Below are positions 1 through 64,000 of a DNA stretch of 64,000 nt, one piece after another. The translations under genes and the position numbers were made by a program. The first letter of the stretch is position 1. Every line of letters begins with the position of its first letter. Under the pieces are notes generated by a model. It was not told the origin of the DNA. It searched no databases and saw only the letters and a list, made by a program, of their open reading frames with translations. This DNA is from Quadrisphaera sp. INWT6 (lineage in GTDB: Bacteria; Actinomycetota; Actinomycetes; Actinomycetales; Quadrisphaeraceae): NCBI RefSeq assembly GCF_015390235.1, contig NZ_VUOH01000002.1:620001-684000 (forward strand). The letters are read 5' to 3'.

Positions 1-357
1 GAAGGTCTCGCCGCGCAGCACCTCCGCCGAGTCGGTGGAGCTGGCAGAGCCGATGAGCGAGGGGTCGGGGTGGCTGAGGCGGGTGCCGTCGGCGTCGAGG
101 AACACCACGAACGTCACCTGCGACGCCTGGCGCAGCACCTCGGCCAGCTGCTGGAGGTCGTCGCTGGGCCGGGGCTGCCCGTAGGCCTCCAGGACGTCAG
201 GCAGCTTCGAGGCGCTGGTCGCCACCAGGAGCATGCGCTCGCTGTAGTCGTCGCGGACCTGGGCCCGCTGGATGGAGGCTGCCGCGAGGCCCGCGACGAG
301 GACCGCGGACAGCACGATGAGGGCCTGCAGCGCGAGGAGCTGCGGGCCGAGCGGCAT
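1..357 (-). CDS. Sensor histidine kinase, DcuS/CitA-like, N-terminal part
   Basis: Partial gene: it starts inside the window and reads off the left edge with no stop. The 119 visible residues begin with a hydrophobic segment (about residues 5-27) followed by an extracytoplasmic stretch. Residues around FLDADGTRLSHPDPSLIG match the sensor fold of the DcuS/CitA family, which binds di- and tricarboxylates. The kinase core is not visible. It is divergent from tctC, so it probably senses the substrate of the neighbouring TctCBA transporter (inference from context). An in-frame GTG at 369 is an alternative start; neither start has a clear ribosome-binding site. Confidence 0.75.
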   Translation of the reverse strand, partial: MPLGPQLLALQALIVLSAVLVAGLAAASIQRAQVRDDYSERMLLVATSASKLPDVLEAYGQPRPSDDLQQLAEVLRQASQVTFVVFLDADGTRLSHPDPSLIGSASSTDSAEVLRGETF

Positions 358-429
358 CGGCCGGCGCACCAGGTCATCATCGCCGACCGGCGGGGCCCGG
401 AGGAACGCCCGGTACCTCCGCTCGCGCGA

Positions 430-472
430 CCGATACGACCAGAACCACCGCAAGGGCCGATACCACCAGTAC
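430..472. repeat. Direct repeat in the kinase/tctC divergent region
   Basis: CCGATACGACCAGAAC (430-445) and CCGATACCACCAGTAC (457-472) match at 14 of 16 positions and lie 27 bp apart. A pair like this between a sensor-kinase gene and its presumed target operon is a plausible response-regulator site. Nothing in the sequence proves binding. Confidence 0.4.
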
Positions 473-578
473 GGCCGCATGCTGGGCAGCCGCTGGGAGC
501 GCGCGCACCCTCGTCGTCATCGAGCCGCACGGCTCTCCCACCCCGACGAGGGGGTGGGGACGACGAGGAGGTCGCCAC

Positions 579-1622
579 GTGTCCAGCTCCGCCACCACCG
601 CCGCCCGCCCGCTGCGCTCGCGGGCCCTGCGCGCCGCGCTCGCCGGCGTCGGCGCCGCCGCGCTGCTCGCCACCGCCGCCTGCGGCTCGAGCAGCACGGG
701 CGCCGCCTCCGGCGACGGCGGCGGCGGCGCCGCTGACCCGATCAACCGGCTGGAGATCATGGCCCCGGCCGACCCGGGCGGCGGCTGGGACCAGACCGCC
801 CGCGCCATGAGCAGCGCGATCGAGGGCGACGAGCTGGCCAAGAGCGTGCAGGTCACCAACGTCGGCGGGGCCGGCGGCACGGTGGGCCTGGCCGAGCTCA
901 AGAACGAGCGCAGCGAGGACTTCCTCATGGTCATGGGCCTGGTGATGGTCGGCGCCATCGAGACCAACCAGAGCCAGGCGACCCTGGAGGACACCACGCC
1001 GCTGGCGCGCCTGACCAGCGAGGACGAGATCATCGTCGTCCCGGCCGCGTCCCCGTACCAGACCATCGACGACCTCGTGGCGGCCATGAAGAGCGAGGGT
1101 CGCGGGGTCTCCATCGCCGGCGGCTCCGCCGGCGGCACCGACAACATCCTCGCCGGGCTCATCGCCCAGGAGGCGGGCGTGCCCGCCAGCGACCTGAACT
1201 ACATCGCCTACTCGGGCGGCGGCGAGTCGCTCGCGGCGCTCCTCGGCAACCAGGTCAGCGCCGGCATCTCCGGCGTCGGCGAGTACGCCGAGCAGGTCGC
1301 CTCGGGTGACCTGCGCGCCCTGGCGGTGTCCGGCGCCGAGCGGGTGGAGGGCGTGGACGCCCCCACGCTCAAGGAGTCCGGCTACGACATCGAGTTCACC
1401 AACTGGCGCGGCGTGGTGGCCCCGCCGAACATCTCCGACGAGGCCGAGGAGGAGCTCGAGGCGCTGGTCGACGAGATGCACTCCTCGGCGGCGTGGACGG
1501 ACCTGGTCGAGAAGAACGGCTGGACCGACGCCTACATGCCGGGCGACGAGTTCGAGACCTTCCTGGGCTCCGAGGAGGAGCGCATCAGCGGGGTCCTGAA
1601 GGAGATCGGCCTCACCTCGTGA
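579..1622 (+). CDS. tctC: Tripartite tricarboxylate transporter substrate-binding protein TctC
   Basis: Extracytoplasmic solute receptor of a TctABC secondary transporter (Bug family). The 347-residue protein starts at GTG 579, 6 nt after a GAGGAGGT ribosome-binding site (565-572). It opens with a lipoprotein signal: basic residues, a hydrophobic core and the lipobox TAAC with Cys35. The mature part has the family layout, including the DPGGGWDQTARAM stretch near the N-terminus. A hairpin with 8-bp arms CCCACCCC/GGGGTGGG (537-558) sits just before the ribosome-binding site in the leader. It overlaps tctB by 4 bp. The ligand cannot be read from sequence; carboxylates are usual. Confidence 0.93.
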   Translation: MSSSATTAARPLRSRALRAALAGVGAAALLATAACGSSSTGAASGDGGGGAADPINRLEIMAPADPGGGWDQTARAMSSAIEGDELAKSVQVTNVGGAGGTVGLAELKNERSEDFLMVMGLVMVGAIETNQSQATLEDTTPLARLTSEDEIIVVPAASPYQTIDDLVAAMKSEGRGVSIAGGSAGGTDNILAGLIAQEAGVPASDLNYIAYSGGGESLAALLGNQVSAGISGVGEYAEQVASGDLRALAVSGAERVEGVDAPTLKESGYDIEFTNWRGVVAPPNISDEAEEELEALVDEMHSSAAWTDLVEKNGWTDAYMPGDEFETFLGSEEERISGVLKEIGLTS

Positions 1623-2164
1623 GCACGGTCGACGCCTCCGGGGAGGCGACGGCGCGCGCGGCGCGCTCGCGCGGCCCGATCCCCAAGAGCGAGCTGGCGG
1701 TCGCCGCCGTGCTCGGCGGCCTGGGCGTCTTCGCCCTCGTCGACGCGCACACCATCAACGTCCCCGCCTCCGCGAGCGCCGTCGGCCCCCGGGCCTTCCC
1801 GTACGCGGTCGGAGCGCTGCTCGTGCTCTCGGCCGTCGGGCTCGTGGTCGCGCTCGTCCGCGGAGACCGCGGCGAGGTGGAGGGCGGCGAGGACGTCGAC
1901 ACCGACGGCGGCGCCGACTGGGCCTCGGTGCTGAAGCTCACCGGTGCCTTCGCGGCGCTGTGCGTGCTCGTCGAGCCGCTGGGGTGGCTCATCGCGGCCT
2001 CGGTGATGTTCACCGGCGCGGCCTGGACCCTCGGCGCCCGGCCGTGGTGGCGGGCGCTGCTCGTGGCGGTGGTGCTCAACACCCTCGTCCAGGTCCTGTT
2101 CACGCAGCTGCTCGGGGTGTACCTGCCCGCGGGCCCGCTCGAGGGGGTGCCCTTCCTTGGGTGA
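1619..2164 (+). CDS. tctB: Tripartite tricarboxylate transporter small membrane subunit TctB
   Basis: Small membrane component of the Tct transporter, 181 residues with four predicted membrane segments (about residues 20-40, 57-80, 105-140 and 150-175) and the [11 protein letters not shown] motif typical of TctB before segment 2. I chose GTG 1619 because it overlaps the tctC stop as GTGA, matching the coupling seen throughout this operon. A longer reading upstream would lie inside tctC. It overlaps tctA by 8 bp. A charged acidic loop (about residues 85-102) separates the two halves. Confidence 0.9.
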
Positions 2165-3803
2165 TCTCAGCGCGCTGATGGCGGGCTTCGAGACCGCCCT
2201 GCAGCCGGAGTACCTGCTCTTCGCCGTCGTCGGGGTGCTCCTGGGCACCGCCGTCGGCGTGCTGCCCGGCATCGGCCCGGCCATGACGCTGGCGCTGCTG
2301 CTGCCGCTCACGTACTCCCTGGAGCCGACGGCGGCGTTCATCATGTTCGCCGGCATCTACTACGGCGGCATGTACGGCGGGTCGACCACCTCGATCCTGC
2401 TGAACACCCCCGGGGAGTCGGCGTCGATCATCACCGCGCTCGAGGGCAACAAGATGGCCAAGGCCGGGCGCGGCGCCGCGGCGCTCGCCACCGCGGCCCT
2501 GGGCTCCTTCGTGGCCGGCACCATCGCCACCGTCGCCCTGTCGCTCGTGGCGCCGACCATCGCTGACCTCGCCGTGCAGCTCGGCCCGCCGGACTTCGTG
2601 GCCCTGGCCGTGCTGGCCTTCCTCACCGTGGCCGCCATGCTCGGCTCCTCCCCCGCCCGCGGGATCTCCTCGCTGGCGCTGGGGCTGTTCATCTCCGTCA
2701 TCGGCACCGACTCCCTCACCGGCCAGCAGCGCTTCACCCTGGGGCTGCCGACCCTGGGCGACGGCATCGACATCGTCATCGTGGCGGTCGGGTTCTTCGC
2801 CGTCGGCGAGGCGCTGCACGTGGCCTCCCGCCTGCGCCGCGGGCCGATCCCCCTGGTGCCCATCTCCGGCAGGTGGTTCACGAAGCAGGACTTCAAGCGG
2901 TCGTGGAAGCCCTGGCTGCGCGGCACCGCGATCGGCTTCCCCATCGGCACCATCCCCGCCGGCGGCGCCGAGCTCGGCACCTTCCTCTCCTACGCCACCG
3001 AGCGGAAGCTGTCCAAGCACCAGGAGGAGTTCAGCCACGGCGCCATCGAGGGCGTCGCCGGGCCGGAGGCCGCCAACAACGCCTCCGCCGCCGGCGTGCT
3101 CGTGCCGCTGCTCACCCTCGGCCTGCCCACGGGCGCCACCGCGGCGATCATGCTGGCGGCGTTCCAGAGCTACGGCATCGCCCCCGGCCCGCAGCTGTTC
3201 AGCGACGAGCCCGACCTGGTGTGGGCGCTGATCGCCAGCCTCTACATCGGCAACGTGCTGCTGCTGGTGCTGAACCTGCCGCTGGTGGGCGTCTGGGTGA
3301 AGGTGCTGCGCCTGCCCCGGCCCTACCTGTACGCGGGCATCCTCACCTTCGCCGCGCTCGGCGTGTACGCCGTGGGCGCCTCGGTGGAAGACCTGGTGCT
3401 GCTGTTCATCCTCGGCGGGATCGGGTGGGCCATGCGCTCGTTCGGGTTCCCGGTGGCCCCCGCCATCGTGGGCCTGATCCTCGGCCCGATCGCCGAGGAG
3501 CAGCTGCGCCGCACCCTGGCCATCAGCCAGGGCGACCCGACGGCGCTGGTCACGAGCCCCTTCGCGGCGGTCGTGTACTGCCTCGTGGTGGTCGCGTTCA
3601 TCGGCAGCCAGTGGCTCAAGCGCCGACAGGCCCGGCTCGACGCCGCGGTCTTCGCGGTGGCCCAGGCCAGCACCACGCCCGGCGGCCCCACGTCGCCGGT
3701 GGGCGAGGGACGTCCGACCGTCCCCAGCGGGAAGGAGCGGCGCGACGCGGCCCGCACGAAGAACGACGAGACGAACGACTGGGACAGCGGAGGTCAGTGG
3801 TGA
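2157..3803 (+). CDS. tctA: Tripartite tricarboxylate transporter large permease TctA
   Basis: Main translocation subunit of the Tct system, 548 residues and strongly hydrophobic with about twelve membrane segments. Family signatures are [19 protein letters not shown] near residue 30 and [20 protein letters not shown] near residue 67. The start is probably TTG 2157, which gives the usual N-terminal [21 protein letters not shown] 2178 is the alternative. The last 50 or so residues form a polar cytoplasmic tail longer than in most homologues. The stop overlaps the stress-protein gene by 4 bp, so the operon probably runs tctC-tctB-tctA-usp. Confidence 0.93.
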
Positions 3804-4192
3804 CGATCGTCGTGGGCTACGTGCCCAAGCCGGAGGGGCGTGCCGCGCTGGTGGCGGCGCTGGAGGAGGCCGACCTGCGCGGAGAGCCCCTCCACGTGCT
3901 CAACACCTCCAAGGGCGACGCCTACTCCGACCCCGGCTACGCCAGCGACGAGGACCTCGCCGAGGTCACCGCGCTCCTGGAGGAGTCGGGGGTGCCCTAC
4001 GAGCTGGAGCACCGCCTCGGTGACCAGGCCGGCGGCGCCGCGGACATCCTCGACGCCGTCGAGCGGCTCAGCGCCTCGCTCGTGGTCATCGGCATCCGCA
4101 AGCGGACCCCCACGGGCAAGCTGCTGTTCGGCAGCGACGCCCAGACGGTGCTGCTCCAGGCGCCCTGCCAGGTGCTGGCCGTCAAGGCCTGA
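3800..4192 (+). CDS. Universal stress protein (UspA family)
   Basis: A single-domain UspA protein of 130 residues. It begins [17 protein letters not shown], the first strand and helix of the fold, and ends with the nucleotide-loop motif [20 protein letters not shown], matching the ATP-binding G-x2-G-x9-G(S/T) type. The GTG 3800 start overlaps the tctA stop by 4 bp. Usp domains fused or linked to transporter operons often report energy state or modulate transport; that role here is inferred from position only. Confidence 0.88.
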
Positions 4193-4193
4193 G

Positions 4194-4215
4194 ACCGGGC
4201 CGGTCCGGGCCCGGT
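4194..4215. terminator. Hairpin between convergent usp and GDPD genes
   Basis: Perfect 8-bp arms ACCGGGCC/GGCCCGGT with a 6-nt loop. It lies 1 nt after the usp stop and 12 nt past the stop of the opposing gene, so it could serve both. No T-run follows, which is common in high-GC actinobacteria. Confidence 0.6.
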
Positions 4216-4227
4216 GTCAGCACGAGC

Positions 4228-5265
4228 TCAGGCCCAGGTCGCCAGCGCGGCGGCGGGGTCGTCGGTGAACACGCCGTCGACCCCGTCGCCGCGCAGCTGC
4301 GCCAGCAGCGCCGCCACGTCACCCCGGGCTGCGAGGTCGCGGCCGCTGCGCAGCTCGGTGGGCAGGAAGGTGTTCTCCGGCCGCACGGTGTAGGGGACGA
4401 CGGCCAGGCCGGCGTCGTGCGCGTCGTCGACCAGCCGGCTCCCCCGCCCCCCGCGGCCGCCGCCCCCGCCGGAGACGCCCCCCGCGTCGCGGGGCTCGAC
4501 CTGCACGAGGTGGGGCCCGAGCACGTCGGCCCACCGGGCCACCTCGCGCAGCCCCGCCGGTGAGCACAGGTCGGCGTAGTCGCGGTGGTCACCGGAGCGG
4601 CGCAGGTCCGGAGGCGCACCGGTCGGCTGCGTCAGCTGGAGCAGGCGCAGGTGCGCGGCGGCGTCGCGCAGGTGCTGCAGCGCTGCCACCTCGAAGCACT
4701 GGACGACGACGGGCGCGCCGTCTCCCAGCAGGTCGGCCGCCCCGAGCGCGGCCAGCACCAGGGGCTCCAGCGCCAGGCCCCGGTCGGCGAGGTGCCCGGG
4801 GTGCTTGAGCTCGGGCCACACCTCGACGCGGCGCCCGGTGGCCACCTCGAGCTCGGCCCGCAGCGCCAGGACCTCGGCGAGCGTCATCACCGGCTGCTCG
4901 CCGTCGTGGGCCGCGCTCGCGGGCCGCAGCCCGGGCAGGCGCTCACGGGCCCGCAGCGACCTGACCTGCTCGAGGGCGAGGTCCTCGGCGAACCAGCCCG
5001 TGGTGCTCACGCCGTCGACCACGCGCGTGGTGCGCAGGTGCGCGAGCTCGGGGTGGTCGGCGACGTCGGTGGTGTCCGACAGCTCGTTCTCGTGGCGCAC
5101 CACCAGCACGCCGTCGGCCGTGGCCACGAGGTCGACGTCGAACCCGTCGGCGCCCGCCTCGACCGCGAGCCGGTAGGCGGCCCGGGTGTGCTCCGGCCTC
5201 CAGGTGCTCGCGCCGCGGTGGCCGATGACGAGCGGGCGCCGCCCCGGCGCCCCGGGCGCGGTCAC
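4228..5265 (-). CDS. Glycerophosphodiester phosphodiesterase family protein (1)
   Basis: Probably hydrolyses glycerophosphodiesters to glycerol 3-phosphate and an alcohol. The 345-residue protein has the GDPD hallmarks: HRGAST with catalytic His16, a PEHT metal-binding segment, GADGFDVDLVATADGVLVVRHE, and the later ELKHPG and VQCFE motifs. There is no signal peptide, so it is cytoplasmic. The GTG 5265 start overlaps the stop of the upstream MocR-type gene by 4 bp. It is clearly paralogous to the gene at 12209-13261. The product would feed the glp genes 27 kb to the right. Confidence 0.88.
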   Translation of the reverse strand: MTAPGAPGRRPLVIGHRGASTWRPEHTRAAYRLAVEAGADGFDVDLVATADGVLVVRHENELSDTTDVADHPELAHLRTTRVVDGVSTTGWFAEDLALEQVRSLRARERLPGLRPASAAHDGEQPVMTLAEVLALRAELEVATGRRVEVWPELKHPGHLADRGLALEPLVLAALGAADLLGDGAPVVVQCFEVAALQHLRDAAAHLRLLQLTQPTGAPPDLRRSGDHRDYADLCSPAGLREVARWADVLGPHLVQVEPRDAGGVSGGGGGRGGRGSRLVDDAHDAGLAVVPYTVRPENTFLPTELRSGRDLAARGDVAALLAQLRGDGVDGVFTDDPAAALATWA

Positions 5266-6686
5266 GGGCGTGCCGCCCCGGCCAGCGCGGCGACGGCGCC
5301 GCGCAGCTGGGCCTGGGTGGCCGCGCCGTAGCCGAGCACCACGGCCGGCGGCAGGTCGGTGCGGGCCACGGCGTACTCGGCCAGGTCGGCCAGCTCGTAC
5401 CCGCGGCCCGCGACGGCGGCGAGGACCGCTGCGGCGTCGGTGCCGCGGGGCAGCTCGACCACGACGTGCAGCCCGGCCGCGGCGCCCCGGGCCCGCAGGT
5501 GCGGGTGCTCGGACAGCAGCTGCTGCAGGTGCGCCCGGCGGTGGGCCTGGTCGCGGCGCACCCGCGCGACGTGGCGCCGCAGGCCGCCCCCGGCGAGGAA
5601 GTGCGCCAGCGCCTGCTGGGCCTGCCCGCCGACGGGCTCGCCGAGGTCGCGGCGGACGTCGGCGAGCGCGCCGCGCAGGTGCGGCGGTGCGAGCAGGTAC
5701 CCCGCGCGCAGCCACGGCGAGAGCACCTTGGAGAAGGTCCCGGCGTGCACCACGTGCTGGGGGCCGAGACCCGCGAGGGCCGGCAGCGGCGCGGACCCGT
5801 AGCGGAACTCGCCGTCGTAGTCGTCCTCCAGCACCAGGGCCCCCGCCTCCTGGGCGCGGGCCAGCAGCGCGGCCCGCCGCTCGAGCGGCAGCACCCCGCC
5901 CCACGGGTACTGGTGGCTGGGGGTGACCAGCACGGCGTCGAGCTCACCGCGCCGGGCGGGGAGCCGGTCGACGAGGAGCCCGTCGTCGTCGACGTGCACG
6001 GGCAGCACCTCCGCGCCGAGGCGGCGCAGGCAGCGCAGCGACGAGGGGTAGCCGGGGTCCTCGACGGCGACGCGCAGCGGACGGCCCCGCAGCGCGGTGA
6101 GGGCGTGGACGACGAGGGCCAGGCCGTCACCGGTGCCGGCGGTGACGACGACGTCGGCGGGGTCGGCGTCGAGGCCGCGGGCGGCGCGCAGGTGGGCGGC
6201 CACCTCGAACCGCAGCGCCGGCAGGCCCAGCGGCGGCGGCACGCGGTCGGGCACGGCCGCGCCGGAGGCGGCCCGCCAGGCGCTGCGCCAGGCGGCGTCG
6301 ACCAGGCGGGCGGTGTCGGGCTGGCCGGGACGCAGGTCGACGACGACGCCCGCCACCGCGGTGCCCCGGGGAGCGGGCAGCGCTGCCGGCACCCGGCCCG
6401 GACCGGGGCTCGGCAGCGCGCGCAGGTGCTCGCTCACGCGGGTGCCGCTGCCGTGCCGGGCCTGGAGGAAGCCCTCGCCCAGGAGCTGCTCGTAGGCGGT
6501 GGTGACGGTGGCCCGGGAGAGCCCGAGCTGGTCGGCGAGGCGCCGCGAGGAGGGCAGCGGCGCCCCCGGGGCCAGGTGGTGGTGGCGGACGGCGGCGCGC
6601 AGGGCGTCGGCGAGCTGCGCGTGGAGCGGGACCGCGCCGGTGCGGTCGAGGGACACGGGCAGCTCGAGCTCGGCGGTAGTCCTCAC
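5262..6686 (-). CDS. MocR/GabR-type PLP-dependent transcriptional regulator
   Basis: A 474-residue chimera of a GntR-type winged helix (about residues 15-80, with LPSSRRLADQLGLSRATVTTA as the recognition region) and a class I aminotransferase fold (about 120-470). The PLP lysine is visible in GTFSKVLSPWLRAGYLL, preceded by EDDYDGEFRYG. The GTG 6686 start has GGAG 6 nt upstream. It is divergent from a flavin-binding protein and separated from it by four direct repeats, the usual operator type for this family. Members regulate vitamin B6 or amine metabolism; the effector here is unknown. Confidence 0.9.
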   Translation of the reverse strand: MRTTAELELPVSLDRTGAVPLHAQLADALRAAVRHHHLAPGAPLPSSRRLADQLGLSRATVTTAYEQLLGEGFLQARHGSGTRVSEHLRALPSPGPGRVPAALPAPRGTAVAGVVVDLRPGQPDTARLVDAAWRSAWRAASGAAVPDRVPPPLGLPALRFEVAAHLRAARGLDADPADVVVTAGTGDGLALVVHALTALRGRPLRVAVEDPGYPSSLRCLRRLGAEVLPVHVDDDGLLVDRLPARRGELDAVLVTPSHQYPWGGVLPLERRAALLARAQEAGALVLEDDYDGEFRYGSAPLPALAGLGPQHVVHAGTFSKVLSPWLRAGYLLAPPHLRGALADVRRDLGEPVGGQAQQALAHFLAGGGLRRHVARVRRDQAHRRAHLQQLLSEHPHLRARGAAAGLHVVVELPRGTDAAAVLAAVAGRGYELADLAEYAVARTDLPPAVVLGYGAATQAQLRGAVAALAGAARP

Positions 6687-6712
6687 GCGTGCTCCCGCCT
6701 CCCGACCGGTCC

Positions 6713-6796
6713 GGTCGGCTCGTGCGCCGGACTGGTCTGCTCGATCACCAGGGCAGTGGCCTGCTCGCGCGGACCACTGAGGAGCCAGTCTGCTCC
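6713..6796. promoter_or_regulatory. Four direct repeats, candidate MocR operator
   Basis: GGTCGGCTCG (6713-6722), GGTCTGCTCG (6734-6743), GGCCTGCTCG (6758-6767) and AGTCTGCTCC (6787-6796) are in the same orientation, spaced 21, 24 and 29 bp. The array fills most of the 111-bp gap between the MocR-type gene and the divergent gene, and its last copy ends next to the GTG at 6798. MocR proteins such as GabR and PdxR bind direct repeats as dimers, which fits. Confidence 0.55.
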
Positions 6797-6797
6797 T

Positions 6798-7556
6798 GTG
6801 AGCACCCCCACCGACAGCCCGGTCACCCCGGTCGCCCAGACCGGCCCACCCGCCTCGCCCGGCTCGCCCGGCTCGGCCGCCTCGACCGACCTGGTGGAGA
6901 CCGACCGGACCCGGCCGACGCGGTACGGCCACCGCTACGCCACCGAGCGCGCGGCGCTGCACGACGTGCTCGACAGCGCACTGGTCGCCCACGTGGCGCT
7001 CGTGCGCGGCGGCTCGGCCGTGGTGCTGCCGCTGGCCGCCGCCCGCGACGGGGAGTCGCTGCTGCTGCACGGCTCCACCGGGGGCGGCCTGTTCCGCGAG
7101 GCCGCGACGGGCGTCCCGATGACCGCGACGGTCACCGTGCTCGACGGTCTGGTCTACGCCCGCACGGTCTTCGACAGCTCGATGAACTACCGCAGCGCCG
7201 TCGTCTACGGCACGGCCGTCGAGGTGCCCGCGGCGGAGAAGGAGGAGGCCCTGCGCGTGCTGTCGGAGCACCTCATGCCCGGCCGGTGGGACGAGGTGCG
7301 CCGCCCCACCCGGCGCGAGGTGGCCGCCACGCTGGTGCTGCGGCTCCCGCTGGACGAGGCCAGCGTCAAGGTCCGCTCCGCCGGCCCCGGCGACGACCAG
7401 CCCGAGGACGGGGCCGTGTGGGCCGGGGTGCTCCCGCTGCACACCGCCGTCGGAGCGCCCCGCACCGCCGACGACGTGCCGGCCGGCGTCCCGGTGCCGC
7501 CCAGCGTCGCGGCCACCGCCACCCGCCTGGCCGGCCAGCTGCCCCCGTACCGCTGA
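6798..7556 (+). CDS. Pyridoxamine 5'-phosphate oxidase-like flavin-binding protein
   Basis: A 252-residue protein with an FMN-binding split-barrel domain of the Pyridox_ox_2 type (about residues 45-200). Recognisable stretches are ALVAHVALVRGGSAVVLPLA, LLLHGSTGGGLFRE and DSSMNYRSAVVYG. The first 40 residues are a Pro/Ser/Thr-rich disordered extension. The start is GTG 6798. It is transcribed divergently from the MocR-type regulator and is its likely target. Many such proteins are not true PNP oxidases, so the substrate (a B6 vitamer or another small molecule) is open. Confidence 0.82.
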   Translation: MSTPTDSPVTPVAQTGPPASPGSPGSAASTDLVETDRTRPTRYGHRYATERAALHDVLDSALVAHVALVRGGSAVVLPLAAARDGESLLLHGSTGGGLFREAATGVPMTATVTVLDGLVYARTVFDSSMNYRSAVVYGTAVEVPAAEKEEALRVLSEHLMPGRWDEVRRPTRREVAATLVLRLPLDEASVKVRSAGPGDDQPEDGAVWAGVLPLHTAVGAPRTADDVPAGVPVPPSVAATATRLAGQLPPYR

Positions 7557-7566
7557 CCCGCCCCGG

Positions 7567-7636
7567 GGCCCGCGGCCCCCTGGCGCCGGTGACCACGGAG
7601 CTCCGGCCCGCGGCCCCCGGACGCCGGCGATCACGG
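7567..7636. repeat. Two-copy 38-bp-period repeat between convergent genes
   Basis: GGCCCGCGGCCCCC plus 18 further bases occurs at 7567-7598 and again at 7605-7636 with a few mismatches. It fills the 100-bp gap between two convergent genes. No clean hairpin dominates; its role is unknown. Confidence 0.4.
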
Positions 7637-7656
7637 GCGGACCGGGACGGCCGGGG

Positions 7657-10095
7657 TCAGAGCTTCTGGACGGGGGCGTAGCGCAGCAGCAGGCGCTTGG
7701 TGCCCTCGCTGCGGAAGTCGACGTGGGCGACGGTCTTGTCGCCCGCCCCCTCGACGGCCACCACGGTGCCCATGCCGAAGGAGTCGTGGGTGACGCGGTC
7801 ACCCACGGCGAGGTTGATGACCGGCCGGCTGCCCGCCGTCCGGACGCCGGGGGTGCCGGCGAGCTTGGCCTGCGCCGAGGAGTGGCTGCTGCCGTAGCCG
7901 CCGGCGCTGTAGCTCGACCCACCGCGGCCGCCCGCACCGCCGCCGCCCCAGCCCGAGGAGCCCGACGCCTCCGCGCGCTCCCAGCGGAGCAGCTCGGAGG
8001 GGATCTCGTCGAGGAAGCGCGAGGGCGGGAAGTACTGCGGCTGGCCCCAGGCGCTGCGCGAGGCGGCGCGGGAGATGCGCAGGAAGCGCCGGGCGCGGGT
8101 GATGCCGACGTAGGCGAGGCGCCGCTCCTCGGCGAGCTCGCCGTCGTCGGCCAGCGAGCGCTGGTGGGGGAAGGTGCCGTCCTCCAGACCGGTGAGGAAG
8201 ACCGCGGGGAACTCCAGGCCCTTGGCGGTGTGGAGCGTCATGAGCGTGACCACGCCCGAGTCCTCCCCCGCCTGCTCGTCAGCGCCGTCCGCGACGGCGC
8301 CACCGGGGATCTGGTCGGCGTCGGCCACGAGCGAGACGGTCTCGAGGAAGTCCGCGAGCGTCCCCTCGGGGTTGGCCTGCTCGTACTCGGCGGCGACCGC
8401 GGACAGCTCGGCGAGGTTCTCCACGCGCGACTCGTCCTGCGGGTCGAGGCTGGCGCGCAGCTCGGCGAGGAGGCCCGACCTGTCGAGCACGGCCTCGAGC
8501 ACGGTGGACGGGCCCGCCCCGCCCTCGACGACGGTGCGCAGCTCGTCCATGAGCGTGGTGAACCCGCGGATGCAGGTCAGCGAGCGCGCGGCGATGCCGG
8601 GCGCCTGCTCCGCGCGGTCCAGCGCGGCGGGGAAGCCGATCCGCTCGCGCTCGGCGAGGGCGGCGACGCACGCCTCCGCGCGCTCGCCGATGCCGCGCTT
8701 GGGCACGTTGAGGATCCGACGCAGGCTGACCACGTCGTCGGGGTTGGCGAGGGCCCGCAGGTACGCGAGGGCGTCGCGGACCTCGCGGCGCTCGTAGAAG
8801 CGGGTGCCGCCGACCACCTTGTAGGGCAGGCCGACGCGGACGAAGACCTCCTCCAGCGCCCGCGACTGGGCGTTGGTCCGGTAGAAGACGGCGACGTCGC
8901 CGTAGCGCAGGCCCTCGTCGTCGACCAGCCTGTCGATCTCGCTCGCCACGAAGGCGGCCTCGTCGTGCTCGGCGTCGGCGACGTAGCCGACGATCTGCTC
9001 GCCGGAGCCCTCCGCCGTCCACAGGTTCTTGGGACGGCGGTCGGCGTTCTTGGCGATGACCGCGTTGGCCGCCGACAGGATCGTCTGCGTGGAGCGGTAG
9101 TTCTGCTCCAGCAGGATCGTGCGGGCGTCGGGGTAGTCCTCCTCGAACTCGACGATGTTGCGGATCGTCGCGCCGCGGAAGGCGTAGATCGACTGGTCGG
9201 CGTCGCCCACCACCGTCAGCTCGCCCTGGGGCACGCCGTCGGTGGGGTGGGAGGAGCCCGGGCCGCCGACCAGCTCGCGCACCAGGGTGTACTGCGCGTG
9301 GTTCGTGTCCTGGTACTCGTCGACCAGGACGTGCCGGAACCGGCGGCGGTAGTGCTCGGCGACCGCGGGGTGGGTCTGCAGCACCCGGACCGTGGTCATG
9401 ATCAGGTCGTCGAAGTCCATGGCGTTCGCCTGGCGCAGGCGCGCCTGGTACAGCGCGTAGACCTCGGCGAGCACCCGCTCCGCGTGGGTGCCCTCGGCGG
9501 CCGTGGCGGCGTGCGCCTCGGGGGTGACCAGCTCGTTCTTGAGGTTGCTGATCTGGGTGGCCAGCGCCCGGGGCGCGTAGCGCTTTGGGTCGAGGTCGAG
9601 CTCGCGGACCACCAGCGCCAGGAGGCGGCGGGAGTCGTCGGCGTCGTAGATGGAGAAGCTGGAGCGCAGGCCCGCGGCCTCGGCCTCGCGGCGCAGGATC
9701 CGCACGCACGCCGAGTGGAACGTGGAGACCCACATCGAGCGGACGGCGGGGCCGACCAGCCCCTCGAGCCGCTCCTTCATCTCGCCGGCGGCCTTGTTGG
9801 TGAAGGTGATGGCCAGCACCTGCCCGGGGCGGGCGCCGCGGGCGGCCACGAGGTGGGCGATGCGGTGGGTGAGCACGCGCGTCTTGCCCGAGCCCGCACC
9901 GGCCACGAGCAGCAGCGGGGTGCCCTCGTGGAGCACGCCCTCGCGCTGGGCGGGGTTGAGGCCCTCCAGCAGCGCGGCCGCGTCGATCCGGAGCGCCGGC
10001 CTGTCGGCGAGCGCGCCCGGCCGGGCGTCGTCCGAGGACGAGCCGGCAGGGGTCTGCGGGACCGGGAGGGGAAGGTCGTCGAAGAGCGTGCTCAT
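7657..10095 (-). CDS. pcrA: ATP-dependent DNA helicase PcrA (UvrD family)
   Basis: Superfamily 1A 3'-5' helicase for DNA repair and replication restart, 812 residues. Visible motifs include the Q motif LNPAQREGV (residues 46-54), Walker A GAGSGKTR (66-73), Walker B with VLVDEYQDTNHAQY, GDADQSIYAFRGA (motif III), LEQNYRSTQTIL (motif IV) and VTLMTLHTAKGLEFPAVFL (motif V). A Gly/Ser-rich linker near residue 700 leads to a C-terminal RNA-polymerase-binding type domain ending GDRVTHDSFGMGTV and beyond, as in other actinobacterial PcrA. A TAGGCT box lies 9 nt before ATG 10095. Confidence 0.97.
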   Translation of the reverse strand: MSTLFDDLPLPVPQTPAGSSSDDARPGALADRPALRIDAAALLEGLNPAQREGVLHEGTPLLLVAGAGSGKTRVLTHRIAHLVAARGARPGQVLAITFTNKAAGEMKERLEGLVGPAVRSMWVSTFHSACVRILRREAEAAGLRSSFSIYDADDSRRLLALVVRELDLDPKRYAPRALATQISNLKNELVTPEAHAATAAEGTHAERVLAEVYALYQARLRQANAMDFDDLIMTTVRVLQTHPAVAEHYRRRFRHVLVDEYQDTNHAQYTLVRELVGGPGSSHPTDGVPQGELTVVGDADQSIYAFRGATIRNIVEFEEDYPDARTILLEQNYRSTQTILSAANAVIAKNADRRPKNLWTAEGSGEQIVGYVADAEHDEAAFVASEIDRLVDDEGLRYGDVAVFYRTNAQSRALEEVFVRVGLPYKVVGGTRFYERREVRDALAYLRALANPDDVVSLRRILNVPKRGIGERAEACVAALAERERIGFPAALDRAEQAPGIAARSLTCIRGFTTLMDELRTVVEGGAGPSTVLEAVLDRSGLLAELRASLDPQDESRVENLAELSAVAAEYEQANPEGTLADFLETVSLVADADQIPGGAVADGADEQAGEDSGVVTLMTLHTAKGLEFPAVFLTGLEDGTFPHQRSLADDGELAEERRLAYVGITRARRFLRISRAASRSAWGQPQYFPPSRFLDEIPSELLRWERAEASGSSGWGGGGAGGRGGSSYSAGGYGSSHSSAQAKLAGTPGVRTAGSRPVINLAVGDRVTHDSFGMGTVVAVEGAGDKTVAHVDFRSEGTKRLLLRYAPVQKL

Positions 10096-10162
10096 CGTCG
10101 GACGAGCCTACGTCTCACCACCGACACCCGGACCCCCTCGACGGCGCCCCGCCACCCGGGGG

Positions 10163-11965
10163 TCAGACCTGCGTGATGCGGCCGGTGCCCGCCTCCGGGT
10201 ACTGCGCCGCCGTCACCGTCCCGCCGAGGTCGTCGGCCAGGAAGGTCTGCAGCGCCTGCTGCTGGGTGGTCGGCAGCACCTCGAACGCCGCGCCGTCGAG
10301 GGCGTCGTAGCCGTCGCTGCCGCGCAGCAGGAAGTCGATCGACGCCACCGAGATGGTCCCGTCGAGCACCCGCTGCCCGCCGACCACCACGGGCGTGCCG
10401 TCGGCCAGGGTCAGGGACTGCACCCGCGAGCCCGCCGGCGCGTCCGGGTCGGCGGTGTACGAGAAGCCCGCCACCTGCGCGAACGAGCCCTCTCCCGCGC
10501 CCGCGCCGTGGTCGACGGCGGCCACGAACGCCTCCACCGGCAGCTCGGGGGCCACCGCCACGAAGTTGGCGAACGGCGTCACGTCGTAGGTGTCGAGCGC
10601 TGACACGTCCCCGGCGGGCAGCACCGAGTCGTTGCGGAGCCCGCCGCCGTTCTGCAGCGCCACCACCGGCGGGGCCACCCCGGCCTCCTCGGCCCCGGCG
10701 CGACCGGCCGCGAGCAGCGAGTCGGCCACGAGCGAGCCCAGCCCCGTCTCCCGCGAGCGCACGGCGTCGCGGCGTCCGTCCAGCGGCACCTCGGTGCGGG
10801 CCACCACCTGGGAGGCCAGGCCGTCGACGTAGGCGGCCACGGGCTCCTCGACCTCGGCGACGACGTCGGGGTCCGGCGCCACGGCGTCCGGCCCGGTCGA
10901 CGTCACGGGCAACGGGCGGCTGGCGACGTCGTCGACGGCCACGAGCCGGCCCTCGGCGTCGAAGTCGACGACCAGCTGGCCGACGTAGCGGTAGAGCCCG
11001 CTCGTGGTGACCACGGGCACCCGCGCGCCGTCGGCGGCGCCGACCACCGTCGGGTAGGACAGGGGCGCGCCCGCGGCGTCGGTGCTCACCGCGTCGCCGG
11101 GCAGCAGCGCGTCGCCGGGCGAGGCCATGACCTCCCCGCCGCCCGCGGCGACGACGACGTCGACCCCGCGCAGCTGCGGCACGAGCGCCACTTCGTTGTC
11201 GACGTCCTGCAGGTGCGAGACCAGCACGACCTTCGAGACCCCTGCGGCCTCCAGCGCCGCCGCCTGCGCGTTGGCGACCTCCGCGAGGGCGGGGTCGACC
11301 CGCACCTCGCCGAGGCTGGTGAGCTCGGGCAGCTCCGGGGTGGTGAGCCCGATGACGCCGAAGCGCCCCCCCGCCGACTCCACCACGGTGGAGGCGACGA
11401 CGGTGCCGTCCTCGACCTCCACCTGCAGGCGGGGCTCACCGGACAGGTCGAGGTTGGCGGCGACGAAGGGGGTCTCCTCGCTGACGGCGTCGAGGTAGTC
11501 GGCGAGGAAGTCGGGGGTGAGGTCGAGGTCGTGGTTGCCGATGGCGCTGGCGTCGAAGCCGGCGGCGTCGAACGCGAGCGCGTCGTAGAGCTCCCCGGTG
11601 CCGTCCAGGCGGCTGGCGTCGAGCTGCGGGCCGGGCAGGAACAGGTCGCCCCCCGCCAGGGCGAGCACCGGGCCGCCCGCCTGCGCGGCGGCGCGCTGGC
11701 GCTCGACCAGCGCGGCGAACCTGGCGGCACCGGCCTGCTCGGCGCCGGCCCCGTCGGTCTCGGGGAGCAGCGCGGACTCGAGGTCGTTGGCGTGCAGCAG
11801 GGTCAGCCGCACGCCGCCGTCGGCCGGCAGCGGCGCCGGCTGCTGCGGCGCGACCGGGACCACGGGGACCGGCGACCCCGCCTGCGCGGCGGCCGCGGAC
11901 GGGCCGAGGACCAGGACGGCGGCGGCGAGCGCCGAGGCGGTGGAGGTGCGTCGCGAGAGGGGCAC
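10163..11965 (-). CDS. Secreted bifunctional metallophosphatase/5'-nucleotidase-like protein
   Basis: A 600-residue secreted protein. From GTG 11965 it starts with SRRTSTASALAAAVLVLG and an AAAAQAG cleavage region, a Sec signal peptide. The N-terminal metallophosphatase domain (about 45-320) keeps LLHANDLES, GGDLFLPGP, IGNHDLD and LVSHLQD. The usual GGHTH metal motif is replaced by VAAGGGEVMA. The C-terminal 5'-nucleotidase domain (about 360-600) has QNGGGLRNDS and DVTPFANFVAV. It probably dephosphorylates nucleotides or sugar phosphates outside the cell, but the altered metal site may reduce activity. The frame stays open upstream into the 42-bp repeats; I reject that as coding because the signal peptide fixes the start. 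Confidence 0.85.
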   Translation of the reverse strand: MPLSRRTSTASALAAAVLVLGPSAAAAQAGSPVPVVPVAPQQPAPLPADGGVRLTLLHANDLESALLPETDGAGAEQAGAARFAALVERQRAAAQAGGPVLALAGGDLFLPGPQLDASRLDGTGELYDALAFDAAGFDASAIGNHDLDLTPDFLADYLDAVSEETPFVAANLDLSGEPRLQVEVEDGTVVASTVVESAGGRFGVIGLTTPELPELTSLGEVRVDPALAEVANAQAAALEAAGVSKVVLVSHLQDVDNEVALVPQLRGVDVVVAAGGGEVMASPGDALLPGDAVSTDAAGAPLSYPTVVGAADGARVPVVTTSGLYRYVGQLVVDFDAEGRLVAVDDVASRPLPVTSTGPDAVAPDPDVVAEVEEPVAAYVDGLASQVVARTEVPLDGRRDAVRSRETGLGSLVADSLLAAGRAGAEEAGVAPPVVALQNGGGLRNDSVLPAGDVSALDTYDVTPFANFVAVAPELPVEAFVAAVDHGAGAGEGSFAQVAGFSYTADPDAPAGSRVQSLTLADGTPVVVGGQRVLDGTISVASIDFLLRGSDGYDALDGAAFEVLPTTQQQALQTFLADDLGGTVTAAQYPEAGTGRITQV

Positions 11966-12033
11966 GAACTGGACACTACGGACATCCCGGACACGCGGGA
12001 AGGCGGCGCGGTGACCGGGACGTGACGGCTCCG

Positions 12034-12191
12034 GGAACCGCAACCAGGCGCTCGACTGCGACTCCAGCACCCCCCGGAACCGCAACCAGGCGCTCGACTG
12101 CGACTCCAGCACCCCGCCGAACCGCAACCAGGCGCTCGACTGCGACTCCGACACCCCCCCGAACCGCAGCCAGGCGCTCGGCTGCGGTTCC
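12034..12191 (-). repeat. Four-copy 42-bp tandem hairpin array
   Basis: Four 32-bp units at 12034-12065, 12076-12107, 12118-12149 and 12160-12191, each followed by a 10-bp spacer, give an exact 42-bp period. On the minus strand each unit folds into two arms of up to 12 nt around a constant 8-nt loop GAGCGCCT. In copies 1-3 the stem uses four G-U pairs (GGAGTCGCAGTC with GGTTGCGGTTCC). In copy 4 these become Watson-Crick pairs. On the plus strand copies 1-3 would have A-C mismatches. The array lies between two minus-strand genes, so the folded strand is the transcribed one. It could be a terminator, attenuator or RNA-stability element. Confidence 0.85.
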
Positions 12192-12208
12192 GGAGGGGGC
12201 GGGAGGGG

Positions 12209-13261
12209 TCAGCCGGCGAGGCGGGTGGCGGCGGGGCTGCCGCCGCGGCGGGCGCCGGGCACGAGCTGCCCGGTCGACCAGAGGCGACGCGCTTCCAGGC
12301 CCGTGTCGGGGTGGTCGGTGAAGATCCCGTCGACCCCGGCCTCGAGGAACGCCAGGTGCTCGGCGAGGGCGCGGCCCGGGGCGGCGTCGGAGCCGACCAC
12401 CCGCAGCGCGGGCGGCAGGAACGCGTTCTCGTTGCGCAGGGTCCAGACGTGGACGGCCAGCCCGGCGCGGTGGGCGTCCTCGACCAGCGGGGTGGCCGGG
12501 CCGAGGGACCCGTCGGACCCGACCGGCAGCACCATGTCCTTGGCGGGGGCCAGCACCTGGGCGTAGGTGGAGACCTCGCGCAGGCCCCAGGGGGTGCAGG
12601 CGGCGCGGCCGGCGTCGTCGCCCTCGACCAGCTGCACCAGCGGGACGCGGGTGCCCTCGGCGCGGACGCGGCGCAGGAAGCCCGGCTGGAAGCACTGCAG
12701 GGCCACGGGCGCGTCGGCGGCGTCCAGGCCCAGCCGGTCGAGCTCGGCCAGCACCATCGCGGCGACGTCGAACCCGTCGGCGGCGTAGCGCTCGGGGTCC
12801 TTCACCTCGGCCGTGACGACGATGTGCCGCCCCAGCTCGGCGCGCAGCGACGCGGCGAGCTCGAGCAGCTCGGCGAAGGTGGGCACCTGGTAGAGCCCGT
12901 CGTAGACCGTGGTGCCGGGGCGCAGGCCCGGGCGCGGCTCGACGGCGCGCAGGGAGCGCAGCTCGGCCAGGTCGAGGTCCTCGGTGAACCAGCCGGTGAC
13001 GACCTTCCCCTCGACCAGGCGCGAGGTGCGCCGCGAGGCGAGGTCCGGCCGGGTGGCCACGTCGGTGGAGTGGGTGATCTCGCTCTCGTGGCGGAGCACC
13101 AGGGCTCCGTCGCGCGTGGGCACGAGGTCGGGTTCGATGCGGTCGGCGCCGAGGCGCGCGGCCAGCTCGTAGGCGGCGAGGGTGTTCTCCGGGCGGTAGC
13201 CGCTGGCTCCACGGTGACCGATCACGGCCGGCACCTGGACGAGCGGTCTGACACTGCTCAC
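12209..13261 (-). CDS. Glycerophosphodiester phosphodiesterase family protein (2)
   Basis: A 350-residue paralogue of the protein at 4228-5265. It shares HRGASGYRPENT, a GAD..PDLV.T.DG.LVLRHE block, TGWFTEDLDL and the C-terminal GVDGIFTDHPD. Catalytic His and metal ligands appear intact, and there is no signal peptide. GTG 13261 is the chosen start, with AGGAG about 14 nt upstream. It would release glycerol 3-phosphate from glycerophosphodiesters. Downstream on the same strand come the hairpin array and the nucleotidase gene, both linked by theme to phosphate-ester scavenging. Confidence 0.88.
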   Translation of the reverse strand: MSSVRPLVQVPAVIGHRGASGYRPENTLAAYELAARLGADRIEPDLVPTRDGALVLRHESEITHSTDVATRPDLASRRTSRLVEGKVVTGWFTEDLDLAELRSLRAVEPRPGLRPGTTVYDGLYQVPTFAELLELAASLRAELGRHIVVTAEVKDPERYAADGFDVAAMVLAELDRLGLDAADAPVALQCFQPGFLRRVRAEGTRVPLVQLVEGDDAGRAACTPWGLREVSTYAQVLAPAKDMVLPVGSDGSLGPATPLVEDAHRAGLAVHVWTLRNENAFLPPALRVVGSDAAPGRALAEHLAFLEAGVDGIFTDHPDTGLEARRLWSTGQLVPGARRGGSPAATRLAG

Positions 13262-13410
13262 GAAGGACCACTCTCCTCTCCGGACCTGGCAGTGCGCCGG
13301 ACAACGGGTGAACAGACGGTGCAGAAGTGACGACCGTCGCGTTGCAGACCCCTTCGTGATCTCCATCGGCGGTCGGGGCCCCGTGCTGAGGCAAGGCGGG
13401 CACCGGCCCC

Positions 13411-13416
13411 TAGGCT
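13411..13416 (+). promoter_or_regulatory. -10 box for a leaderless NUDIX transcript
   Basis: TAGGCT ends 6 nt before GTG 13423, so initiation 7 nt downstream of the box would fall on the start codon. No ribosome-binding site is present. No convincing -35 hexamer is seen. Confidence 0.55.
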
Positions 13417-13422
13417 CTCGGG

Positions 13423-13989
13423 GTGGTCGCCGCCGAGCACAGCTCCGGGCCCCTGGGGTCGCTCCTGGGGCACCTGCCCCCCTCCCTGCGCCGCAGCGCC
13501 GAGACCGCGGCCCTGACCGCCTTCCGGTCGGCGCCCGCGCCGCTGCGGCGCGCCCTGGTGAGGGCCGGCACGCCCGCCTACACCGTCGGGGCCGTCTGCG
13601 TGCTCGACCACCGCGGCTCCGTGCTCGTGCTGCGCCAGCCGCACCGCACCGGGTGGTCGCTGCCGGGCGGGCTGCTCGACCGGGGCGAGGGGGCCGCGGC
13701 CGGGGTGGAGCGCGAGGTCCGCGAGGAGACCGGCCTGGAGGTGCGGGTGGGTCCGCCGCTGACGGTGCTCGTGGAGCCCGGGCCCCGGCGGGTCGACGTC
13801 GTCTTCCGCGTCGAGGTCGACGAGCGCCCCGAGGTGGTGCCGGGCGGCGAGGCCCGGGCCGCGGCGTGGCTCGCGCCCCACGAGGTGCTCGCCGACGCCG
13901 ACGGACCGACGCGCTCGATCCTCGCCGGCGTGGCCGCGGCGCTGGACGGCGGCGCGCGCGGCGGGCGGCTCCTGCCCCGCACCCCGTGA
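13423..13989 (+). CDS. NUDIX hydrolase
   Basis: A 188-residue pyrophosphohydrolase. The Nudix box is complete: GGLLDRGEGAAAGVEREV (about residues 84-101) followed by REETGLEV, carrying the Glu residues that hold Mg2+. The fold starts at YTVGAVCVLDHRGSVLVLRQ. The first 50 residues are a non-conserved helical extension. The substrate cannot be deduced. It heads a run of five genes that overlap each other by 4 bp, and shares its TAGGCT-N6-GTG start with several other genes in this window. Confidence 0.87.
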   Translation: MVAAEHSSGPLGSLLGHLPPSLRRSAETAALTAFRSAPAPLRRALVRAGTPAYTVGAVCVLDHRGSVLVLRQPHRTGWSLPGGLLDRGEGAAAGVEREVREETGLEVRVGPPLTVLVEPGPRRVDVVFRVEVDERPEVVPGGEARAAAWLAPHEVLADADGPTRSILAGVAAALDGGARGGRLLPRTP

Positions 13990-14930
13990 CCACCGGACCG
14001 ACCACCCGGACGACCACCCGGACGACCACCCGGACGACCACCGGGCCGACCACCGGGCTCGCCGGGGTCGTCCTCGCGGCGGGCTCCGGCTCGCGGCTGC
14101 GCCCCCTCACCGACCTGCTCCCCAAGGCGCTGGTCCCCGTGGGCGGCGTCCCGCTGCTCGACGGGGCCCTCGCGCGCCTGGCGGGAGCCGTCGGCGCCGG
14201 CCCCGAGCACCTGGCGGTCAACGCCCACGCGCAGGCGGACCGGGTCGCGGCCGCGGTGGGGTCCCGTGCCCACCTGTCGCGGGAGGACTCCCCCGACGGC
14301 ACCGCCGAGGCGCTGGGCACCGCGGGGGCCCTCGGGGCCCTGCGCGGCTGGCTCGCGGGGCGGTCGGTGCTCGTGACCAACGCCGACGTGTGGGTCCGCG
14401 ACGGCAGCGCCGCCACCGCAGCGCTGCTGGCGGGCTGGGACGGCGAGCGGTGCCGCCTCCTGTGCGAGCCCGCGGCGGCGGGCGCGCGGGCCGACTTCCG
14501 CACCGCTGACGGCACGGGCGTCCGCTACCTCGGCTCGTGCCTCCTCCCCGCCGGCCTCGTGGCGCCGCTGGAGCCGGTGCCGTCGGGCCTGTACGAGGTG
14601 CTCTGGCGCGGCCTCGACGCCGCGGGCGCGCTCGACCTGGCCGTGGTGGAGCCCGGCGGGTCCGTCGACTGCGGCACCCCCGCCGACTACCTGCGCGCCA
14701 ACCTCGCCGCGACCGGCGGCGGGAGCGCCGTGTCGCCCGGCGCCGTCGTCGAGGGCCGGGTGGAGCGCTGCGTCGTCTGGTCCGGCGCGGTGGTCGAGGC
14801 GCACGAGCACCTGGTCGAGGTGGTCCGGGCCGGCACGGCCGCCTCACCGGTCACCGTCGACGCGTCCGGCGCCTCCTCGGCCGCTGGCCCGCTGGCCGCC
14901 CGGCGAGGACGCCCTAACCTGCAGGCATGA
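13986..14930 (+). CDS. Sugar nucleotidyltransferase (NDP-sugar pyrophosphorylase family)
   Basis: The GTG 13986 start overlaps the NUDIX stop by 4 bp and gives 314 residues. The signature LAAGSGSRLRPLTDLLPKAL with PVGG follows a Thr-rich start encoded by four near-identical 12-bp units (CGGACGACCACC type), so the first 20 residues (TTRTTTRTTTRTTT) are probably disordered. SVLVTNADVWV supplies the metal-binding Asp. The nucleotidyltransferase core ends near residue 240 and a short left-handed helix-like region follows. Likely role: activation of a sugar 1-phosphate; the sugar and nucleotide are unknown. Confidence 0.82.
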   Translation: MTTGPTTRTTTRTTTRTTTGPTTGLAGVVLAAGSGSRLRPLTDLLPKALVPVGGVPLLDGALARLAGAVGAGPEHLAVNAHAQADRVAAAVGSRAHLSREDSPDGTAEALGTAGALGALRGWLAGRSVLVTNADVWVRDGSAATAALLAGWDGERCRLLCEPAAAGARADFRTADGTGVRYLGSCLLPAGLVAPLEPVPSGLYEVLWRGLDAAGALDLAVVEPGGSVDCGTPADYLRANLAATGGGSAVSPGAVVEGRVERCVVWSGAVVEAHEHLVEVVRAGTAASPVTVDASGASSAAGPLAARRGRPNLQA

Positions 14931-15871
14931 CCTCCTCCAGCGCCGTCCCGGCCTCCGGTGAGCAGCACGAGATCACCGCGGGATCGCTGCGCGCGGTGGT
15001 CACCGAGGTGGGCGGCGGCCTGAGGTCGCTCACGGTCGACGGCCGCGACCTCGTCGTGCCCTTCGACGTCGCCGAGCCCCGCCGCCACTACCGCGGGGCG
15101 GTGCTCGCCCCCTGGCCCAACCGCACCGGCGACGGCCGGTGGTCCTGGCGCGGCGCCGAGCAGCAGCTCGCCCTCACCGAGCCCGACCGCGGCTGCGCGC
15201 TCCACGGCCTCGTCGTGTGGCAGCCGTGGGACCTGGCCGAGCGCTCCGCCGACTCGGTCACCCTCACCACCCGGGTCTGGCCGCAGGCCGGCTACCCGGG
15301 GCTGCTGTCGCTGGCGGTGACCTACCGCCTCGTGGAGGAGGGCCCCGACGCCGGCCTCACCTGGGAGCTCGAGGCGCGCAACGACGGCGCGGAGGCGGCC
15401 CCCTACGGCACCTCCGTGCACCCCTACCTCGTGGCCCAGGGCGGCCGCGTCGACGACTGGACCTTCTCCCTCGACGCCGCCGCGACCCTCGCCGTCGACC
15501 CCGAGCGCCTCCTGCCCGACGCCGCCGGCACCACCCGGCCCGTCGACGGCACCGACCTGGACTTCCGCGGCGGCGCCCCCCTGCGCGGCCGCGCCGTCGA
15601 CGACGCCTACACCTCGGTGGGCGCCGGGACGGCCGTGGTGCTCGCCGCCGACGGCCGCGGCGTCGCGATGCACTGGGACCCGACCGACTGCCCGTGGGTG
15701 CAGGTGCACACCGCCGACCGCCCCGAGCCGGCCGACGACCGCGCCGGCCTCGCCGTCGAGCCGATGACCTGCCCGCCCGACGCCCTGCGCAGCGGCACCG
15801 ACCTGCGCGTGCTGGAGCCGGGCGAGACCACCCGCACGTGGTGGCGCATCTCCCCCGTGGCCTCGGCGTGA
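14927..15871 (+). CDS. Aldose 1-epimerase family protein
   Basis: A galactose-mutarotase-like beta-sandwich of 314 residues that interconverts alpha and beta anomers of an aldose. Recognisable pieces: LAPWPNRTGDGRWSW (substrate-binding Arg), GCALHGLV (His), YGTSVHPYLVAQGG (catalytic His) and LAVEPMTCPPDAL (catalytic Glu). Start ATG 14927 overlaps the upstream stop by 4 bp. A TAACCT box 6 nt before the ATG could also give a separate leaderless transcript. The gene pairs naturally with the gluconokinase that follows, both acting on free sugars. Confidence 0.88.
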   Translation: MTSSSAVPASGEQHEITAGSLRAVVTEVGGGLRSLTVDGRDLVVPFDVAEPRRHYRGAVLAPWPNRTGDGRWSWRGAEQQLALTEPDRGCALHGLVVWQPWDLAERSADSVTLTTRVWPQAGYPGLLSLAVTYRLVEEGPDAGLTWELEARNDGAEAAPYGTSVHPYLVAQGGRVDDWTFSLDAAATLAVDPERLLPDAAGTTRPVDGTDLDFRGGAPLRGRAVDDAYTSVGAGTAVVLAADGRGVAMHWDPTDCPWVQVHTADRPEPADDRAGLAVEPMTCPPDALRSGTDLRVLEPGETTRTWWRISPVASA

Positions 15872-16401
15872 CCGCCGCGCCCCAGCTGCTGGTGGTGATG
15901 GGCGTCTCCGGCAGCGGCAAGACGACCGTCGCCCGGATGCTCGCCGGTGACCTGGGCTGGACCTTCGCCGAGGCCGACGAGTTCCACCCCCGGGCCAACA
16001 TCGAGAAGATGGAGAGCGGCACGCCGCTCACCGACTCCGACCGCTGGCCCTGGCTGGGCGCGCTGCGCGACTGGGCCAGCGAGCGCGCCGACGCCGGCGA
16101 GGACGCCGTCGTCACCTGCTCGGCGCTGAAGCGCTCCTACCGCGACCTGCTGCGCGGCTCGCGGGCCCGGGTGCGGTTCGTCCACCTCGACGGGCCGGCC
16201 GAGCTGCTGGCCCAGCGCATCGGCGGGCGCACCGGCCACTTCATGCCGAGCTCCCTGCTCGGCTCCCAGCTGGAGACCCTCGAGCGGCTCGAGCCCGACG
16301 AGGACGGCGTCGTCGTGTCCATCGAGCTGCCGGCGCAGGAGTGCGCCCGCGCCGCCGTCCGCGCGCTCGGCCTCGAGACCGCGTCCGCGGACCCGAGGTG
16401 A
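15868..16401 (+). CDS. gntK: Gluconokinase, GntK type
   Basis: Phosphorylates D-gluconate to 6-phosphogluconate with ATP, feeding the pentose phosphate route. The 177-residue protein has Walker A GVSGSGKTT near residue 12, the gluconate-binding EADEFHPRANIEKMESGTPLTDSDRWPWL block, CSALKRSYRDLLR, and GHFMPSSLLGSQLETLE, all characteristic of GntK. The GTG 15868 start overlaps the epimerase stop by 4 bp. Confidence 0.94.
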   Translation: MTAAPQLLVVMGVSGSGKTTVARMLAGDLGWTFAEADEFHPRANIEKMESGTPLTDSDRWPWLGALRDWASERADAGEDAVVTCSALKRSYRDLLRGSRARVRFVHLDGPAELLAQRIGGRTGHFMPSSLLGSQLETLERLEPDEDGVVVSIELPAQECARAAVRALGLETASADPR

Positions 16402-17786
16402 GCGCCGCCAGCCCGACGAGCACCGCGGGCGGCGAGGAGGCGGGCGCGGTCGCCGCACCGCCGGACCCGGCCGCGGGGTCGCGCAGCCTGCGGCTGCTCC
16501 TGGGCCTGGCCGCGGCGGTCGTCGTCGTCGCCGGTCTGAAGGCGCTGTCCGGCAGCCTCGGGCCGGCGTTCCTGGCGCTCGTGCTGATCATCGTCGTGCA
16601 CCCGCTGGGGGCGAGCATCCAGCGGCTCGGGCAGCGCCGCTGGGTGCCGGCGTGGCTCGCGACGGGCGCCGGTGTGACGGCCAACCTCGTGGTGGTCTAC
16701 CTCATCGTGGCGGGGCTCGCGGCCTCGCTGGCGTGGGCGGTGGTCGAGCTGGCCACCACCCTCCCCCAGTACACCTCCCAGCTGTACGACCTGCGCGACT
16801 CCACCCTCCAGCTGCTCACGCGGGTCGGCGTCGACCAGACCCAGCTGATCCAGATGGTCAACAGCGCCGACCCGTACCAGCTGCTGGGCTACGCGCAGAC
16901 CCTCGTGGCCGGGCTGACGTCGGGCCTGACCGACTTCACCTTCATCCTGCTGCTGCTCTTCTTCCTCGCCCTCGACGCCGCGGCCTTCCCGCGCCTGCTG
17001 CAGCTGGCCTCGAGCGCGCACTCCGACGCGGTCGAGGCGCTGCGGACCTTCGCGTCCGGCACCCAGCGCTACCTGGTCGTGTCCACGGTGTTCGGCGCCA
17101 TCGTGGCGGTGCTCGACGTCATCGCGCTGGCCTACCTCGACGTGCCCCTGGCCCTGCTGTGGGGCCTGGTCTCGTTCGTCACCAACTACGTCGCGAACAT
17201 CGGCTTCCTGCTCGGCGTGGCCCCGCCCGCGCTGCTGGCGCTCCTGGCCAACGGGCCCGAGAACGCCCTGCTCGTCGTCATCGTCTACACGGTCATCAAC
17301 GTCGTCATCCAGGGGCTCATCCAGCCCAAGATCGTGGGTGACGCCGTCGGCCTGTCGGCGTCGCTGACGTTCCTGTCGGTGGTGTTCTGGGGCTTCGTGC
17401 TCGGCGGCCTGGGCGCGCTGCTCGCCGTGCCGCTGAGCCTGCTCACCCGGGCGGTGGTGGTCGACGCCGACCCGCGCAACCGCTGGCTGCTCCCCCTCGT
17501 GGCGGGCAGCCCGGGAGGCGTCCCGGTGCGCAGGCCGCCCCGGCGCGAGCGGGTGGCCCGCCTGCTCGGGCGCCACCAGCACCCCGACGACACCGGCGCC
17601 CCCGCGCAGGACGACGTCGAGGCGCAGCACCCCGCGGACCACCCCGCCACGCACCCGGCGGAGCGTCCGGCGGGCACCCCCGCGGAGCCGCGCGCCGACC
17701 GGGCCGACGAGACCCCCGGCGCCGCGCGCACCCCGGCTCGCGAGACCGCTCCCCAGCCGCCCCGCGGCGACGCGCCCCGGGACTGA
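16398..17786 (+). CDS. AI-2E family transporter (PerM/UPF0118)
   Basis: A 462-residue membrane protein with about eight membrane segments and the family motif region FVTNYVANIGFLLGVAPPALLALL plus GLIQPKIVGDAVGLSASLTF. Members export small molecules or act as Na+/H+ antiporters; being called AI-2 exporter does not establish the substrate. The first 30 residues are Ala/Pro/Gly-rich. The last 90 or so are a long hydrophilic Pro/Ala/Arg/Glu tail rich in PADHPATHPAERPAG-like repeats. The GTG 16398 start overlaps gntK by 4 bp. It ends the coupled operon. Confidence 0.88.
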   Translation: MSAASPTSTAGGEEAGAVAAPPDPAAGSRSLRLLLGLAAAVVVVAGLKALSGSLGPAFLALVLIIVVHPLGASIQRLGQRRWVPAWLATGAGVTANLVVVYLIVAGLAASLAWAVVELATTLPQYTSQLYDLRDSTLQLLTRVGVDQTQLIQMVNSADPYQLLGYAQTLVAGLTSGLTDFTFILLLLFFLALDAAAFPRLLQLASSAHSDAVEALRTFASGTQRYLVVSTVFGAIVAVLDVIALAYLDVPLALLWGLVSFVTNYVANIGFLLGVAPPALLALLANGPENALLVVIVYTVINVVIQGLIQPKIVGDAVGLSASLTFLSVVFWGFVLGGLGALLAVPLSLLTRAVVVDADPRNRWLLPLVAGSPGGVPVRRPPRRERVARLLGRHQHPDDTGAPAQDDVEAQHPADHPATHPAERPAGTPAEPRADRADETPGAARTPARETAPQPPRGDAPRD

Positions 17787-17887
17787 CGCCCAGACGCGCC
17801 GACGCCCGGCGCCCCGCCCCGGCGCACGCGCTCCCCGCTGGCTGGGGGCGGTGGCCGGGGGTGGGGGCTCGGGGCGGAGACCGGGGC

Positions 17888-18253
17888 TCAGTCGCCCTTC
17901 GGGAGGCCCCGGCATCGGCCCCAGGCCTCGGCGGCCTCGCTGGCGGCCGCGACGCCGGCGGTCACCACGAGCACCGACGGCCAGGGGCCGATCTTCCTGG
18001 CCAGCGGGTGCGAGCCCCCCATGGCCGCGGTGTAGAGCGCGCCGAGCACGGCGGCGCCCACCGGGCCGGTGGTGCGGGCCCACTGGCGCCCGCACCAGGT
18101 GCCGGCGAGGCCGAACAGGCCGCCGCCGACCTCGCGCTTCGTGGCGCGGGCCACGGCGAAGCCGCCGACCAGCCCGACGGCGGCCACGACGGACGGGCGG
18201 AGCAGCGTGCGGTGCAGGTCGCTCGACCCGCTCGACGAGGTCACGGAGGTCAC
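17888..18253 (-). CDS. Small membrane protein of unknown function
   Basis: A 121-residue protein with two or three hydrophobic stretches (about residues 22-40, 63-80 and 90-110, the last with [22 protein letters not shown]). I do not recognise a family. The start GTG 18253 overlaps the guaA stop by 4 bp, so it is co-translated at the end of the SURF1-DUF3817-guaA run. Codon use and GC skew resemble the flanking real genes. Confidence 0.7.
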
Positions 18254-19872
18254 TCCCACTCGATGGTGCCCGGCGGCTTGCTGGTGACGTCGAGGACGAC
18301 GCGGTTGACCTCGGCGACCTCGTTGGTGATGCGCGTCGAGATGCGCGCGAGCACGTCGTACGGCAGGCGGGTCCAGTCGGCCGTCATGGCGTCCTCGCTG
18401 CTCACGGGGCGCAGCACGACGGGGTGGCCGTAGGTGCGGCCGTCGCCCTGCACGCCCACGGAGCGGACGTCGGCGAGGAGCACCACGGGGCACTGCCAGA
18501 TCTCGCCGTCGAGCCCCGCGGCGCTGAGCTCCTCGCGGGCGATGAGGTCGGCGGCGCGGAGCACGTCCAGGCGCTCCTGCGTCACCTCGCCGATGATGCG
18601 GATGCCCAGGCCCGGGCCCGGGAAGGGCTGGCGGCCGACGATCTCGGCCGGCAGGCCCAGCTCGGCGCCGACGGCGCGGACCTCGTCCTTGAACAGGGCG
18701 CGCAGCGGCTCGACCAGCTCGAACTGCAGGTCGTCGGGCAGGCCGCCCACGTTGTGGTGGCTCTTGATGGTCGCCGCGCCCTGGCCGCCGCCGGACTCCA
18801 CCACGTCGGGGTAGAGGGTGCCCTGCACGAGGAAGCGCACCTCGCCGCCGTCGCCGTCGGAGGAGGCCTGCGCCTGCTCCACGACCTGGCGCGAGGCAGC
18901 CTCGAAGGCGCGGATGAACTCGCGGCCGATCGCCTTGCGCTTGGCCTCGGGCTCGGTGACGCCCGCGAGCGCGGTGAGGAAGGCCTCGGTGGCGTCCCAG
19001 ACGACGAGGTTCACGCCGGTGGCGGCCACGAAGTCGCGCTCGACCTGCTCGGCCTCGCCGGCGCGCAGCAGCCCGTGGTCGACGAAGACGCAGGTGAGCT
19101 GGTCTCCGACGGCCTTCTGCACCAGGGCGGCGGCCACGGCGGAGTCGACGCCGCCGGACAGGCCGCAGATGACGCGGCCGGTGCCCACCTGGGCCCTGAC
19201 GAGTTCGACCTGCTCCTCGATGATGCTGCCGGCGGTCCAGTCGCCGGCGAGCCCCGCGCCGCGGCGCAGGAAGTTCTCGAGCACCCGCTGGCCGTGGGTG
19301 GAGTGGGCCACCTCGGGGTGCCACTGCACGCCGTAGAGGCGGCGCTCGTCGTCCTCGAAAGCGGCCACGTCGGCGCCGGCGCTGCGCGCGGTGACCGTGA
19401 AGCCCTCCGGTGCGGCCTTCACGGAGTCGCCGTGGGACATCCACACGTCCTGCTCGGCGGGCTGCCCGTCGAGCAGGGTGCTGCCCTCGGGACGGGCCTG
19501 CAGGGCGGTGCCGCCGTACTCGCGCAGACCGGTCTGCGCGACGGTGCCGCCGAGGGCCGAGGCCATCGCCTGGAAGCCGTAGCAGATGCCCAGCACGGGC
19601 ACGCCGGCGTCGAACAGGGCCGGGTCGACCTGGGGCGCGCCGTCGGCGTACACCGAGCTGGGGCCGCCGGAGAGGATCACCGCGGCCGGGTCCTTCGCGA
19701 GGATCTCGGCGACGGAGGCGGTGCTGGGCACCACCTCGGAGTAGGCGTCGGCCTCGCGCACGCGGCGGGCGATGAGCTGGGCGTACTGCGCGCCGTAGTC
19801 GATGACGAGCACCGGGCGGTGGCGCTGCTCGGCGGCCACCTCGGCGGGCGGGACGGGCGGGTGCTGGCTCAC
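18250..19872 (-). CDS. guaA: GMP synthase (glutamine-hydrolysing)
   Basis: Converts XMP, glutamine and ATP to GMP, the last step of guanine nucleotide synthesis. The 540-residue protein has a class I glutaminase domain with nucleophile Cys in [10 protein letters not shown] and His/Glu in [10 protein letters not shown], an ATP pyrophosphatase domain with [13 protein letters not shown], and the C-terminal dimer domain ending [14 protein letters not shown] 19872 is the start because it overlaps the DUF3817 stop by 4 bp; the frame is open further upstream but lacks similarity. guaB and guaB3 lie 21 kb to the right on the same strand. Confidence 0.98.
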
Positions 19873-20273
19873 GAGGGGGCTCCGGGTGACGCGGGGACGG
19901 ACGGACCGCTGCGGCCGGCGCGGACGTCGGCGACGACGCGGCGCTCGGCCCAGAACGACAGGAGGGGCACGACGCCGCACAGCACCAGCACGAGCAGGCG
20001 GCCCATCGGCCAGCGCAGCTTGCTCCACAGGTCGGCCACGGCGATCAGGTACACGAAGTAGACCCAGCCGTGCACGTAGGCGATGAAGTCGAGCGGGGTC
20101 GTGCGCTGGTCGAGGAAGCCGTGGCCCAGGTACACGTACTTGTAGAGCAGCTCGACGCAGAGCAGCAGGAGCATGACGCCGGTGGCCAGGGCCATCACGC
20201 GGTAGCGGGTCAGCGAGGCGCCGGGGTCGCGGTGGACCCGGGGCGCGGGGCGCGCGGGGCGGGTCGAGCTCAT
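19869..20273 (-). CDS. DUF3817 membrane protein
   Basis: A 134-residue integral membrane protein with three predicted membrane segments. The DUF3817 signature [10 protein letters not shown] and [15 protein letters not shown] is clear. It commonly neighbours guaA in actinobacteria; its function is unknown. ATG 20273 overlaps the SURF1 stop by 4 bp and its own stop overlaps guaA by 4 bp. Confidence 0.88.
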
Positions 20274-21056
20274 CGGCGCACCCCCTGCACTGGTGACGAG
20301 GGGGCCTCGGGGGCCGGGGTCAGGGCGTCGGGCACCTGCTCATCCTCCCAGGCCGCGTCGGCGAGCTCGTCGTGGTGCCGGTCGCGGACGATCTTGACCC
20401 ACAGCACGAGGGCGAAGACGGCGAAGAGCCACCACTGGAAGGCGTAGGAGAGGTTCTGCGGGTCCAGCCGCGGCGTCGGCGCCTCGCTCGGCACGGGCAC
20501 CAGCGCCCCCGGTGCGGCGAGCGACCCGGCGTCGGCGACGAGGTAGCCGGTGTACAGCTGGCCGGGCCACGCGTTGACGAGGTCACCGGAGCTGAAGCAC
20601 CGCCAGCTCGCCGTCGGGCGCGATGCCCTGGGGCTCCTCGGAGACCATCAGGCGCCCCCTCAGGTCGGCCGTCCCGGACGGCGCCGCGGGCAGCTCCTCC
20701 CCGGAGGGCAGCTGCCCGAGGAGGACGGGCAGGAGGGCGCCGGTGCCGTCGACCCTCAGGGCGGCGACCACCCAGGAGCCGTCACGGCCGTCCAGGGGCC
20801 GGTCGGCCACCTGCTCGAGCGGCAGGTCGGCCCAGGTGCCGGTGACGTCGACGCGCTGGTGGTCGGCGTGGCCGGTGAAGTCGGACGCCGGCTGGAGCAC
20901 CTCGCCGAGGGCCACGACCTGCTCGGTGGGCGAGACCCGGGCGTGCTCCTCGGAGCGCCCGAGCTGCCACTCCCCCAGCACGGAGAACAGCACGGCGGCG
21001 GCGAGCATCACCGCGAGCAGCCCGAGGTTGGCGGGTCGCAGGGCCGTGCGCAGCAC
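20270..21056 (-). pseudogene. SURF1 family protein, split by a +1 frameshift
   Basis: SURF1 proteins help assemble cytochrome c oxidase and have two membrane anchors. The first 157 codons (21056-20583) hold the N-terminal anchor and domain (GLLAVMLAAAVLFSVLGEWQ) and end at a TGA after ELAVLQLR. The rest continues one frame over: LVNAWPGQLYTGYLVADAG, then LSYAFQWWLFAVFALVLWVKI, the second anchor, to 20270. Only one base is out of phase, at CTT-C-AGC near 20594. It is either a sequencing error, a real mutation or a +1 recoding site. GTG 21056 follows a TACCCT box by 6 nt. Confidence 0.8.
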
Positions 21057-21062
21057 CCCTCG

Positions 21063-21068
21063 AGGGTA
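21063..21068 (-). promoter_or_regulatory. -10 box for a leaderless SURF1-guaA transcript
   Basis: TACCCT on the minus strand ends 6 nt before GTG 21056. It is the same geometry as at the NUDIX, guaB, tsaB and tsaD starts, and would drive the SURF1-DUF3817-guaA run. Confidence 0.5.
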
Positions 21069-21111
21069 CGTCGCGCGCGGAGGCGGCCTGGTCCGGCGGC
21101 TCCCCGCACCC

Positions 21112-21153
21112 TAGAGTGGGTGTGCACACCTGTTCCGCAACCTTGTGCACCTG
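21112..21153 (+). promoter_or_regulatory. dhaKL promoter with candidate SorC operators
   Basis: TAGAGT (21112-21117) is a likely -10. Immediately downstream lie CACCTGTTC (21127-21135) and TGTGCACCTG (21144-21153). Both also occur, inverted and fused, as GAACAGGTGCACA in the sorC1/eltD divergent region (24511-24523). A repressor bound here would sit on the start of transcription. Confidence 0.5.
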
Positions 21154-21188
21154 CACGGCCACCGAAGCCCGGACATGTGAGGACGACG

Positions 21189-22928
21189 ATGACCCGCCTG
21201 TTCAACGACCCGTCAGCGTTCGCGGAGGACTCCAAGGCGGGGTTCCTCGACGCCTTCTCCTCGTACGTGGTCGACGTCCCCGGTGGCGTCGTCCGCCGGC
21301 ACCGCACCCGCGAGGGCAAGGTGGCCGTCGTCGTCGGCGGGGGGTCGGGGCACTACCCGGCGTTCGCCGGGATCGTCGGCCCGGGGTACGCCGACGGAGC
21401 CGTGATGGGCAACGTCTTCACCTCGCCGTCGGCCGCCGAGGCCGCCGCTGTGGGCCGCGCCGCCTCCGGAGGGGGCGGAGTGCTCCTGACCACCGGCAAC
21501 TACGCCGGTGACGTGCTGAACTTCACGCTCGCCGTCGGACGGCTGGAGGCGGAGGGGATCCCCGCCCGCTACGTCGCCGTCACGGACGACGTCGCCAGCG
21601 AGGGCAAGGGCGCCGACGGCAGGCGGCGCGGCATCGCCGGCGACGTCCCGGTGTTCAAGTGCGCCAGCGCCGCCGCGGAGGAGGGCATGGACCTCGACGG
21701 CGTCGAGCGGGTCGCCCTCAAGACCAACGAGCGCACCCGCACCCTCGGCGTCGCCTTCAGCGGCTGCACCCTGCCGGGGGCCGACGGGTCCCTCTTCACG
21801 GTGCCCGAGGGGCGGATGAGCGTCGGGCTGGGCATCCACGGCGAGGCGGGCATCGACGAGGTCGACATGCCGACGGCGGCCGAGCTGGCCCGGGTCCTGG
21901 TCGAGGGCGTCCTCGGCGGTGCCCCCGAGGGTCTCCCGGTGGAGGGCGCCCGGGTCACGGCCCTGCTGAACGGCCTGGGGAACACGAAGTACGAGGAGCT
22001 CTTCGTCGTCTGGAAGGACGTCGCCGCACTGCTGCGCGAGCGGGGCCTGGAGGTCGTGCAGCCCGAGGTCGGCGAGCTGGTGACCAGCCTCGACATGGCC
22101 GGGTGCTCACTCACGCTGACCTGGCTCGACGACGAGCTGGAGCGCCTGTGGGGCGCTCCGGCCGACACGCCCGCGTACCGCAAGGGCCGCCCCGCGGCGG
22201 TCGAGGGCGGTGCCGAGCGCAGCGACGACGAGGCCGCCGAGCGGGCCGCCGCCCCGCCACTGTCCAGCGGTCCGGCCGACCGAGGCGCCCGCGAGGGCGG
22301 TGCGCTGGTGGCGGCAGCTCTGGAGGCGGTGGCCACCCGGATGGCGGAGGCCGAGGACGAGCTGGGCCGCATCGACGCCGTCGCCGGCGACGGCGACCAC
22401 GGGCGCGGGATGGTCCGGGGCTCCGCCGCCGCGGCGCAGGCCGCCCGGACCGCCGCGGACGGCGGGGCGGGCACCGGCACCGTGCTGCGGGCCGCAGGTG
22501 ACGAGTGGGCCGCCCGGGCCGGCGGCACCTCCGGCGTCCTGTGGGGCGAGTTCCTCGGAGCGCTGGCCACCCGCGTCGGTGACGACGGCGCGCCCGCCGC
22601 CGGGGCTGTGGCTGCGGGCGTGCGCGCCGGGTACGAGCACCTCATGCGGCTCGGCGGCGCGAAGCCCGGGGACAAGACCATGCTCGACGCCCTGGGCCCG
22701 TTCTGCGACGCCCTCGACGAGGGCACCGGCGCCGGGCTCCCGCTGCGCGAGGCGTGGCGCCCCGCGGCCGACCGCGCCGTCGAGGCCGCCGCGGCCACGA
22801 AGGACCTGCTGCCCAAGGTGGGGCGGGCCCGCCCCCTCGCCGAGCGCAGCAAGGGCACACCGGACGCCGGGGCCACCAGCCTCGGGATGGTCGCCCAGGT
22901 GGTGGCCGGCGTCCTCGCCGACCGCTGA
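21189..22928 (+). CDS. DhaK-DhaL fusion kinase, probable tetrulose (erythrulose) kinase
   Basis: An ATP-dependent dihydroxyacetone-kinase-type enzyme of 579 residues. The DhaK domain (about 1-330) has [23 protein letters not shown] and the substrate-binding His217 in [12 protein letters not shown]. The DhaL domain (about 370-579) has the nucleotide/Mg2+ motif [10 protein letters not shown] near residue 400, plus [11 protein letters not shown] and [10 protein letters not shown]. DhaKL proteins next to erythritol-dehydrogenase-like and RpiB-like genes phosphorylate D- or L-erythrulose in the characterised Mycobacterium smegmatis pathways, so that is preferred over plain dihydroxyacetone. Which stereoisomer is unknown. 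Confidence 0.85.
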
Positions 22929-22959
22929 AGCACCCGACAGACCCAGGGAGGACGGGCAC

Positions 22960-23490
22960 GTGAGCCAGCAGCTGAGGATCGTCGTCGGCAGCGACGACGC
23001 CGGGTACGACTACAAGGAGGTCCTGAAGAAGGACCTCCAGGGCGACGAGCGCGTTGCTGACGTCACCGACGTCGGCGTCGACGCGGCGGGCGGCACGGAC
23101 TACCCGCACGTCGCCGTCGCGGCGGCCCGCCTCATCCGGGACGGGAAGGCCGACCGCGCCCTGCTGGTGTGCGGGACGGGCCTCGGCGTGGCGATCTCCG
23201 CCAACAAGGTGCCGGGCATCCGGGCGGTGACCGCCCACGACAGCTTCTCGGTGGAGCGCTCCGTGCTCAGCAACGACGCCCAGGTGCTGTGCTTCGGCCA
23301 GCGCGTCGTGGGCGTCGAGCTGGCGCGGCGCCTGGCGCGCGAGTGGCTGGGCTACACCTTCGACACCTCGAGCGCCTCGGCCGCCAAGGTCGCCGCCATC
23401 GGCGAGTACGAGGCCGGCGCCGACGGCGCCGACGCGCAGCAGTCGCTCGAGGACGCCGAGCGAGAGGCCGCGGACGCCGACCGCGCCTGA
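22960..23490 (+). CDS. RpiB/LacAB family sugar-phosphate isomerase, probable tetrulose-phosphate isomerase
   Basis: A 176-residue aldose-ketose isomerase. It opens [17 protein letters not shown] and has the active-site [21 protein letters not shown] block with the catalytic Cys, followed by [30 protein letters not shown] 22960 has GGGAGGA 8-14 nt upstream. It follows the DhaKL gene by 31 bp. In C4-polyol pathways such proteins (EryI/DerI) turn D-erythrulose 4-phosphate into D-erythrose 4-phosphate; that assignment rests on context. The C-terminal 30 residues are an unusual acidic Ala/Asp/Glu tail. Confidence 0.85.
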
Positions 23491-23492
23491 CG

Positions 23493-24458
23493 TCAGGAGG
23501 TGGCGGACACCAGCTGCGCTGCGGTGCTGGTGTCCGTCACCAGCCGGTTGAAGTAGCCCGCACGCGCTCCCGCGAGGATGCCGCCGACCTTCTCCGGCCC
23601 GCTGGCCACGGCGACGGTCACCGGGATGCGCTGGAGCAGCTCGAGCGGGGTCGCGATGAGGCGCTCGCTGCCGGGGAACTCCACCGCGACCCCCTCCCGG
23701 TCGTAGAAGCGGGAGCAGATGTCTCCGACGGCGCGGTCGAGCGCGGCGCTCTGCGCGGGCACGAAGTGGGGCAGCGACACCCGCTGCTGAGGAGGGGCGC
23801 CGATGCCCATCACGGCGGCCTTGGCCGTGCCCCAGGTGTCGACGACCCGGCGGATGCCAGGGTCGTCCAGGAGGCCCTCGCGCAGCGCCGCACCGGGCAG
23901 GGCGGGCGCGTACAGGAAGGCGGGGTTGCCGCCCACCGAGGCCGCGAAGGCCCGGATGATCTCGTTGGTCTGGTACCAGGGCTCCGGCTCGAGCTGACCG
24001 CCCACCGTGGGCGCCACGAGCACGCCCGGCAGCTGGGGCAGCTCCGCGTGGGCCGCCGCGTAGACCATGCGCCCGCTGGAGACCAGGAGCACGTCTCCCG
24101 CGGCGAGGCGGGCGCCCTCCAGGACCGCGGCCAGGGGGCGCGACAGGGCGCCCGACAGGACGCCGTGCGGCGAGTCGGCGGGGACGTCGGGGTAGAGGTG
24201 CACCTCGTGCAGCCCGAGGGCGTCGGCCACAGCGGCGGCGAGGTCGCGGTCGGGTCCGGCGTCGGGGTGGCGCACCTCGATCGAGACGATGCCCCGGCGC
24301 CGCGCCTCGGCCAGCAGCCGGCTGACGGTGGCGCGGCTGGTGCGCAGCCGCTGGGCGATCTCGGCCTGGGTCGCCTCCTGGAGGTAGTACTCCACGGCGA
24401 CGCTGTAGAGGAGGTGGTCGGGGCTCCGGCCCGCGCCCTCCGTCGCCCCAGCGCTCAC
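23493..24458 (-). CDS. SorC/DeoR-type sugar-binding transcriptional regulator (1)
   Basis: About 321 residues: an N-terminal helix-turn-helix (QEATQAEIAQRLRTSRATVSRLL, about residues 28-50) and the SorC sugar-phosphate-binding domain (about 70-320), with VAPTVGGQLE, TWGTAKAAVMGIG and GICSRFYD-like elements. Its stop lies 2 bp from the end of the convergent isomerase gene. GTG 24458 is preferred over the GTG at 24536 because the stretch between holds promoter and operator-like sequence. It is the likely local repressor or activator of the C4-polyol genes, with a phosphorylated intermediate as effector. Confidence 0.87.
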   Translation of the reverse strand: MSAGATEGAGRSPDHLLYSVAVEYYLQEATQAEIAQRLRTSRATVSRLLAEARRRGIVSIEVRHPDAGPDRDLAAAVADALGLHEVHLYPDVPADSPHGVLSGALSRPLAAVLEGARLAAGDVLLVSSGRMVYAAAHAELPQLPGVLVAPTVGGQLEPEPWYQTNEIIRAFAASVGGNPAFLYAPALPGAALREGLLDDPGIRRVVDTWGTAKAAVMGIGAPPQQRVSLPHFVPAQSAALDRAVGDICSRFYDREGVAVEFPGSERLIATPLELLQRIPVTVAVASGPEKVGGILAGARAGYFNRLVTDTSTAAQLVSATS

Positions 24459-24486
24459 AGCTGACGATCCTGGCACGCCGTCGCCG

Positions 24487-24558
24487 TGAACGGGAGACCA
24501 GATCGTGATGAACAGGTGCACAGGCGTGCTGGACATCCGTGCACGACGGACCTAGGGT
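24487..24558 (+). promoter_or_regulatory. sorC1/eltD divergent control region
   Basis: The eltD promoter reads TGGACA (24530-24535), 17 bp, TAGGGT (24553-24558). Upstream are two TGAAC direct repeats (24487-24491 and 24509-24513, 22 bp apart) and GAACAGGTGCACA (24511-24523), which matches elements before dhaKL. A further GTGCAC lies at 24539-24544. The layout suits SorC control of both directions. Confidence 0.6.
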
Positions 24559-24609
24559 CCTCGTCGAGAGGGCAGCGAGGACGCCGCCCCGGACGACGAG
24601 GAGGTCGTG

Positions 24610-25701
24610 ATGGCGACAGGAACCATGCAGGCGGTCGTCTGCCACGGCCCTGAGGACTACCGCCTGGAGCAGGTGCCCGTGCCGGCCCTGCCCGAGGGCG
24701 GCGCCCTGGTGCGCGTCGAGGCCGTGGGCATCTGCGCCTCCGACCTCAAGTGCTACCACGGGGCCGCCAAGTTCTGGGGTGACGAGCACCGCCCCGCCTG
24801 GGCCGAGAAGGGCCGCATCCCCGGTCACGAGCTGGTCGGGGAGGTCGTGGAGATCTCCGCCGAGGCAGCGGCCCGCTGGGGCGTCGCGGTGGGCGACCGC
24901 GTGGTCAGCGAGCAGATCGTCCCCGACTGGGACTGCCGCTACTGCCTGCGCGGCGCCTACCACATGTGCGCCACCCACGACATGTACGGCTTCAAGACCT
25001 ACGACGGCGGCATGGCCGAGTTCATCGCCTTCCCGCCCAAGGCCCTGGTCCACAAGATCTCCAAGGACCTGCCCCCCGCGCACGCGGCCTTCGCCGAGCC
25101 GCTCTCGTGCGCGCTGCACGCCGTGGAGCGCGCCGACATCCAGTTCGAGGACGTCGTCGTCGTCGCCGGCTGCGGACCGATCGGCCTGGGGATGATCGCC
25201 GGGGCCAAGGCCAAGGGCGCCGCGAAGGTCGTGGCCCTGGACGCCATCGCCAGCAAGCTCGAGCTGGCCCGGGCAGCCGGGGCCGACGTCGTCCTCGACA
25301 TCACCAGCGACGACATCTACGCCGCCGTGCGCGACCTCACCGACGGCTTCGGTGCCGACGTGTACCTCGAGGGCACCGGCCACCCCGCGGCGGTGAAGCA
25401 GGGCCTCACGCTCCTGCGCAAGCTCGGCACGTACGTCGAGTACGGCGTCTTCGGCTCCGAGGCCAGCGTCGACTGGTCGATCATCAGCGACGACAAGGAG
25501 CTCGACGTCCGCGGCGCGCACCTCGGCCCCCACACCTGGCCGAAGGCCGTCCAGATGATCGAGTCCGGCGCCCTGCCCCTGGACCGCATCTGCACCCACC
25601 AGCTGCCGCTGTCGCGCTTCCAAGAGGGCCTGGACCTCGTCGCCAGCGGTGCGTCCTCGGTCAAGGTCTCCCTCGTCCCGGACTCCTCCTTCACCGGCTG
25701 A
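24610..25701 (+). CDS. Zinc-dependent dehydrogenase, erythritol/L-threitol dehydrogenase-like (EltD)
   Basis: A medium-chain NAD-dependent polyol dehydrogenase of 363 residues. It shows close similarity to my recollection of M. smegmatis EltD throughout, for example VRVEAVGICASDLKCYHGAAKF, FAEPLSCALHAVERA, VVAGCGPIGLGMIAGAKAKG (Rossmann) and DWSIISDDKELDV. The catalytic zinc ligands Cys and GHE are kept. In the structural zinc loop the first Cys is Asp (PDWDCRYC followed by HMC). ATG 24610 follows GAGGAGGT by 4 nt. Predicted reaction: erythritol or L-threitol to L-erythrulose, based on family and neighbours. Confidence 0.85.
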   Translation: MATGTMQAVVCHGPEDYRLEQVPVPALPEGGALVRVEAVGICASDLKCYHGAAKFWGDEHRPAWAEKGRIPGHELVGEVVEISAEAAARWGVAVGDRVVSEQIVPDWDCRYCLRGAYHMCATHDMYGFKTYDGGMAEFIAFPPKALVHKISKDLPPAHAAFAEPLSCALHAVERADIQFEDVVVVAGCGPIGLGMIAGAKAKGAAKVVALDAIASKLELARAAGADVVLDITSDDIYAAVRDLTDGFGADVYLEGTGHPAAVKQGLTLLRKLGTYVEYGVFGSEASVDWSIISDDKELDVRGAHLGPHTWPKAVQMIESGALPLDRICTHQLPLSRFQEGLDLVASGASSVKVSLVPDSSFTG

Positions 25702-25729
25702 CCGGCGCTGGCGCACACCGCCTGCAGAC

Positions 25730-25759
25730 CCGTCGTCCGGCCGCTCGGCCGGACGACGG
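25730..25759 (+). terminator. Strong hairpin after eltD
   Basis: Perfect 13-bp arms (25730-25742 and 25747-25759) with a 4-nt loop, in the 147-bp gap between eltD and the transporter genes. There is no T-run. It could end the eltD message or lower expression of the downstream ABC genes. Confidence 0.6.
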
Positions 25760-25848
25760 CCCCGCCCTGCCCCGCTCCGCCCCGGCCGCCCGCAGCGAGC
25801 CCCACCAGCACCGAACCCATCCCGAGCAGATCCCGAGGAGGCCGCGCC

Positions 25849-26544
25849 ATGAGCACCGCCACACCGCCGGCGACATCCCCGGCCGCGCCCGCAGCCCCGC
25901 GCCGCCGCCCGACCGCCCCGCGCTCTCGCGGGCGCCTGGTCGTCACCGCTGCCGTGCTCGTGGTCCTGGCCGCTGCCGCCCTGAGCACGAAGGTCGTGCC
26001 GAACGACTCCGAGCTGCTCGTCGGACCCGCGGCCTTCGACGCCGCGGCCTACGGCGAGGAGCGCTTCGGCGAGGTGCAGGCCTACGCCACCGAGAAGGCG
26101 GTCCCCGCCGCCGAGCTCGCCACCGCCCTGCAGGCGGACCCCCAGGCGGCCACGCAGTACGGCGTCGCCAGCAGCAGCGGCATCGGAGCCGTCGTCCCGG
26201 TCAGCCTCACCGGGACCGTCGGCGCTCCGGACCAGACCGGCCTGCCGGTGGTCACGGTCCCCGGCGTCCCGGAGGGCTTCCTCGTGCACGTGCAGCTGGG
26301 CCCGGCGGTCAACGGCACGGACCTGCGCGACGTCACGGGCGACGTCTCGCTCAACGACTTCGAGAACCAGATCCAGTACCAGGACGCCGGCGCCGCCCTC
26401 AACGACCAGCTGAAGGCGCAGGTCCTCGCCCCCTACGCCGGACAGGACCTGACGGGGCGCACGATCACCGCGGTCGGGGTGGTCACGCTGATCAACCCCC
26501 AGAGCTGGAGCGTGACGCCCGTCTCCCTCGAGGTGCAGCCGTGA
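25849..26544 (+). CDS. DUF2291 family protein
   Basis: A 231-residue protein with one N-terminal membrane anchor (about residues 30-47, RLVVTAAVLVVLAAAALS) and an extracytoplasmic DUF2291 domain. It has no lipobox Cys, unlike the proteobacterial lipoproteins of this family. DUF2291 genes are habitually found with RbsABC-type sugar/polyol ABC transporters and are suspected accessory components; the molecular role is not established. GGAGG lies about 10 nt upstream of the ATG. It overlaps the ATPase gene by 4 bp, arguing for stoichiometric co-expression. Confidence 0.82.
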   Translation: MSTATPPATSPAAPAAPRRRPTAPRSRGRLVVTAAVLVVLAAAALSTKVVPNDSELLVGPAAFDAAAYGEERFGEVQAYATEKAVPAAELATALQADPQAATQYGVASSSGIGAVVPVSLTGTVGAPDQTGLPVVTVPGVPEGFLVHVQLGPAVNGTDLRDVTGDVSLNDFENQIQYQDAGAALNDQLKAQVLAPYAGQDLTGRTITAVGVVTLINPQSWSVTPVSLEVQP

Positions 26545-28073
26545 CGGCCGCGGCGCCCGTCGCCGACGAGGTCGTGCTGCAGGCGCGCGACGTCGTGAAG
26601 ACGTACGGCGCCACGCGCGCGCTCAAGGGCGTCGCCTTCGACGTCCACCGCGGCCGGGTGACGACGCTGTTCGGCGAGAACGGCGCGGGCAAGTCGACGC
26701 TGATGAAGATCCTGTCCGGGGTCACCCAGCCGACGTCGGGCCAGATCGTGCTGGACGGCGAGCCGGTGGACATCACCAGCACCGTCGACGCCCGCGAGCG
26801 CGGCATCTCGATCATCCACCAGGAGCTCAGCCTCGCGCCGAACCTCAGCGTGCGCGACAACCTCTTCATGGGCCGCGAGCTGCGCGGCCCGCTGGGGGTC
26901 GACTTCGCCGAAGAGACCCGCCAGGCGCGGGAGGTGCTGGCCGGTCTGGGGCAGGCGATCGACCCCGCGACGCCGGTGGCCGACCTGCGCGTCGGGCAGC
27001 AGCAGCTGGTGGAGATCGCACGGGCCCTGCTCGTGGACTCCCGCATCCTCATCATGGACGAGCCGACGTCCGCGCTGTCGGCCTCCGAGGTCGAGGTGCT
27101 CTTCGGCGTGGTGCGCGACCTCACCGCGAGCGGCGTGTCCATCGTCTACATCTCCCACCACCTCGAGGAGGCCCTCGAGATCACCGACTACGCGGTCGTC
27201 CTGCGCGACGGGGCCATCACGGCAGCGGCCCACCGGTCGCAGATCGACCTCGAGTGGGTCGTGCAGCAGATGGTCGGTGACTCCTACGACCTGGGCTCCC
27301 CGCCGACCGGGTACGAGCTCACCACCCCGGCCCTCGAGGTGCACGAGCTGAGCGTGCCCGACGTGGAGAACCCTGAGCGCTCCGTCGTCGACCGCGTCTC
27401 CCTCACGGTCCGGGCCGGGGAGGTCGTCTGCCTCTACGGGCTCATGGGCGCCGGGCGCACCGAGCTCCTCGAGGCCCTCGCGGGACGGGTGCCCACCACC
27501 GGCGGGCGGGTGCTGCTCAAGGGCGAGGACGTCGCCGGCCTCAGCATCGCCCGGCGCATCGAGCGCGGCCTGGGCCTGGTGCCCGAGGACCGCCAGCGCG
27601 ACGGCCTGGTGCAGACCATGAGCGTCGGGCAGAACCTCTCGCTCGCCTCGCTGCGCTCCTTCGTCCGCGGCGCCGTCGTCTCCCGCCGCGGGGAGCGCGC
27701 CGTGGTCGAGGAGGGCATCCGCAGCGTGCGGGTGAAGACGTCCGGCGGTGGAGCGCCGATCGGCTCGCTGTCCGGTGGCAACCAGCAGAAGGTCGTCATC
27801 GGCAAGGTCCTCGCCACCCACCCCGACGTCGTCCTTTTGGACGAGCCGAGCCGCGGCATCGACATCGGCGCCAAGGGCGAGGTGTTCCGACTGCTGGCGG
27901 AGAAGGCGCGCGAGGGGCTGGCGGTCGTGTACTCGACCTCGGAGCTCAACGAGTGCTTCGCGATCGCCCACCGGATCGTCGTGCTGTCCCGCGGGCGCAT
28001 CGCTGCGGAGTTCGGCCCCGACGTCCGCAAGGACCAGATCATGGCCGCCTCCGGCGAGGCCGCCACCCACTGA
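26541..28073 (+). CDS. Sugar/polyol ABC transporter ATP-binding protein (RbsA/EryE type)
   Basis: Duplicated ATPase of a carbohydrate importer, 510 residues. Domain 1 (about 10-250) has FGENGAGKSTLMKIL, the LRVGQQQLVEIARAL signature region and LIMDEPTSAL. Domain 2 (about 265-505) has the degenerate YGLMGAGRTELLEAL loop, LSGGNQQKVVIGKVL and LLDEPSRGID, as usual for RbsA-like proteins. The GTG 26541 start overlaps the DUF2291 gene. It energises uptake of the polyol catabolised by the neighbouring enzymes. Confidence 0.95.
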   Translation: MTAAAPVADEVVLQARDVVKTYGATRALKGVAFDVHRGRVTTLFGENGAGKSTLMKILSGVTQPTSGQIVLDGEPVDITSTVDARERGISIIHQELSLAPNLSVRDNLFMGRELRGPLGVDFAEETRQAREVLAGLGQAIDPATPVADLRVGQQQLVEIARALLVDSRILIMDEPTSALSASEVEVLFGVVRDLTASGVSIVYISHHLEEALEITDYAVVLRDGAITAAAHRSQIDLEWVVQQMVGDSYDLGSPPTGYELTTPALEVHELSVPDVENPERSVVDRVSLTVRAGEVVCLYGLMGAGRTELLEALAGRVPTTGGRVLLKGEDVAGLSIARRIERGLGLVPEDRQRDGLVQTMSVGQNLSLASLRSFVRGAVVSRRGERAVVEEGIRSVRVKTSGGGAPIGSLSGGNQQKVVIGKVLATHPDVVLLDEPSRGIDIGAKGEVFRLLAEKAREGLAVVYSTSELNECFAIAHRIVVLSRGRIAAEFGPDVRKDQIMAASGEAATH

Positions 28074-28124
28074 GCGCCGGCGCCGTCGCGCCCCGCCTCC
28101 CCTCGCCGTCGAGGAAGGACCCCC

Positions 28125-29252
28125 ATGAGCTCGTCCACCACCACCGCCCCGGCCCGCAGGCGCACCGACCTCGGTGCGCTGCTGCTCGAGGGCCGCGCCT
28201 TCCTGGCGCTCGTCGCGATCTTCGTGATCTTCTCCGCGCTCGCGCCGAACGCGTACCCCACCGTCTCCAACGTCCTGGTCATGGCTTCCCACGTGGCGAT
28301 CTACGCGCTGCTGGCGATGGGCATGCTGCTGGTCATCCTCAACGGCGGCATCGACCTGTCGGTGGGGTCCACGCTGGGGATGGCGGGCATGGTCGCCGGC
28401 TTCCTCATGCAGGGCGTGGACCTGTCGCCCTTCGGGATCGCCTCGACCCTCTTCCCACCGGTGTGGGTCGTGGCCCTGGCAGCCATCGGGGTCGGGGCGC
28501 TGATCGGCCTGGTGAACGGCGTGCTCGTCGCGCGGTTCGGCGTCGCGCCGTTCGTGGCGACGCTCGGCACCCTCTACGCCGTCCGCGGCCTCGCCAGCCT
28601 CATGACCAACGGCCTGACCTACAACTCGTTCGGCGGTGACCAGGCCCTCGGCAACACCGGCTTCGCCTGGCTCGGCTTCAACCGCATCGCGACCGTGCCG
28701 ATCGGCGTGCTGGTGATGGTCGCCGTGGCCGTCGCCCTGTCCGGGGTGCTGAACCGCTCGGTCTTCGGCCGCTGGCTGTACGCCTCCGGCGGCAACGAGC
28801 GCGCCGCGGAGCTGTCGGGGGTGCCCGTCAAGCGCGTCAAGATCTGGGTCTACGTGGTCTCCGGCGTCACGGCCGCGATCGCCGGGCTCATCCTGACCTC
28901 CCAGCTCACCTCCGCGGGGCCCACGGCGGGCACGACGTACGAGCTCACCGCCATCGCGGCCGTCGTCATCGGGGGCGCCGCCCTCTCGGGCGGTCGCGGG
29001 ACCGTGCGCGGCACGCTGCTCGGCGCCTTCGTCATCGGCTTCCTGTCCGACGGGCTCGTGATCGTCGGCGTCTCCGTCTACTGGCAGACCGTCTTCACCG
29101 GCGCCGTCATCGTCGCGGCCGTGCTCCTGAACTCGGTCCAGTACCGCGGCGGTCGCCGTGCGTCGGCGCGGAGCGCCGGCGGCGGTGGCGCTCCGGGGGC
29201 GCAGCCCGCTCCTCCCGCCCCTCCGAGGTCGCCCACCACCGCCTCCGTCTGA
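28125..29252 (+). CDS. Sugar/polyol ABC transporter permease (RbsC/EryF type)
   Basis: A 375-residue inner-membrane subunit with 8-10 membrane segments. RbsC-type landmarks are GMLLVILNGGIDLSVGS near residue 65, YASGGNERAAELSGVPV (the ATPase-coupling region) and TAIAAVVIGGAALSGGRGTVRG. The C-terminal 35 residues are a Gly/Ala/Pro-rich tail. Starts at ATG 28125 after a GAGGAAGGA ribosome-binding site, 51 bp past the ATPase gene. Confidence 0.95.
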   Translation: MSSSTTTAPARRRTDLGALLLEGRAFLALVAIFVIFSALAPNAYPTVSNVLVMASHVAIYALLAMGMLLVILNGGIDLSVGSTLGMAGMVAGFLMQGVDLSPFGIASTLFPPVWVVALAAIGVGALIGLVNGVLVARFGVAPFVATLGTLYAVRGLASLMTNGLTYNSFGGDQALGNTGFAWLGFNRIATVPIGVLVMVAVAVALSGVLNRSVFGRWLYASGGNERAAELSGVPVKRVKIWVYVVSGVTAAIAGLILTSQLTSAGPTAGTTYELTAIAAVVIGGAALSGGRGTVRGTLLGAFVIGFLSDGLVIVGVSVYWQTVFTGAVIVAAVLLNSVQYRGGRRASARSAGGGGAPGAQPAPPAPPRSPTTASV

Positions 29253-29343
29253 GACCACCACCGCACCACCGCTCGACAGCTCTCCCCCCGGCCCCACCCG
29301 CTCAGCGCCGCCGGTGACGTCGGCGCCCCTCGGAAGGAACACC

Positions 29344-30354
29344 ATGAAGCGCAGGTCCGTGCTCGCCCTCGCCAGCAGCGGCGCCCTCGCCCTCGCCCTC
29401 ACCGCCTGCGGTGGCGGCGCGAGCGACCCGGGCACCTCGGCGAGCGCCGGGGGCTCCGGTGGTGGGAGCGCCGCCGCCGGCGGGCTCATCACGATCATCG
29501 TGAACGACCCCTCGAACCCGTACTGGGCCGCGGAGGGCGACTCCGCCAAGGCCGCCGCCGAGGAGCTCGGCTACACGGCCACCGTGGCCGCCCACCGCGG
29601 TGACACGAACACCGAGAGCCAGCTCGTCGACACCGCCATCTCGAACGGCTCGAAGGCGCTGCTGCTCGACCCCGCGAACGCCGACGGCTCCGTGGGCGCC
29701 GTGCAGAAGGCCGACGCCGCCGGCATCCCGGTCTTCCTCATCAACGCCGAGATCAACCAGACCGGCATCGCCAAGGCCCAGCTGGTCTCCAACAACGCCC
29801 AGGGCGCAGCTCTCGGGGCCCAGCAGTGGGCGCAGCTGGTGGGCCAGGACGGCCAGTACGCCGAGCTGCTGGGCGCGCCCAGCGACAACAACGCCGCGAC
29901 GCGCTCCAACGGCTACCAGACCGTCCTGTCGCAGTACCCGGGTCTGAAGGAGGTCGCCGAGCAGGTCGCCAACTGGGACCGCACCGAGGGCCACGACAAG
30001 ATGCAGGCGATGCTGCAGGGCAACCCCGGCATCAACGCCGTGATCTCCGGCAACGACGAGATGGCGCTCGGGGCGATCGCGGCGCTGCAGGAGTCCGGGC
30101 AGATCGTGCAGATGAAGGCGATCGGCGGCTTCGACGGCTCCCCCGACGCGGTCGACGCCATCAAGGCCGGCACGCTGTCGTACACCGTGCTCCAGCCGGT
30201 GGTGACCTTCTCCCAGGAGGCGGTCAAGCAGGCCGACACCTTCCTGAAGACCGGTGAGACCGGTGTCAGCGAGGAGAAGCAGGCCTTCGACTGCATCCTC
30301 ATCACCAAGGACAACGTCGACCAGTACACGGCGCCCTTCACGATGTCGCAGTGA
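29344..30354 (+). CDS. Sugar/polyol ABC transporter substrate-binding lipoprotein (RbsB/EryG type)
   Basis: A periplasmic-binding-protein-1-like receptor of 336 residues. It has a lipoprotein signal with lipobox LTAC (Cys22), then a low-complexity Gly/Ser/Ala linker to about residue 48. The binding domain starts IIVNDPSNPYWAAEGDSAKAAAEELGY and includes LLDPANADGSVGAV and ISGNDEMALGAIAAL, typical of pentose/polyol receptors. GGAAGGA lies 6 nt upstream of ATG 29344. The ligand is inferred to be a C4 polyol from the enzymes nearby. Confidence 0.94.
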   Translation: MKRRSVLALASSGALALALTACGGGASDPGTSASAGGSGGGSAAAGGLITIIVNDPSNPYWAAEGDSAKAAAEELGYTATVAAHRGDTNTESQLVDTAISNGSKALLLDPANADGSVGAVQKADAAGIPVFLINAEINQTGIAKAQLVSNNAQGAALGAQQWAQLVGQDGQYAELLGAPSDNNAATRSNGYQTVLSQYPGLKEVAEQVANWDRTEGHDKMQAMLQGNPGINAVISGNDEMALGAIAALQESGQIVQMKAIGGFDGSPDAVDAIKAGTLSYTVLQPVVTFSQEAVKQADTFLKTGETGVSEEKQAFDCILITKDNVDQYTAPFTMSQ

Positions 30355-30371
30355 CCTCCGCCTGAGGCACT

Positions 30372-30417
30372 GCGGGGCCGGTGGTCCCCCTCCCTGGAGG
30401 CGGACCACCGGCCCCGC
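30372..30417 (+). terminator. Long hairpin closing the ABC transporter operon
   Basis: Perfect 16-bp arms (30372-30387 and 30402-30417) around a 14-nt loop, starting 17 nt after the receptor stop. GC-only stem with no T-run. It separates the transporter from the FGGY kinase. Confidence 0.8.
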
Positions 30418-30451
30418 GGCGTCCTGGTACCCACGATGTACCGTCCCGGAC

Positions 30452-31939
30452 GTGGACGAGGTGGTGCTGGGCGTCGACCTCGGCACCTCCTCGTCGAAAG
30501 CGGTCCTGACCACGCCGGACGGCGCCGTCGTCGCCCGCGCCCAGCGGGACCACCGCGTCAGCCTCCCCCGCCCCGGCTGGGCCGAGGTCGACGCCGAGGC
30601 GGTCTGGTGGAGCGAGGTCGTCTCGCTGTGCCGGGAGCTGGTGGGGTCGGCAGCGGGAGTCGGCGCGCCGAGGGTCGCCGCCGTGGCCGTCAGCGGCGTC
30701 GGTCCCTGCCTCGTGGTGGTCGACGCCGCCGGCAGGCCCTTGCGCCCCGCGGTGCTGTACGGCATCGACACCCGGGCGCAGTCCCAGATCGAGCGGCTGA
30801 CGCTCCGGTACGGACCGGAGGCCCTGCTGGCGCGCTGCGGCAAGGCGCTCAGCAGCCAGGCCGTCGGCCCCAAGCTGGCTTGGGTCCGCGACGAGGAGCC
30901 GGAGCTCTACGCCCGCGCCGCCCGCTGGCACGGCTCGAGCAGCTGGGTGGTCGAGCAGCTCACCGGTGAGCACGTCCAGGACCACGCCACCGCCAGCCAG
31001 TGCGACCCCCTCTACGACCTGCCGGCTCGCGACTGGGCCCGCGACTGGGCGCACGAGGTGGCCCCGGGGCTGCCCCTGCCGCGCCTGGCCTGGCCCGCCG
31101 AGGTGGTGGGCACCGTCACCGCCGCCGCTGCCGCTGCCACCGGGCTGGCACCCGGGACGCCCGTCGTGGCCGGGACGGTCGACGCCTGGGCCGAGGCGCA
31201 CAGCGCCGGGGTGCGCTCCCCCGGTGACACGATGCTCATGTACGGCTCGACGGCCTTCGTGCTGCAGGTCGTCGACGGCCTGCGCTCCGGGCCCGGCGTC
31301 TGGGCCACGAGCGGCACGGACCCCGGTCAGTACACGCTGTCCGGGGGGACGGCGACGGCGGGTGCCCTCACGGAGTGGGTGCGGGACCTGACCGGCCGGG
31401 CGCCCTGGCCGGAGCTCCTCTCGGAAGCGGCAGCGGTGCCCCCCGGGGCGGAGGGCCTGCTGGTGCTGCCGCACTTCGCCGGGGAGCGCACGCCCCTGTA
31501 CGACCCGCAGGCCCGCGGGGTGCTCGCCGGTCTGACGCTGCGCCACGGACGGGGCCACCTCGTGCGCGCCGCCTACGAGGGGACCGCCCTGGCGATCGAC
31601 CAGGTGCTCGACGCCGTCAGCGAGGTCGGGGGTCCTCCTGGACGCCTCGTGGCCGTGGGCGGCGGCACCCGGAGCCAGCTGTGGCTGCAGGTGGTCAGCG
31701 ACGTGACCGGGCTGGTGCAGCACGTGCCCCGGGAGACCGTGGGCGCCTGCTACGGCGGCGCGCTGCTCGCAGCCACGGGAGCGGGCCTGGTACCACCCGG
31801 GACGGACTGGTCCCACCCCGAGCGGACGGTGGAGCCGGTGCCGGCGAACGTCGAGCGCTACCGGGAGCTGACCGAGGTCTACGCCGATCTGCAGGTGGCC
31901 AGCCGGGACGCGGTGCACCGGCTGGCCACGAGCGGCTGA
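30452..31939 (+). CDS. FGGY family carbohydrate kinase, xylulokinase-like
   Basis: A 495-residue sugar/polyol kinase. The N-terminal ATPase fold starts VVLGVDLGTSSSKAVL. GTVDAWAEAHSAG, DTMLMYGSTAFVL, the FAGERTPLYDPQARGVLAGLTL block and VGGGTRSQLWLQVVSDV follow, as in xylulokinases. EryA erythritol kinases are in the same superfamily, so substrates could be a tetrulose, xylulose or erythritol. GTG 30452 follows a TACCGT box (30439-30444) by 7 nt, suggesting its own leaderless transcript after the terminator. Confidence 0.85.
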   Translation: MDEVVLGVDLGTSSSKAVLTTPDGAVVARAQRDHRVSLPRPGWAEVDAEAVWWSEVVSLCRELVGSAAGVGAPRVAAVAVSGVGPCLVVVDAAGRPLRPAVLYGIDTRAQSQIERLTLRYGPEALLARCGKALSSQAVGPKLAWVRDEEPELYARAARWHGSSSWVVEQLTGEHVQDHATASQCDPLYDLPARDWARDWAHEVAPGLPLPRLAWPAEVVGTVTAAAAAATGLAPGTPVVAGTVDAWAEAHSAGVRSPGDTMLMYGSTAFVLQVVDGLRSGPGVWATSGTDPGQYTLSGGTATAGALTEWVRDLTGRAPWPELLSEAAAVPPGAEGLLVLPHFAGERTPLYDPQARGVLAGLTLRHGRGHLVRAAYEGTALAIDQVLDAVSEVGGPPGRLVAVGGGTRSQLWLQVVSDVTGLVQHVPRETVGACYGGALLAATGAGLVPPGTDWSHPERTVEPVPANVERYRELTEVYADLQVASRDAVHRLATSG

Positions 31940-31956
31940 GCCCCCTCGCGGGGCCC
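31940..31956. terminator. Short hairpin between convergent FGGY kinase and glpK
   Basis: GCCCC/GGGGC arms with a short loop in the 19-bp gap between two stop codons. It is weak but the only structure available to end either message. Confidence 0.35.
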
Positions 31957-31958
31957 CG

Positions 31959-33476
31959 TCAGTCGTCGTCCTCGTCGACCCAGTCCAGGGTGCGCTGCAC
32001 GGCCTTGCCCCACTTGCGGTAGTACCGGTCCGCCACCGCGCGATCCATCGAGGGCTCCCACCTCTTGTCCTCGGCCCACTGCGCGGTCAGCTCGTCCTCG
32101 TCGGCCCAGAAGCCCACGGCCAGGCCCGCCGCGTACGCCGCGCCCAGCGCCGTCGTCTCGGCGATCTTCGGGCGGACCACCGGCACGCCCAGCACGTCGG
32201 CCTGGAACTGCATCAGCAGCTCGTTGGCGATCATCCCGCCGTCCACGCGGAGCTCGGTGAGGTCGACGCCGGAGTCGGCGTTCATCGCCTCCAGCACCTC
32301 GCGGGTCTGGTAGGCCGTGGCCTCCAGCACCGCGCGGGCCAGGTGCCCGCGGTTGACGTAGCGGGTCAGCCCGACGATGGCGCCGCGGGCGTCGGAGCGC
32401 CAGTGCGGGGCGAACAGCCCCGAGAACGCCGGCACGAAGTAGGCGCCGCCGTTGTCGTCGACCGACCTCGCCACCGCCTCGATCTCCGCGGCCCCGCCGA
32501 TCAGGCGCAGGTTGTCGCGCACCCACTGCACCAGCGAGCCGGTGACCGCGATGGAGCCCTCCAGCGCGTACACCGGCTTCCGGTCGCCGATCTGGTAGCA
32601 GAGCGTGGTGAGCAGGCCGTTCTTCGACGGCACGGCCTCCTCACCGGTGTTGAGCAGCATGAAGTTGCCGGTGCCGTAGGTGTTCTTGGCCATGCCCTTG
32701 GTGAAGCAGACCTGCCCGAAGGTCGCGGCCTGCTGGTCGCCCAGGGACCCCGCGATCGGCACCCCGGCCAGCAGCCCCTGCGCGCGCGCCTTGCCGTACA
32801 CCTCCGAGTTGGACACGATCCGCGGCAGCATCGAGGTGGGGATGCCCATCTCGGCGGCGATGTCCTCGTCCCAGCTCAGGGTGCGGTAGTCCATGAGCAT
32901 CGTGCGGGAGGCGTTGGAGACGTCGGTGATGTGGAGGCCGCCGTCGACGCCGCCGGTCATGTTCCAGATCAGCCAGGTCTCGATGGTGCCCATGACCAGG
33001 TCACCCGACTCGGCCTTCTCGCGGGCGCCGTCGACGTTGTCGAGGATCCACTTCACCTTGGGCCCGGCGAAGTAGGTGGCCAGCGGCAGGCCGACCCTGT
33101 CCTTGTAGCGCTCCGCTCCCCCGCCGAGCTCGCCCAGCTCGCGCACGATCCTGTCGGTGCGGGTGTCCTGCCAGACGATCGCGTTGTAGACGGGCCTGCC
33201 GGTGGTCCTGTCCCACACGACCGCGGTCTCGCGCTGGTTGGTGATGCCGACGGCGGCGATGTCGCCGGCGCTGACGTTGCCCTTGCCCAGGGCCTGCCCG
33301 ACGACCTCGCGGGTGTTCGACCAGATCTCCTCGGGGTCGTGCTCGACCCAGCCCGCTCTCGGGAAGATCTGCTGGTGCTCCTTCTGACCGACGGAGACGA
33401 CCTTCCCGTCGTGGTCGAAGAGCATGCAGCGGGTGCTGGTGGTGCCCTGGTCGATGGCGGCGATGACACTGGCCAC
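31959..33476 (-). CDS. glpK: Glycerol kinase
   Basis: Phosphorylates glycerol to sn-glycerol 3-phosphate with ATP, 505 residues. Full-length and canonical: [66 protein letters not shown] and [20 protein letters not shown] 33476 has GGAGGA 6 nt upstream. It is the last gene of a glpD1-glpF-glpK run with gaps of about 70 bp each. Confidence 0.98.
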
Positions 33477-33546
33477 GTCGTTCCTCCGGTGCGTCGTTGC
33501 AGGTGGTGGGTTGCAGGTGGTCTAGCAGGTGGTGGTGCGGAGCGCC

Positions 33547-34272
33547 TCAGAAGACCTGGGAGACCAGGCCGGCGAGCACGCCGCCGATGACGGGCCCGGC
33601 GACCGGCACCCAGGCGTAGCCCCAGTCGCTGGAGCCCTTGTGACGGATCGGGAGCAGGGCGTGGGCGATGCGCGGGCCCAGGTCGCGGGCGGGGTTGATG
33701 GCGTAGCCCGTGGGCCCGCCGAGCGAGGCGCCGATGGCGACGACGAGCAGCGCCACGTTCAGGGGCCCGACCTCGGTGGGCGTGTTGCCGAACTGGATCA
33801 CCACGTAGACCAGCGTGAACGTGGCGATCACCTCGGTGACGAGGTTCCAGCCGTAGCTGCGGATCTCCGGCCCGGTGGAGAAGGTGCCCAGCACCACGGC
33901 GCCGTCCTCCTCGGCGTCGTAGTGCTTGCGGTAGACCAGCCAGGCGAGCACGGCGCCGATGACCGCACCGACCACCTCCGCCACCAGGTAGGTCACGGTG
34001 CTGCCGAAGGTCACCGGCACGTCGGGGGCGTACTCGGAGGCCCCCGAGGCCAGCAGGCCCAGGGTCACCGCGGGGTTGAGGTGGCCACCGGAGCGCCAGG
34101 CGGCGAAGACGCCGACGAAGACCGCCAGGCCCCAGCCGAAGCTGACGAGCAGCCAGTCCGCGCCCCTGCCCTTGGTCCGGGCGAGGGTGACGTTGGCGAC
34201 CACGCCGACGCCGAAGAGGACCAGCAGCGCGGTGCCGAAGACCTCCGAGAAGAAGACGCTGGTGAGTGACAC
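33547..34272 (-). CDS. glpF: MIP/aquaporin family glycerol facilitator
   Basis: A six-helix channel for glycerol entry, 241 residues, with both signature half-helices: GGHLNPAVTLG (about residues 62-72) and YAINPARDLGPR (about 190-201). The Asp after the second NPAR is the usual mark of glycerol rather than water channels. GTG 34272 is preceded by AGAGAGGT. It lies between glpD1 and glpK. Confidence 0.95.
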   Translation of the reverse strand: MSLTSVFFSEVFGTALLVLFGVGVVANVTLARTKGRGADWLLVSFGWGLAVFVGVFAAWRSGGHLNPAVTLGLLASGASEYAPDVPVTFGSTVTYLVAEVVGAVIGAVLAWLVYRKHYDAEEDGAVVLGTFSTGPEIRSYGWNLVTEVIATFTLVYVVIQFGNTPTEVGPLNVALLVVAIGASLGGPTGYAINPARDLGPRIAHALLPIRHKGSSDWGYAWVPVAGPVIGGVLAGLVSQVF

Positions 34273-34341
34273 GGGCGGACCTCTCTGTCCGGGGTCCCGC
34301 CGGGGGTTCGACGGGGTCGTGCTGGGTCGAGCGTGGTGGGG

Positions 34342-36198
34342 TCAGCGCCCCCCGGCCACCGGGAGCGGCCGGATCTCCCGGGCGCGCGAGCGGGCGCGCT
34401 GGGCGGCGTCGTCGTCGACCTCGACCTCGGCGGCCCGCTCGGCGTCCACGCGCTCGAGGTAGGTGGACACCTCCTCCTCGACCTGCTCGGCGGTCCAGCC
34501 GAGCGGACCGGCGAGCAGCTCGGCGGTGGCGCGCGCCGAGGCGGTGCCGCGGTCGGCCTGCTCGTACGACAGGCGCGTGCGGCGGGTGAGCACGTCCTCC
34601 AGGTGCAGGGCGCCCTCGTGGGTCGCGGCGTAGACGACCTCCGCGCGCAGGTAGTCGGGCGCGCCCTCCAGGGGCTCCCCCAGGGACGGGTCCGCGTCGA
34701 CCAGCGCGAGCAGCTCGTCGACCAGGGCGCCGTAGCGGTGGAGCAGGTGCACCACCCGCTCCTCGCTCCAGCCGCGGGCCGCGGCCAGGCGGTGGCGCTG
34801 GTTCCAGCGGACGGCGTAGCCGTCGGCGCCGGCCAGCGGCAGCTCGTCGGTGAGGGAGGCGGGCGGGGCCCCGGCCGGGTCGCCCGGGGCGCGGTCGGCC
34901 AGGGCGACGTCGACGACGTCGCGGGCCATCACCCGGTACGTCGTGTACTTCCCGCCGGCGATGACGGTCAGGCCCGGGCGCACGGTCGCCGTGGTGTGCT
35001 CGCGCGAGACCTTCGTGGTGGCCGACCCGTCGGAGGAGACCGGCTGGATCAGCGGCCGCAGGCCCGTGTAGACGCCCATGACGTCGTCGCGGGTGAGCGG
35101 GCGGCGCAGCACGCCGTTGGCCTGCTCCAGCAGGTAGTCGACGTCGGCGCCGCTGGCCACCGGGTGGTCCTTGGACAGGTCCCAGGGGGTGTCCGTGGTG
35201 CCGATGACCCAGTGGGTCGGCCACGGGATGATGAAGAGCACGCTCTTCGCGGTCTTGAGGATGAAGCCGTCGTCACCGGCCACGGCGTCGCGCGGGACGA
35301 CGACGTGCACGCCCTTGGACGCCCTCACCTGCAGGCCCTGCGCGCGGAAGAGCTCCTGCGTCTCCTCGGTCCAGACGCCGGTGGCGCCGATGACGTGCCG
35401 GGCGCGGACGACGAGCTCGCGCCCGCTCTCCAGGTCCACGGCGGTGACGCCCGCGACGCGGCCGTCCTCCTCCAGGTAGCCGGTGACGGTGACCCGGCTG
35501 GCGGCCGCGACGCCGTGGCCGGCGGCGGTGCGGACCAGCACCTCGACCAGGCGGGCGTCGTCGACCTTGGCGTCGTAGTAGCGGATCGCGCCGACGGCGG
35601 CGTCGGGGCGCAGCGAGGGCGCCACCCGGGCCAGGGCGCGGTGCGACAGGTGCCGGTGCAGCGGCACCCCGCGCCCGCCGACGCGGCCGAGCACCCCGGC
35701 GAGCACGTCGTACAGCGCGATGCCGGCGCCCACGTAGGCGCGCTCCCACACCCGGTGCTGCAGGGGGTAGAGGAACGGCACCGGGTGGACGAGGTGCGGG
35801 GCGAGGCGGCCGACGAGCAGCCCGCGCTCGTGCAGGGCCTCGCGGACGAGGGCGAAGTCGAGCATCTCCAGGTAGCGCAGCCCGCCGTGCACCAGCTTGC
35901 TGGCCCGGCTGGAGGTGCCCGAGGCCCAGTCGCGCTGCTCCAGCAGCCCGACGGACAGGCCGCGGCTCGCGGCGTCGAGGGCGGCCCCGGCGCCGGTCAC
36001 GCCGCCGCCGACGACCAGGACGTCGAGCTGCTCCGAGGCCAGCCGGTCGAGGGCGCGGTCGCGCGCGTCGCGGGACAGGGCGGTGGCTGAGGGACGGGGG
36101 GTGGGACGGGGGGTGGTGTGCGCTGCGGTCACGGAGGACGCCCATCTGTCGTGGCTGTCGTGCGGCCGTCCACCTGCGGCGGCCCGTCGCTCGGACAC
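34342..36198 (-). CDS. glpD: Glycerol-3-phosphate dehydrogenase, FAD-dependent (1)
   Basis: Membrane-associated oxidation of glycerol 3-phosphate to dihydroxyacetone phosphate, passing electrons to quinone. It has the FAD motif VLVVGGGVTGAGAALDAASRG, RDWASGTSSRASKLVHGGLRYLE, the IGTTDTPWDLS active-site block and the C-terminal DAO_C domain. GTG 36198 (618 residues) has GGGGGA 9-14 nt upstream. GTG 36132 would give 596 residues and a more usual N-terminus. It heads the glpD1-glpF-glpK run and is divergent from sorC2. Confidence 0.95.
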   Translation of the reverse strand: MSERRAAAGGRPHDSHDRWASSVTAAHTTPRPTPRPSATALSRDARDRALDRLASEQLDVLVVGGGVTGAGAALDAASRGLSVGLLEQRDWASGTSSRASKLVHGGLRYLEMLDFALVREALHERGLLVGRLAPHLVHPVPFLYPLQHRVWERAYVGAGIALYDVLAGVLGRVGGRGVPLHRHLSHRALARVAPSLRPDAAVGAIRYYDAKVDDARLVEVLVRTAAGHGVAAASRVTVTGYLEEDGRVAGVTAVDLESGRELVVRARHVIGATGVWTEETQELFRAQGLQVRASKGVHVVVPRDAVAGDDGFILKTAKSVLFIIPWPTHWVIGTTDTPWDLSKDHPVASGADVDYLLEQANGVLRRPLTRDDVMGVYTGLRPLIQPVSSDGSATTKVSREHTTATVRPGLTVIAGGKYTTYRVMARDVVDVALADRAPGDPAGAPPASLTDELPLAGADGYAVRWNQRHRLAAARGWSEERVVHLLHRYGALVDELLALVDADPSLGEPLEGAPDYLRAEVVYAATHEGALHLEDVLTRRTRLSYEQADRGTASARATAELLAGPLGWTAEQVEEEVSTYLERVDAERAAEVEVDDDAAQRARSRAREIRPLPVAGGR

Positions 36199-36236
36199 CT
36201 CGAGACTTCCCCCGGCGGCCCGGACCGGGCAACCTG

Positions 36237-36252
36237 GTGCACGGACGTGCAG
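36237..36252. promoter_or_regulatory. 16-bp palindromic element between glpD1 and sorC2
   Basis: GTGCACGGACGTGCAG contains TGCAC-GGAC-GTGCA, a perfect 5-bp inverted repeat with a 4-bp centre. It lies midway in the 100-bp divergent gap. The identical 16-mer recurs inside sorC2 at 36461-36476. Confidence 0.6.
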
Positions 36253-36298
36253 AGCGGGGCACCCGGGCCGGGTGGTGCGCGAGGAGGAGGCTGGCGGG

Positions 36299-37285
36299 GT
36301 GCCTGACGGCGAGCGCGTGGAGCGCGTGGCGAGGAGCTACTACGTCGACGGGGAGACGATGGAGGCCATCGCGGTCCGCGAGGGGGTGTCCCGCTCGACC
36401 GTCTCGCGCCTCCTCGACGCCGCCCGCTCGACCGGCGTGGTGTCGATCCGGGTGAACCCCGTGCACGGACGTGCAGCGGCGATGGCGCGCGAGCTGCAGC
36501 AGCGGCACGGCGTCGCGGCACGGGTGGTGCCCCTGCCCGACGGCGCCGGCCCCGACGAGAGGCTGCAGCTCGTGGCCGAGGCGACGGGCCGGCTGCTCGA
36601 CGAGGTGGTGGCCGCCGGCACCGTGGTGGGCGTCGCCTGGGGCACCACGACCGGCGCCGTGAGCCGCCACCTGCTGGCCCGCCCCCTGCCCGACGTCCAG
36701 GTGGTGCAGCTCAACGGCGCGATGAACACGCACAGCAGCGGCGTCGGGTACGGCAGCGACGTGCTGGGGCGGTTCGCGGCGGCGTGGGGCGGGCAGGTGC
36801 ACCACTTCCCGGTGCCGGCGTTCTTCGACCACCCCGAGACCCGGCAGGCGATGTGGCGCGAGCGCAGCGTGCGCCGCGTGCTGGGGCTGCAGCAGGCCGC
36901 CGGCGTCGCGCTCTTCGGCGTCGGGGCCCTCGGCGGGGCGGTCCCGAGCCGGGTGTGGGCCGAGGGCTACCTCACCCCCCGCGACCGCGCGGCGCTGACG
37001 GCGTCGGGGGTGGTCGGCGACGTCTGCACCGTCTTCCTGCGCGCTGACGGCTCCTGGGAGGGGCTGGACCTCAACGCCCGCTCCTCCGGGCTGCCGCCTC
37101 CCGTGCTGCGCCGCGTCCCGCGCCGCGTGTGCGCCGTGACCGGCGAGGACAAGGTGGCCGCCCTCTCCGCGGCCCTGGCTGCGGGGCTCGTCAGCGACCT
37201 GGTGCTCGACGAGCTCGCGGCCCACGAGCTGCTCGCCCGCCGGGGGCCGGTGCGCGGCACTGCGGGGGCCCAGCGCCGGGCCTAG
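36299..37285 (+). CDS. SorC/DeoR-type sugar-binding transcriptional regulator (2)
   Basis: A 328-residue regulator. The helix-turn-helix region MEAIAVREGVSRSTVSRLLDA (about residues 20-40) precedes a SorC ligand domain with VVGVAWGTTTGAVSRHL, QLNGAMNTHSSGVGYGSDVL and AALSAALAAGLVSDLVLDE at the C-terminus. GTG 36299 follows GAGGAGGAGG. It sits between two glpD genes and probably controls glycerol metabolism in place of a GlpR, sensing glycerol 3-phosphate or a related ester (inference). A TAG stop overlaps a TAGGCT box for glpD2. Confidence 0.88.
   Translation: MPDGERVERVARSYYVDGETMEAIAVREGVSRSTVSRLLDAARSTGVVSIRVNPVHGRAAAMARELQQRHGVAARVVPLPDGAGPDERLQLVAEATGRLLDEVVAAGTVVGVAWGTTTGAVSRHLLARPLPDVQVVQLNGAMNTHSSGVGYGSDVLGRFAAAWGGQVHHFPVPAFFDHPETRQAMWRERSVRRVLGLQQAAGVALFGVGALGGAVPSRVWAEGYLTPRDRAALTASGVVGDVCTVFLRADGSWEGLDLNARSSGLPPPVLRRVPRRVCAVTGEDKVAALSAALAAGLVSDLVLDELAAHELLARRGPVRGTAGAQRRA
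36461..36476. promoter_or_regulatory. Intragenic copy of the sorC2 palindrome
   Basis: An exact second copy of GTGCACGGACGTGCAG, 224 bp from the first and inside the sorC2 coding region. An upstream plus intragenic pair of this kind is typical of autoregulation by looping or roadblock. Confidence 0.5.
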
Positions 37286-37288
37286 GCT
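37283..37288 (+). promoter_or_regulatory. -10 box for glpD2
   Basis: TAGGCT overlaps the sorC2 stop codon. Initiation near 37295 would give a leader of about 72 nt before glpD2. No clear -35 is seen. Confidence 0.4.
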
Positions 37289-37366
37289 GGCGCACCACGG
37301 CGCGGCTCCGGCCCGGCCTGGGCGCGGGTGCCGGCGGATGAGCTCGAGCGTGGAGGAGCGATCGTC

Positions 37367-39082
37367 ATGACGGCTGCGTCGCAGATGAGCACCCTGGGTC
37401 CGGAGCACCGCGAGCGCGCGTGGGAGGCCCTCGGCGCGGCCCCCTTCGACGTGCTCGTCATCGGCGGGGGCGTGACCGGCGCGGGCGTGGCCCTCGACGC
37501 CGCGACCCGCGGTCTGCGGACGGCGGTCGTGGAGCAGCGCGACTGGGCCTCCGGCACGTCGTCGCGCTCGTCGAAGCTGTTCCACGGGGGCCTGCGCTAC
37601 CTGGAGCAGCTGAACTTCTCCCTGGTTCGGGAGGCGCTGAAGGAGCGCGAGCTGATGCTCACGCGCCTGGCTCCCCACCTGGTCAAGCCGGTGTCGTTCC
37701 TCTACCCGCTCAACCACCGCCTCTGGGAGCGGCCGTACATGGCGGCCGGGCTGACCATGTACGACACGATGGGCGGCGCCCGCTCGGTGCCGGGCTTCAA
37801 GAGCCTGACGCGCCGGGGCGCGCTGCGCCTGGCGCCGGGCCTGAAGCCCGACGCGTTCGTCGGGGCCATGCGGTACTACGACGCGCAGGCCGACGACGCC
37901 CGCCACACCCTCGCCGTCGTGAGGACGGCGGCGCACTACGGCGCGGTGGTGCGCAACAGCACCGAGGTCGTCTCGCTGCTGCACGAGGGCGACAGGATCG
38001 TCGGCGCCACCGTGCGCGACGTCGAGACGGGGGCCACCACCGACGTGCGCTCGACCGTCGTCATCAACTGCACGGGCGTCTGGACCGACGACATGCAGCA
38101 CCTCGCCGGCGGGCGCGGGCGCTTCCGCGTGCGGGCCTCCAAGGGCGTGCACATCGTGGTCCCGCGCGACAGGTTCGCCTCCGAGACCGGGCTGATCCTG
38201 CGGACCGAGAAGTCCGTGCTCTTCTTCATCCCCTGGGGCACCCGGTGGATCATCGGGACGACGGACACGGACTGGTCCCTCGACAGGGCCCACCCGGCCG
38301 CCACCCGCGCCGACATCGACTACATCCTCGAGCACGCCAACACGGTCCTGCGCACCCCGCTGACCAGGGAGGACGTCCGCGGCGTCTACGCGGGGCTCCG
38401 CCCGCTGCTGGCCGGGGAGTCCGAGGGCACCAGCTCGCTGTCCCGCGAGCACGCCGTGGCGCGCCCCCAGCCGGGCCTGGTCTCGATCGCCGGCGGCAAG
38501 TACACGACGTACCGGGTGATGGGCGCCGACGCCGTCGACGCCGCCAAGGCCGACCTCGGCTCGCAGGTGCCGCCCTCGGTCACCGAGCACGTGCCGCTGC
38601 TGGGCGCCGACGGCTACCACGCGCTGGTGAACCAGGTGCCGGCCCTGGCGCGCCGCTACGGCGTGCCCGAGCACCGGGTGCAGCACCTCCTCGACCGCTA
38701 CGGCTCGGAGGCCACGACGCTGCTCGAGATGGGACGCGAGACCCCCGACCTGCTGGAGCCGCTCGAGGGCGCCGAGGACTACCTGCGCGCTGAGGTCGTC
38801 TTCGCGGTGACGCACGAGGGAGCGCTGCACCTGGACGACCTGCTCGCCCGCCGCACGCGGATGTCCATCGAGTACGGCCACCGCGGGGTGCGCTCGGCCC
38901 GCGCCGTGGCCGACCTCGTGGCCCCGGTGCTGGGGTGGGACGCCGACCGCGTCGAGGCGGAGGTGCGCTCCTACACCGAGCGGGTCGCCGCGGAGCGGGC
39001 CAGCCAGGAGCTGCCCGACGACGAGGCCGCCGACGCCGCCCGCCGCGAGGCCCCGGACTCCCGGCCGAGCCTGACCGCCTGA
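37367..39082 (+). CDS. glpD: Glycerol-3-phosphate dehydrogenase, FAD-dependent (2)
   Basis: A second aerobic glycerol-3-phosphate dehydrogenase of 571 residues. It is about as canonical as glpD1: VLVIGGGVTGAGVALDAATRG, RDWASGTSSRSSKLFHGGLRYLE, SKGVHIVVPRDRF, WIIGTTDTDWSLD and GGKYTTYRVMG. ATG 37367 has GGAGGAG 8 nt upstream. It is co-directional with sorC2, while glpD1 diverges from it. The two copies differ throughout, so this is an old duplication or independent acquisition, not a recent copy. Confidence 0.96.
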   Translation: MTAASQMSTLGPEHRERAWEALGAAPFDVLVIGGGVTGAGVALDAATRGLRTAVVEQRDWASGTSSRSSKLFHGGLRYLEQLNFSLVREALKERELMLTRLAPHLVKPVSFLYPLNHRLWERPYMAAGLTMYDTMGGARSVPGFKSLTRRGALRLAPGLKPDAFVGAMRYYDAQADDARHTLAVVRTAAHYGAVVRNSTEVVSLLHEGDRIVGATVRDVETGATTDVRSTVVINCTGVWTDDMQHLAGGRGRFRVRASKGVHIVVPRDRFASETGLILRTEKSVLFFIPWGTRWIIGTTDTDWSLDRAHPAATRADIDYILEHANTVLRTPLTREDVRGVYAGLRPLLAGESEGTSSLSREHAVARPQPGLVSIAGGKYTTYRVMGADAVDAAKADLGSQVPPSVTEHVPLLGADGYHALVNQVPALARRYGVPEHRVQHLLDRYGSEATTLLEMGRETPDLLEPLEGAEDYLRAEVVFAVTHEGALHLDDLLARRTRMSIEYGHRGVRSARAVADLVAPVLGWDADRVEAEVRSYTERVAAERASQELPDDEAADAARREAPDSRPSLTA

Positions 39083-39119
39083 GGTCGCGGCGGCCCGACC
39101 GCCCCACCTCGACCGCCGG

Positions 39120-39147
39120 CCCGGCGCCCTCCCCGGAGGGTGCCGGG
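39120..39147 (+). terminator. Hairpin after glpD2
   Basis: 12-bp arms (39120-39131 and 39136-39147) with one mismatch and a 4-nt loop. A second perfect 8-bp hairpin CTCCGGCC/GGCCGGAG follows at 39186-39204. They separate glpD2 from the MFS permease gene. Confidence 0.5.
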
Positions 39148-39235
39148 TCGCCGTCGTCCCGGGACCGTGCCAGCGTGGTCGGCTCCTCCGGCCGACGGCC
39201 GGAGCTCGACGGCGAGCAGGCGAGGAGGCCTCCGC

Positions 39236-40564
39236 GTGGCAGGCAGCAGCCAGGTGGCACCCGGCACCGCGAGCCCCTCGGGGGGCCTGCCGGTGGGCGA
39301 CCCCCGCGAGACGCGGCTCGACGGGCTGGGGGTCCCGCACGTCCTGCGGTGGGGCTTCCTCGCCGTCGTCGTCTTCATGACCGGCAACGCCGTGGAGACG
39401 AACTTCGTGGCCCCGCACCTCGCCGAGGCGCTGGGCTCCCGGTCCGCGGCGGCGGCCACGATCATCTCGGCCTACGGCCTCGCGGTGCTGGTCGGCTCCT
39501 ACCTGGCCGGTGCGCTGTCCGACCTGCTCGGTCCCCACCGGGTGATGACGCTCGGGTTCGCGGTCTGGGTCGTGTTCGAGGTCGCGTTCCTGCTCAGCCT
39601 GGAGACGGGGAACCTCGCGCTCATCGCCACCAGCTACTTCGTGCGCGGCTTCGGGTACCCGTTGTTCGCCTTCGCGTTCCTGGTGTGGATCAACGCCGTG
39701 GCCCCCCGCGAGCGCGCGGGCACCGCCGTGGGCTGGTTCTACGTGATGTTCACCGGCGGCCTGCCCACGCTGGGCTCCCTGGTGGCGATCGCCGCCATCC
39801 CCGCCTTCGGGGGCGGCTACGGGGGCGAGACCGGGGCGATGTGGCTGTCGATCGCGCTCGTGGCCGCCGGGTACGCCCTGACGCTGCTGGTGCGGGAGCC
39901 GCACGGGCGCCGCCGGCTCGTGCCGGCGGAGGAGAGCGCGGCGCAGGTGCTGACCAGCGGCGTGCGCCTGGCCGCCACCGAGCCGAAGGTGCTGGTCGGC
40001 TTCCTGGTCCGCATCATCAACACCGCGCCGCAGTACGGGATGTTCATCATCCTGCCCGGGGTGATCGCCGGGAGCCTCGGCTGGTCGCAGTCGCAGTTCC
40101 TGCTGATGAGCAGCTTCGTGTACGCCTCGAACATCGCCTTCAACGCCCTCTTCGGCGCCCTCGGCGACCGGTGGGGCTGGGTGCGCACCGTCCGGTGGTT
40201 CGGGGTGCTGGGCTCAGCGGTCGGCCTGCTGCTGTGGTGGTACGTGCCGCACTGGGTGGAGCCCGGCTCCGACGGCGGCTACGTGCTCTCGGTGGCCGCG
40301 GGGATGGTGTTCGGCGTCATGCTGGCCGGCTTCGTGCCGCTGGGCGCGATCCTGCCGCAGCTCACCGACCACAAGGGCGCGGCGATGGCCGTGTACACGA
40401 CGGCTGCGGGCGGGGCCGCGTTCCTCGGGGCCGCCGTGGTGGCCGTCGTGCAGCCCTGGGGCGGTGACGTCGGCACCGTGTGGGCCTTCGTGGTCCTCTA
40501 CGCGGTCGCGTTCGTGCTGTGCCGCTTCCTGCGCGTGGACCAGCCGCGCGGCGCCCGCCGCTGA
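39236..40564 (+). CDS. MFS transporter, probable polyol permease
   Basis: A major facilitator of 442 residues and 12 predicted membrane segments. The loop GALSDLLGPHRVMTLGFAVW carries the MFS motif between segments 2 and 3. The opening FMTGNAVETNFVAPHLAEALG resembles bacterial polyol permeases (ribitol/arabinitol type), which suits the setting next to glpD2; the substrate is not proven. GTG 39236 has GAGGAGG 7 nt upstream. A hairpin overlaps its stop codon. Confidence 0.83.
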   Translation: MAGSSQVAPGTASPSGGLPVGDPRETRLDGLGVPHVLRWGFLAVVVFMTGNAVETNFVAPHLAEALGSRSAAAATIISAYGLAVLVGSYLAGALSDLLGPHRVMTLGFAVWVVFEVAFLLSLETGNLALIATSYFVRGFGYPLFAFAFLVWINAVAPRERAGTAVGWFYVMFTGGLPTLGSLVAIAAIPAFGGGYGGETGAMWLSIALVAAGYALTLLVREPHGRRRLVPAEESAAQVLTSGVRLAATEPKVLVGFLVRIINTAPQYGMFIILPGVIAGSLGWSQSQFLLMSSFVYASNIAFNALFGALGDRWGWVRTVRWFGVLGSAVGLLLWWYVPHWVEPGSDGGYVLSVAAGMVFGVMLAGFVPLGAILPQLTDHKGAAMAVYTTAAGGAAFLGAAVVAVVQPWGGDVGTVWAFVVLYAVAFVLCRFLRVDQPRGARR

Positions 40565-40574
40565 GGCGGGCGCC
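40550..40574. terminator. Hairpin overlapping the MFS stop codon
   Basis: Perfect 10-bp arms GGCGCCCGCC/GGCGGGCGCC enclose GCTGA, so the stop codon itself is in the loop. A second GGCGGGC copy follows. guaB3 converges from the right at 40605, and the hairpin could also serve that gene. Confidence 0.55.
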
Positions 40575-40604
40575 GCTGAGGCGGGCGGCGTCGGGCCCCG
40601 GCGG

Positions 40605-41753
40605 TCAGGTGGGCTGGTAGGGGCTGACGACGACCTCGACGCGCTGGAACTCCTTGAGGTCGGAGTAGCCCGTCGTCGCCATCGCGCGGCGCAGCGCGCC
40701 GATGAGGTTGGTGGTGCCGTCGGGCGTGGTGCCCGGGCCGAGGAGGATCTCCTCGAGCGAGCCGACGGTGCCCACGTGCACGCGCTGGCCGCGCGGGAGG
40801 TCGCCGTGGTGGGCCTCGGGGCCCCAGTGCCAGCCGCGGCCGGGGGCCTCGGTGGCCCGGGCGAGGGCGGCGCCGAGCATGACGGCGTCCGCGCCGCAGG
40901 CGACGGCCTTCACCACGTCGCCCGACAGGCCCATGCCGCCGTCGGCGATGACGTGGACGTACCGGCCGCCGGACTCGTCCAGGTAGTCGCGCCGCGCGGC
41001 GGCGACGTCGGCGATGGCCGTGGCCATCGGCGCGTGGATGCCGAGCGCGCCGCGGGTGGTGTGCGCCGCACCCCCGCCGAACCCGACGAGGACGCCGGCG
41101 GCACCGGTGCGCATCAGGTGCAGGGCGGCGGTGTAGCTGGCGGCGCCGCCGACGACGACGGGCACCTCCAGCTCGTAGATGAACTGCTTGAGGTTCAGCG
41201 GCGCCTCGGCCCCGGCGGCCGCGACGTGCTCGGCGGAGACGGTGGTGCCGCGGATGACGAAGAGGTCGACCCCGGCGTCGACGACGGTCTTCCACAGCTG
41301 CGCGGTGCGCTGCGGGGAGAGGGCGCCGGCCACGACGACGCCCGCGTCGCGCACCTGCTTGAGGCGCTGGGCCACGAGCTCGGGGTCGATCGGGGCGCTG
41401 TAGGCGCGCTGCAGGCGGCGGGTGGCCTCGGCCACCTCGGCGCGGGTGCCGCCGCGCAGCTCGGAGATCTCGTCGAGGAGGGGCTCGGGGTCCTCGTGGC
41501 GGGTCCACAGGCCCTCCAGGTCGAGCACCCCCAGGCCGCCGAGGCGCCCGATGGCGACGGCGGTCTCGGGCGAGACCACCGAGTCCATCGGGGCCGAGAT
41601 CACGGGCATCGCGAACTGGTAGGCGTCGATCTGCCACGACACGCTCATGAGCTCGGGGTCGCGGGTGCGACGGCTGGGGACGACGGCGATGTCGTCCAGG
41701 CTGTACGCGCGCCGGCCGCGCTTGCCGCGACCGATCTCGACCTCGTAGCTCAT
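40605..41753 (-). CDS. guaB3: GuaB3 family IMP dehydrogenase-related protein
   Basis: A 382-residue TIM-barrel protein of the actinobacterial GuaB3 group: it lacks the CBS pair and starts MSYEVEIGRGKRGRRAYSLDDI. The loop that carries the catalytic Cys of IMP dehydrogenases reads GGGAAHTTRG, with no Cys, so it is unlikely to be a normal IMP dehydrogenase. It keeps the phosphate-binding VIADGGMGLSGD motif. It follows guaB by 19 bp in the same operon. Its biochemical role needs to be tested rather than assumed from the name. Confidence 0.92.
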   Translation of the reverse strand: MSYEVEIGRGKRGRRAYSLDDIAVVPSRRTRDPELMSVSWQIDAYQFAMPVISAPMDSVVSPETAVAIGRLGGLGVLDLEGLWTRHEDPEPLLDEISELRGGTRAEVAEATRRLQRAYSAPIDPELVAQRLKQVRDAGVVVAGALSPQRTAQLWKTVVDAGVDLFVIRGTTVSAEHVAAAGAEAPLNLKQFIYELEVPVVVGGAASYTAALHLMRTGAAGVLVGFGGGAAHTTRGALGIHAPMATAIADVAAARRDYLDESGGRYVHVIADGGMGLSGDVVKAVACGADAVMLGAALARATEAPGRGWHWGPEAHHGDLPRGQRVHVGTVGSLEEILLGPGTTPDGTTNLIGALRRAMATTGYSDLKEFQRVEVVVSPYQPT

Positions 41754-41772
41754 GTGCGCTCCTCGCGACCGG

Positions 41773-43978
<2,206 letters not shown>

Positions 43979-44107
43979 CGTCGCCACCTCCGTGTGCGCC
44001 GACCCGTGCGGTCGGCTGTCCTGGAGGTGTCATCGGCACGGATCGGGCCGACCTGAGAGCTGGGACCGCTCCGTCGACCGGCTGTCGACCGGCTGTCGAC
44101 CGGCTGC

Positions 44108-45121
44108 CTACGGCTCCGTGGCCTCCTGGAGCACCTCGAGCGCCTCCGACAGGGTCGGGGCGCGCAGGGCGGGCCTGCCCTCGGGGACGTGCGCCCAGGC
44201 CCACCCGGGGCCGGACAGGACCAGGCGCACCGGGTGGCGCAGCCTCGGGAGCGGACCGAGCTGGGCGGCGGCGTCGGCCACGCCGTGCTCGGCGTGCAGC
44301 AGCACGGCCGCGGGCCCGGTGCGGCGGACGGCGGCGGCGACGGCCTCGCGCGGCAGGCCGGGGGCCAGCACCCACGGGCGCACCCCGCCGGCGGCGACGG
44401 CGGCGGCCAGGACGTGCAGGGGCATCGGGTCGGACTCGCCCTCGGCGGCGGCGAGCAGGACGACGGCCGTGGTCCGCTCCGGCGGGCGCCGCAGCGCGCG
44501 CAGCGCCTCCATGGCGGCGGCGGTGAGCAGGACGCCGGCGTCGACGCCCGCTCCGGTGGCCTCCCAGCGGCGGGCCAGGGCGCGCCGCGCGGGCTCCACC
44601 ACCTGCTCCCAGGCGCCCACGGGCCCCCGGGAGGCGCAGGCGGCCATGACGGCCGCGGCCGCTCCGGGCGCGTCACCGGCGAGGACCGCGCGCTGCAGGG
44701 GGTCCTGGCCGGCCGGTGACGGCCGGCGCGTCAGGGGGGTGCGGTCGGCCGGGAGCACGGCGCTCCACGCCGCGAGGCCGCCGGCGGCCGGCGGTGCGGG
44801 CTCCTCGTCGTCGGGGTCGGGCCCGTCGTCGTCGGCGTCGAGGGGGGCGGGGACCGGGGACGACTCGTGCAGGTCCGCGGCGAGCGCGGAGGCGGCCGCC
44901 GAGACGGGCGGCACGCCCTCCAGGGTGAGGCGGCGCATCACCACGAGGCGGGCGAGGTCCTCGGGGCTGTAGCGGCGGTGCGACCCGACCTCGTGCTCGC
45001 TGGGGCCCAGGCCGTAGCGGCGGGCCCAGGTCCGCAGCGTCGCGGGGGCGACCCCGAGGCGCCGGGCGGCGGCGGCCACGCCCAGCGACACGCCGGCTGC
45101 GGCGTGGTCGGGAGGCGGCAC
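44108..45121 (-). CDS. MerR-type regulator with degenerate cobalamin-binding-like domain
   Basis: 337 residues. The N-terminal MerR helix-turn-helix (GVAAAARRLGVAPATLRTWARRYG, then HRRYSPEDLARLVVMRRL, about 12-70) is followed by an acidic Pro/Asp linker (about 85-115). Next come a helical domain (about 135-205) and a Rossmann-like domain resembling B12-binding domains of LitR/CarH. Where those have a Glu-His-type cobalamin motif, this one has AAEGESDPMPLHVLAAA, without the ligand His. It could sense light, redox or another ligand, or have lost ligand binding. The GTG 45121 start has no clear ribosome-binding site. Confidence 0.75.
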   Translation of the reverse strand: MPPPDHAAAGVSLGVAAAARRLGVAPATLRTWARRYGLGPSEHEVGSHRRYSPEDLARLVVMRRLTLEGVPPVSAAASALAADLHESSPVPAPLDADDDGPDPDDEEPAPPAAGGLAAWSAVLPADRTPLTRRPSPAGQDPLQRAVLAGDAPGAAAAVMAACASRGPVGAWEQVVEPARRALARRWEATGAGVDAGVLLTAAAMEALRALRRPPERTTAVVLLAAAEGESDPMPLHVLAAAVAAGGVRPWVLAPGLPREAVAAAVRRTGPAAVLLHAEHGVADAAAQLGPLPRLRHPVRLVLSGPGWAWAHVPEGRPALRAPTLSEALEVLQEATEP

Positions 45122-45278
45122 CTGATCAGTGTGGAGGCCGGGCGCGGGCCGTGCCAGTCGCTCCCGCCGCCGGCGGGGCCATCAGGGGGACGTTCGCGGG
45201 AGACGTGTGGAGGGGCTCGCGCAGGGGTGGCGGCGAGCGGAGGCACAGGCACCACCCGGATGGAGCAGCCCCAGGTCC

Positions 45279-45307
45279 TTGAACAACCCCTGAAGCGGTT
45301 GTAGTGT
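45279..45307 (+). promoter_or_regulatory. whiB promoter
   Basis: TTGAAC (45279-45284), 17-bp spacer, TAGTGT (45302-45307). This predicts a 5' leader of about 143 nt before ATG 45457. An inverted repeat CAACC/GGTTG (45284-45301) sits in the spacer. The remainder of 45122-45278 shows nothing I can interpret. Confidence 0.65.
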
Positions 45308-45315
45308 CTTCAACA

Positions 45316-45440
45316 AGAGCTCCGCACCACCCGGTGCAGCCGCTCTGAACAGGCAGTACCCCGCCGCGGCCGGATCCACACACGCCTGCGCGCAGGACCA
45401 CCCGCCAGAGCTCTGCACCACCCGTGCACCACGCCTGAAC
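45316..45440 (+). repeat. Duplicated element in the whiB leader
   Basis: AGAGCTCCGCACCACCCGG (from 45316) recurs as AGAGCTCTGCACCACCCG (from 45407). In each copy CTGAACA follows 28-29 nt from the start. The copies are about 35 nt long and 91 nt apart, both in the untranslated leader. Confidence 0.6.
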
Positions 45441-45456
45441 ACCGGAGGACCACCCC

Positions 45457-45795
45457 ATGGCTGAGATCTCCCGCCTCCCCGGCCCCGTCGCCGACATCTG
45501 GGAGTGGCAGCTCCAGGGCGCCTGCCGCGAGCACGACACCGACCTCTTCTTCCACCCCGAGGGCGAGCGCGGCCCGGCCCGCCGCAACCGCGACGCCGCC
45601 GCCGTGGCCGTCTGCTCGGCCTGCCCGGTCGTGCAGGAGTGCCGCCAGCACGCGCTGACCGTCCGCGAGCCCTACGGCGTGTGGGGCGCGCTGACCGAGG
45701 ACGACCGCGAGCGCATCTACGCCGCGCAGCGCTCCCGCCGCACCCCCAACCCGGTGGTCGCCGAGACGACGCTCCGCATCGCCGACGCGGTCTGA
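45457..45795 (+). CDS. whiB3: WhiB-family [4Fe-4S] transcriptional regulator, WhiB3/WhiD type
   Basis: 112 residues. Four cluster-binding Cys at 23, 54, 57 and 63 (C-x30-C-x2-C-x5-C), followed by the GVWGAL turn (75-80) that contacts sigma factor and a basic C-terminus (RSRRTPN) for DNA. The opening LPGPVADIWEWQLQGACRE and FFHPEGERGPARRNRD match WhiB3/WhiD rather than WhiB1 or WhiB2. Location next to groEL1 is also that of Mycobacterium whiB3. GGAGGA lies 7 nt upstream of ATG 45457. Confidence 0.93.
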   Translation: MAEISRLPGPVADIWEWQLQGACREHDTDLFFHPEGERGPARRNRDAAAVAVCSACPVVQECRQHALTVREPYGVWGALTEDDRERIYAAQRSRRTPNPVVAETTLRIADAV

Positions 45796-45816
45796 CCGCT
45801 CCAGCACCCTTCGAGG

Positions 45817-45846
45817 AAGCCCCTGGACCCACGGGTCCGGGGGCTT
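45817..45846 (+). terminator. Hairpin after whiB
   Basis: 14-bp arms, one pair being G-U, with a very short loop, starting 21 nt after the whiB stop. A classic intrinsic-terminator stem without a strong T-run. Confidence 0.75.
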
Positions 45847-45868
45847 CCTGCCGTTCCGCCCCACCCGC

Positions 45869-45942
45869 GACGATCACGCACGTGAGCGTCATGTGCGCCA
45901 CCCGCCCTCGGCGACCGGGTGGCGCGCAGCCGCACGATCGTC
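45869..45942. repeat. Nested inverted repeats between whiB and groEL
   Basis: Outer arms GACGATC/GATCGTC (45869-45875 and 45936-45942) enclose an inner 13-bp stem (45892-45904 with 45916-45928, one mismatch) and an 11-nt loop. It lies between two terminators in a 230-bp convergent gap; function unknown. Confidence 0.6.
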
Positions 45943-45966
45943 ACGGGGGTCCGCTCGGGGCCGGGT

Positions 45967-46010
45967 GCAGCAGAGCCCCCGGACCCTGACGGGTCCGGGG
46001 GCTCTGCTGC
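45967..46010 (-). terminator. Strong hairpin after groEL
   Basis: Perfect 20-bp arms (45967-45986 and 45991-46010) with a TGAC loop, beginning 16 nt past the groEL stop on the minus strand. Confidence 0.85.
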
Positions 46011-46025
46011 TGGTGAGCGGATCGC

Positions 46026-47747
<1,722 letters not shown>

Positions 47748-47755
47748 TCAGTCGC

Positions 47756-48049
47756 TCAGGCGACGACGGCGAGCACGTCGCGGGCCGAGAGCACGAGCAG
47801 CTCCTGGCCGCCGTACTTCACCTCGGTGCCGCCGTACTTGGAGTAGATGACCTTGTCGCCGACCTTGACGTCGAGCGGCACGCGGTTGCCGTTGTCGTCG
47901 ATGCGGCCCGGGCCCACGCTCAGGACCTCGCCCTCCTGGGGCTTCTCCTTCGCGGTGTCCGGGATGACGAGGCCGGATGCGGTGGTCTGCTCGGCGTCGA
48001 GGGGCTTGACGACGATGCGGTCCTCGAGCGGCTTGATGGAGACCGACAC
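47756..48049 (-). CDS. groES: Co-chaperonin GroES
   Basis: The 97-residue lid of the chaperonin. It has [37 protein letters not shown] with the mobile loop, then [18 protein letters not shown] 48049 has GGAGGT 8 nt upstream. Promoter and two CIRCE operators lie 110-180 bp upstream. Confidence 0.97.
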
Positions 48050-48156
48050 GGGCGGACCTCCCCTTCGCTGTGGTGTCGCTGTGATGCGAACGGACGGGTG
48101 CGGGCGCGCCGCGGGAGCCGGTGCGTCGTCGCGGGTGCCGCTCCGACCTCGGGCGC

Positions 48157-48181
48157 TGGCACTCTCACGGGGAGAGTGCCA
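48157..48181 (-). promoter_or_regulatory. CIRCE operator 1 (HrcA)
   Basis: TGGCACTC, 9 nt, GAGTGCCA: the CIRCE layout (consensus TTAGCACTC-N9-GAGTGCTAA) with perfect 8-bp arms. It starts at the predicted transcription start of groES, so bound HrcA would block initiation. Confidence 0.9.
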
Positions 48182-48187
48182 AGAAGG

Positions 48188-48217
48188 ACAGTAGTGAGGC
48201 CGTCAGCACTCGGTCAA
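48188..48217 (-). promoter_or_regulatory. groES promoter
   Basis: On the minus strand TTGACC (48217-48212), 18-bp spacer, TACTGT (48193-48188). It is flanked by the two CIRCE elements, with the -35 inside the second. Confidence 0.8.
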
Positions 48218-48227
48218 CCCGAGTGCC
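48205..48227 (-). promoter_or_regulatory. CIRCE operator 2 (HrcA)
   Basis: AGCACTC, 9 nt, GAGTGCC: one mismatch between arms. Its centre is the groES -35 hexamer. Paired CIRCE sites are known before actinobacterial groES. Confidence 0.8.
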
Positions 48228-48270
48228 AGCCCGCTCCCCCGGTCGCCGGGGGTGCTGGGAGGATCGGCGG

Positions 48271-49575
48271 GTGGACGGGAACAGCGGCGGACCCGGCGCG
48301 AGCGGTGCGGGCGGCACCGGCGGCACGGCGGCGGCGAGCATCGCCCCCCTCCTGGCGCCGGACGGCTGGGCGCTGCTGGAGGCGCTGCCGCCCTACCCCG
48401 GCCCCGACGCCGCGCTCGGCCTCGGCGCCCGCCTGCGCGCCGAGGGCGCCGAGCCGGCCCTGGTGGCCGCCGCGCTGACGCAGTCGCGGCTGCGCGCGAG
48501 GGGCGCGGCCAAGTTCGGCCCGTTCGCCGACGGGATGCTCTTCACCGCCGAGGGCCTGGAGCAGGCCACGCGCCTGGAGGTCGCGGCGCACCACGCCCGG
48601 CGCTTCCGCGACGCCGGCTGCACCCGCGTCGCCGACCTGGGCTGCGGCATCGGCGGCGACGCCATGGCGCTGGCGTCCCTCGGCCTGGAGGTCCTCGCCG
48701 TCGACCGCGACGAGGCCGCCGCAGCGGTCGCCACCGTGAACCTGCGGCACTGGCCCGAGGCCCGGGTGCGCCGCGCCGACGTCCTCGACGTCCTCCCCCA
48801 CCTCGGCGCGGGCACCGACCCCGACCTCGCGGGGGTCGACGGCGCGTGGCTCGACCCCGCCCGCCGCACCGCCACCGGCAGGCGGGTGCTCGACCCCGAG
48901 CGCGCCTCGCCGCCCTGGAGCGCCGTGCTGGACGTCGCCGCGCGCGTGCCCGCGACGGGCGTGAAGCTCGCCCCGGGCGTCCCGCGCGACATCGCCGCCG
49001 CGTCCGGGCGCTCCGCGGAGGTGCAGTGGGTCTCGGTCGACGGCGACGTGGTCGAGGCCGGGTGCTGGTTCGGCCCCCTGGCGCGCCCCGGGGTCACCGC
49101 GAGCGCGCTGGTCCTGCGCGGCGGGCCGCGGGGGCGCACGACCACCGTCGTCGACGGCACCGGGATGGAGCCCCCCGCGGCCATCGCCTCGCCCGACGGG
49201 GTCGGCGCCTACCTGTACGACCCCGACGGCGCCGTGGTCCGCTCGGGCCTGGTCGGCCGGGTCGCCGAGCTGGTCGACGGCGTGCTGGTCGACCCGACCA
49301 TCGCCTACGTCACCTCCCCGCGCCTGGTCGAGACGCCGCTGGCGCGCGCGTTCGCCGTCGAGGAGGTGTGGCCGTTCGGCCTCAAGGCCCTGCGGACCCG
49401 CCTGCGCGACCGGGGCGTCGGCGCGGTCGAGGTGCTCAAGCGCGGCAGCGCCGTCGACGTCGAGCAGCTGCGCCGCTCGCTGCGCCTGGAGGGCCCCCGC
49501 TCGGCGACGCTGGTGCTCACCCGCCTCGCGGGCCAGCAGCACGTGCTGCTCTGCCGCCCCGTCGTCCACGGCTGA
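48271..49575 (+). CDS. Class I SAM-dependent methyltransferase with THUMP-like domain
   Basis: 434 residues. An N-terminal helical region with ALTQSRLRARGAAKFGPFA and MLFTAEGLEQATR precedes a Rossmann methyltransferase with SAM motif VADLGCGIGGDAMALASLG (about residue 115). A GAWLDPARRTATGRRVLDP segment and a C-terminal THUMP-like domain follow (RLRDRGVGAVEVLKRGSAVDVEQLRR). Members are suspected RNA methyltransferases. GTG 48271 follows GGGAGGA. Divergent from groES. Confidence 0.85.
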   Translation: MDGNSGGPGASGAGGTGGTAAASIAPLLAPDGWALLEALPPYPGPDAALGLGARLRAEGAEPALVAAALTQSRLRARGAAKFGPFADGMLFTAEGLEQATRLEVAAHHARRFRDAGCTRVADLGCGIGGDAMALASLGLEVLAVDRDEAAAAVATVNLRHWPEARVRRADVLDVLPHLGAGTDPDLAGVDGAWLDPARRTATGRRVLDPERASPPWSAVLDVAARVPATGVKLAPGVPRDIAAASGRSAEVQWVSVDGDVVEAGCWFGPLARPGVTASALVLRGGPRGRTTTVVDGTGMEPPAAIASPDGVGAYLYDPDGAVVRSGLVGRVAELVDGVLVDPTIAYVTSPRLVETPLARAFAVEEVWPFGLKALRTRLRDRGVGAVEVLKRGSAVDVEQLRRSLRLEGPRSATLVLTRLAGQQHVLLCRPVVHG

Positions 49576-49629
49576 CCGCCGGGGCGCGCCCGACGGGCGC
49601 CGGGCGCCGGCGGTGGCAGGCTCGCGGCC

Positions 49630-50547
49630 ATGAGCGCCCGACGCCGCGTCGTCCTCGACACCGACCTCGGCAGCGACGTCGACGACGCGCTCGCCCTGGC
49701 CCTGCTGCTCGGCTCCCCCGAGGTCGACCTGCTGGGCGTCACCACCACCTACGGCGACACGGCGCTGCGGGCCCGCGCGACGTCCCGCCTGCTGGAGCTG
49801 GCCGGGGTCCCGGGGCCGGGCGAGCCGGGCGGCCTGCCGGTGCGGGCCGGTGCCGGCGAGCCCCTCAGCGGCGCGGAGGCCTGGTGGGCCGGCCACGAGG
49901 GCACGCTCCTCGGCGACCTGTCGACGGCGCCGACCACCGCGGTCTCCGGCCCCGGTGACGCGGCCGACTGGGTCGCGCGGACGGCCGGGGGGGCCCCGGG
50001 CGAGGTCGACCTCCTCGCCATCGGCCCCCTCACCGGCGTGGCGGTCGCCCTGCGCCGCCACCCCGGCCTCGCCCGCGAGCTGCGCTCGCTGGTGGTCATG
50101 GGCGGCCGCTGGGACGGCGGCGCGGAGGAGGGCGAGCACAACCTCCGCAGCGACGCGGTGGCGGCCGCGGAGGTCCTCACCTGCGGCGCACCGACCCTGG
50201 TGGTGGGCCTCGAGGTGACCCAGCAGGTGCAGCTGGGCGCCGACGACGTCGAGCGCATCGCCGCCGCGGGCCCGCTGGGCGCGGCGCTGGCCGCCCAGGT
50301 GCACCAGTGGCGCGAGTTCTGGGGCGAGCGCTGGGGCGTCCCCCACGACCCGGTCACCGCGCTGCTGCTGTGCCAGCCCGACCTGCTGGAGCTCGGCCCG
50401 CCCGGGCGGGCCGAGGTCGACGACCGCGGGGTGTCCGTCCACGTGCCCGACCCGGCGGGGACGGTGCGGGTGGCCACGGGGGTCGACGCCCCCGGGGCCG
50501 CCGCCGCCGTGGTCGAGCGCGTCCTGCGGGGTTGCGCGCGCACCTGA
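49630..50547 (+). CDS. Nucleoside hydrolase (IUNH family)
   Basis: Splits ribonucleosides into base and ribose, 305 residues. The Ca2+/ribose-binding N-terminal motif is VVLDTDLGSDVDDALALAL, followed by LLGVTTTYGDT, LAIGPLTGVAVAL, LVVMGG and HNLRSDAVAA; the C-terminal Asp in PHDPVTALLL completes the calcium site. Cytoplasmic. Starts at ATG 49630, 54 bp after the methyltransferase gene, with no ribosome-binding site close by. Confidence 0.93.
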   Translation: MSARRRVVLDTDLGSDVDDALALALLLGSPEVDLLGVTTTYGDTALRARATSRLLELAGVPGPGEPGGLPVRAGAGEPLSGAEAWWAGHEGTLLGDLSTAPTTAVSGPGDAADWVARTAGGAPGEVDLLAIGPLTGVAVALRRHPGLARELRSLVVMGGRWDGGAEEGEHNLRSDAVAAAEVLTCGAPTLVVGLEVTQQVQLGADDVERIAAAGPLGAALAAQVHQWREFWGERWGVPHDPVTALLLCQPDLLELGPPGRAEVDDRGVSVHVPDPAGTVRVATGVDAPGAAAAVVERVLRGCART

Positions 50548-50564
50548 GCACCGTCCGGTGGTAG

Positions 50565-50580
50565 TTTCGGCCCACCGAAA
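50565..50580. promoter_or_regulatory. TTTCGG palindrome, site 1
   Basis: TTTCGG-CCCA-CCGAAA, a perfect 6-bp inverted repeat with a 4-bp centre, 22 bp before the start of the small membrane protein and just before its ribosome-binding site. Related elements occur at 50841 and 50893. Confidence 0.6.
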
Positions 50581-50601
50581 ACGACGCGGAGGTGGGTGGA
50601 C

Positions 50602-50802
50602 GTGGCACTGCTCCTGGCGCTCCTGGCGCCGGCCGCCCTGGTGGGCCTCGCGCTCGTCGTCGCCGCCCTGCGCCCGGGCCTGCGCCCCCGGCTGGGCGTG
50701 CGGCCCCCGCAGCACCTGCGCGAGCCGGCCGACCTCGAGGTGGCTCTCCGCGACGACGTCGCCGCGCTCTCCCCCGAGTGGGCCACCGCCCTGCGCAGCT
50801 GA
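50602..50802 (+). CDS. Small single-span membrane protein
   Basis: 66 residues: one N-terminal membrane segment (VALLLALLAPAALVGLALVVAAL) followed by a polar tail RPPQHLREPADLEVALRDDVAALSPE. GTG 50602 is placed 9 nt after GGAGG. I do not recognise a family. Evidence for a real gene is the ribosome-binding site, the clean membrane segment, and TTTCGG palindromes before and after it. Confidence 0.55.
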   Translation: MALLLALLAPAALVGLALVVAALRPGLRPRLGVRPPQHLREPADLEVALRDDVAALSPEWATALRS

Positions 50803-50840
50803 CCGCACTGCCGGGCGCTGTCGGGCGCTGTCGGGCGAGG

Positions 50841-50855
50841 TTTCGGCCGCACGAA
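50841..50855. promoter_or_regulatory. TTTCGG element, site 2 (degenerate)
   Basis: TTTCGG-CCGC-ACGAA keeps one half-site and the 4-bp centre of the palindrome at 50565 but has a poor right arm. It lies after the small membrane protein gene. Confidence 0.4.
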
Positions 50856-50892
50856 CTCCGCGGAGGCATCACCGCAGGTCACAGGGCCTTTT

Positions 50893-50906
50893 TTCGGGCG
50901 ACCGAA
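50893..50906. promoter_or_regulatory. TTTCGG palindrome, site 3
   Basis: TTCGG-GCGA-CCGAA, perfect 5-bp arms with the same 4-bp spacing as site 1, 73 bp before the antiporter gene. It is preceded by a T-run, which may be the end of a terminator for the small gene. Confidence 0.55.
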
Positions 50907-50978
50907 GTCCTTGGCCCGCTCCCGGCCGACCGGTAGCGTCGTCGACGGCCCCGCAGCGCGGGGTCGCAGACCTCACCG

Positions 50979-52157
50979 GTGAGCTGGTCGTCGACCACCC
51001 CCGGTCCGGCGGCTCGCCGGCCTGCGCCGCGCCGACCGGCGCCGCAGGACGCCCCGCGGAAGGCCCTCCCCCTCGTGCTCTCCACCGTCGTCGTGCTGCT
51101 CGCCTGCGCGGTCGTCATCTACCTCGCCTGCGAGTGGTTCACCAACGCCGTCGAGTGGCTCGGGGTGCGCCTCGCCGTGGGGTCGGCGGTCGTGGCGACC
51201 GTGCTGGCTGCGGCCGGGACCGCCCTGCCGGAGAGCGTGGTCACCCTCGTCGCCGTGCTGTTCGGGTCCGAGGAGTCCGGCGCCGACGTCGGCGTCGGCT
51301 CCGCCCTCGGCGGCCCCCTGGTGGTGGGGAGCATCGCCTACGCCGTCGCGGGCGCGGTGCTGCTGCTGACCGCCCGCTCGCGGCGCGTGCGGGCGGTGAG
51401 CGCGGGGCGCGCCCGCGTGGCAGCCGCCAGCCCCGGTGGCGGCTCGCCCGCGGCCGTCGCCGCGGCCCCCGGCCCCGACCCCCTCGCCGGGGTCGACACC
51501 CGCGCCCTCGCCCGCGACCAGGCGTGGTTCCTGGGCGCGTTCGTCCTGGCCACCGGCCTGGGCCTGGTGGCCTTCGCCGTGAAGCCGCAGCTGGGCTGGG
51601 TCCTCTTCGGTGTCTACGCCCTGTACTGCTGGCGCCAGGTGCGCACGGGTGGGCCCGCCCACGCCAGCGAGGACCTGGAGCCGCTGAGGCTGCAGCGGCG
51701 ACGGGAGCGCCCGGCCACCTGGGCCGTGGTGGCGCAGGTGGTGCTGTCCCTGGCGGTGGTCTTCGCCGCCTCGCAGGTCTTCGTCGGGCAGCTCGAGGCC
51801 CTCGCACCCCAGCTGGGGCTGCCCGCCTCGCTCGTGGCGCTGCTCCTGGCACCGGTCGCCACCGAGCTGCCCGAGGTGCTCAACGCCGTCATCTGGGCGC
51901 GCAAGGGCAAGGTCGACCTGGCGCTGGGCAACCTCTCGGGCTCGATGGTCATCCAGGCGACGGTGCCCACGGGCCTGGGCGTGCTCTTCACCAGCTGGCA
52001 CCTGCAGGGACCCCTGCTGCTGGCCGCGGGCGCCACCGCGCTGTGCGTGGCCTACCTGCTCGTCCTGTTCGCCACCCGCCGGGTGACCCCGGGGCGGCTC
52101 GCCGCCGCCGGTGGCTTCTACGCCGCCTTCGCGCTGGCCCTGGGCGTCACCGCCTGA
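50979..52157 (+). CDS. Sodium/calcium exchanger family membrane protein
   Basis: A CaCA-superfamily antiporter of 392 residues and about 10-11 membrane segments. The two inverted alpha repeats are seen as GTALPESVVTLVAVLFGSEESG (about residues 80-101) and VATELPEVLNAVIWARKGKVD with GNLSGSMVIQATVP (about 290-325), with the conserved Glu ion ligands in LPE. Long Ala/Pro/Gly loops separate the halves (about 140-175). The GTG 50979 start is uncertain; the first 30 residues are Pro-rich. The ion is not determinable. Confidence 0.87.
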   Translation: MSWSSTTPGPAARRPAPRRPAPQDAPRKALPLVLSTVVVLLACAVVIYLACEWFTNAVEWLGVRLAVGSAVVATVLAAAGTALPESVVTLVAVLFGSEESGADVGVGSALGGPLVVGSIAYAVAGAVLLLTARSRRVRAVSAGRARVAAASPGGGSPAAVAAAPGPDPLAGVDTRALARDQAWFLGAFVLATGLGLVAFAVKPQLGWVLFGVYALYCWRQVRTGGPAHASEDLEPLRLQRRRERPATWAVVAQVVLSLAVVFAASQVFVGQLEALAPQLGLPASLVALLLAPVATELPEVLNAVIWARKGKVDLALGNLSGSMVIQATVPTGLGVLFTSWHLQGPLLLAAGATALCVAYLLVLFATRRVTPGRLAAAGGFYAAFALALGVTA

Positions 52158-52161
52158 GGCT

Positions 52162-52205
52162 CCGGGTGCCGCCCCGGCGGGCGGCCCCGGAGGGGCGGCA
52201 CCCGG
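52162..52205. terminator. Bidirectional hairpin between antiporter and SfnB-like genes
   Basis: Perfect 14-bp arms (52162-52175 and 52192-52205) with a 16-nt loop, in the 55-bp gap between two converging stops. Confidence 0.8.
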
Positions 52206-52212
52206 GTGCGGC

Positions 52213-53523
52213 TCAGGCGGGGGTGGCTCCGCGCGCCGTCCCGATGGCCCACACGAACGGCGGCGTCGTGCCGTTGACCGACCAGTCGCCCACGATGCGG
52301 CTCTTGTAGATCACCGGGTTGTGCGACGCCACCGTGCGCGCGTTGCGCCAGTGGCGGTCGAGGTCCTTCGCGCGGGACGTGCCCGAGGCTCCGAGGGTGT
52401 TGAACAGCAGCGTCGCCGCGCGCGGCACGCTCTCGGACAGCACCACCTGGGCCTGCGCCGTGGCGACCTCGGCGCGGACGTTGGCCGCGCGGTCGGCCTC
52501 GGAGTCGCGCAGCTCCGGGCGCGCCGTGTCGGCCGCGCCCTGGACCGCGGCGGCGGCCGCGAGCGCCGTGGCCCGCGCCGCGAACGCGATCGCGGAGATC
52601 TCCCCGGCCACGGCCAGCACCTGCGGGTCCTCGCGCACCACCGCGGCCAGGCCGTGGCTGTACGAGCGGGTGCGGCTGCGGACCTCGTGGGCGGTGTCGC
52701 GCTCGACGGCCGCGGCGATCCCGGCGTGCACCGCCAGCAGCACGAGCTGGTACAGCGCCGTCTGGTAGCGGAACCTGTCGTCGAAGGCGGCGACGTCGTC
52801 GTCCTCCACCAGGGCGCCGTCGAGCTCGAGGGTGCCGGTGCCCGTCAGCTGCTGGCCGAAGCCGTCCCAGTCGTCGCTGACCCGCACGCCGGGCTGGTCG
52901 AGCCGCACCAGCGCGGTCACCGTGCCGGCGGCGGCGTCGCCCGCGGCCTGCGCGGCGAGGGTCGCCTCGTCGGTGAGCTGGGCGACGACGTCGCTCCACC
53001 CGGCGTAGATCGTGCCGGTCGTGTAGTACTTGCGGCCCGTGATGCGCCAGCGGCCGTCCTCGCCGCGGGTCACCTTGGTCTGCTGGCCGCCGAGCTCGGT
53101 GCCGCCGGTCTCGCTCCAGGCGTTGCCGGCCCACTCCCCCGCGACGATGCGTGCGAACCACGCGTCGCGGTAGGGGCCCTCGGGCAGCGACAGCAGGTGC
53201 TCCACCCAGGCCAGGTGCCCGCGGAAGACCTGCGGCAGGTTGGAGTCGGCGGCCGCCAGGTCGACGAGCAGCTCGGTGGTGGCCACGAGGTCGAGGCCGT
53301 CACCGCCGTGCTCGACCGGCACCCGGAGCCGCAGGAAGCCCGCGTCCACCAGCTCGGCGACCTGGGCGCGGGGCAGCTCGTGGTCGAGCTCGCGCTGCAC
53401 CACGCCGGTGGCCGCGCGGTCGAGGACCGGCTGCAGGCGCTCGCGGGCCGCGGCGAGGCGCTCAGCGGGGCCGGCCGCGGGGGCGGCGCTGGAGGTGCTG
53501 GTCAGGTCGAGCGTGCTGCTCAT
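52213..53523 (-). CDS. Acyl-CoA-dehydrogenase-fold flavoenzyme, SfnB/DszC type
   Basis: 436 residues with an acyl-CoA dehydrogenase fold: N-terminal helical domain, the middle beta domain from GNAWSETGGTELGGQQTKV and RITGRKYYTTGTIYAGWSDVV, and a C-terminal four-helix domain ending TTPPFVWAIGTA. This is the SfnB/DszC group, FMN-dependent monooxygenases used to release sulfur from organosulfur compounds. ATG 53523 has GAGGAG 8 nt upstream. A SAM-IV-like riboswitch lies upstream, so expression should fall when methionine/SAM is plentiful, as expected for sulfur scavenging. Confidence 0.87.
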   Translation of the reverse strand: MSSTLDLTSTSSAAPAAGPAERLAAARERLQPVLDRAATGVVQRELDHELPRAQVAELVDAGFLRLRVPVEHGGDGLDLVATTELLVDLAAADSNLPQVFRGHLAWVEHLLSLPEGPYRDAWFARIVAGEWAGNAWSETGGTELGGQQTKVTRGEDGRWRITGRKYYTTGTIYAGWSDVVAQLTDEATLAAQAAGDAAAGTVTALVRLDQPGVRVSDDWDGFGQQLTGTGTLELDGALVEDDDVAAFDDRFRYQTALYQLVLLAVHAGIAAAVERDTAHEVRSRTRSYSHGLAAVVREDPQVLAVAGEISAIAFAARATALAAAAAVQGAADTARPELRDSEADRAANVRAEVATAQAQVVLSESVPRAATLLFNTLGASGTSRAKDLDRHWRNARTVASHNPVIYKSRIVGDWSVNGTTPPFVWAIGTARGATPA

Positions 53524-53584
53524 CGGGTCTCTCCTCGGTCGCGGACGTCGTGGACGCGCGTGCGCCGAGGAGACGGCACGGAGG

Positions 53585-53700
53585 GAGGCTGCGCCGTTGC
53601 CCCTGCTGGCGCAGCGGGCCAGGTCTTCTCCCGGGGCACCCCACGACGCGGGGTTGCCGGCCAGCGAGCCGGGGCTCCGCGCTGGCACTCATGACCTGCC
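53585..53700 (-). promoter_or_regulatory. SAM-IV riboswitch
   Basis: The minus strand reads AGGTCATGAGTGCCAGCG, then AGCCCCGGCT, GCTGGCCGGCAACC, GGGGTGCCCCGGG and GAAGACCT, the core order of actinobacterial SAM-IV riboswitches as I know them. P1 pairs AGGTC (about 53697-53693) with GACCT (about 53625-53621). Downstream, GCTGCGCC/GGCGCAGC forms an 8-bp hairpin. A TAGCCT box (53710-53705) is placed so that transcription starts at P1. A covariance-model search would settle it. Confidence 0.85.
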
Positions 53701-53710
53701 GCGGAGGCTA

Positions 53711-53745
53711 GCGGCTGCCCCTGACCGGTGTCGAGGGGCAGCCGC
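53711..53745 (-). terminator. Hairpin after the desaturase gene
   Basis: Perfect 12-bp arms GCGGCTGCCCCT/AGGGGCAGCCGC with an 11-nt loop, 19 nt beyond the desaturase stop, and just upstream of the riboswitch promoter, so the riboswitch transcript is insulated from it. Confidence 0.75.
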
Positions 53746-53763
53746 GCCGCGGCCTCGAGGGGG

Positions 53764-54957
53764 TCAGGCGCGCAGCTGCGCCGCCATCGGGCAGCTGAAC
53801 GGGTCGCCGGCGCGCAGCCCCACCTCGTTGAGGTGGCTGATGATCGCGCGGTAGGAGCCGACCAGCGTGGTCTCGGTGTAGGGGATGCCGTGGGTGGCGC
53901 AGAACTCGCGCACCATCGGCTGCACCTTGCGCAGGTTGGGGCGCGGCATGCTCGGGAAGAGGTGGTGCTCGACCTGGCGGTTCAGGCCGCCCATGACGAA
54001 GTCGACGACGACGCCGCCGCTGATGTTGCGCGAGGTGAGCACCTGGCGGCGCAGGAAGTCGAGCTTGGCCCCGCGCTCGATGATCGGCATGCCGACGTGG
54101 TTCGGCGCGAACGCCCCGCCCATGCAGACGCCGAAGACCGCGAGGTGCACGCCGACGAAGGCGGCCGCCTTGCCCGGGCCCATCGTCAGCAGCAGGACGC
54201 CCAGGTAGGTGCTCCAGTGCACCGCGAGGAACACGACGTCGACCCAGCGGCCCTTGACCGGGGAGCGGCGGGCCAGCGCCTTGACGCTGTCGACGTGGAG
54301 GTTGGCGCCCGAGAGCAGCAGCAGCGGGAGGAAGAACCAGCCCTGCTTGCGGGTCACGGCCGCCCACAGGCCGCGGCGGCGCCCCGCCTCCTCGTCGTGG
54401 AAGGCGACGACGAGCGACTCGATGTCGGTGTCCTTGCCCACCTGGTTGGGGGCGGCGTGGTGGCGGGAGTGCTTGTTCATCCACCAGCCGTAGCTGAGGC
54501 CGGCGCACAGGCCGGCGAAGACCCGCGCCGCCCACTCGTTGCGCGCGGACGACTCGAACACCTGGCGGTGCGCGCCGTCGTGCCCCAGGAAGGCGAACTG
54601 GGTGCACAGCACCCCGAGCGCACCCGCCAGCAGCAGCTGCCACCACGAGTCGCCGAGGAGGACGACCCCGGCGACCAGGGCTGCGGCGGCGAGGACGGCG
54701 ATGCTCGTCCGGACCGCGTAGTAGCCGCGGCGGCGGCCGAGGAGCCCGGCCTCCTTGACCTTCTTGGAGAGCTCGGCGTAGGCGCTGACGGCTCGGTCGC
54801 GCTCCCGGACCCGCGGCGCGGCGGGTGCGGGGAGGTCGGTGGCGGCCTGGACGGGCTGAGCGGTGATGACGGCTCCCGCGGTGTCGACGGCCTCACCCAC
54901 GGACGTGGCTGTTGGCCGGGCCCCGCCGGGGGCGGCAGCGCCCGACCAATGTCTCAC
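53764..54957 (-). CDS. Membrane fatty acid desaturase (acyl-CoA/acyl-lipid type)
   Basis: A di-iron desaturase of 397 residues introducing a double bond into fatty acyl chains. It has three histidine boxes: HDGAH (126-130), HSRHH (163-167) and QVEHH near residue 340. The Gln in the third box is the type found in front-end/DesA-like desaturases. Four membrane segments fit the family. The first 50 residues are a low-complexity Ala/Pro/Thr leader; GTG 54900 is an alternative start. Confidence 0.9.
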   Translation of the reverse strand: MRHWSGAAAPGGARPTATSVGEAVDTAGAVITAQPVQAATDLPAPAAPRVRERDRAVSAYAELSKKVKEAGLLGRRRGYYAVRTSIAVLAAAALVAGVVLLGDSWWQLLLAGALGVLCTQFAFLGHDGAHRQVFESSARNEWAARVFAGLCAGLSYGWWMNKHSRHHAAPNQVGKDTDIESLVVAFHDEEAGRRRGLWAAVTRKQGWFFLPLLLLSGANLHVDSVKALARRSPVKGRWVDVVFLAVHWSTYLGVLLLTMGPGKAAAFVGVHLAVFGVCMGGAFAPNHVGMPIIERGAKLDFLRRQVLTSRNISGGVVVDFVMGGLNRQVEHHLFPSMPRPNLRKVQPMVREFCATHGIPYTETTLVGSYRAIISHLNEVGLRAGDPFSCPMAAQLRA

Positions 54958-55018
54958 GCCGACCTGGGCCCGCGCTGAAGACCCGGCGCAGACCTGGTCC
55001 GCACGATGAGACCGGCGA

Positions 55019-56089
<1,071 letters not shown>

Positions 56090-56095
56090 GGCACC

Positions 56096-56101
56096 AGCCT
56101 A
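56096..56101 (-). promoter_or_regulatory. -10 box for tsaD
   Basis: TAGGCT (minus strand 56101-56096) with 6 nt to GTG 56089; no ribosome-binding site between. Confidence 0.55.
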
Positions 56102-56124
56102 GGCAGCGCCCCGGTCAGCCCCGG

Positions 56125-56643
56125 TCAGCCCCCGTCGGCCCTGGTCAGACCCGTCAGCCGGCGGCGCAGCACGAGCGCGTCGACGTCCTCGGGCTGGTAG
56201 TAGCGGCGCCGCACGCCGACGCGCTCGAAGCCGCGAGCGGCGTACAGCGCCTTCGCGGGCTCGTTGTCGGCGCGCACCTCCAGCAGCACCGACGCCGCAC
56301 CGCCGCTCCGGGCGGCGTCGACGAGCGCGTCGAGCAGGAGGCCGCCCAGGCCGCGGCGCTGCGCGCCGGGGGCGACGGCGAGGGTCTGCACGTCGGCGTC
56401 GGGCCCCGCGACGGCGAGGCCCGCGTACCCGAGGAGCGCCTCGGTGGGGGCCCCGCCGCCGCCGTCACGGGCCTCGACGGCCACGAGGTAGGTGCGCCCC
56501 GGCGCCGCCAGCTCCGACCAGAAGAGCTCGGCGCTCCAGGCGCTGGCGCCGAAGAGCTCCGCCTCCACCGGCAGCAGCGCCTCGACGTCCCACCAGCGCA
56601 GCGGCCGGAGCCCCACCACCGCGCCCGCAGCCGCCCCGGTCAC
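56125..56643 (-). CDS. rimI: Ribosomal-protein-S18-alanine N-acetyltransferase RimI-like
   Basis: A GNAT acetyltransferase of 172 residues: LRPLRWWDVEALLPVEAELFG start, the acetyl-CoA motif VQTLAVAPGAQRRGLGGLLLDALV, LEVRADNEPAKALYAARGFERVG and RRRYYQPEDVDAL at the end, as in RimI. GTG 56643 overlaps the tsaB stop by 4 bp. The tsaB-rimI-tsaD order is the usual one; the true target may be S18 or other N-termini. Confidence 0.92.
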   Translation of the reverse strand: MTGAAAGAVVGLRPLRWWDVEALLPVEAELFGASAWSAELFWSELAAPGRTYLVAVEARDGGGGAPTEALLGYAGLAVAGPDADVQTLAVAPGAQRRGLGGLLLDALVDAARSGGAASVLLEVRADNEPAKALYAARGFERVGVRRRYYQPEDVDALVLRRRLTGLTRADGG

Positions 56644-57356
56644 CGGCCCGCGAGCGCCGCGGGGACCACCGCGTCGGGGCGGCGCAGGTACAGGGGCTGG
56701 GGGGCCAGCAGCTCTCCCCCGCGCTCGAGGCGGCGGGCGACGAGGGCGCCCAGCACGCCGGGGTCGGGGTCGGTCGGGAGGGCGGCTCCGTCGGAGGGCG
56801 GCCCGCTGGGTGCGCCGTCGGCCGGGCCGGGGAGCGCCTCGCGGTAGAGCTCGGCGCCGCGGCCGACGGCGGGCAGCCCCTCGGTGGGCACGTCGCCCGG
56901 GGCGGCGACGGCCGGGCCGCCGGTGCGGCGCCAGCCGCTGAGGGGGTCGCTCGCGTCGTCGACGGCGATGCGGGCCCAGTGGACCTCCTTGCGGCGGGCG
57001 TCGGCGGCGACGACGAAGCCACCCGCGAGCGAACCCCGACCGGCGGCCAGGGCGGTGGCGGCGAGCGCGTCGAGGCTGCCGACGCCGTGGACGGGGACGC
57101 CCAGCGCCTCCCCGAGGACCAGGGCGGTGGCCACCCCGACGCGCAGGCCGGTGAACGGGGCGGGGCCGACCCCGACGGCGACGGCCCCGAGCTCGCGGCG
57201 GTCGACGCCCGCGGCGGCGAGCACGGCGCTGATGGCGGGGGCGAGCAGCTCGCCGTGGCGGCGCGGGTCGTGGTGCTGCTCCGCCGCCAGGAGGCGCTCG
57301 CCGTCGAGGAGCGCGGCACCGACGGAGGAGGAGGTGTCCAGGGCCAGGATCAGCAC
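56640..57356 (-). CDS. tsaB: tRNA threonylcarbamoyladenosine biosynthesis protein TsaB
   Basis: A 238-residue partner of TsaD in t6A synthesis. It has ILALDTSSSVGAALLDG, RRHGELLAPAISAVL and VGVGPAPFTGLRVGVATAL. The first ATPase-fold half is well conserved; the second half has an acidic, Pro-rich insertion (about 165-205). GTG 57356 is 6 nt after TAGGCT (57368-57363), again the leaderless layout. Confidence 0.95.
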   Translation of the reverse strand: MLILALDTSSSVGAALLDGERLLAAEQHHDPRRHGELLAPAISAVLAAAGVDRRELGAVAVGVGPAPFTGLRVGVATALVLGEALGVPVHGVGSLDALAATALAAGRGSLAGGFVVAADARRKEVHWARIAVDDASDPLSGWRRTGGPAVAAPGDVPTEGLPAVGRGAELYREALPGPADGAPSGPPSDGAALPTDPDPGVLGALVARRLERGGELLAPQPLYLRRPDAVVPAALAGR

Positions 57357-57362
57357 GGACGG

Positions 57363-57368
57363 AGCCTA
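57363..57368 (-). promoter_or_regulatory. -10 box for tsaB-rimI
   Basis: TAGGCT on the minus strand, 6 nt before GTG 57356. Without it the t6A genes would lack a promoter here, since the marR-efflux pair separates them from tsaE. Confidence 0.6.
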
Positions 57369-57433
57369 GGCGCAGTGGCGCGGGACTCCCCGGGGTGTGC
57401 GCTGCGCCGCTCGGGCGACCCGGCGCGAAGTGC

Positions 57434-57462
57434 TTGCATGCTGCATGCAGTCTCGCTATCTT
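57434..57462 (+). promoter_or_regulatory. marR promoter with palindromic operator
   Basis: TTGCAT (57434-57439), 17 bp, TATCTT (57457-57462). The -35 lies inside TGCATGCTGCATGCA (57435-57449), two GCATGC half-sites, a fitting site for autorepression. Initiation would fall at about 57469-57471, on the GTG. Confidence 0.65.
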
Positions 57463-57470
57463 CCTTGCTT

Positions 57471-58010
57471 GTGACATCCATCGACCACCGCCCGGGTGCG
57501 CCCTCCGCGGCGCACACCCCCGCCGCGGTGGCGCTCGTGGAGGAGTTCTCCTCCCTCATGCGCGTCGTCCACCTCTACAAGGCCCAGTCGACCCAGCGGT
57601 CCGCGCGCGGCCTGCTCTTCCCCATCGGCCACCACGGGCCGCTGCGCACGACGGCGCTGGCCGAGCTCGTGCACACCGACACCTCCACCACCAGCCGGCA
57701 GGTCGCCGAGCTGGTCGCCGAGGGCCTCGTCGAGCGGGAGGTCGACCCCGCCGACCGCCGCGCCTCGCTCGTCGGCCTCACCGCCGCCGGCCGCGCCGCG
57801 ATCGCGGCGATCCGCGCCGAGCGCGCCGACCAGTTCGCCGTCGCCCTCGCGAGCTGGGCTCCCGAGGAGATCTCCACCTTCGCCGCCGACGTGCGGCGCT
57901 TCCACCAGGCGCTCGCCGCCGCGGTGCTCACGCCGTGCGGTGCCCCCGCCGCGCAGAGCAGCTCCCCGAACAGCTCCCCGAACAGCTCCCCGAACAGCCA
58001 GGAGTCCTGA
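57471..58010 (+). CDS. MarR-family transcriptional regulator
   Basis: 179 residues. A winged helix-turn-helix of the MarR type: ARGLLFPIGHHGPLRTTALAELVHTDTSTTSRQVAELVAEGLVEREVDPADRRASLVGLTAAG. GTG 57471 is preferred over ATG 57438, because the ATG lies inside the promoter. The C-terminal tail repeats NSSP, coded by a 12-bp unit in about three copies (57958-57994). The stop shares one base with the efflux-gene ATG. It probably represses itself and the efflux pump until an inhibitor binds. Confidence 0.9.
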   Translation: MTSIDHRPGAPSAAHTPAAVALVEEFSSLMRVVHLYKAQSTQRSARGLLFPIGHHGPLRTTALAELVHTDTSTTSRQVAELVAEGLVEREVDPADRRASLVGLTAAGRAAIAAIRAERADQFAVALASWAPEEISTFAADVRRFHQALAAAVLTPCGAPAAQSSSPNSSPNSSPNSQES

Positions 58011-59755
58011 TGTCCGCCTCCGCCGCCGCGCCCCGCGCGGGCAGCGCCCCCACCGGGGCGTTCACGCACCGCCAGATCATGACGGTCCTGTCCGGCCTCC
58101 TGCTCGGCATGTTCCTCGCCGCGCTCGACCAGACGGTCGTCTCCACGGCCATCCGCACCATCGCGGACGACCTGCAGGGCTACTCGCTGCAGGCGTGGGC
58201 CACCACGGCCTTCCTCATCACCTCGACGATCACCACGCCGCTGTACGGCAAGCTCTCCGACATCTACGGGCGCAAGCCGTTCTACCTCTTCGCCATCGGC
58301 GTCTTCGTGATCGGCTCCGTGGCCTGCGCCTTCGCGTGGTCGATGTACTCGCTGGCCGCGTTCCGCGCCCTCCAGGGCGTCGGCGCCGGCGGCCTCATGA
58401 GCCTCGCGTTCGCGATCCTCGGCGACATCGTGCCGCCGCGGGAGCGCTCCAAGTACCAGGCCTTCTTCATGGCCGTCTTCGGCTCCTCGAGCGTGCTCGG
58501 TCCGGTCATCGGCGGCGTGCTCGCCGGCCAGGACCAGCTGCTCGGCATGGCCGGCTGGCGCTGGATCTTCTTCGTCAACGTGCCCTTCGGCATCGCCGCG
58601 TTCCTCGTCGTGATGCGCGTGCTGCACATCCCGCACGTCCGCCGCGACCACCGCATCGACTGGATGGGCGCCACCGCGCTCGTCGTCGCCCTCGTGCCGA
58701 TGCTGATCGTCGCCGAGCAGGGCCGCGAGTGGGGCTGGGGCTCCACCAGCGCCGTGGTCTGCTACGTCCTCGCGGTGCTCGGCGTGGTCGGGTTCGTCGT
58801 GGCCGAGCGGGTCATGGGCGACGAGGCGCTGCTGCCGCCGCGCATGTTCGGCGAGCGCACCTTCTCGGTCGGCATCACCTCGAGCTTCATCGTCGGCATG
58901 GGCATGTTCGGCGGGATGCTGCTGCTCCCGCAGTACCTGCAGGTGGTCAAGGGCTCCTCGCCCACCGTCGCCGGCCTGCAGACCCTCCCGCTGATGCTCG
59001 GCATCATGAGCGCCGCCGCCGTCTCCGGCCGGATCACCAGCCGCACCGGGCGCTACAAGGTCTTCCCGGTCATCGGCACCGCGGTGCTCGCCGTGGCCCT
59101 GTTCCTGTTCTCCTTCGTGGGCGCCGACACGCCCCTGCTCACGACGATGGCGATCATGCTGCTCTTCGGCATGGGCCTCGGGCTCAACATGCAGTCGGTC
59201 ATCCTGGCCGTGCAGAACGCCGTCAGCCCCCGCGACATGGGCGTGGCCACCTCCTCGGTGACCTTCTTCCGCCAGATGGGCGGCACCCTGGGCGCGGCAG
59301 TCTTCCTGTCGCTGCTGTTCAGCCTCGTGGTGGGCCGCATCGCCACCGCGTTCGGCGAGGCGCAGGGCACCTCGGAGTTCCAGCAGGCCCTCGCGGCGAA
59401 CCCCGACCAGGCCCAGACCCTCGCCGGGGTCACCTCGGGCGGCGGCTCGCTGAACGACACCTCGTTCCTCAACGGCCTCGACGCCGCCCTGGCCCACCCG
59501 TTCCGGGTCGGCTTCTCCTCCGCGATGGACTCGATCTTCCTCATCGCGGCGGGCGTCATGGTCATCGGCTTCCTGGTCACGCTGTTCCTGCCGGAGAAGC
59601 CGCTGCGCACCACGGCCGGCGTCCAGGCGCAGGCCGAGGAGTCGGGCGAGCCCGTCGCCGACGGTGCTGCGGCCGCCGTGGCCGCTGCGGCCCCGACCTC
59701 CACGACCCCCGTGGTCGAGGACGACGACGACCGCCGGGTCGGCGCCTCGCGCTGA
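58010..59755 (+). CDS. DHA2-type multidrug efflux MFS transporter (EmrB/QacA)
   Basis: 581 residues, 14 predicted membrane segments. Motifs are LAALDQTVVSTAIRTIADDL (segment 1, motif D1), LYGKLSDIYGRKPFYL (motif A), RALQGVGAGGLMSLAFAI and GPVIGGVLAG (motif C, the antiporter signature). Starts at ATG 58010 directly on the marR stop, with GGAG upstream. A long polar C-terminus rich in Ala and Asp follows segment 14. A drug or biocide proton antiporter is likely; the substrate is unknown. Confidence 0.92.
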   Translation: MSASAAAPRAGSAPTGAFTHRQIMTVLSGLLLGMFLAALDQTVVSTAIRTIADDLQGYSLQAWATTAFLITSTITTPLYGKLSDIYGRKPFYLFAIGVFVIGSVACAFAWSMYSLAAFRALQGVGAGGLMSLAFAILGDIVPPRERSKYQAFFMAVFGSSSVLGPVIGGVLAGQDQLLGMAGWRWIFFVNVPFGIAAFLVVMRVLHIPHVRRDHRIDWMGATALVVALVPMLIVAEQGREWGWGSTSAVVCYVLAVLGVVGFVVAERVMGDEALLPPRMFGERTFSVGITSSFIVGMGMFGGMLLLPQYLQVVKGSSPTVAGLQTLPLMLGIMSAAAVSGRITSRTGRYKVFPVIGTAVLAVALFLFSFVGADTPLLTTMAIMLLFGMGLGLNMQSVILAVQNAVSPRDMGVATSSVTFFRQMGGTLGAAVFLSLLFSLVVGRIATAFGEAQGTSEFQQALAANPDQAQTLAGVTSGGGSLNDTSFLNGLDAALAHPFRVGFSSAMDSIFLIAAGVMVIGFLVTLFLPEKPLRTTAGVQAQAEESGEPVADGAAAAVAAAAPTSTTPVVEDDDDRRVGASR

Positions 59756-59776
59756 CGCCGCCTCCGGTCACCGCCT

Positions 59777-59837
59777 GGTGATCATGCAGAAGACCCGCAC
59801 ACCGGGCTCCCGGGTGCGGGTCTTCTGCATGATCACC
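59777..59837. terminator. 24-bp perfect inverted repeat between efflux gene and tsaE
   Basis: Arms at 59777-59800 and 59814-59837 are exact 24-bp complements with a 13-nt loop. It lies between two converging stops (21 nt after the efflux stop, 9 nt past the tsaE stop). It contains GATCATGCAGAAGA, AT-richer than the surroundings. Confidence 0.85.
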
Positions 59838-59846
59838 GGGGGTGCC

Positions 59847-60335
59847 TCAGGAGCCGGGCAGCTCCACGCCCTCCCAGCGGGTGCCGACGCCGCGCAGCAC
59901 CGCGCGCCGTCCCTCGCCCTCCTCGGCGGTGGCCGGGCGCTCGAGCTCCACCACCAGGCGGTCGGCCGCCAGCTGCTCCACCAGGCCCGTGCCCCACTCG
60001 ACCACGGTGACCGACTCCTCCAGGGAGGCGTCCAGGTCGAGGTCGTCGACCTCCTCGGCGGACCCCAGGCGGTAGGCGTCGACGTGCACGAGCGCCGGCC
60101 CGCCCACCAGCGAGGGGTGGACGCGCGACAGCACGAACGTCGGCGAGGTCACGGGGCCGCGCACCCCGAGGCCGTCGCCCAGGCCCTGGGTCAGGGTCGT
60201 CTTGCCGGCCCCGAGGTCGCCCACGAGCACCACGAGGTCGCCGGGGCGCAGCAGGGCGGCCAGGGCGCGCCCCAGGTCGTGCATGGCCTCCGCCGTCGGC
60301 ACCGCGAGGGCGCTCGTCCCCACCTGCTGGCTCAC
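59847..60335 (-). CDS. tsaE: tRNA threonylcarbamoyladenosine biosynthesis ATPase TsaE
   Basis: A 162-residue P-loop ATPase of the t6A pathway: VVLVGDLGAGKTTLTQGLGDGLG (Walker A), VTSPTFVLSRVH, VHVDAYRL and VTVVEWG. GTG 60335 overlaps the alr stop by 4 bp. In most actinobacteria tsaB would follow directly; here marR and an efflux gene in opposite orientation intervene. Confidence 0.96.
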   Translation of the reverse strand: MSQQVGTSALAVPTAEAMHDLGRALAALLRPGDLVVLVGDLGAGKTTLTQGLGDGLGVRGPVTSPTFVLSRVHPSLVGGPALVHVDAYRLGSAEEVDDLDLDASLEESVTVVEWGTGLVEQLAADRLVVELERPATAEEGEGRRAVLRGVGTRWEGVELPGS

Positions 60336-61597
60336 CGGCGGTCCTCCTGCTCGTCGTGGTGGTCGTGCTGCTGCTCGGGCTGGTCGGGCTGCTCGGGCTG
60401 GTCGGGGTCGGGCGGGACGCCCGCGGTGCCGGTGTAGCGCCGGGGCAGCCGCCCGGAGACGCGGGCCACCACCTCGTAGCCGATGGTGCCGGCGGCGTGC
60501 GCCCAGTCGTCGGCGGTGGGGCCGCCGAGGGCGCCGTCGCCGAAGAGCTCGACCAGGTCGCCGGGCTGCGCGCGGTCGGCCCCCGGCAGCCCGCCCAGGT
60601 CGACCACGAACTGGTCCATGCACACCCGGCCGGCGACGGTGGTGCGCCCGCCGGCCACCGCGACCGGACCGGCCCCGCTGGCGGCGCGCGGCACGCCGTC
60701 GGCGTACCCCAGCGGCACCAGGCCGAGGCGCGTGGCGGTCGGGGTCGTGTAGGTGTGCCCGTAGGAGACGCCCTGCCCGGCCTCCACGTCCTTGACGAGC
60801 GCGAGGCGGGTCCGCAGGGCCATGGCGGGGCGCAGCCCGAGCTGGGCGGACGTGCCGACGGCCGTGCCAGGGGAGAGGCCGTAGAGCACGATGCCGGGAC
60901 GCACCAGGTCGAGGTGGGTGGCCGGGTCGGTGAGGACGGCGGCGGAGTTGGCCAGGTGGCGCAGCGCGAACCGCGCCCCGAGCCCCTCCGCCACCTCGAC
61001 GGCGCGGGCGAGGGCGAGCCGCTGGCGCTCGACCGAGGGGTCTCCGGGGACGTCCGCGCAGGCCAGGTGCGACCACGCGGCCACCAGCTCCAGGTGGCCC
61101 TCGGCCCGGGCGTCGAGCGCTGAGCGCACGACACCGGGCCAGTCCTCGGCGGTGGCTCCGCCGCGGGCCATGCCGGTGTCGACCTCGAGGTGCACCCGCG
61201 CGCGGGTCCCGGCGCGGCGGGCGGCCGCGGCCAGCTCCCCGACCCCGCCGGCCGACGACGCCGAGAGGTCGACGCCCGCGGCGACGGCCGCGTCGAGGTC
61301 CTGCCCCGGGGCCCACAGCCACGCCAGCACGCGCTCCTGCACCCCGCCGGCGCGCAGGGCCAGCGCCTCGCCGAGCTGGGCGACCCCCAGCCACGTGGCG
61401 CCCCCCGCGAGCGCGGCGCGCGCGGCGGGCAGCAGGCCGTGCCCGTAGGCGTCGGCCTTGACCACGGCCATCACCGCCGCCGGTGCGACGCGCGCGGCGA
61501 TCGCGGCGGTGTTGGCGGCGATCGCGTCGAGGTCGACGACGAGCTCGCCGGTCCAGCGGGGGTCCCACCGCGCGGCGTCGTCGGGCAGGTCGGTCAC
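60332..61597 (-). CDS. alr: Alanine racemase
   Basis: PLP enzyme making D-alanine for peptidoglycan, 421 residues. PLP-lysine motif VMAVVKADAYGHG, VDTGMARGG, the catalytic Tyr region GVSYGHTYTT and GRVCMDQFVVD are present. GTG 61597 gives a 4-bp overlap with nnrD and has GGGGGAG 5 nt upstream; GTG 61603 is the alternative. The last 25 residues are an odd tail of PDQPEQ repeats and His/Asp/Glu (QQHDHHDEQEDRR), possibly metal-binding or simply disordered. Confidence 0.96.
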   Translation of the reverse strand: MTDLPDDAARWDPRWTGELVVDLDAIAANTAAIAARVAPAAVMAVVKADAYGHGLLPAARAALAGGATWLGVAQLGEALALRAGGVQERVLAWLWAPGQDLDAAVAAGVDLSASSAGGVGELAAAARRAGTRARVHLEVDTGMARGGATAEDWPGVVRSALDARAEGHLELVAAWSHLACADVPGDPSVERQRLALARAVEVAEGLGARFALRHLANSAAVLTDPATHLDLVRPGIVLYGLSPGTAVGTSAQLGLRPAMALRTRLALVKDVEAGQGVSYGHTYTTPTATRLGLVPLGYADGVPRAASGAGPVAVAGGRTTVAGRVCMDQFVVDLGGLPGADRAQPGDLVELFGDGALGGPTADDWAHAAGTIGYEVVARVSGRLPRRYTGTAGVPPDPDQPEQPDQPEQQHDHHDEQEDRR

Positions 61598-63159
61598 GGC
61601 CACTCCCCCGTGGTCAGCAGGTGCGCGACGACGCCGGGCACGGCCCGGGAGACCGCCTCGGCGTGCAGCGGGCCCCCGGCGCTCGCCGCGACGGCGGCCC
61701 GGCCGTGGACGGCGGTGGCGAGCGACCCGGCGTCGAGCGGGTCCAGGCCGGCGGCGAGCAGCACGCCCGCCACCCCTGCGAGCACGTCACCGGCTCCGGC
61801 GGTGCCCAGCCAGCCCGGGCCGTCGGTCTGGGCGCGCACCCTCGGGCGTCCGCCCCGCCCGCTCGCCCCGGGGGCGCCGGGCGGCTCGACGACGAGCGTG
61901 GTGGAGCCCTTGAGCAGCACGGTGGCACCGGTCGCCTCCGCGGCGGTGCGGGCGTGGGCGAGGGGGCGGGCCTGCACCGCGGACCGCTCGACCGGAGAGG
62001 TGTCGAGGTCGGTCAGGAGGCGGGCCAGCTCGCCGGCGTGCGGGGTGAGCAGCACCGGGCTGCGGGCCGGGTCGAGCGGCCCGTGCTCGCGGACCCGGGC
62101 CACCAGCGCCGGCAGCGCGCCGGCGTCGAGCAGGCACGGCACGCCGTCGTCGACCGCCGCGCGCAGCACCTCGGCGACGGCGGGGGCCTGCGCGTCGTCG
62201 TCGGGGTCGACGCCGGAGCCGGCTGCCCAGGCCTGCACGCGACCGGCCCCGGGCACCACCTCGGGCAGGTGCTGGCGCACCAGCTCCGTGGGCCGCGGCG
62301 GCCCGGAGTAGCGGACCATCCCCGCGCCGGAGCGCACGGCGGCGCCGGTGCACAGGAGCGCCGCTCCGGTGTAGGTGTCACCGCCGGCGACGACGCCCAG
62401 GACGCCGCGGGAGTACTTGTCGTCGCCCGGGCCGGGCACCGGCCACAGCGCGGCGGCCTGCGCGGCATCGAGCTCGCTGACGGCGGGCTCGCCCAGCGCG
62501 CGGGGGTCGAGGCCGATGTCCACGACCACGAGGCGCCCCGCGGTGGCGCCGGCGGCGGGCGGGAGCAGCAGCGCCGGCTTGGCCGAGCCGAGGGCGACCG
62601 TGAGGTCGGCGTGGACGCACGGCCCGTCGGGCAGCTCCCCGGTCTCGGGGTCGACGCCGCTGGGCAGGTCGACGGAGACGACGAGCGCGCCCGAGGGCAC
62701 CGCGGCGACCAGCGCGGCGGCCCGCTGGTCCAGACCGGGACGGGCCCCGACGCCGAGGAGGCCGTCGACGACGACGTCGGCGCCTTCCAGCGCGCGGCGG
62801 GCGGCGTCCGCGTCGTCGGGGGCGACCACCCGGCCGCCGGCCGCGAGGAGGGCGGCCAGGCCGCCGGCGTGCACCCGGTCCGAGGAGCGCAGGGCGGTGG
62901 TGCTCGCACCGCGCGCGGCCAGCCGCGCCCCGGCGTGCAGGGCGTCGCCGCCGTTGCTGCCGGGGCCGACGAGCAGCACCACCCGTGCGCCGTAGACGCC
63001 CCGCGCGGCACCGGCGCCGCCCCGGCGCAGCTCGCCGGCGACGACGGCCGCGACGCCCGCGGCCGCGCGCGTCATCAGGCGGTCGCTGCCCGCGGCCAGC
63101 TCGGGGTCGGCGGCGTGCTCGGCGCGGCGCACGGCCGCGACGTCGTGGGCGTCGGTCAC
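61594..63159 (-). CDS. nnrD: Bifunctional NAD(P)H-hydrate epimerase/dehydratase
   Basis: Repairs hydrated NAD(P)H, 521 residues. The N-terminal epimerase domain (about 1-215) has [25 protein letters not shown] and [12 protein letters not shown]. The C-terminal ADP/ATP-dependent dehydratase of the ribokinase fold (about 235-515) has [33 protein letters not shown] and [16 protein letters not shown] with the catalytic Asp. GTG 63159 overlaps acpS by 4 bp. Confidence 0.96.
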
Positions 63160-63527
63160 GAGCCGCCAGCCTGCCCCAGGGCCTCGGCGACCACGACCGC
63201 GGAGGCCACCCCCGCGTCGTGCGTGAGGGACACGTGCCAGGAGGTGACCCCCAGCGCCTCGGCGGCGGCCGCGACCGAGCCGGTGACCCGCAGCACGGGG
63301 CGCCCCCCCGGCCCGCGGAGCACCTCGGCGTCGTGCCAGGCCAGGCCCGCGGGGGCCCCGAGGGCCTTGGCGACGGCCTCCTTGGCCGCGAACCTGGCGG
63401 CCAGGGACTCCAGCGGCAGGTCGCGCTCCGCGGCGGTGAACAGCCTCGTCCGCAGCGCCGGGGTGCGCTCCAGGGTGCGCCCGAACCTCTCGACACCGAC
63501 CACGTCGATGCCCAGCCCCACGATCAC
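63156..63527 (-). CDS. acpS: Holo-[acyl-carrier-protein] synthase
   Basis: Attaches phosphopantetheine from CoA to acyl carrier protein, 123 residues. Both Mg2+/CoA motifs are present: [15 protein letters not shown] and [33 protein letters not shown] forms the C-terminal strand-loop. GTG 63527 is the start, 30 bp after glmS. Confidence 0.96.
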
Positions 63528-63557
63528 CGGCCGATCATCCCAGGGTCCTCGGCGCGC

Positions 63558-64000
63558 TCACTCGACGGTGACGGACTTGGCCAGGTTGCGGGGCTGGTCG
63601 ACGTCCAGGCCCTTGGCGCTGGCCACCTCCATGGCGAACACCTGCAGCGGCACCACGGTGACCAGCGGCGCCATGAGGGTCGGCACCCGCGGCACGCGGA
63701 TGACGAGGTCGGCCGAGCCCAGCACCGCGTCGTCGCCGTCCTCGGCGATGACGATGGTGCGCGCGCCGCGGGCGCGCACCTCCTGGGCGTTGGAGACGAC
63801 CTTCGCGTGCAGCGAGTCGCGGCTGTCGGGCGAGGGCACGATGACGAACACCGGCTGCCCCTCCTCGACCAGCGCGATCGGGCCGTGCTTGAGCTCGCCA
63901 GCGGCGAAGCCCTCCGCGTGCAGGTAGGCCAGCTCCTTGAGCTTCAGGGCCCCCTCGAGCGCCACCGGGAAGCCCACGTGGCGGCCCAGGAAGAGCACCG
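63558..64000 (-). CDS. glmS: Glutamine-fructose-6-phosphate aminotransferase, C-terminal part
   Basis: Partial: the gene enters from the right edge and ends here. The visible 147 codons are the end of the second SIS domain: LFLGRHVGFPVALEGALKLKELAYLHAEGFAAGELKHGPIAL, VPLQVFAMEVASAKGLDVDQPRNLAKSVTVE, the invariant GlmS C-terminus. It makes glucosamine 6-phosphate for peptidoglycan. Confidence 0.96.
   Translation of the reverse strand, partial: VLFLGRHVGFPVALEGALKLKELAYLHAEGFAAGELKHGPIALVEEGQPVFVIVPSPDSRDSLHAKVVSNAQEVRARGARTIVIAEDGDDAVLGSADLVIRVPRVPTLMAPLVTVVPLQVFAMEVASAKGLDVDQPRNLAKSVTVE

Follow-up and report, generated by a model that had tools for sequence, protein, structure and literature searches.

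A SAM-IV riboswitch ahead of a DszC/MsuC/SfnB-like flavin monooxygenase gene in Quadrisphaera sp. INWT6

The window analyzed here, a stretch of 64,000 nucleotides of contig NZ_VUOH01000002.1 from Quadrisphaera sp. INWT6, carries on its minus strand a SAM-IV riboswitch aptamer that is followed after 65 nt by the gene for a flavin monooxygenase (Table 1). The span 53585-53710 comprises this aptamer together with a -10 box. The reading frame of the monooxygenase opens at an ATG at 53523. The gene that comes next (51075-52157) converges on it, so the monooxygenase gene probably has a transcript to itself. Upstream of the leader lie a fatty-acid desaturase gene (53764-54900) and an ORF at 55019-56089 that we take to be tsaD; a tRNA-Ser(GGA) call at 55288-55374, on the strand opposite to this ORF, is probably false.

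Table 1. Features of the SAM-IV leader and its gene, in window coordinates
Feature	Position	Strand	Basis
-35-like hexamer TCGACA, 18 nt before -10 box	53729..53734	-	read from sequence
-10 box TAGCCT (TANNNT type), 8 nt before aptamer	53705..53710	-	TANNNT position survey
SAM-IV riboswitch aptamer	53588..53696	-	Rfam RF00634 match, covariation on 21 sequences
P1 5' strand GGUC (partner GACC, 53625-53622)	53693..53696	-	alignment columns 1-4 with 76-79
PK-2 5' strand, in P3 loop	53645..53650	-	alignment columns 51-56 with 117-122
PK-2 3' strand, 3' of P5 hairpin	53590..53595	-	alignment columns 117-122 with 51-56
Anti-Shine-Dalgarno UCUCCUCGG	53565..53573	-	9-nt complement of CCGAGGAGA (53538-53530)
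Shine-Dalgarno GAGGAG, 7 nt before ATG	53531..53536	-	read from sequence
Regulated gene, 436-aa DszC/MsuC/SfnB-like flavin monooxygenase (P0001), one-gene unit	52213..53523	-	profiles, structure matches

A search of the whole window with all Rfam covariance models returned SAM-IV (RF00634) as the sole match at the gathering threshold, with 77.5 bits (E 4.6e-12) against a cut-off of 38 bits and over the full length of the model (positions 1-116 of 116). The preliminary description, which had staked its class assignment on such a search, thus named the class correctly. Its recognition of the core helices was also borne out: a structure with P1, P2, P3, the 3' hairpin (P5), PK-1 and PK-2 can be drawn in full. 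Covariation was analyzed in an alignment of 21 SAM-IV sequences, the host genome supplying eight (its full set) and relatives thirteen. Both sides change in 17 of the 37 pairs; shuffling gave 8.6 on average, and none of 500 shuffles reached 17. The P1 pairs are formed in 100% of cells. In PK-2 all six pairs covary, with 88.1% of cells paired, and in PK-1 one of five covaries (C-G to U-A in five sequences), the other four being invariant. As the PK-2 columns were picked by eye on this same alignment, a control in which partners were slid by one column matters for this helix; pairing dropped to 43-45% of cells, compared with 95.4% standard pairs in the named structure.

According to a cryo-EM report (PMC6890682), the SAM-IV architecture combines PK-1 and PK-2, lacks a P4 helix and places the P5 hairpin 5' of the PK-2 strand, and residues 2-4, 7-8, 63-65 and 77 are modelled around SAM. 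The window element shares this arrangement, with both pseudoknots, without P4 and with the P5 hairpin ahead of the PK-2 strand, and its row equals the alignment consensus at the columns matching those pocket residues. The element is a bona fide SAM-IV riboswitch with an intact pocket, and its aptamer would be expected to bind SAM.

The -10 box had been proposed to start transcription at P1, and a survey of 63 SAM-IV sites, each taken with 60 nt of its upstream flank, agrees: a TANNNT hexamer lies 5-13 nt 5' of the aptamer in 43 of them (mononucleotide-shuffled mean 1.9), and in four bins further upstream it was found at none. The box fits a transcription start at or beside the first aptamer nucleotide. 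A strict sigma-70 scan found no promoter at the window leader; the -35-like hexamer is conserved in a close relative, G143. An inverted repeat of 12 perfect base pairs around an 11-nt loop (53711-53745) lies 3' of the desaturase stop and covers the -35 hexamer and the promoter spacer. No such repeat occurs in 100 window shuffles, and a terminator or an operator are candidate roles for it.

Among NCBIfam profiles the protein is best and nearly full-length matched by SfnB (TIGR04022), a sulfone-related oxidoreductase, yet its 234.5 bits lie below the equivalog cut-off of 430.9; DszC (NF043015) gives 116.9 bits against a cut-off of 850, and Pfam finds three acyl-CoA dehydrogenase domains, general ones only. 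Ten homologues, of which two are close orthologues and eight are more remote proteins from actinobacteria and proteobacteria, likewise stay below the SfnB cut-off (230-288 bits). By these profile scores, therefore, the protein is not SfnB itself and is a member of a sister subfamily, represented in Pseudomonas, Microbacterium, Arthrobacter and others; the original call of an SfnB/DszC-like flavoenzyme is right about the likeness and needs narrowing as to SfnB. The closest solved structures by sequence are TdsC, MsuC, DszC and MAB_4123, ahead of acyl-CoA dehydrogenases, and a predicted model (mean pLDDT 76.2) has TdsC, DszC, MAB_4123 and MsuC as its top Foldseek matches, which places both fold and nearest structures in the DszC/TdsC/MsuC group. 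The modelled protein shares the acyl-CoA dehydrogenase fold of the dibenzothiophene monooxygenase TdsC/DszC and the methanesulfinate monooxygenase MsuC, with an identity of roughly 24-28% across the aligned fold and a common C-terminal block around DRxWRNxRTxxxHxPVxYK. It is probably an enzyme that frees sulfur from organic compounds, and its substrate would then be an organic sulfur compound. When neighbors of distant homologues were scanned for substrate hints, they were of little help: five of ten ORFs had no Pfam match at 1e-5.

In the order, 33 of 198 genomes contain a match to the monooxygenase at 1e-60. Within the genus, the orthologue has SAM-IV ahead of it in all six genomes (the window, L017-L020, and L199 in G143, whose copy of the gene is broken across two contigs); in a second family (g17; L022-L028), the same is true of all seven orthologues at 67-73% identity. 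At 17 further loci with 40-56% identity (L029-L045), one SAM-IV lies about 800 nt upstream and one SAM-I was found; the remaining 15 have neither class within about 1.5 kb. Distant homologues in a titled genome collection follow SAM-IV at 3 of 80 loci, all from Arthrobacter, and at locus L118 the riboswitch is followed by an acyl-CoA dehydrogenase-fold protein, a homologue of the monooxygenase and an amino-acid permease. We also considered whether the element belongs to the upstream desaturase gene and rejected this: the desaturase is present at only one of 13 orthologous loci (12 genomes), that of G143, while SAM-IV and monooxygenase stay paired, and the riboswitch therefore travels with the monooxygenase gene. 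The pairing of riboswitch and monooxygenase is conserved.

Eight SAM-IV sites are present in the host genome. Besides the window gene, they precede metY-metX; metQNI; a unit of NCS1 permease, hydantoinase and S-methylthiohydantoin desulfurase; a Peripla_BP_4 ABC importer; OsmC with three luciferase-like monooxygenases (Pfam) and a fourth related by BLAST; and a MetN-MetI-NlpA unit with a luciferase-like monooxygenase; for the remaining site no same-strand gene was found downstream. These sites mostly serve sulfur uptake and scavenging genes, so that the link between SAM level and sulfur scavenging drawn in the preliminary description is supported, yet is not peculiar to the gene for which it was drawn. 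All four SfnB/DszC-like host genes (E<=1e-10) sit in SAM-riboswitch-led units, the window gene behind SAM-IV and three behind SAM-I elements that stand head to head with SAM-IV. Between 6 and 10 SAM-IV sites were counted in each of four other genus members in the survey, and across the order SAM-IV occurs in 73 of 119 genomes. A further 40 SAM-IV regions, two pairs of which overlap, were examined through family scans of cluster representatives only. Among their units are DszC-like enzymes, monooxygenases of the NtaA/DmoA and MsnO8 types, an S-methylmethionine permease-like gene, enzymes resembling cysteine desulfurase and a TauE exporter.

SAM-IV leaders are known upstream of an O-acetylhomoserine sulfhydrylase gene in Mycobacterium avium (PMC3774663) and of a cysteine desulfurase gene in Streptomyces lividans (PMC8079986). 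The window element resembles them as a full-length aptamer with P1, P2, P3, P5, PK-1 and PK-2 leading a sulfur-metabolism gene, but that gene here encodes a DszC/SfnB-like monooxygenase and the host has eight copies of the leader. Literature searches found no paper joining SAM-IV, riboswitch and monooxygenase, although an earlier mention is possible, for example in the founding paper (Weinberg 2008), and nothing joining riboswitch, sulfur scavenging and S-adenosylmethionine; papers that treat SAM-IV riboswitches and sulfonate appear not to address this point. SAM-IV is a known riboswitch class, and the noteworthy part is the breadth of the scavenging regulon.

In the SAM-I/SAM-IV clan, SAM binding generally means OFF, and by analogy the window riboswitch would keep its gene off at high SAM. 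We consider it very likely that the SAM-IV leader of a one-gene mRNA represses the DszC/MsuC/SfnB-like monooxygenase when SAM is high and that low SAM leads to sulfur release. Transcription would begin at or beside the first aptamer nucleotide, and SAM-IV would form the 5' leader of an mRNA that carries this one gene; plentiful SAM would bind and lock P1 and PK-2, switching the monooxygenase gene off; and a drop in SAM under sulfur limitation would allow the enzyme to be made and to help free sulfur from an organic sulfur compound. A SAM sensor ahead of a scavenging gene would therefore let the cell turn scavenging off when sulfur is plentiful. Such an arrangement would tie a SAM sensor directly and conservedly to enzymes that probably cut sulfur from organic compounds, and the riboswitch context hints at organic sulfur as the substrate class of an uncharacterised SfnB/DszC sister subfamily. 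With eight SAM-IV leaders before different scavenging operons, some divergent from SAM-I, this one genome offers a test system.

Two readings depart from this proposal at the enzyme or at the aptamer. The riboswitch might be functional and the protein an acyl-CoA dehydrogenase-like enzyme of another role, not a sulfur-releasing monooxygenase, as the purely general Pfam domains and scores far short of the equivalog cut-offs for SfnB and DszC would allow; we regard this as unlikely, given that TdsC, DszC, MsuC and MAB_4123 outrank acyl-CoA dehydrogenases by both sequence and fold and that every homologue found in the host genome sits in a SAM-riboswitch-led unit. Far less probable still is a decaying aptamer copy that has lost its SAM response. 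The window site does have the lowest of the host's eight SAM-IV scores (the others reach 88.1-97.1 bits), and at alignment column 72 it carries A, against U in the 20 other rows; however, the same A occurs in G143, which belongs to the same genus and lies outside the alignment, the pocket residues and helices are intact, and the SAM-IV pairing is retained in all close orthologues.

A further alternative keeps the riboswitch and the gene and concerns the level of control. Within the linker, a 9-nt complementarity joins UCUCCUCGG to the Shine-Dalgarno region CCGAGGAGA; when the linker was shuffled by dinucleotides, an equally long match arose in 6 of 500 shuffles. Four genus leaders have a 7-nt complement (CUCCUCG), with 40-69 of 500 shuffles each as long, and the G143 leader keeps CUCCUCGG. 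Translational control through pairing of UCUCCUCGG with CCGAGGAGA in the bound state has perhaps an even chance. It is a fair guess, about level with transcriptional control, because the anti-Shine-Dalgarno is present but constrained folding gave no switch and a Streptomyces precedent exists: for the SAM-IV leader of Streptomyces clavuligerus a premature transcription unit is reported (PMC8269248), in favor of transcriptional control in that species. In the window leader the Shine-Dalgarno was paired both with the aptamer enforced and with P1 blocked (unpaired probability 0.01 and 0.00 in these two folds, with pseudoknots approximated). The earlier suggestion of translational control is plausible from the complement but finds no echo in the folding. 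Under transcriptional control, SAM would favor early termination, brought about by Rho or by a GC hairpin that lacks a T-run. The S. clavuligerus leader, the missing translational switch and the second family, whose linkers have no conserved anti-Shine-Dalgarno, speak for this possibility, to which we give a little less than an even chance; against it, no terminator-like site was found in 52100-53900, and the linker complement recurs in the genus leaders. A U-tract terminator was rejected, since no terminator with a T-run was found, in line with the preliminary description. The idea that all orthologues share one anti-Shine-Dalgarno mechanism was likewise rejected: the linker element is conserved within the genus, not in the second family, where the CUCCUCG complement, in leaders that have it, is usually located in the P3 loop, and no common expression platform can therefore be fixed.

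Beyond the single locus, we tentatively suggest, at somewhat under even confidence, that SAM-IV, with head-to-head SAM-I, may be the main RNA-only switch of the whole organosulfur-scavenging regulon in this lineage, in the role that protein sulfur regulators fill elsewhere. So read, and just as tentatively, the regulon might take in flavin monooxygenases with two different folds, genes for uptake or use of S-methylthiohydantoin and S-methylmethionine, and methionine importers.

Several SAM-IV loci have arrangements of their own. At L015 (2001-2110; 88.1 bits), the site for which no downstream gene on the same strand was found, a LacI-type gene lies antisense and is broken into two frames. At L014 (2001-2430), about 300 nt separate SAM-IV from a MetN-like gene, and a Shine-Dalgarno-like GAGGAG with a 16-codon GTG frame, seen by eye directly 3' of the aptamer, is perhaps a leader peptide. 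SAM-IV stands head to head with SAM-I (RF00162) between divergent sulfur operons at L011 (SAM-IV 5889-6001, minus; SAM-I 6137-6224, plus) and L012 (7891-8001, minus; 8102-8201, plus), and also in L186, L188, L195 and L196; pairs of two SAM-IV elements occur in L028, L171 and L179. Finally, L180 (1001-1120 and 2719-2832) and L188 (1001-1114 and 2519-2628) each hold two same-strand SAM-IV elements, 1.5-1.7 kb apart and each ahead of its own genes.
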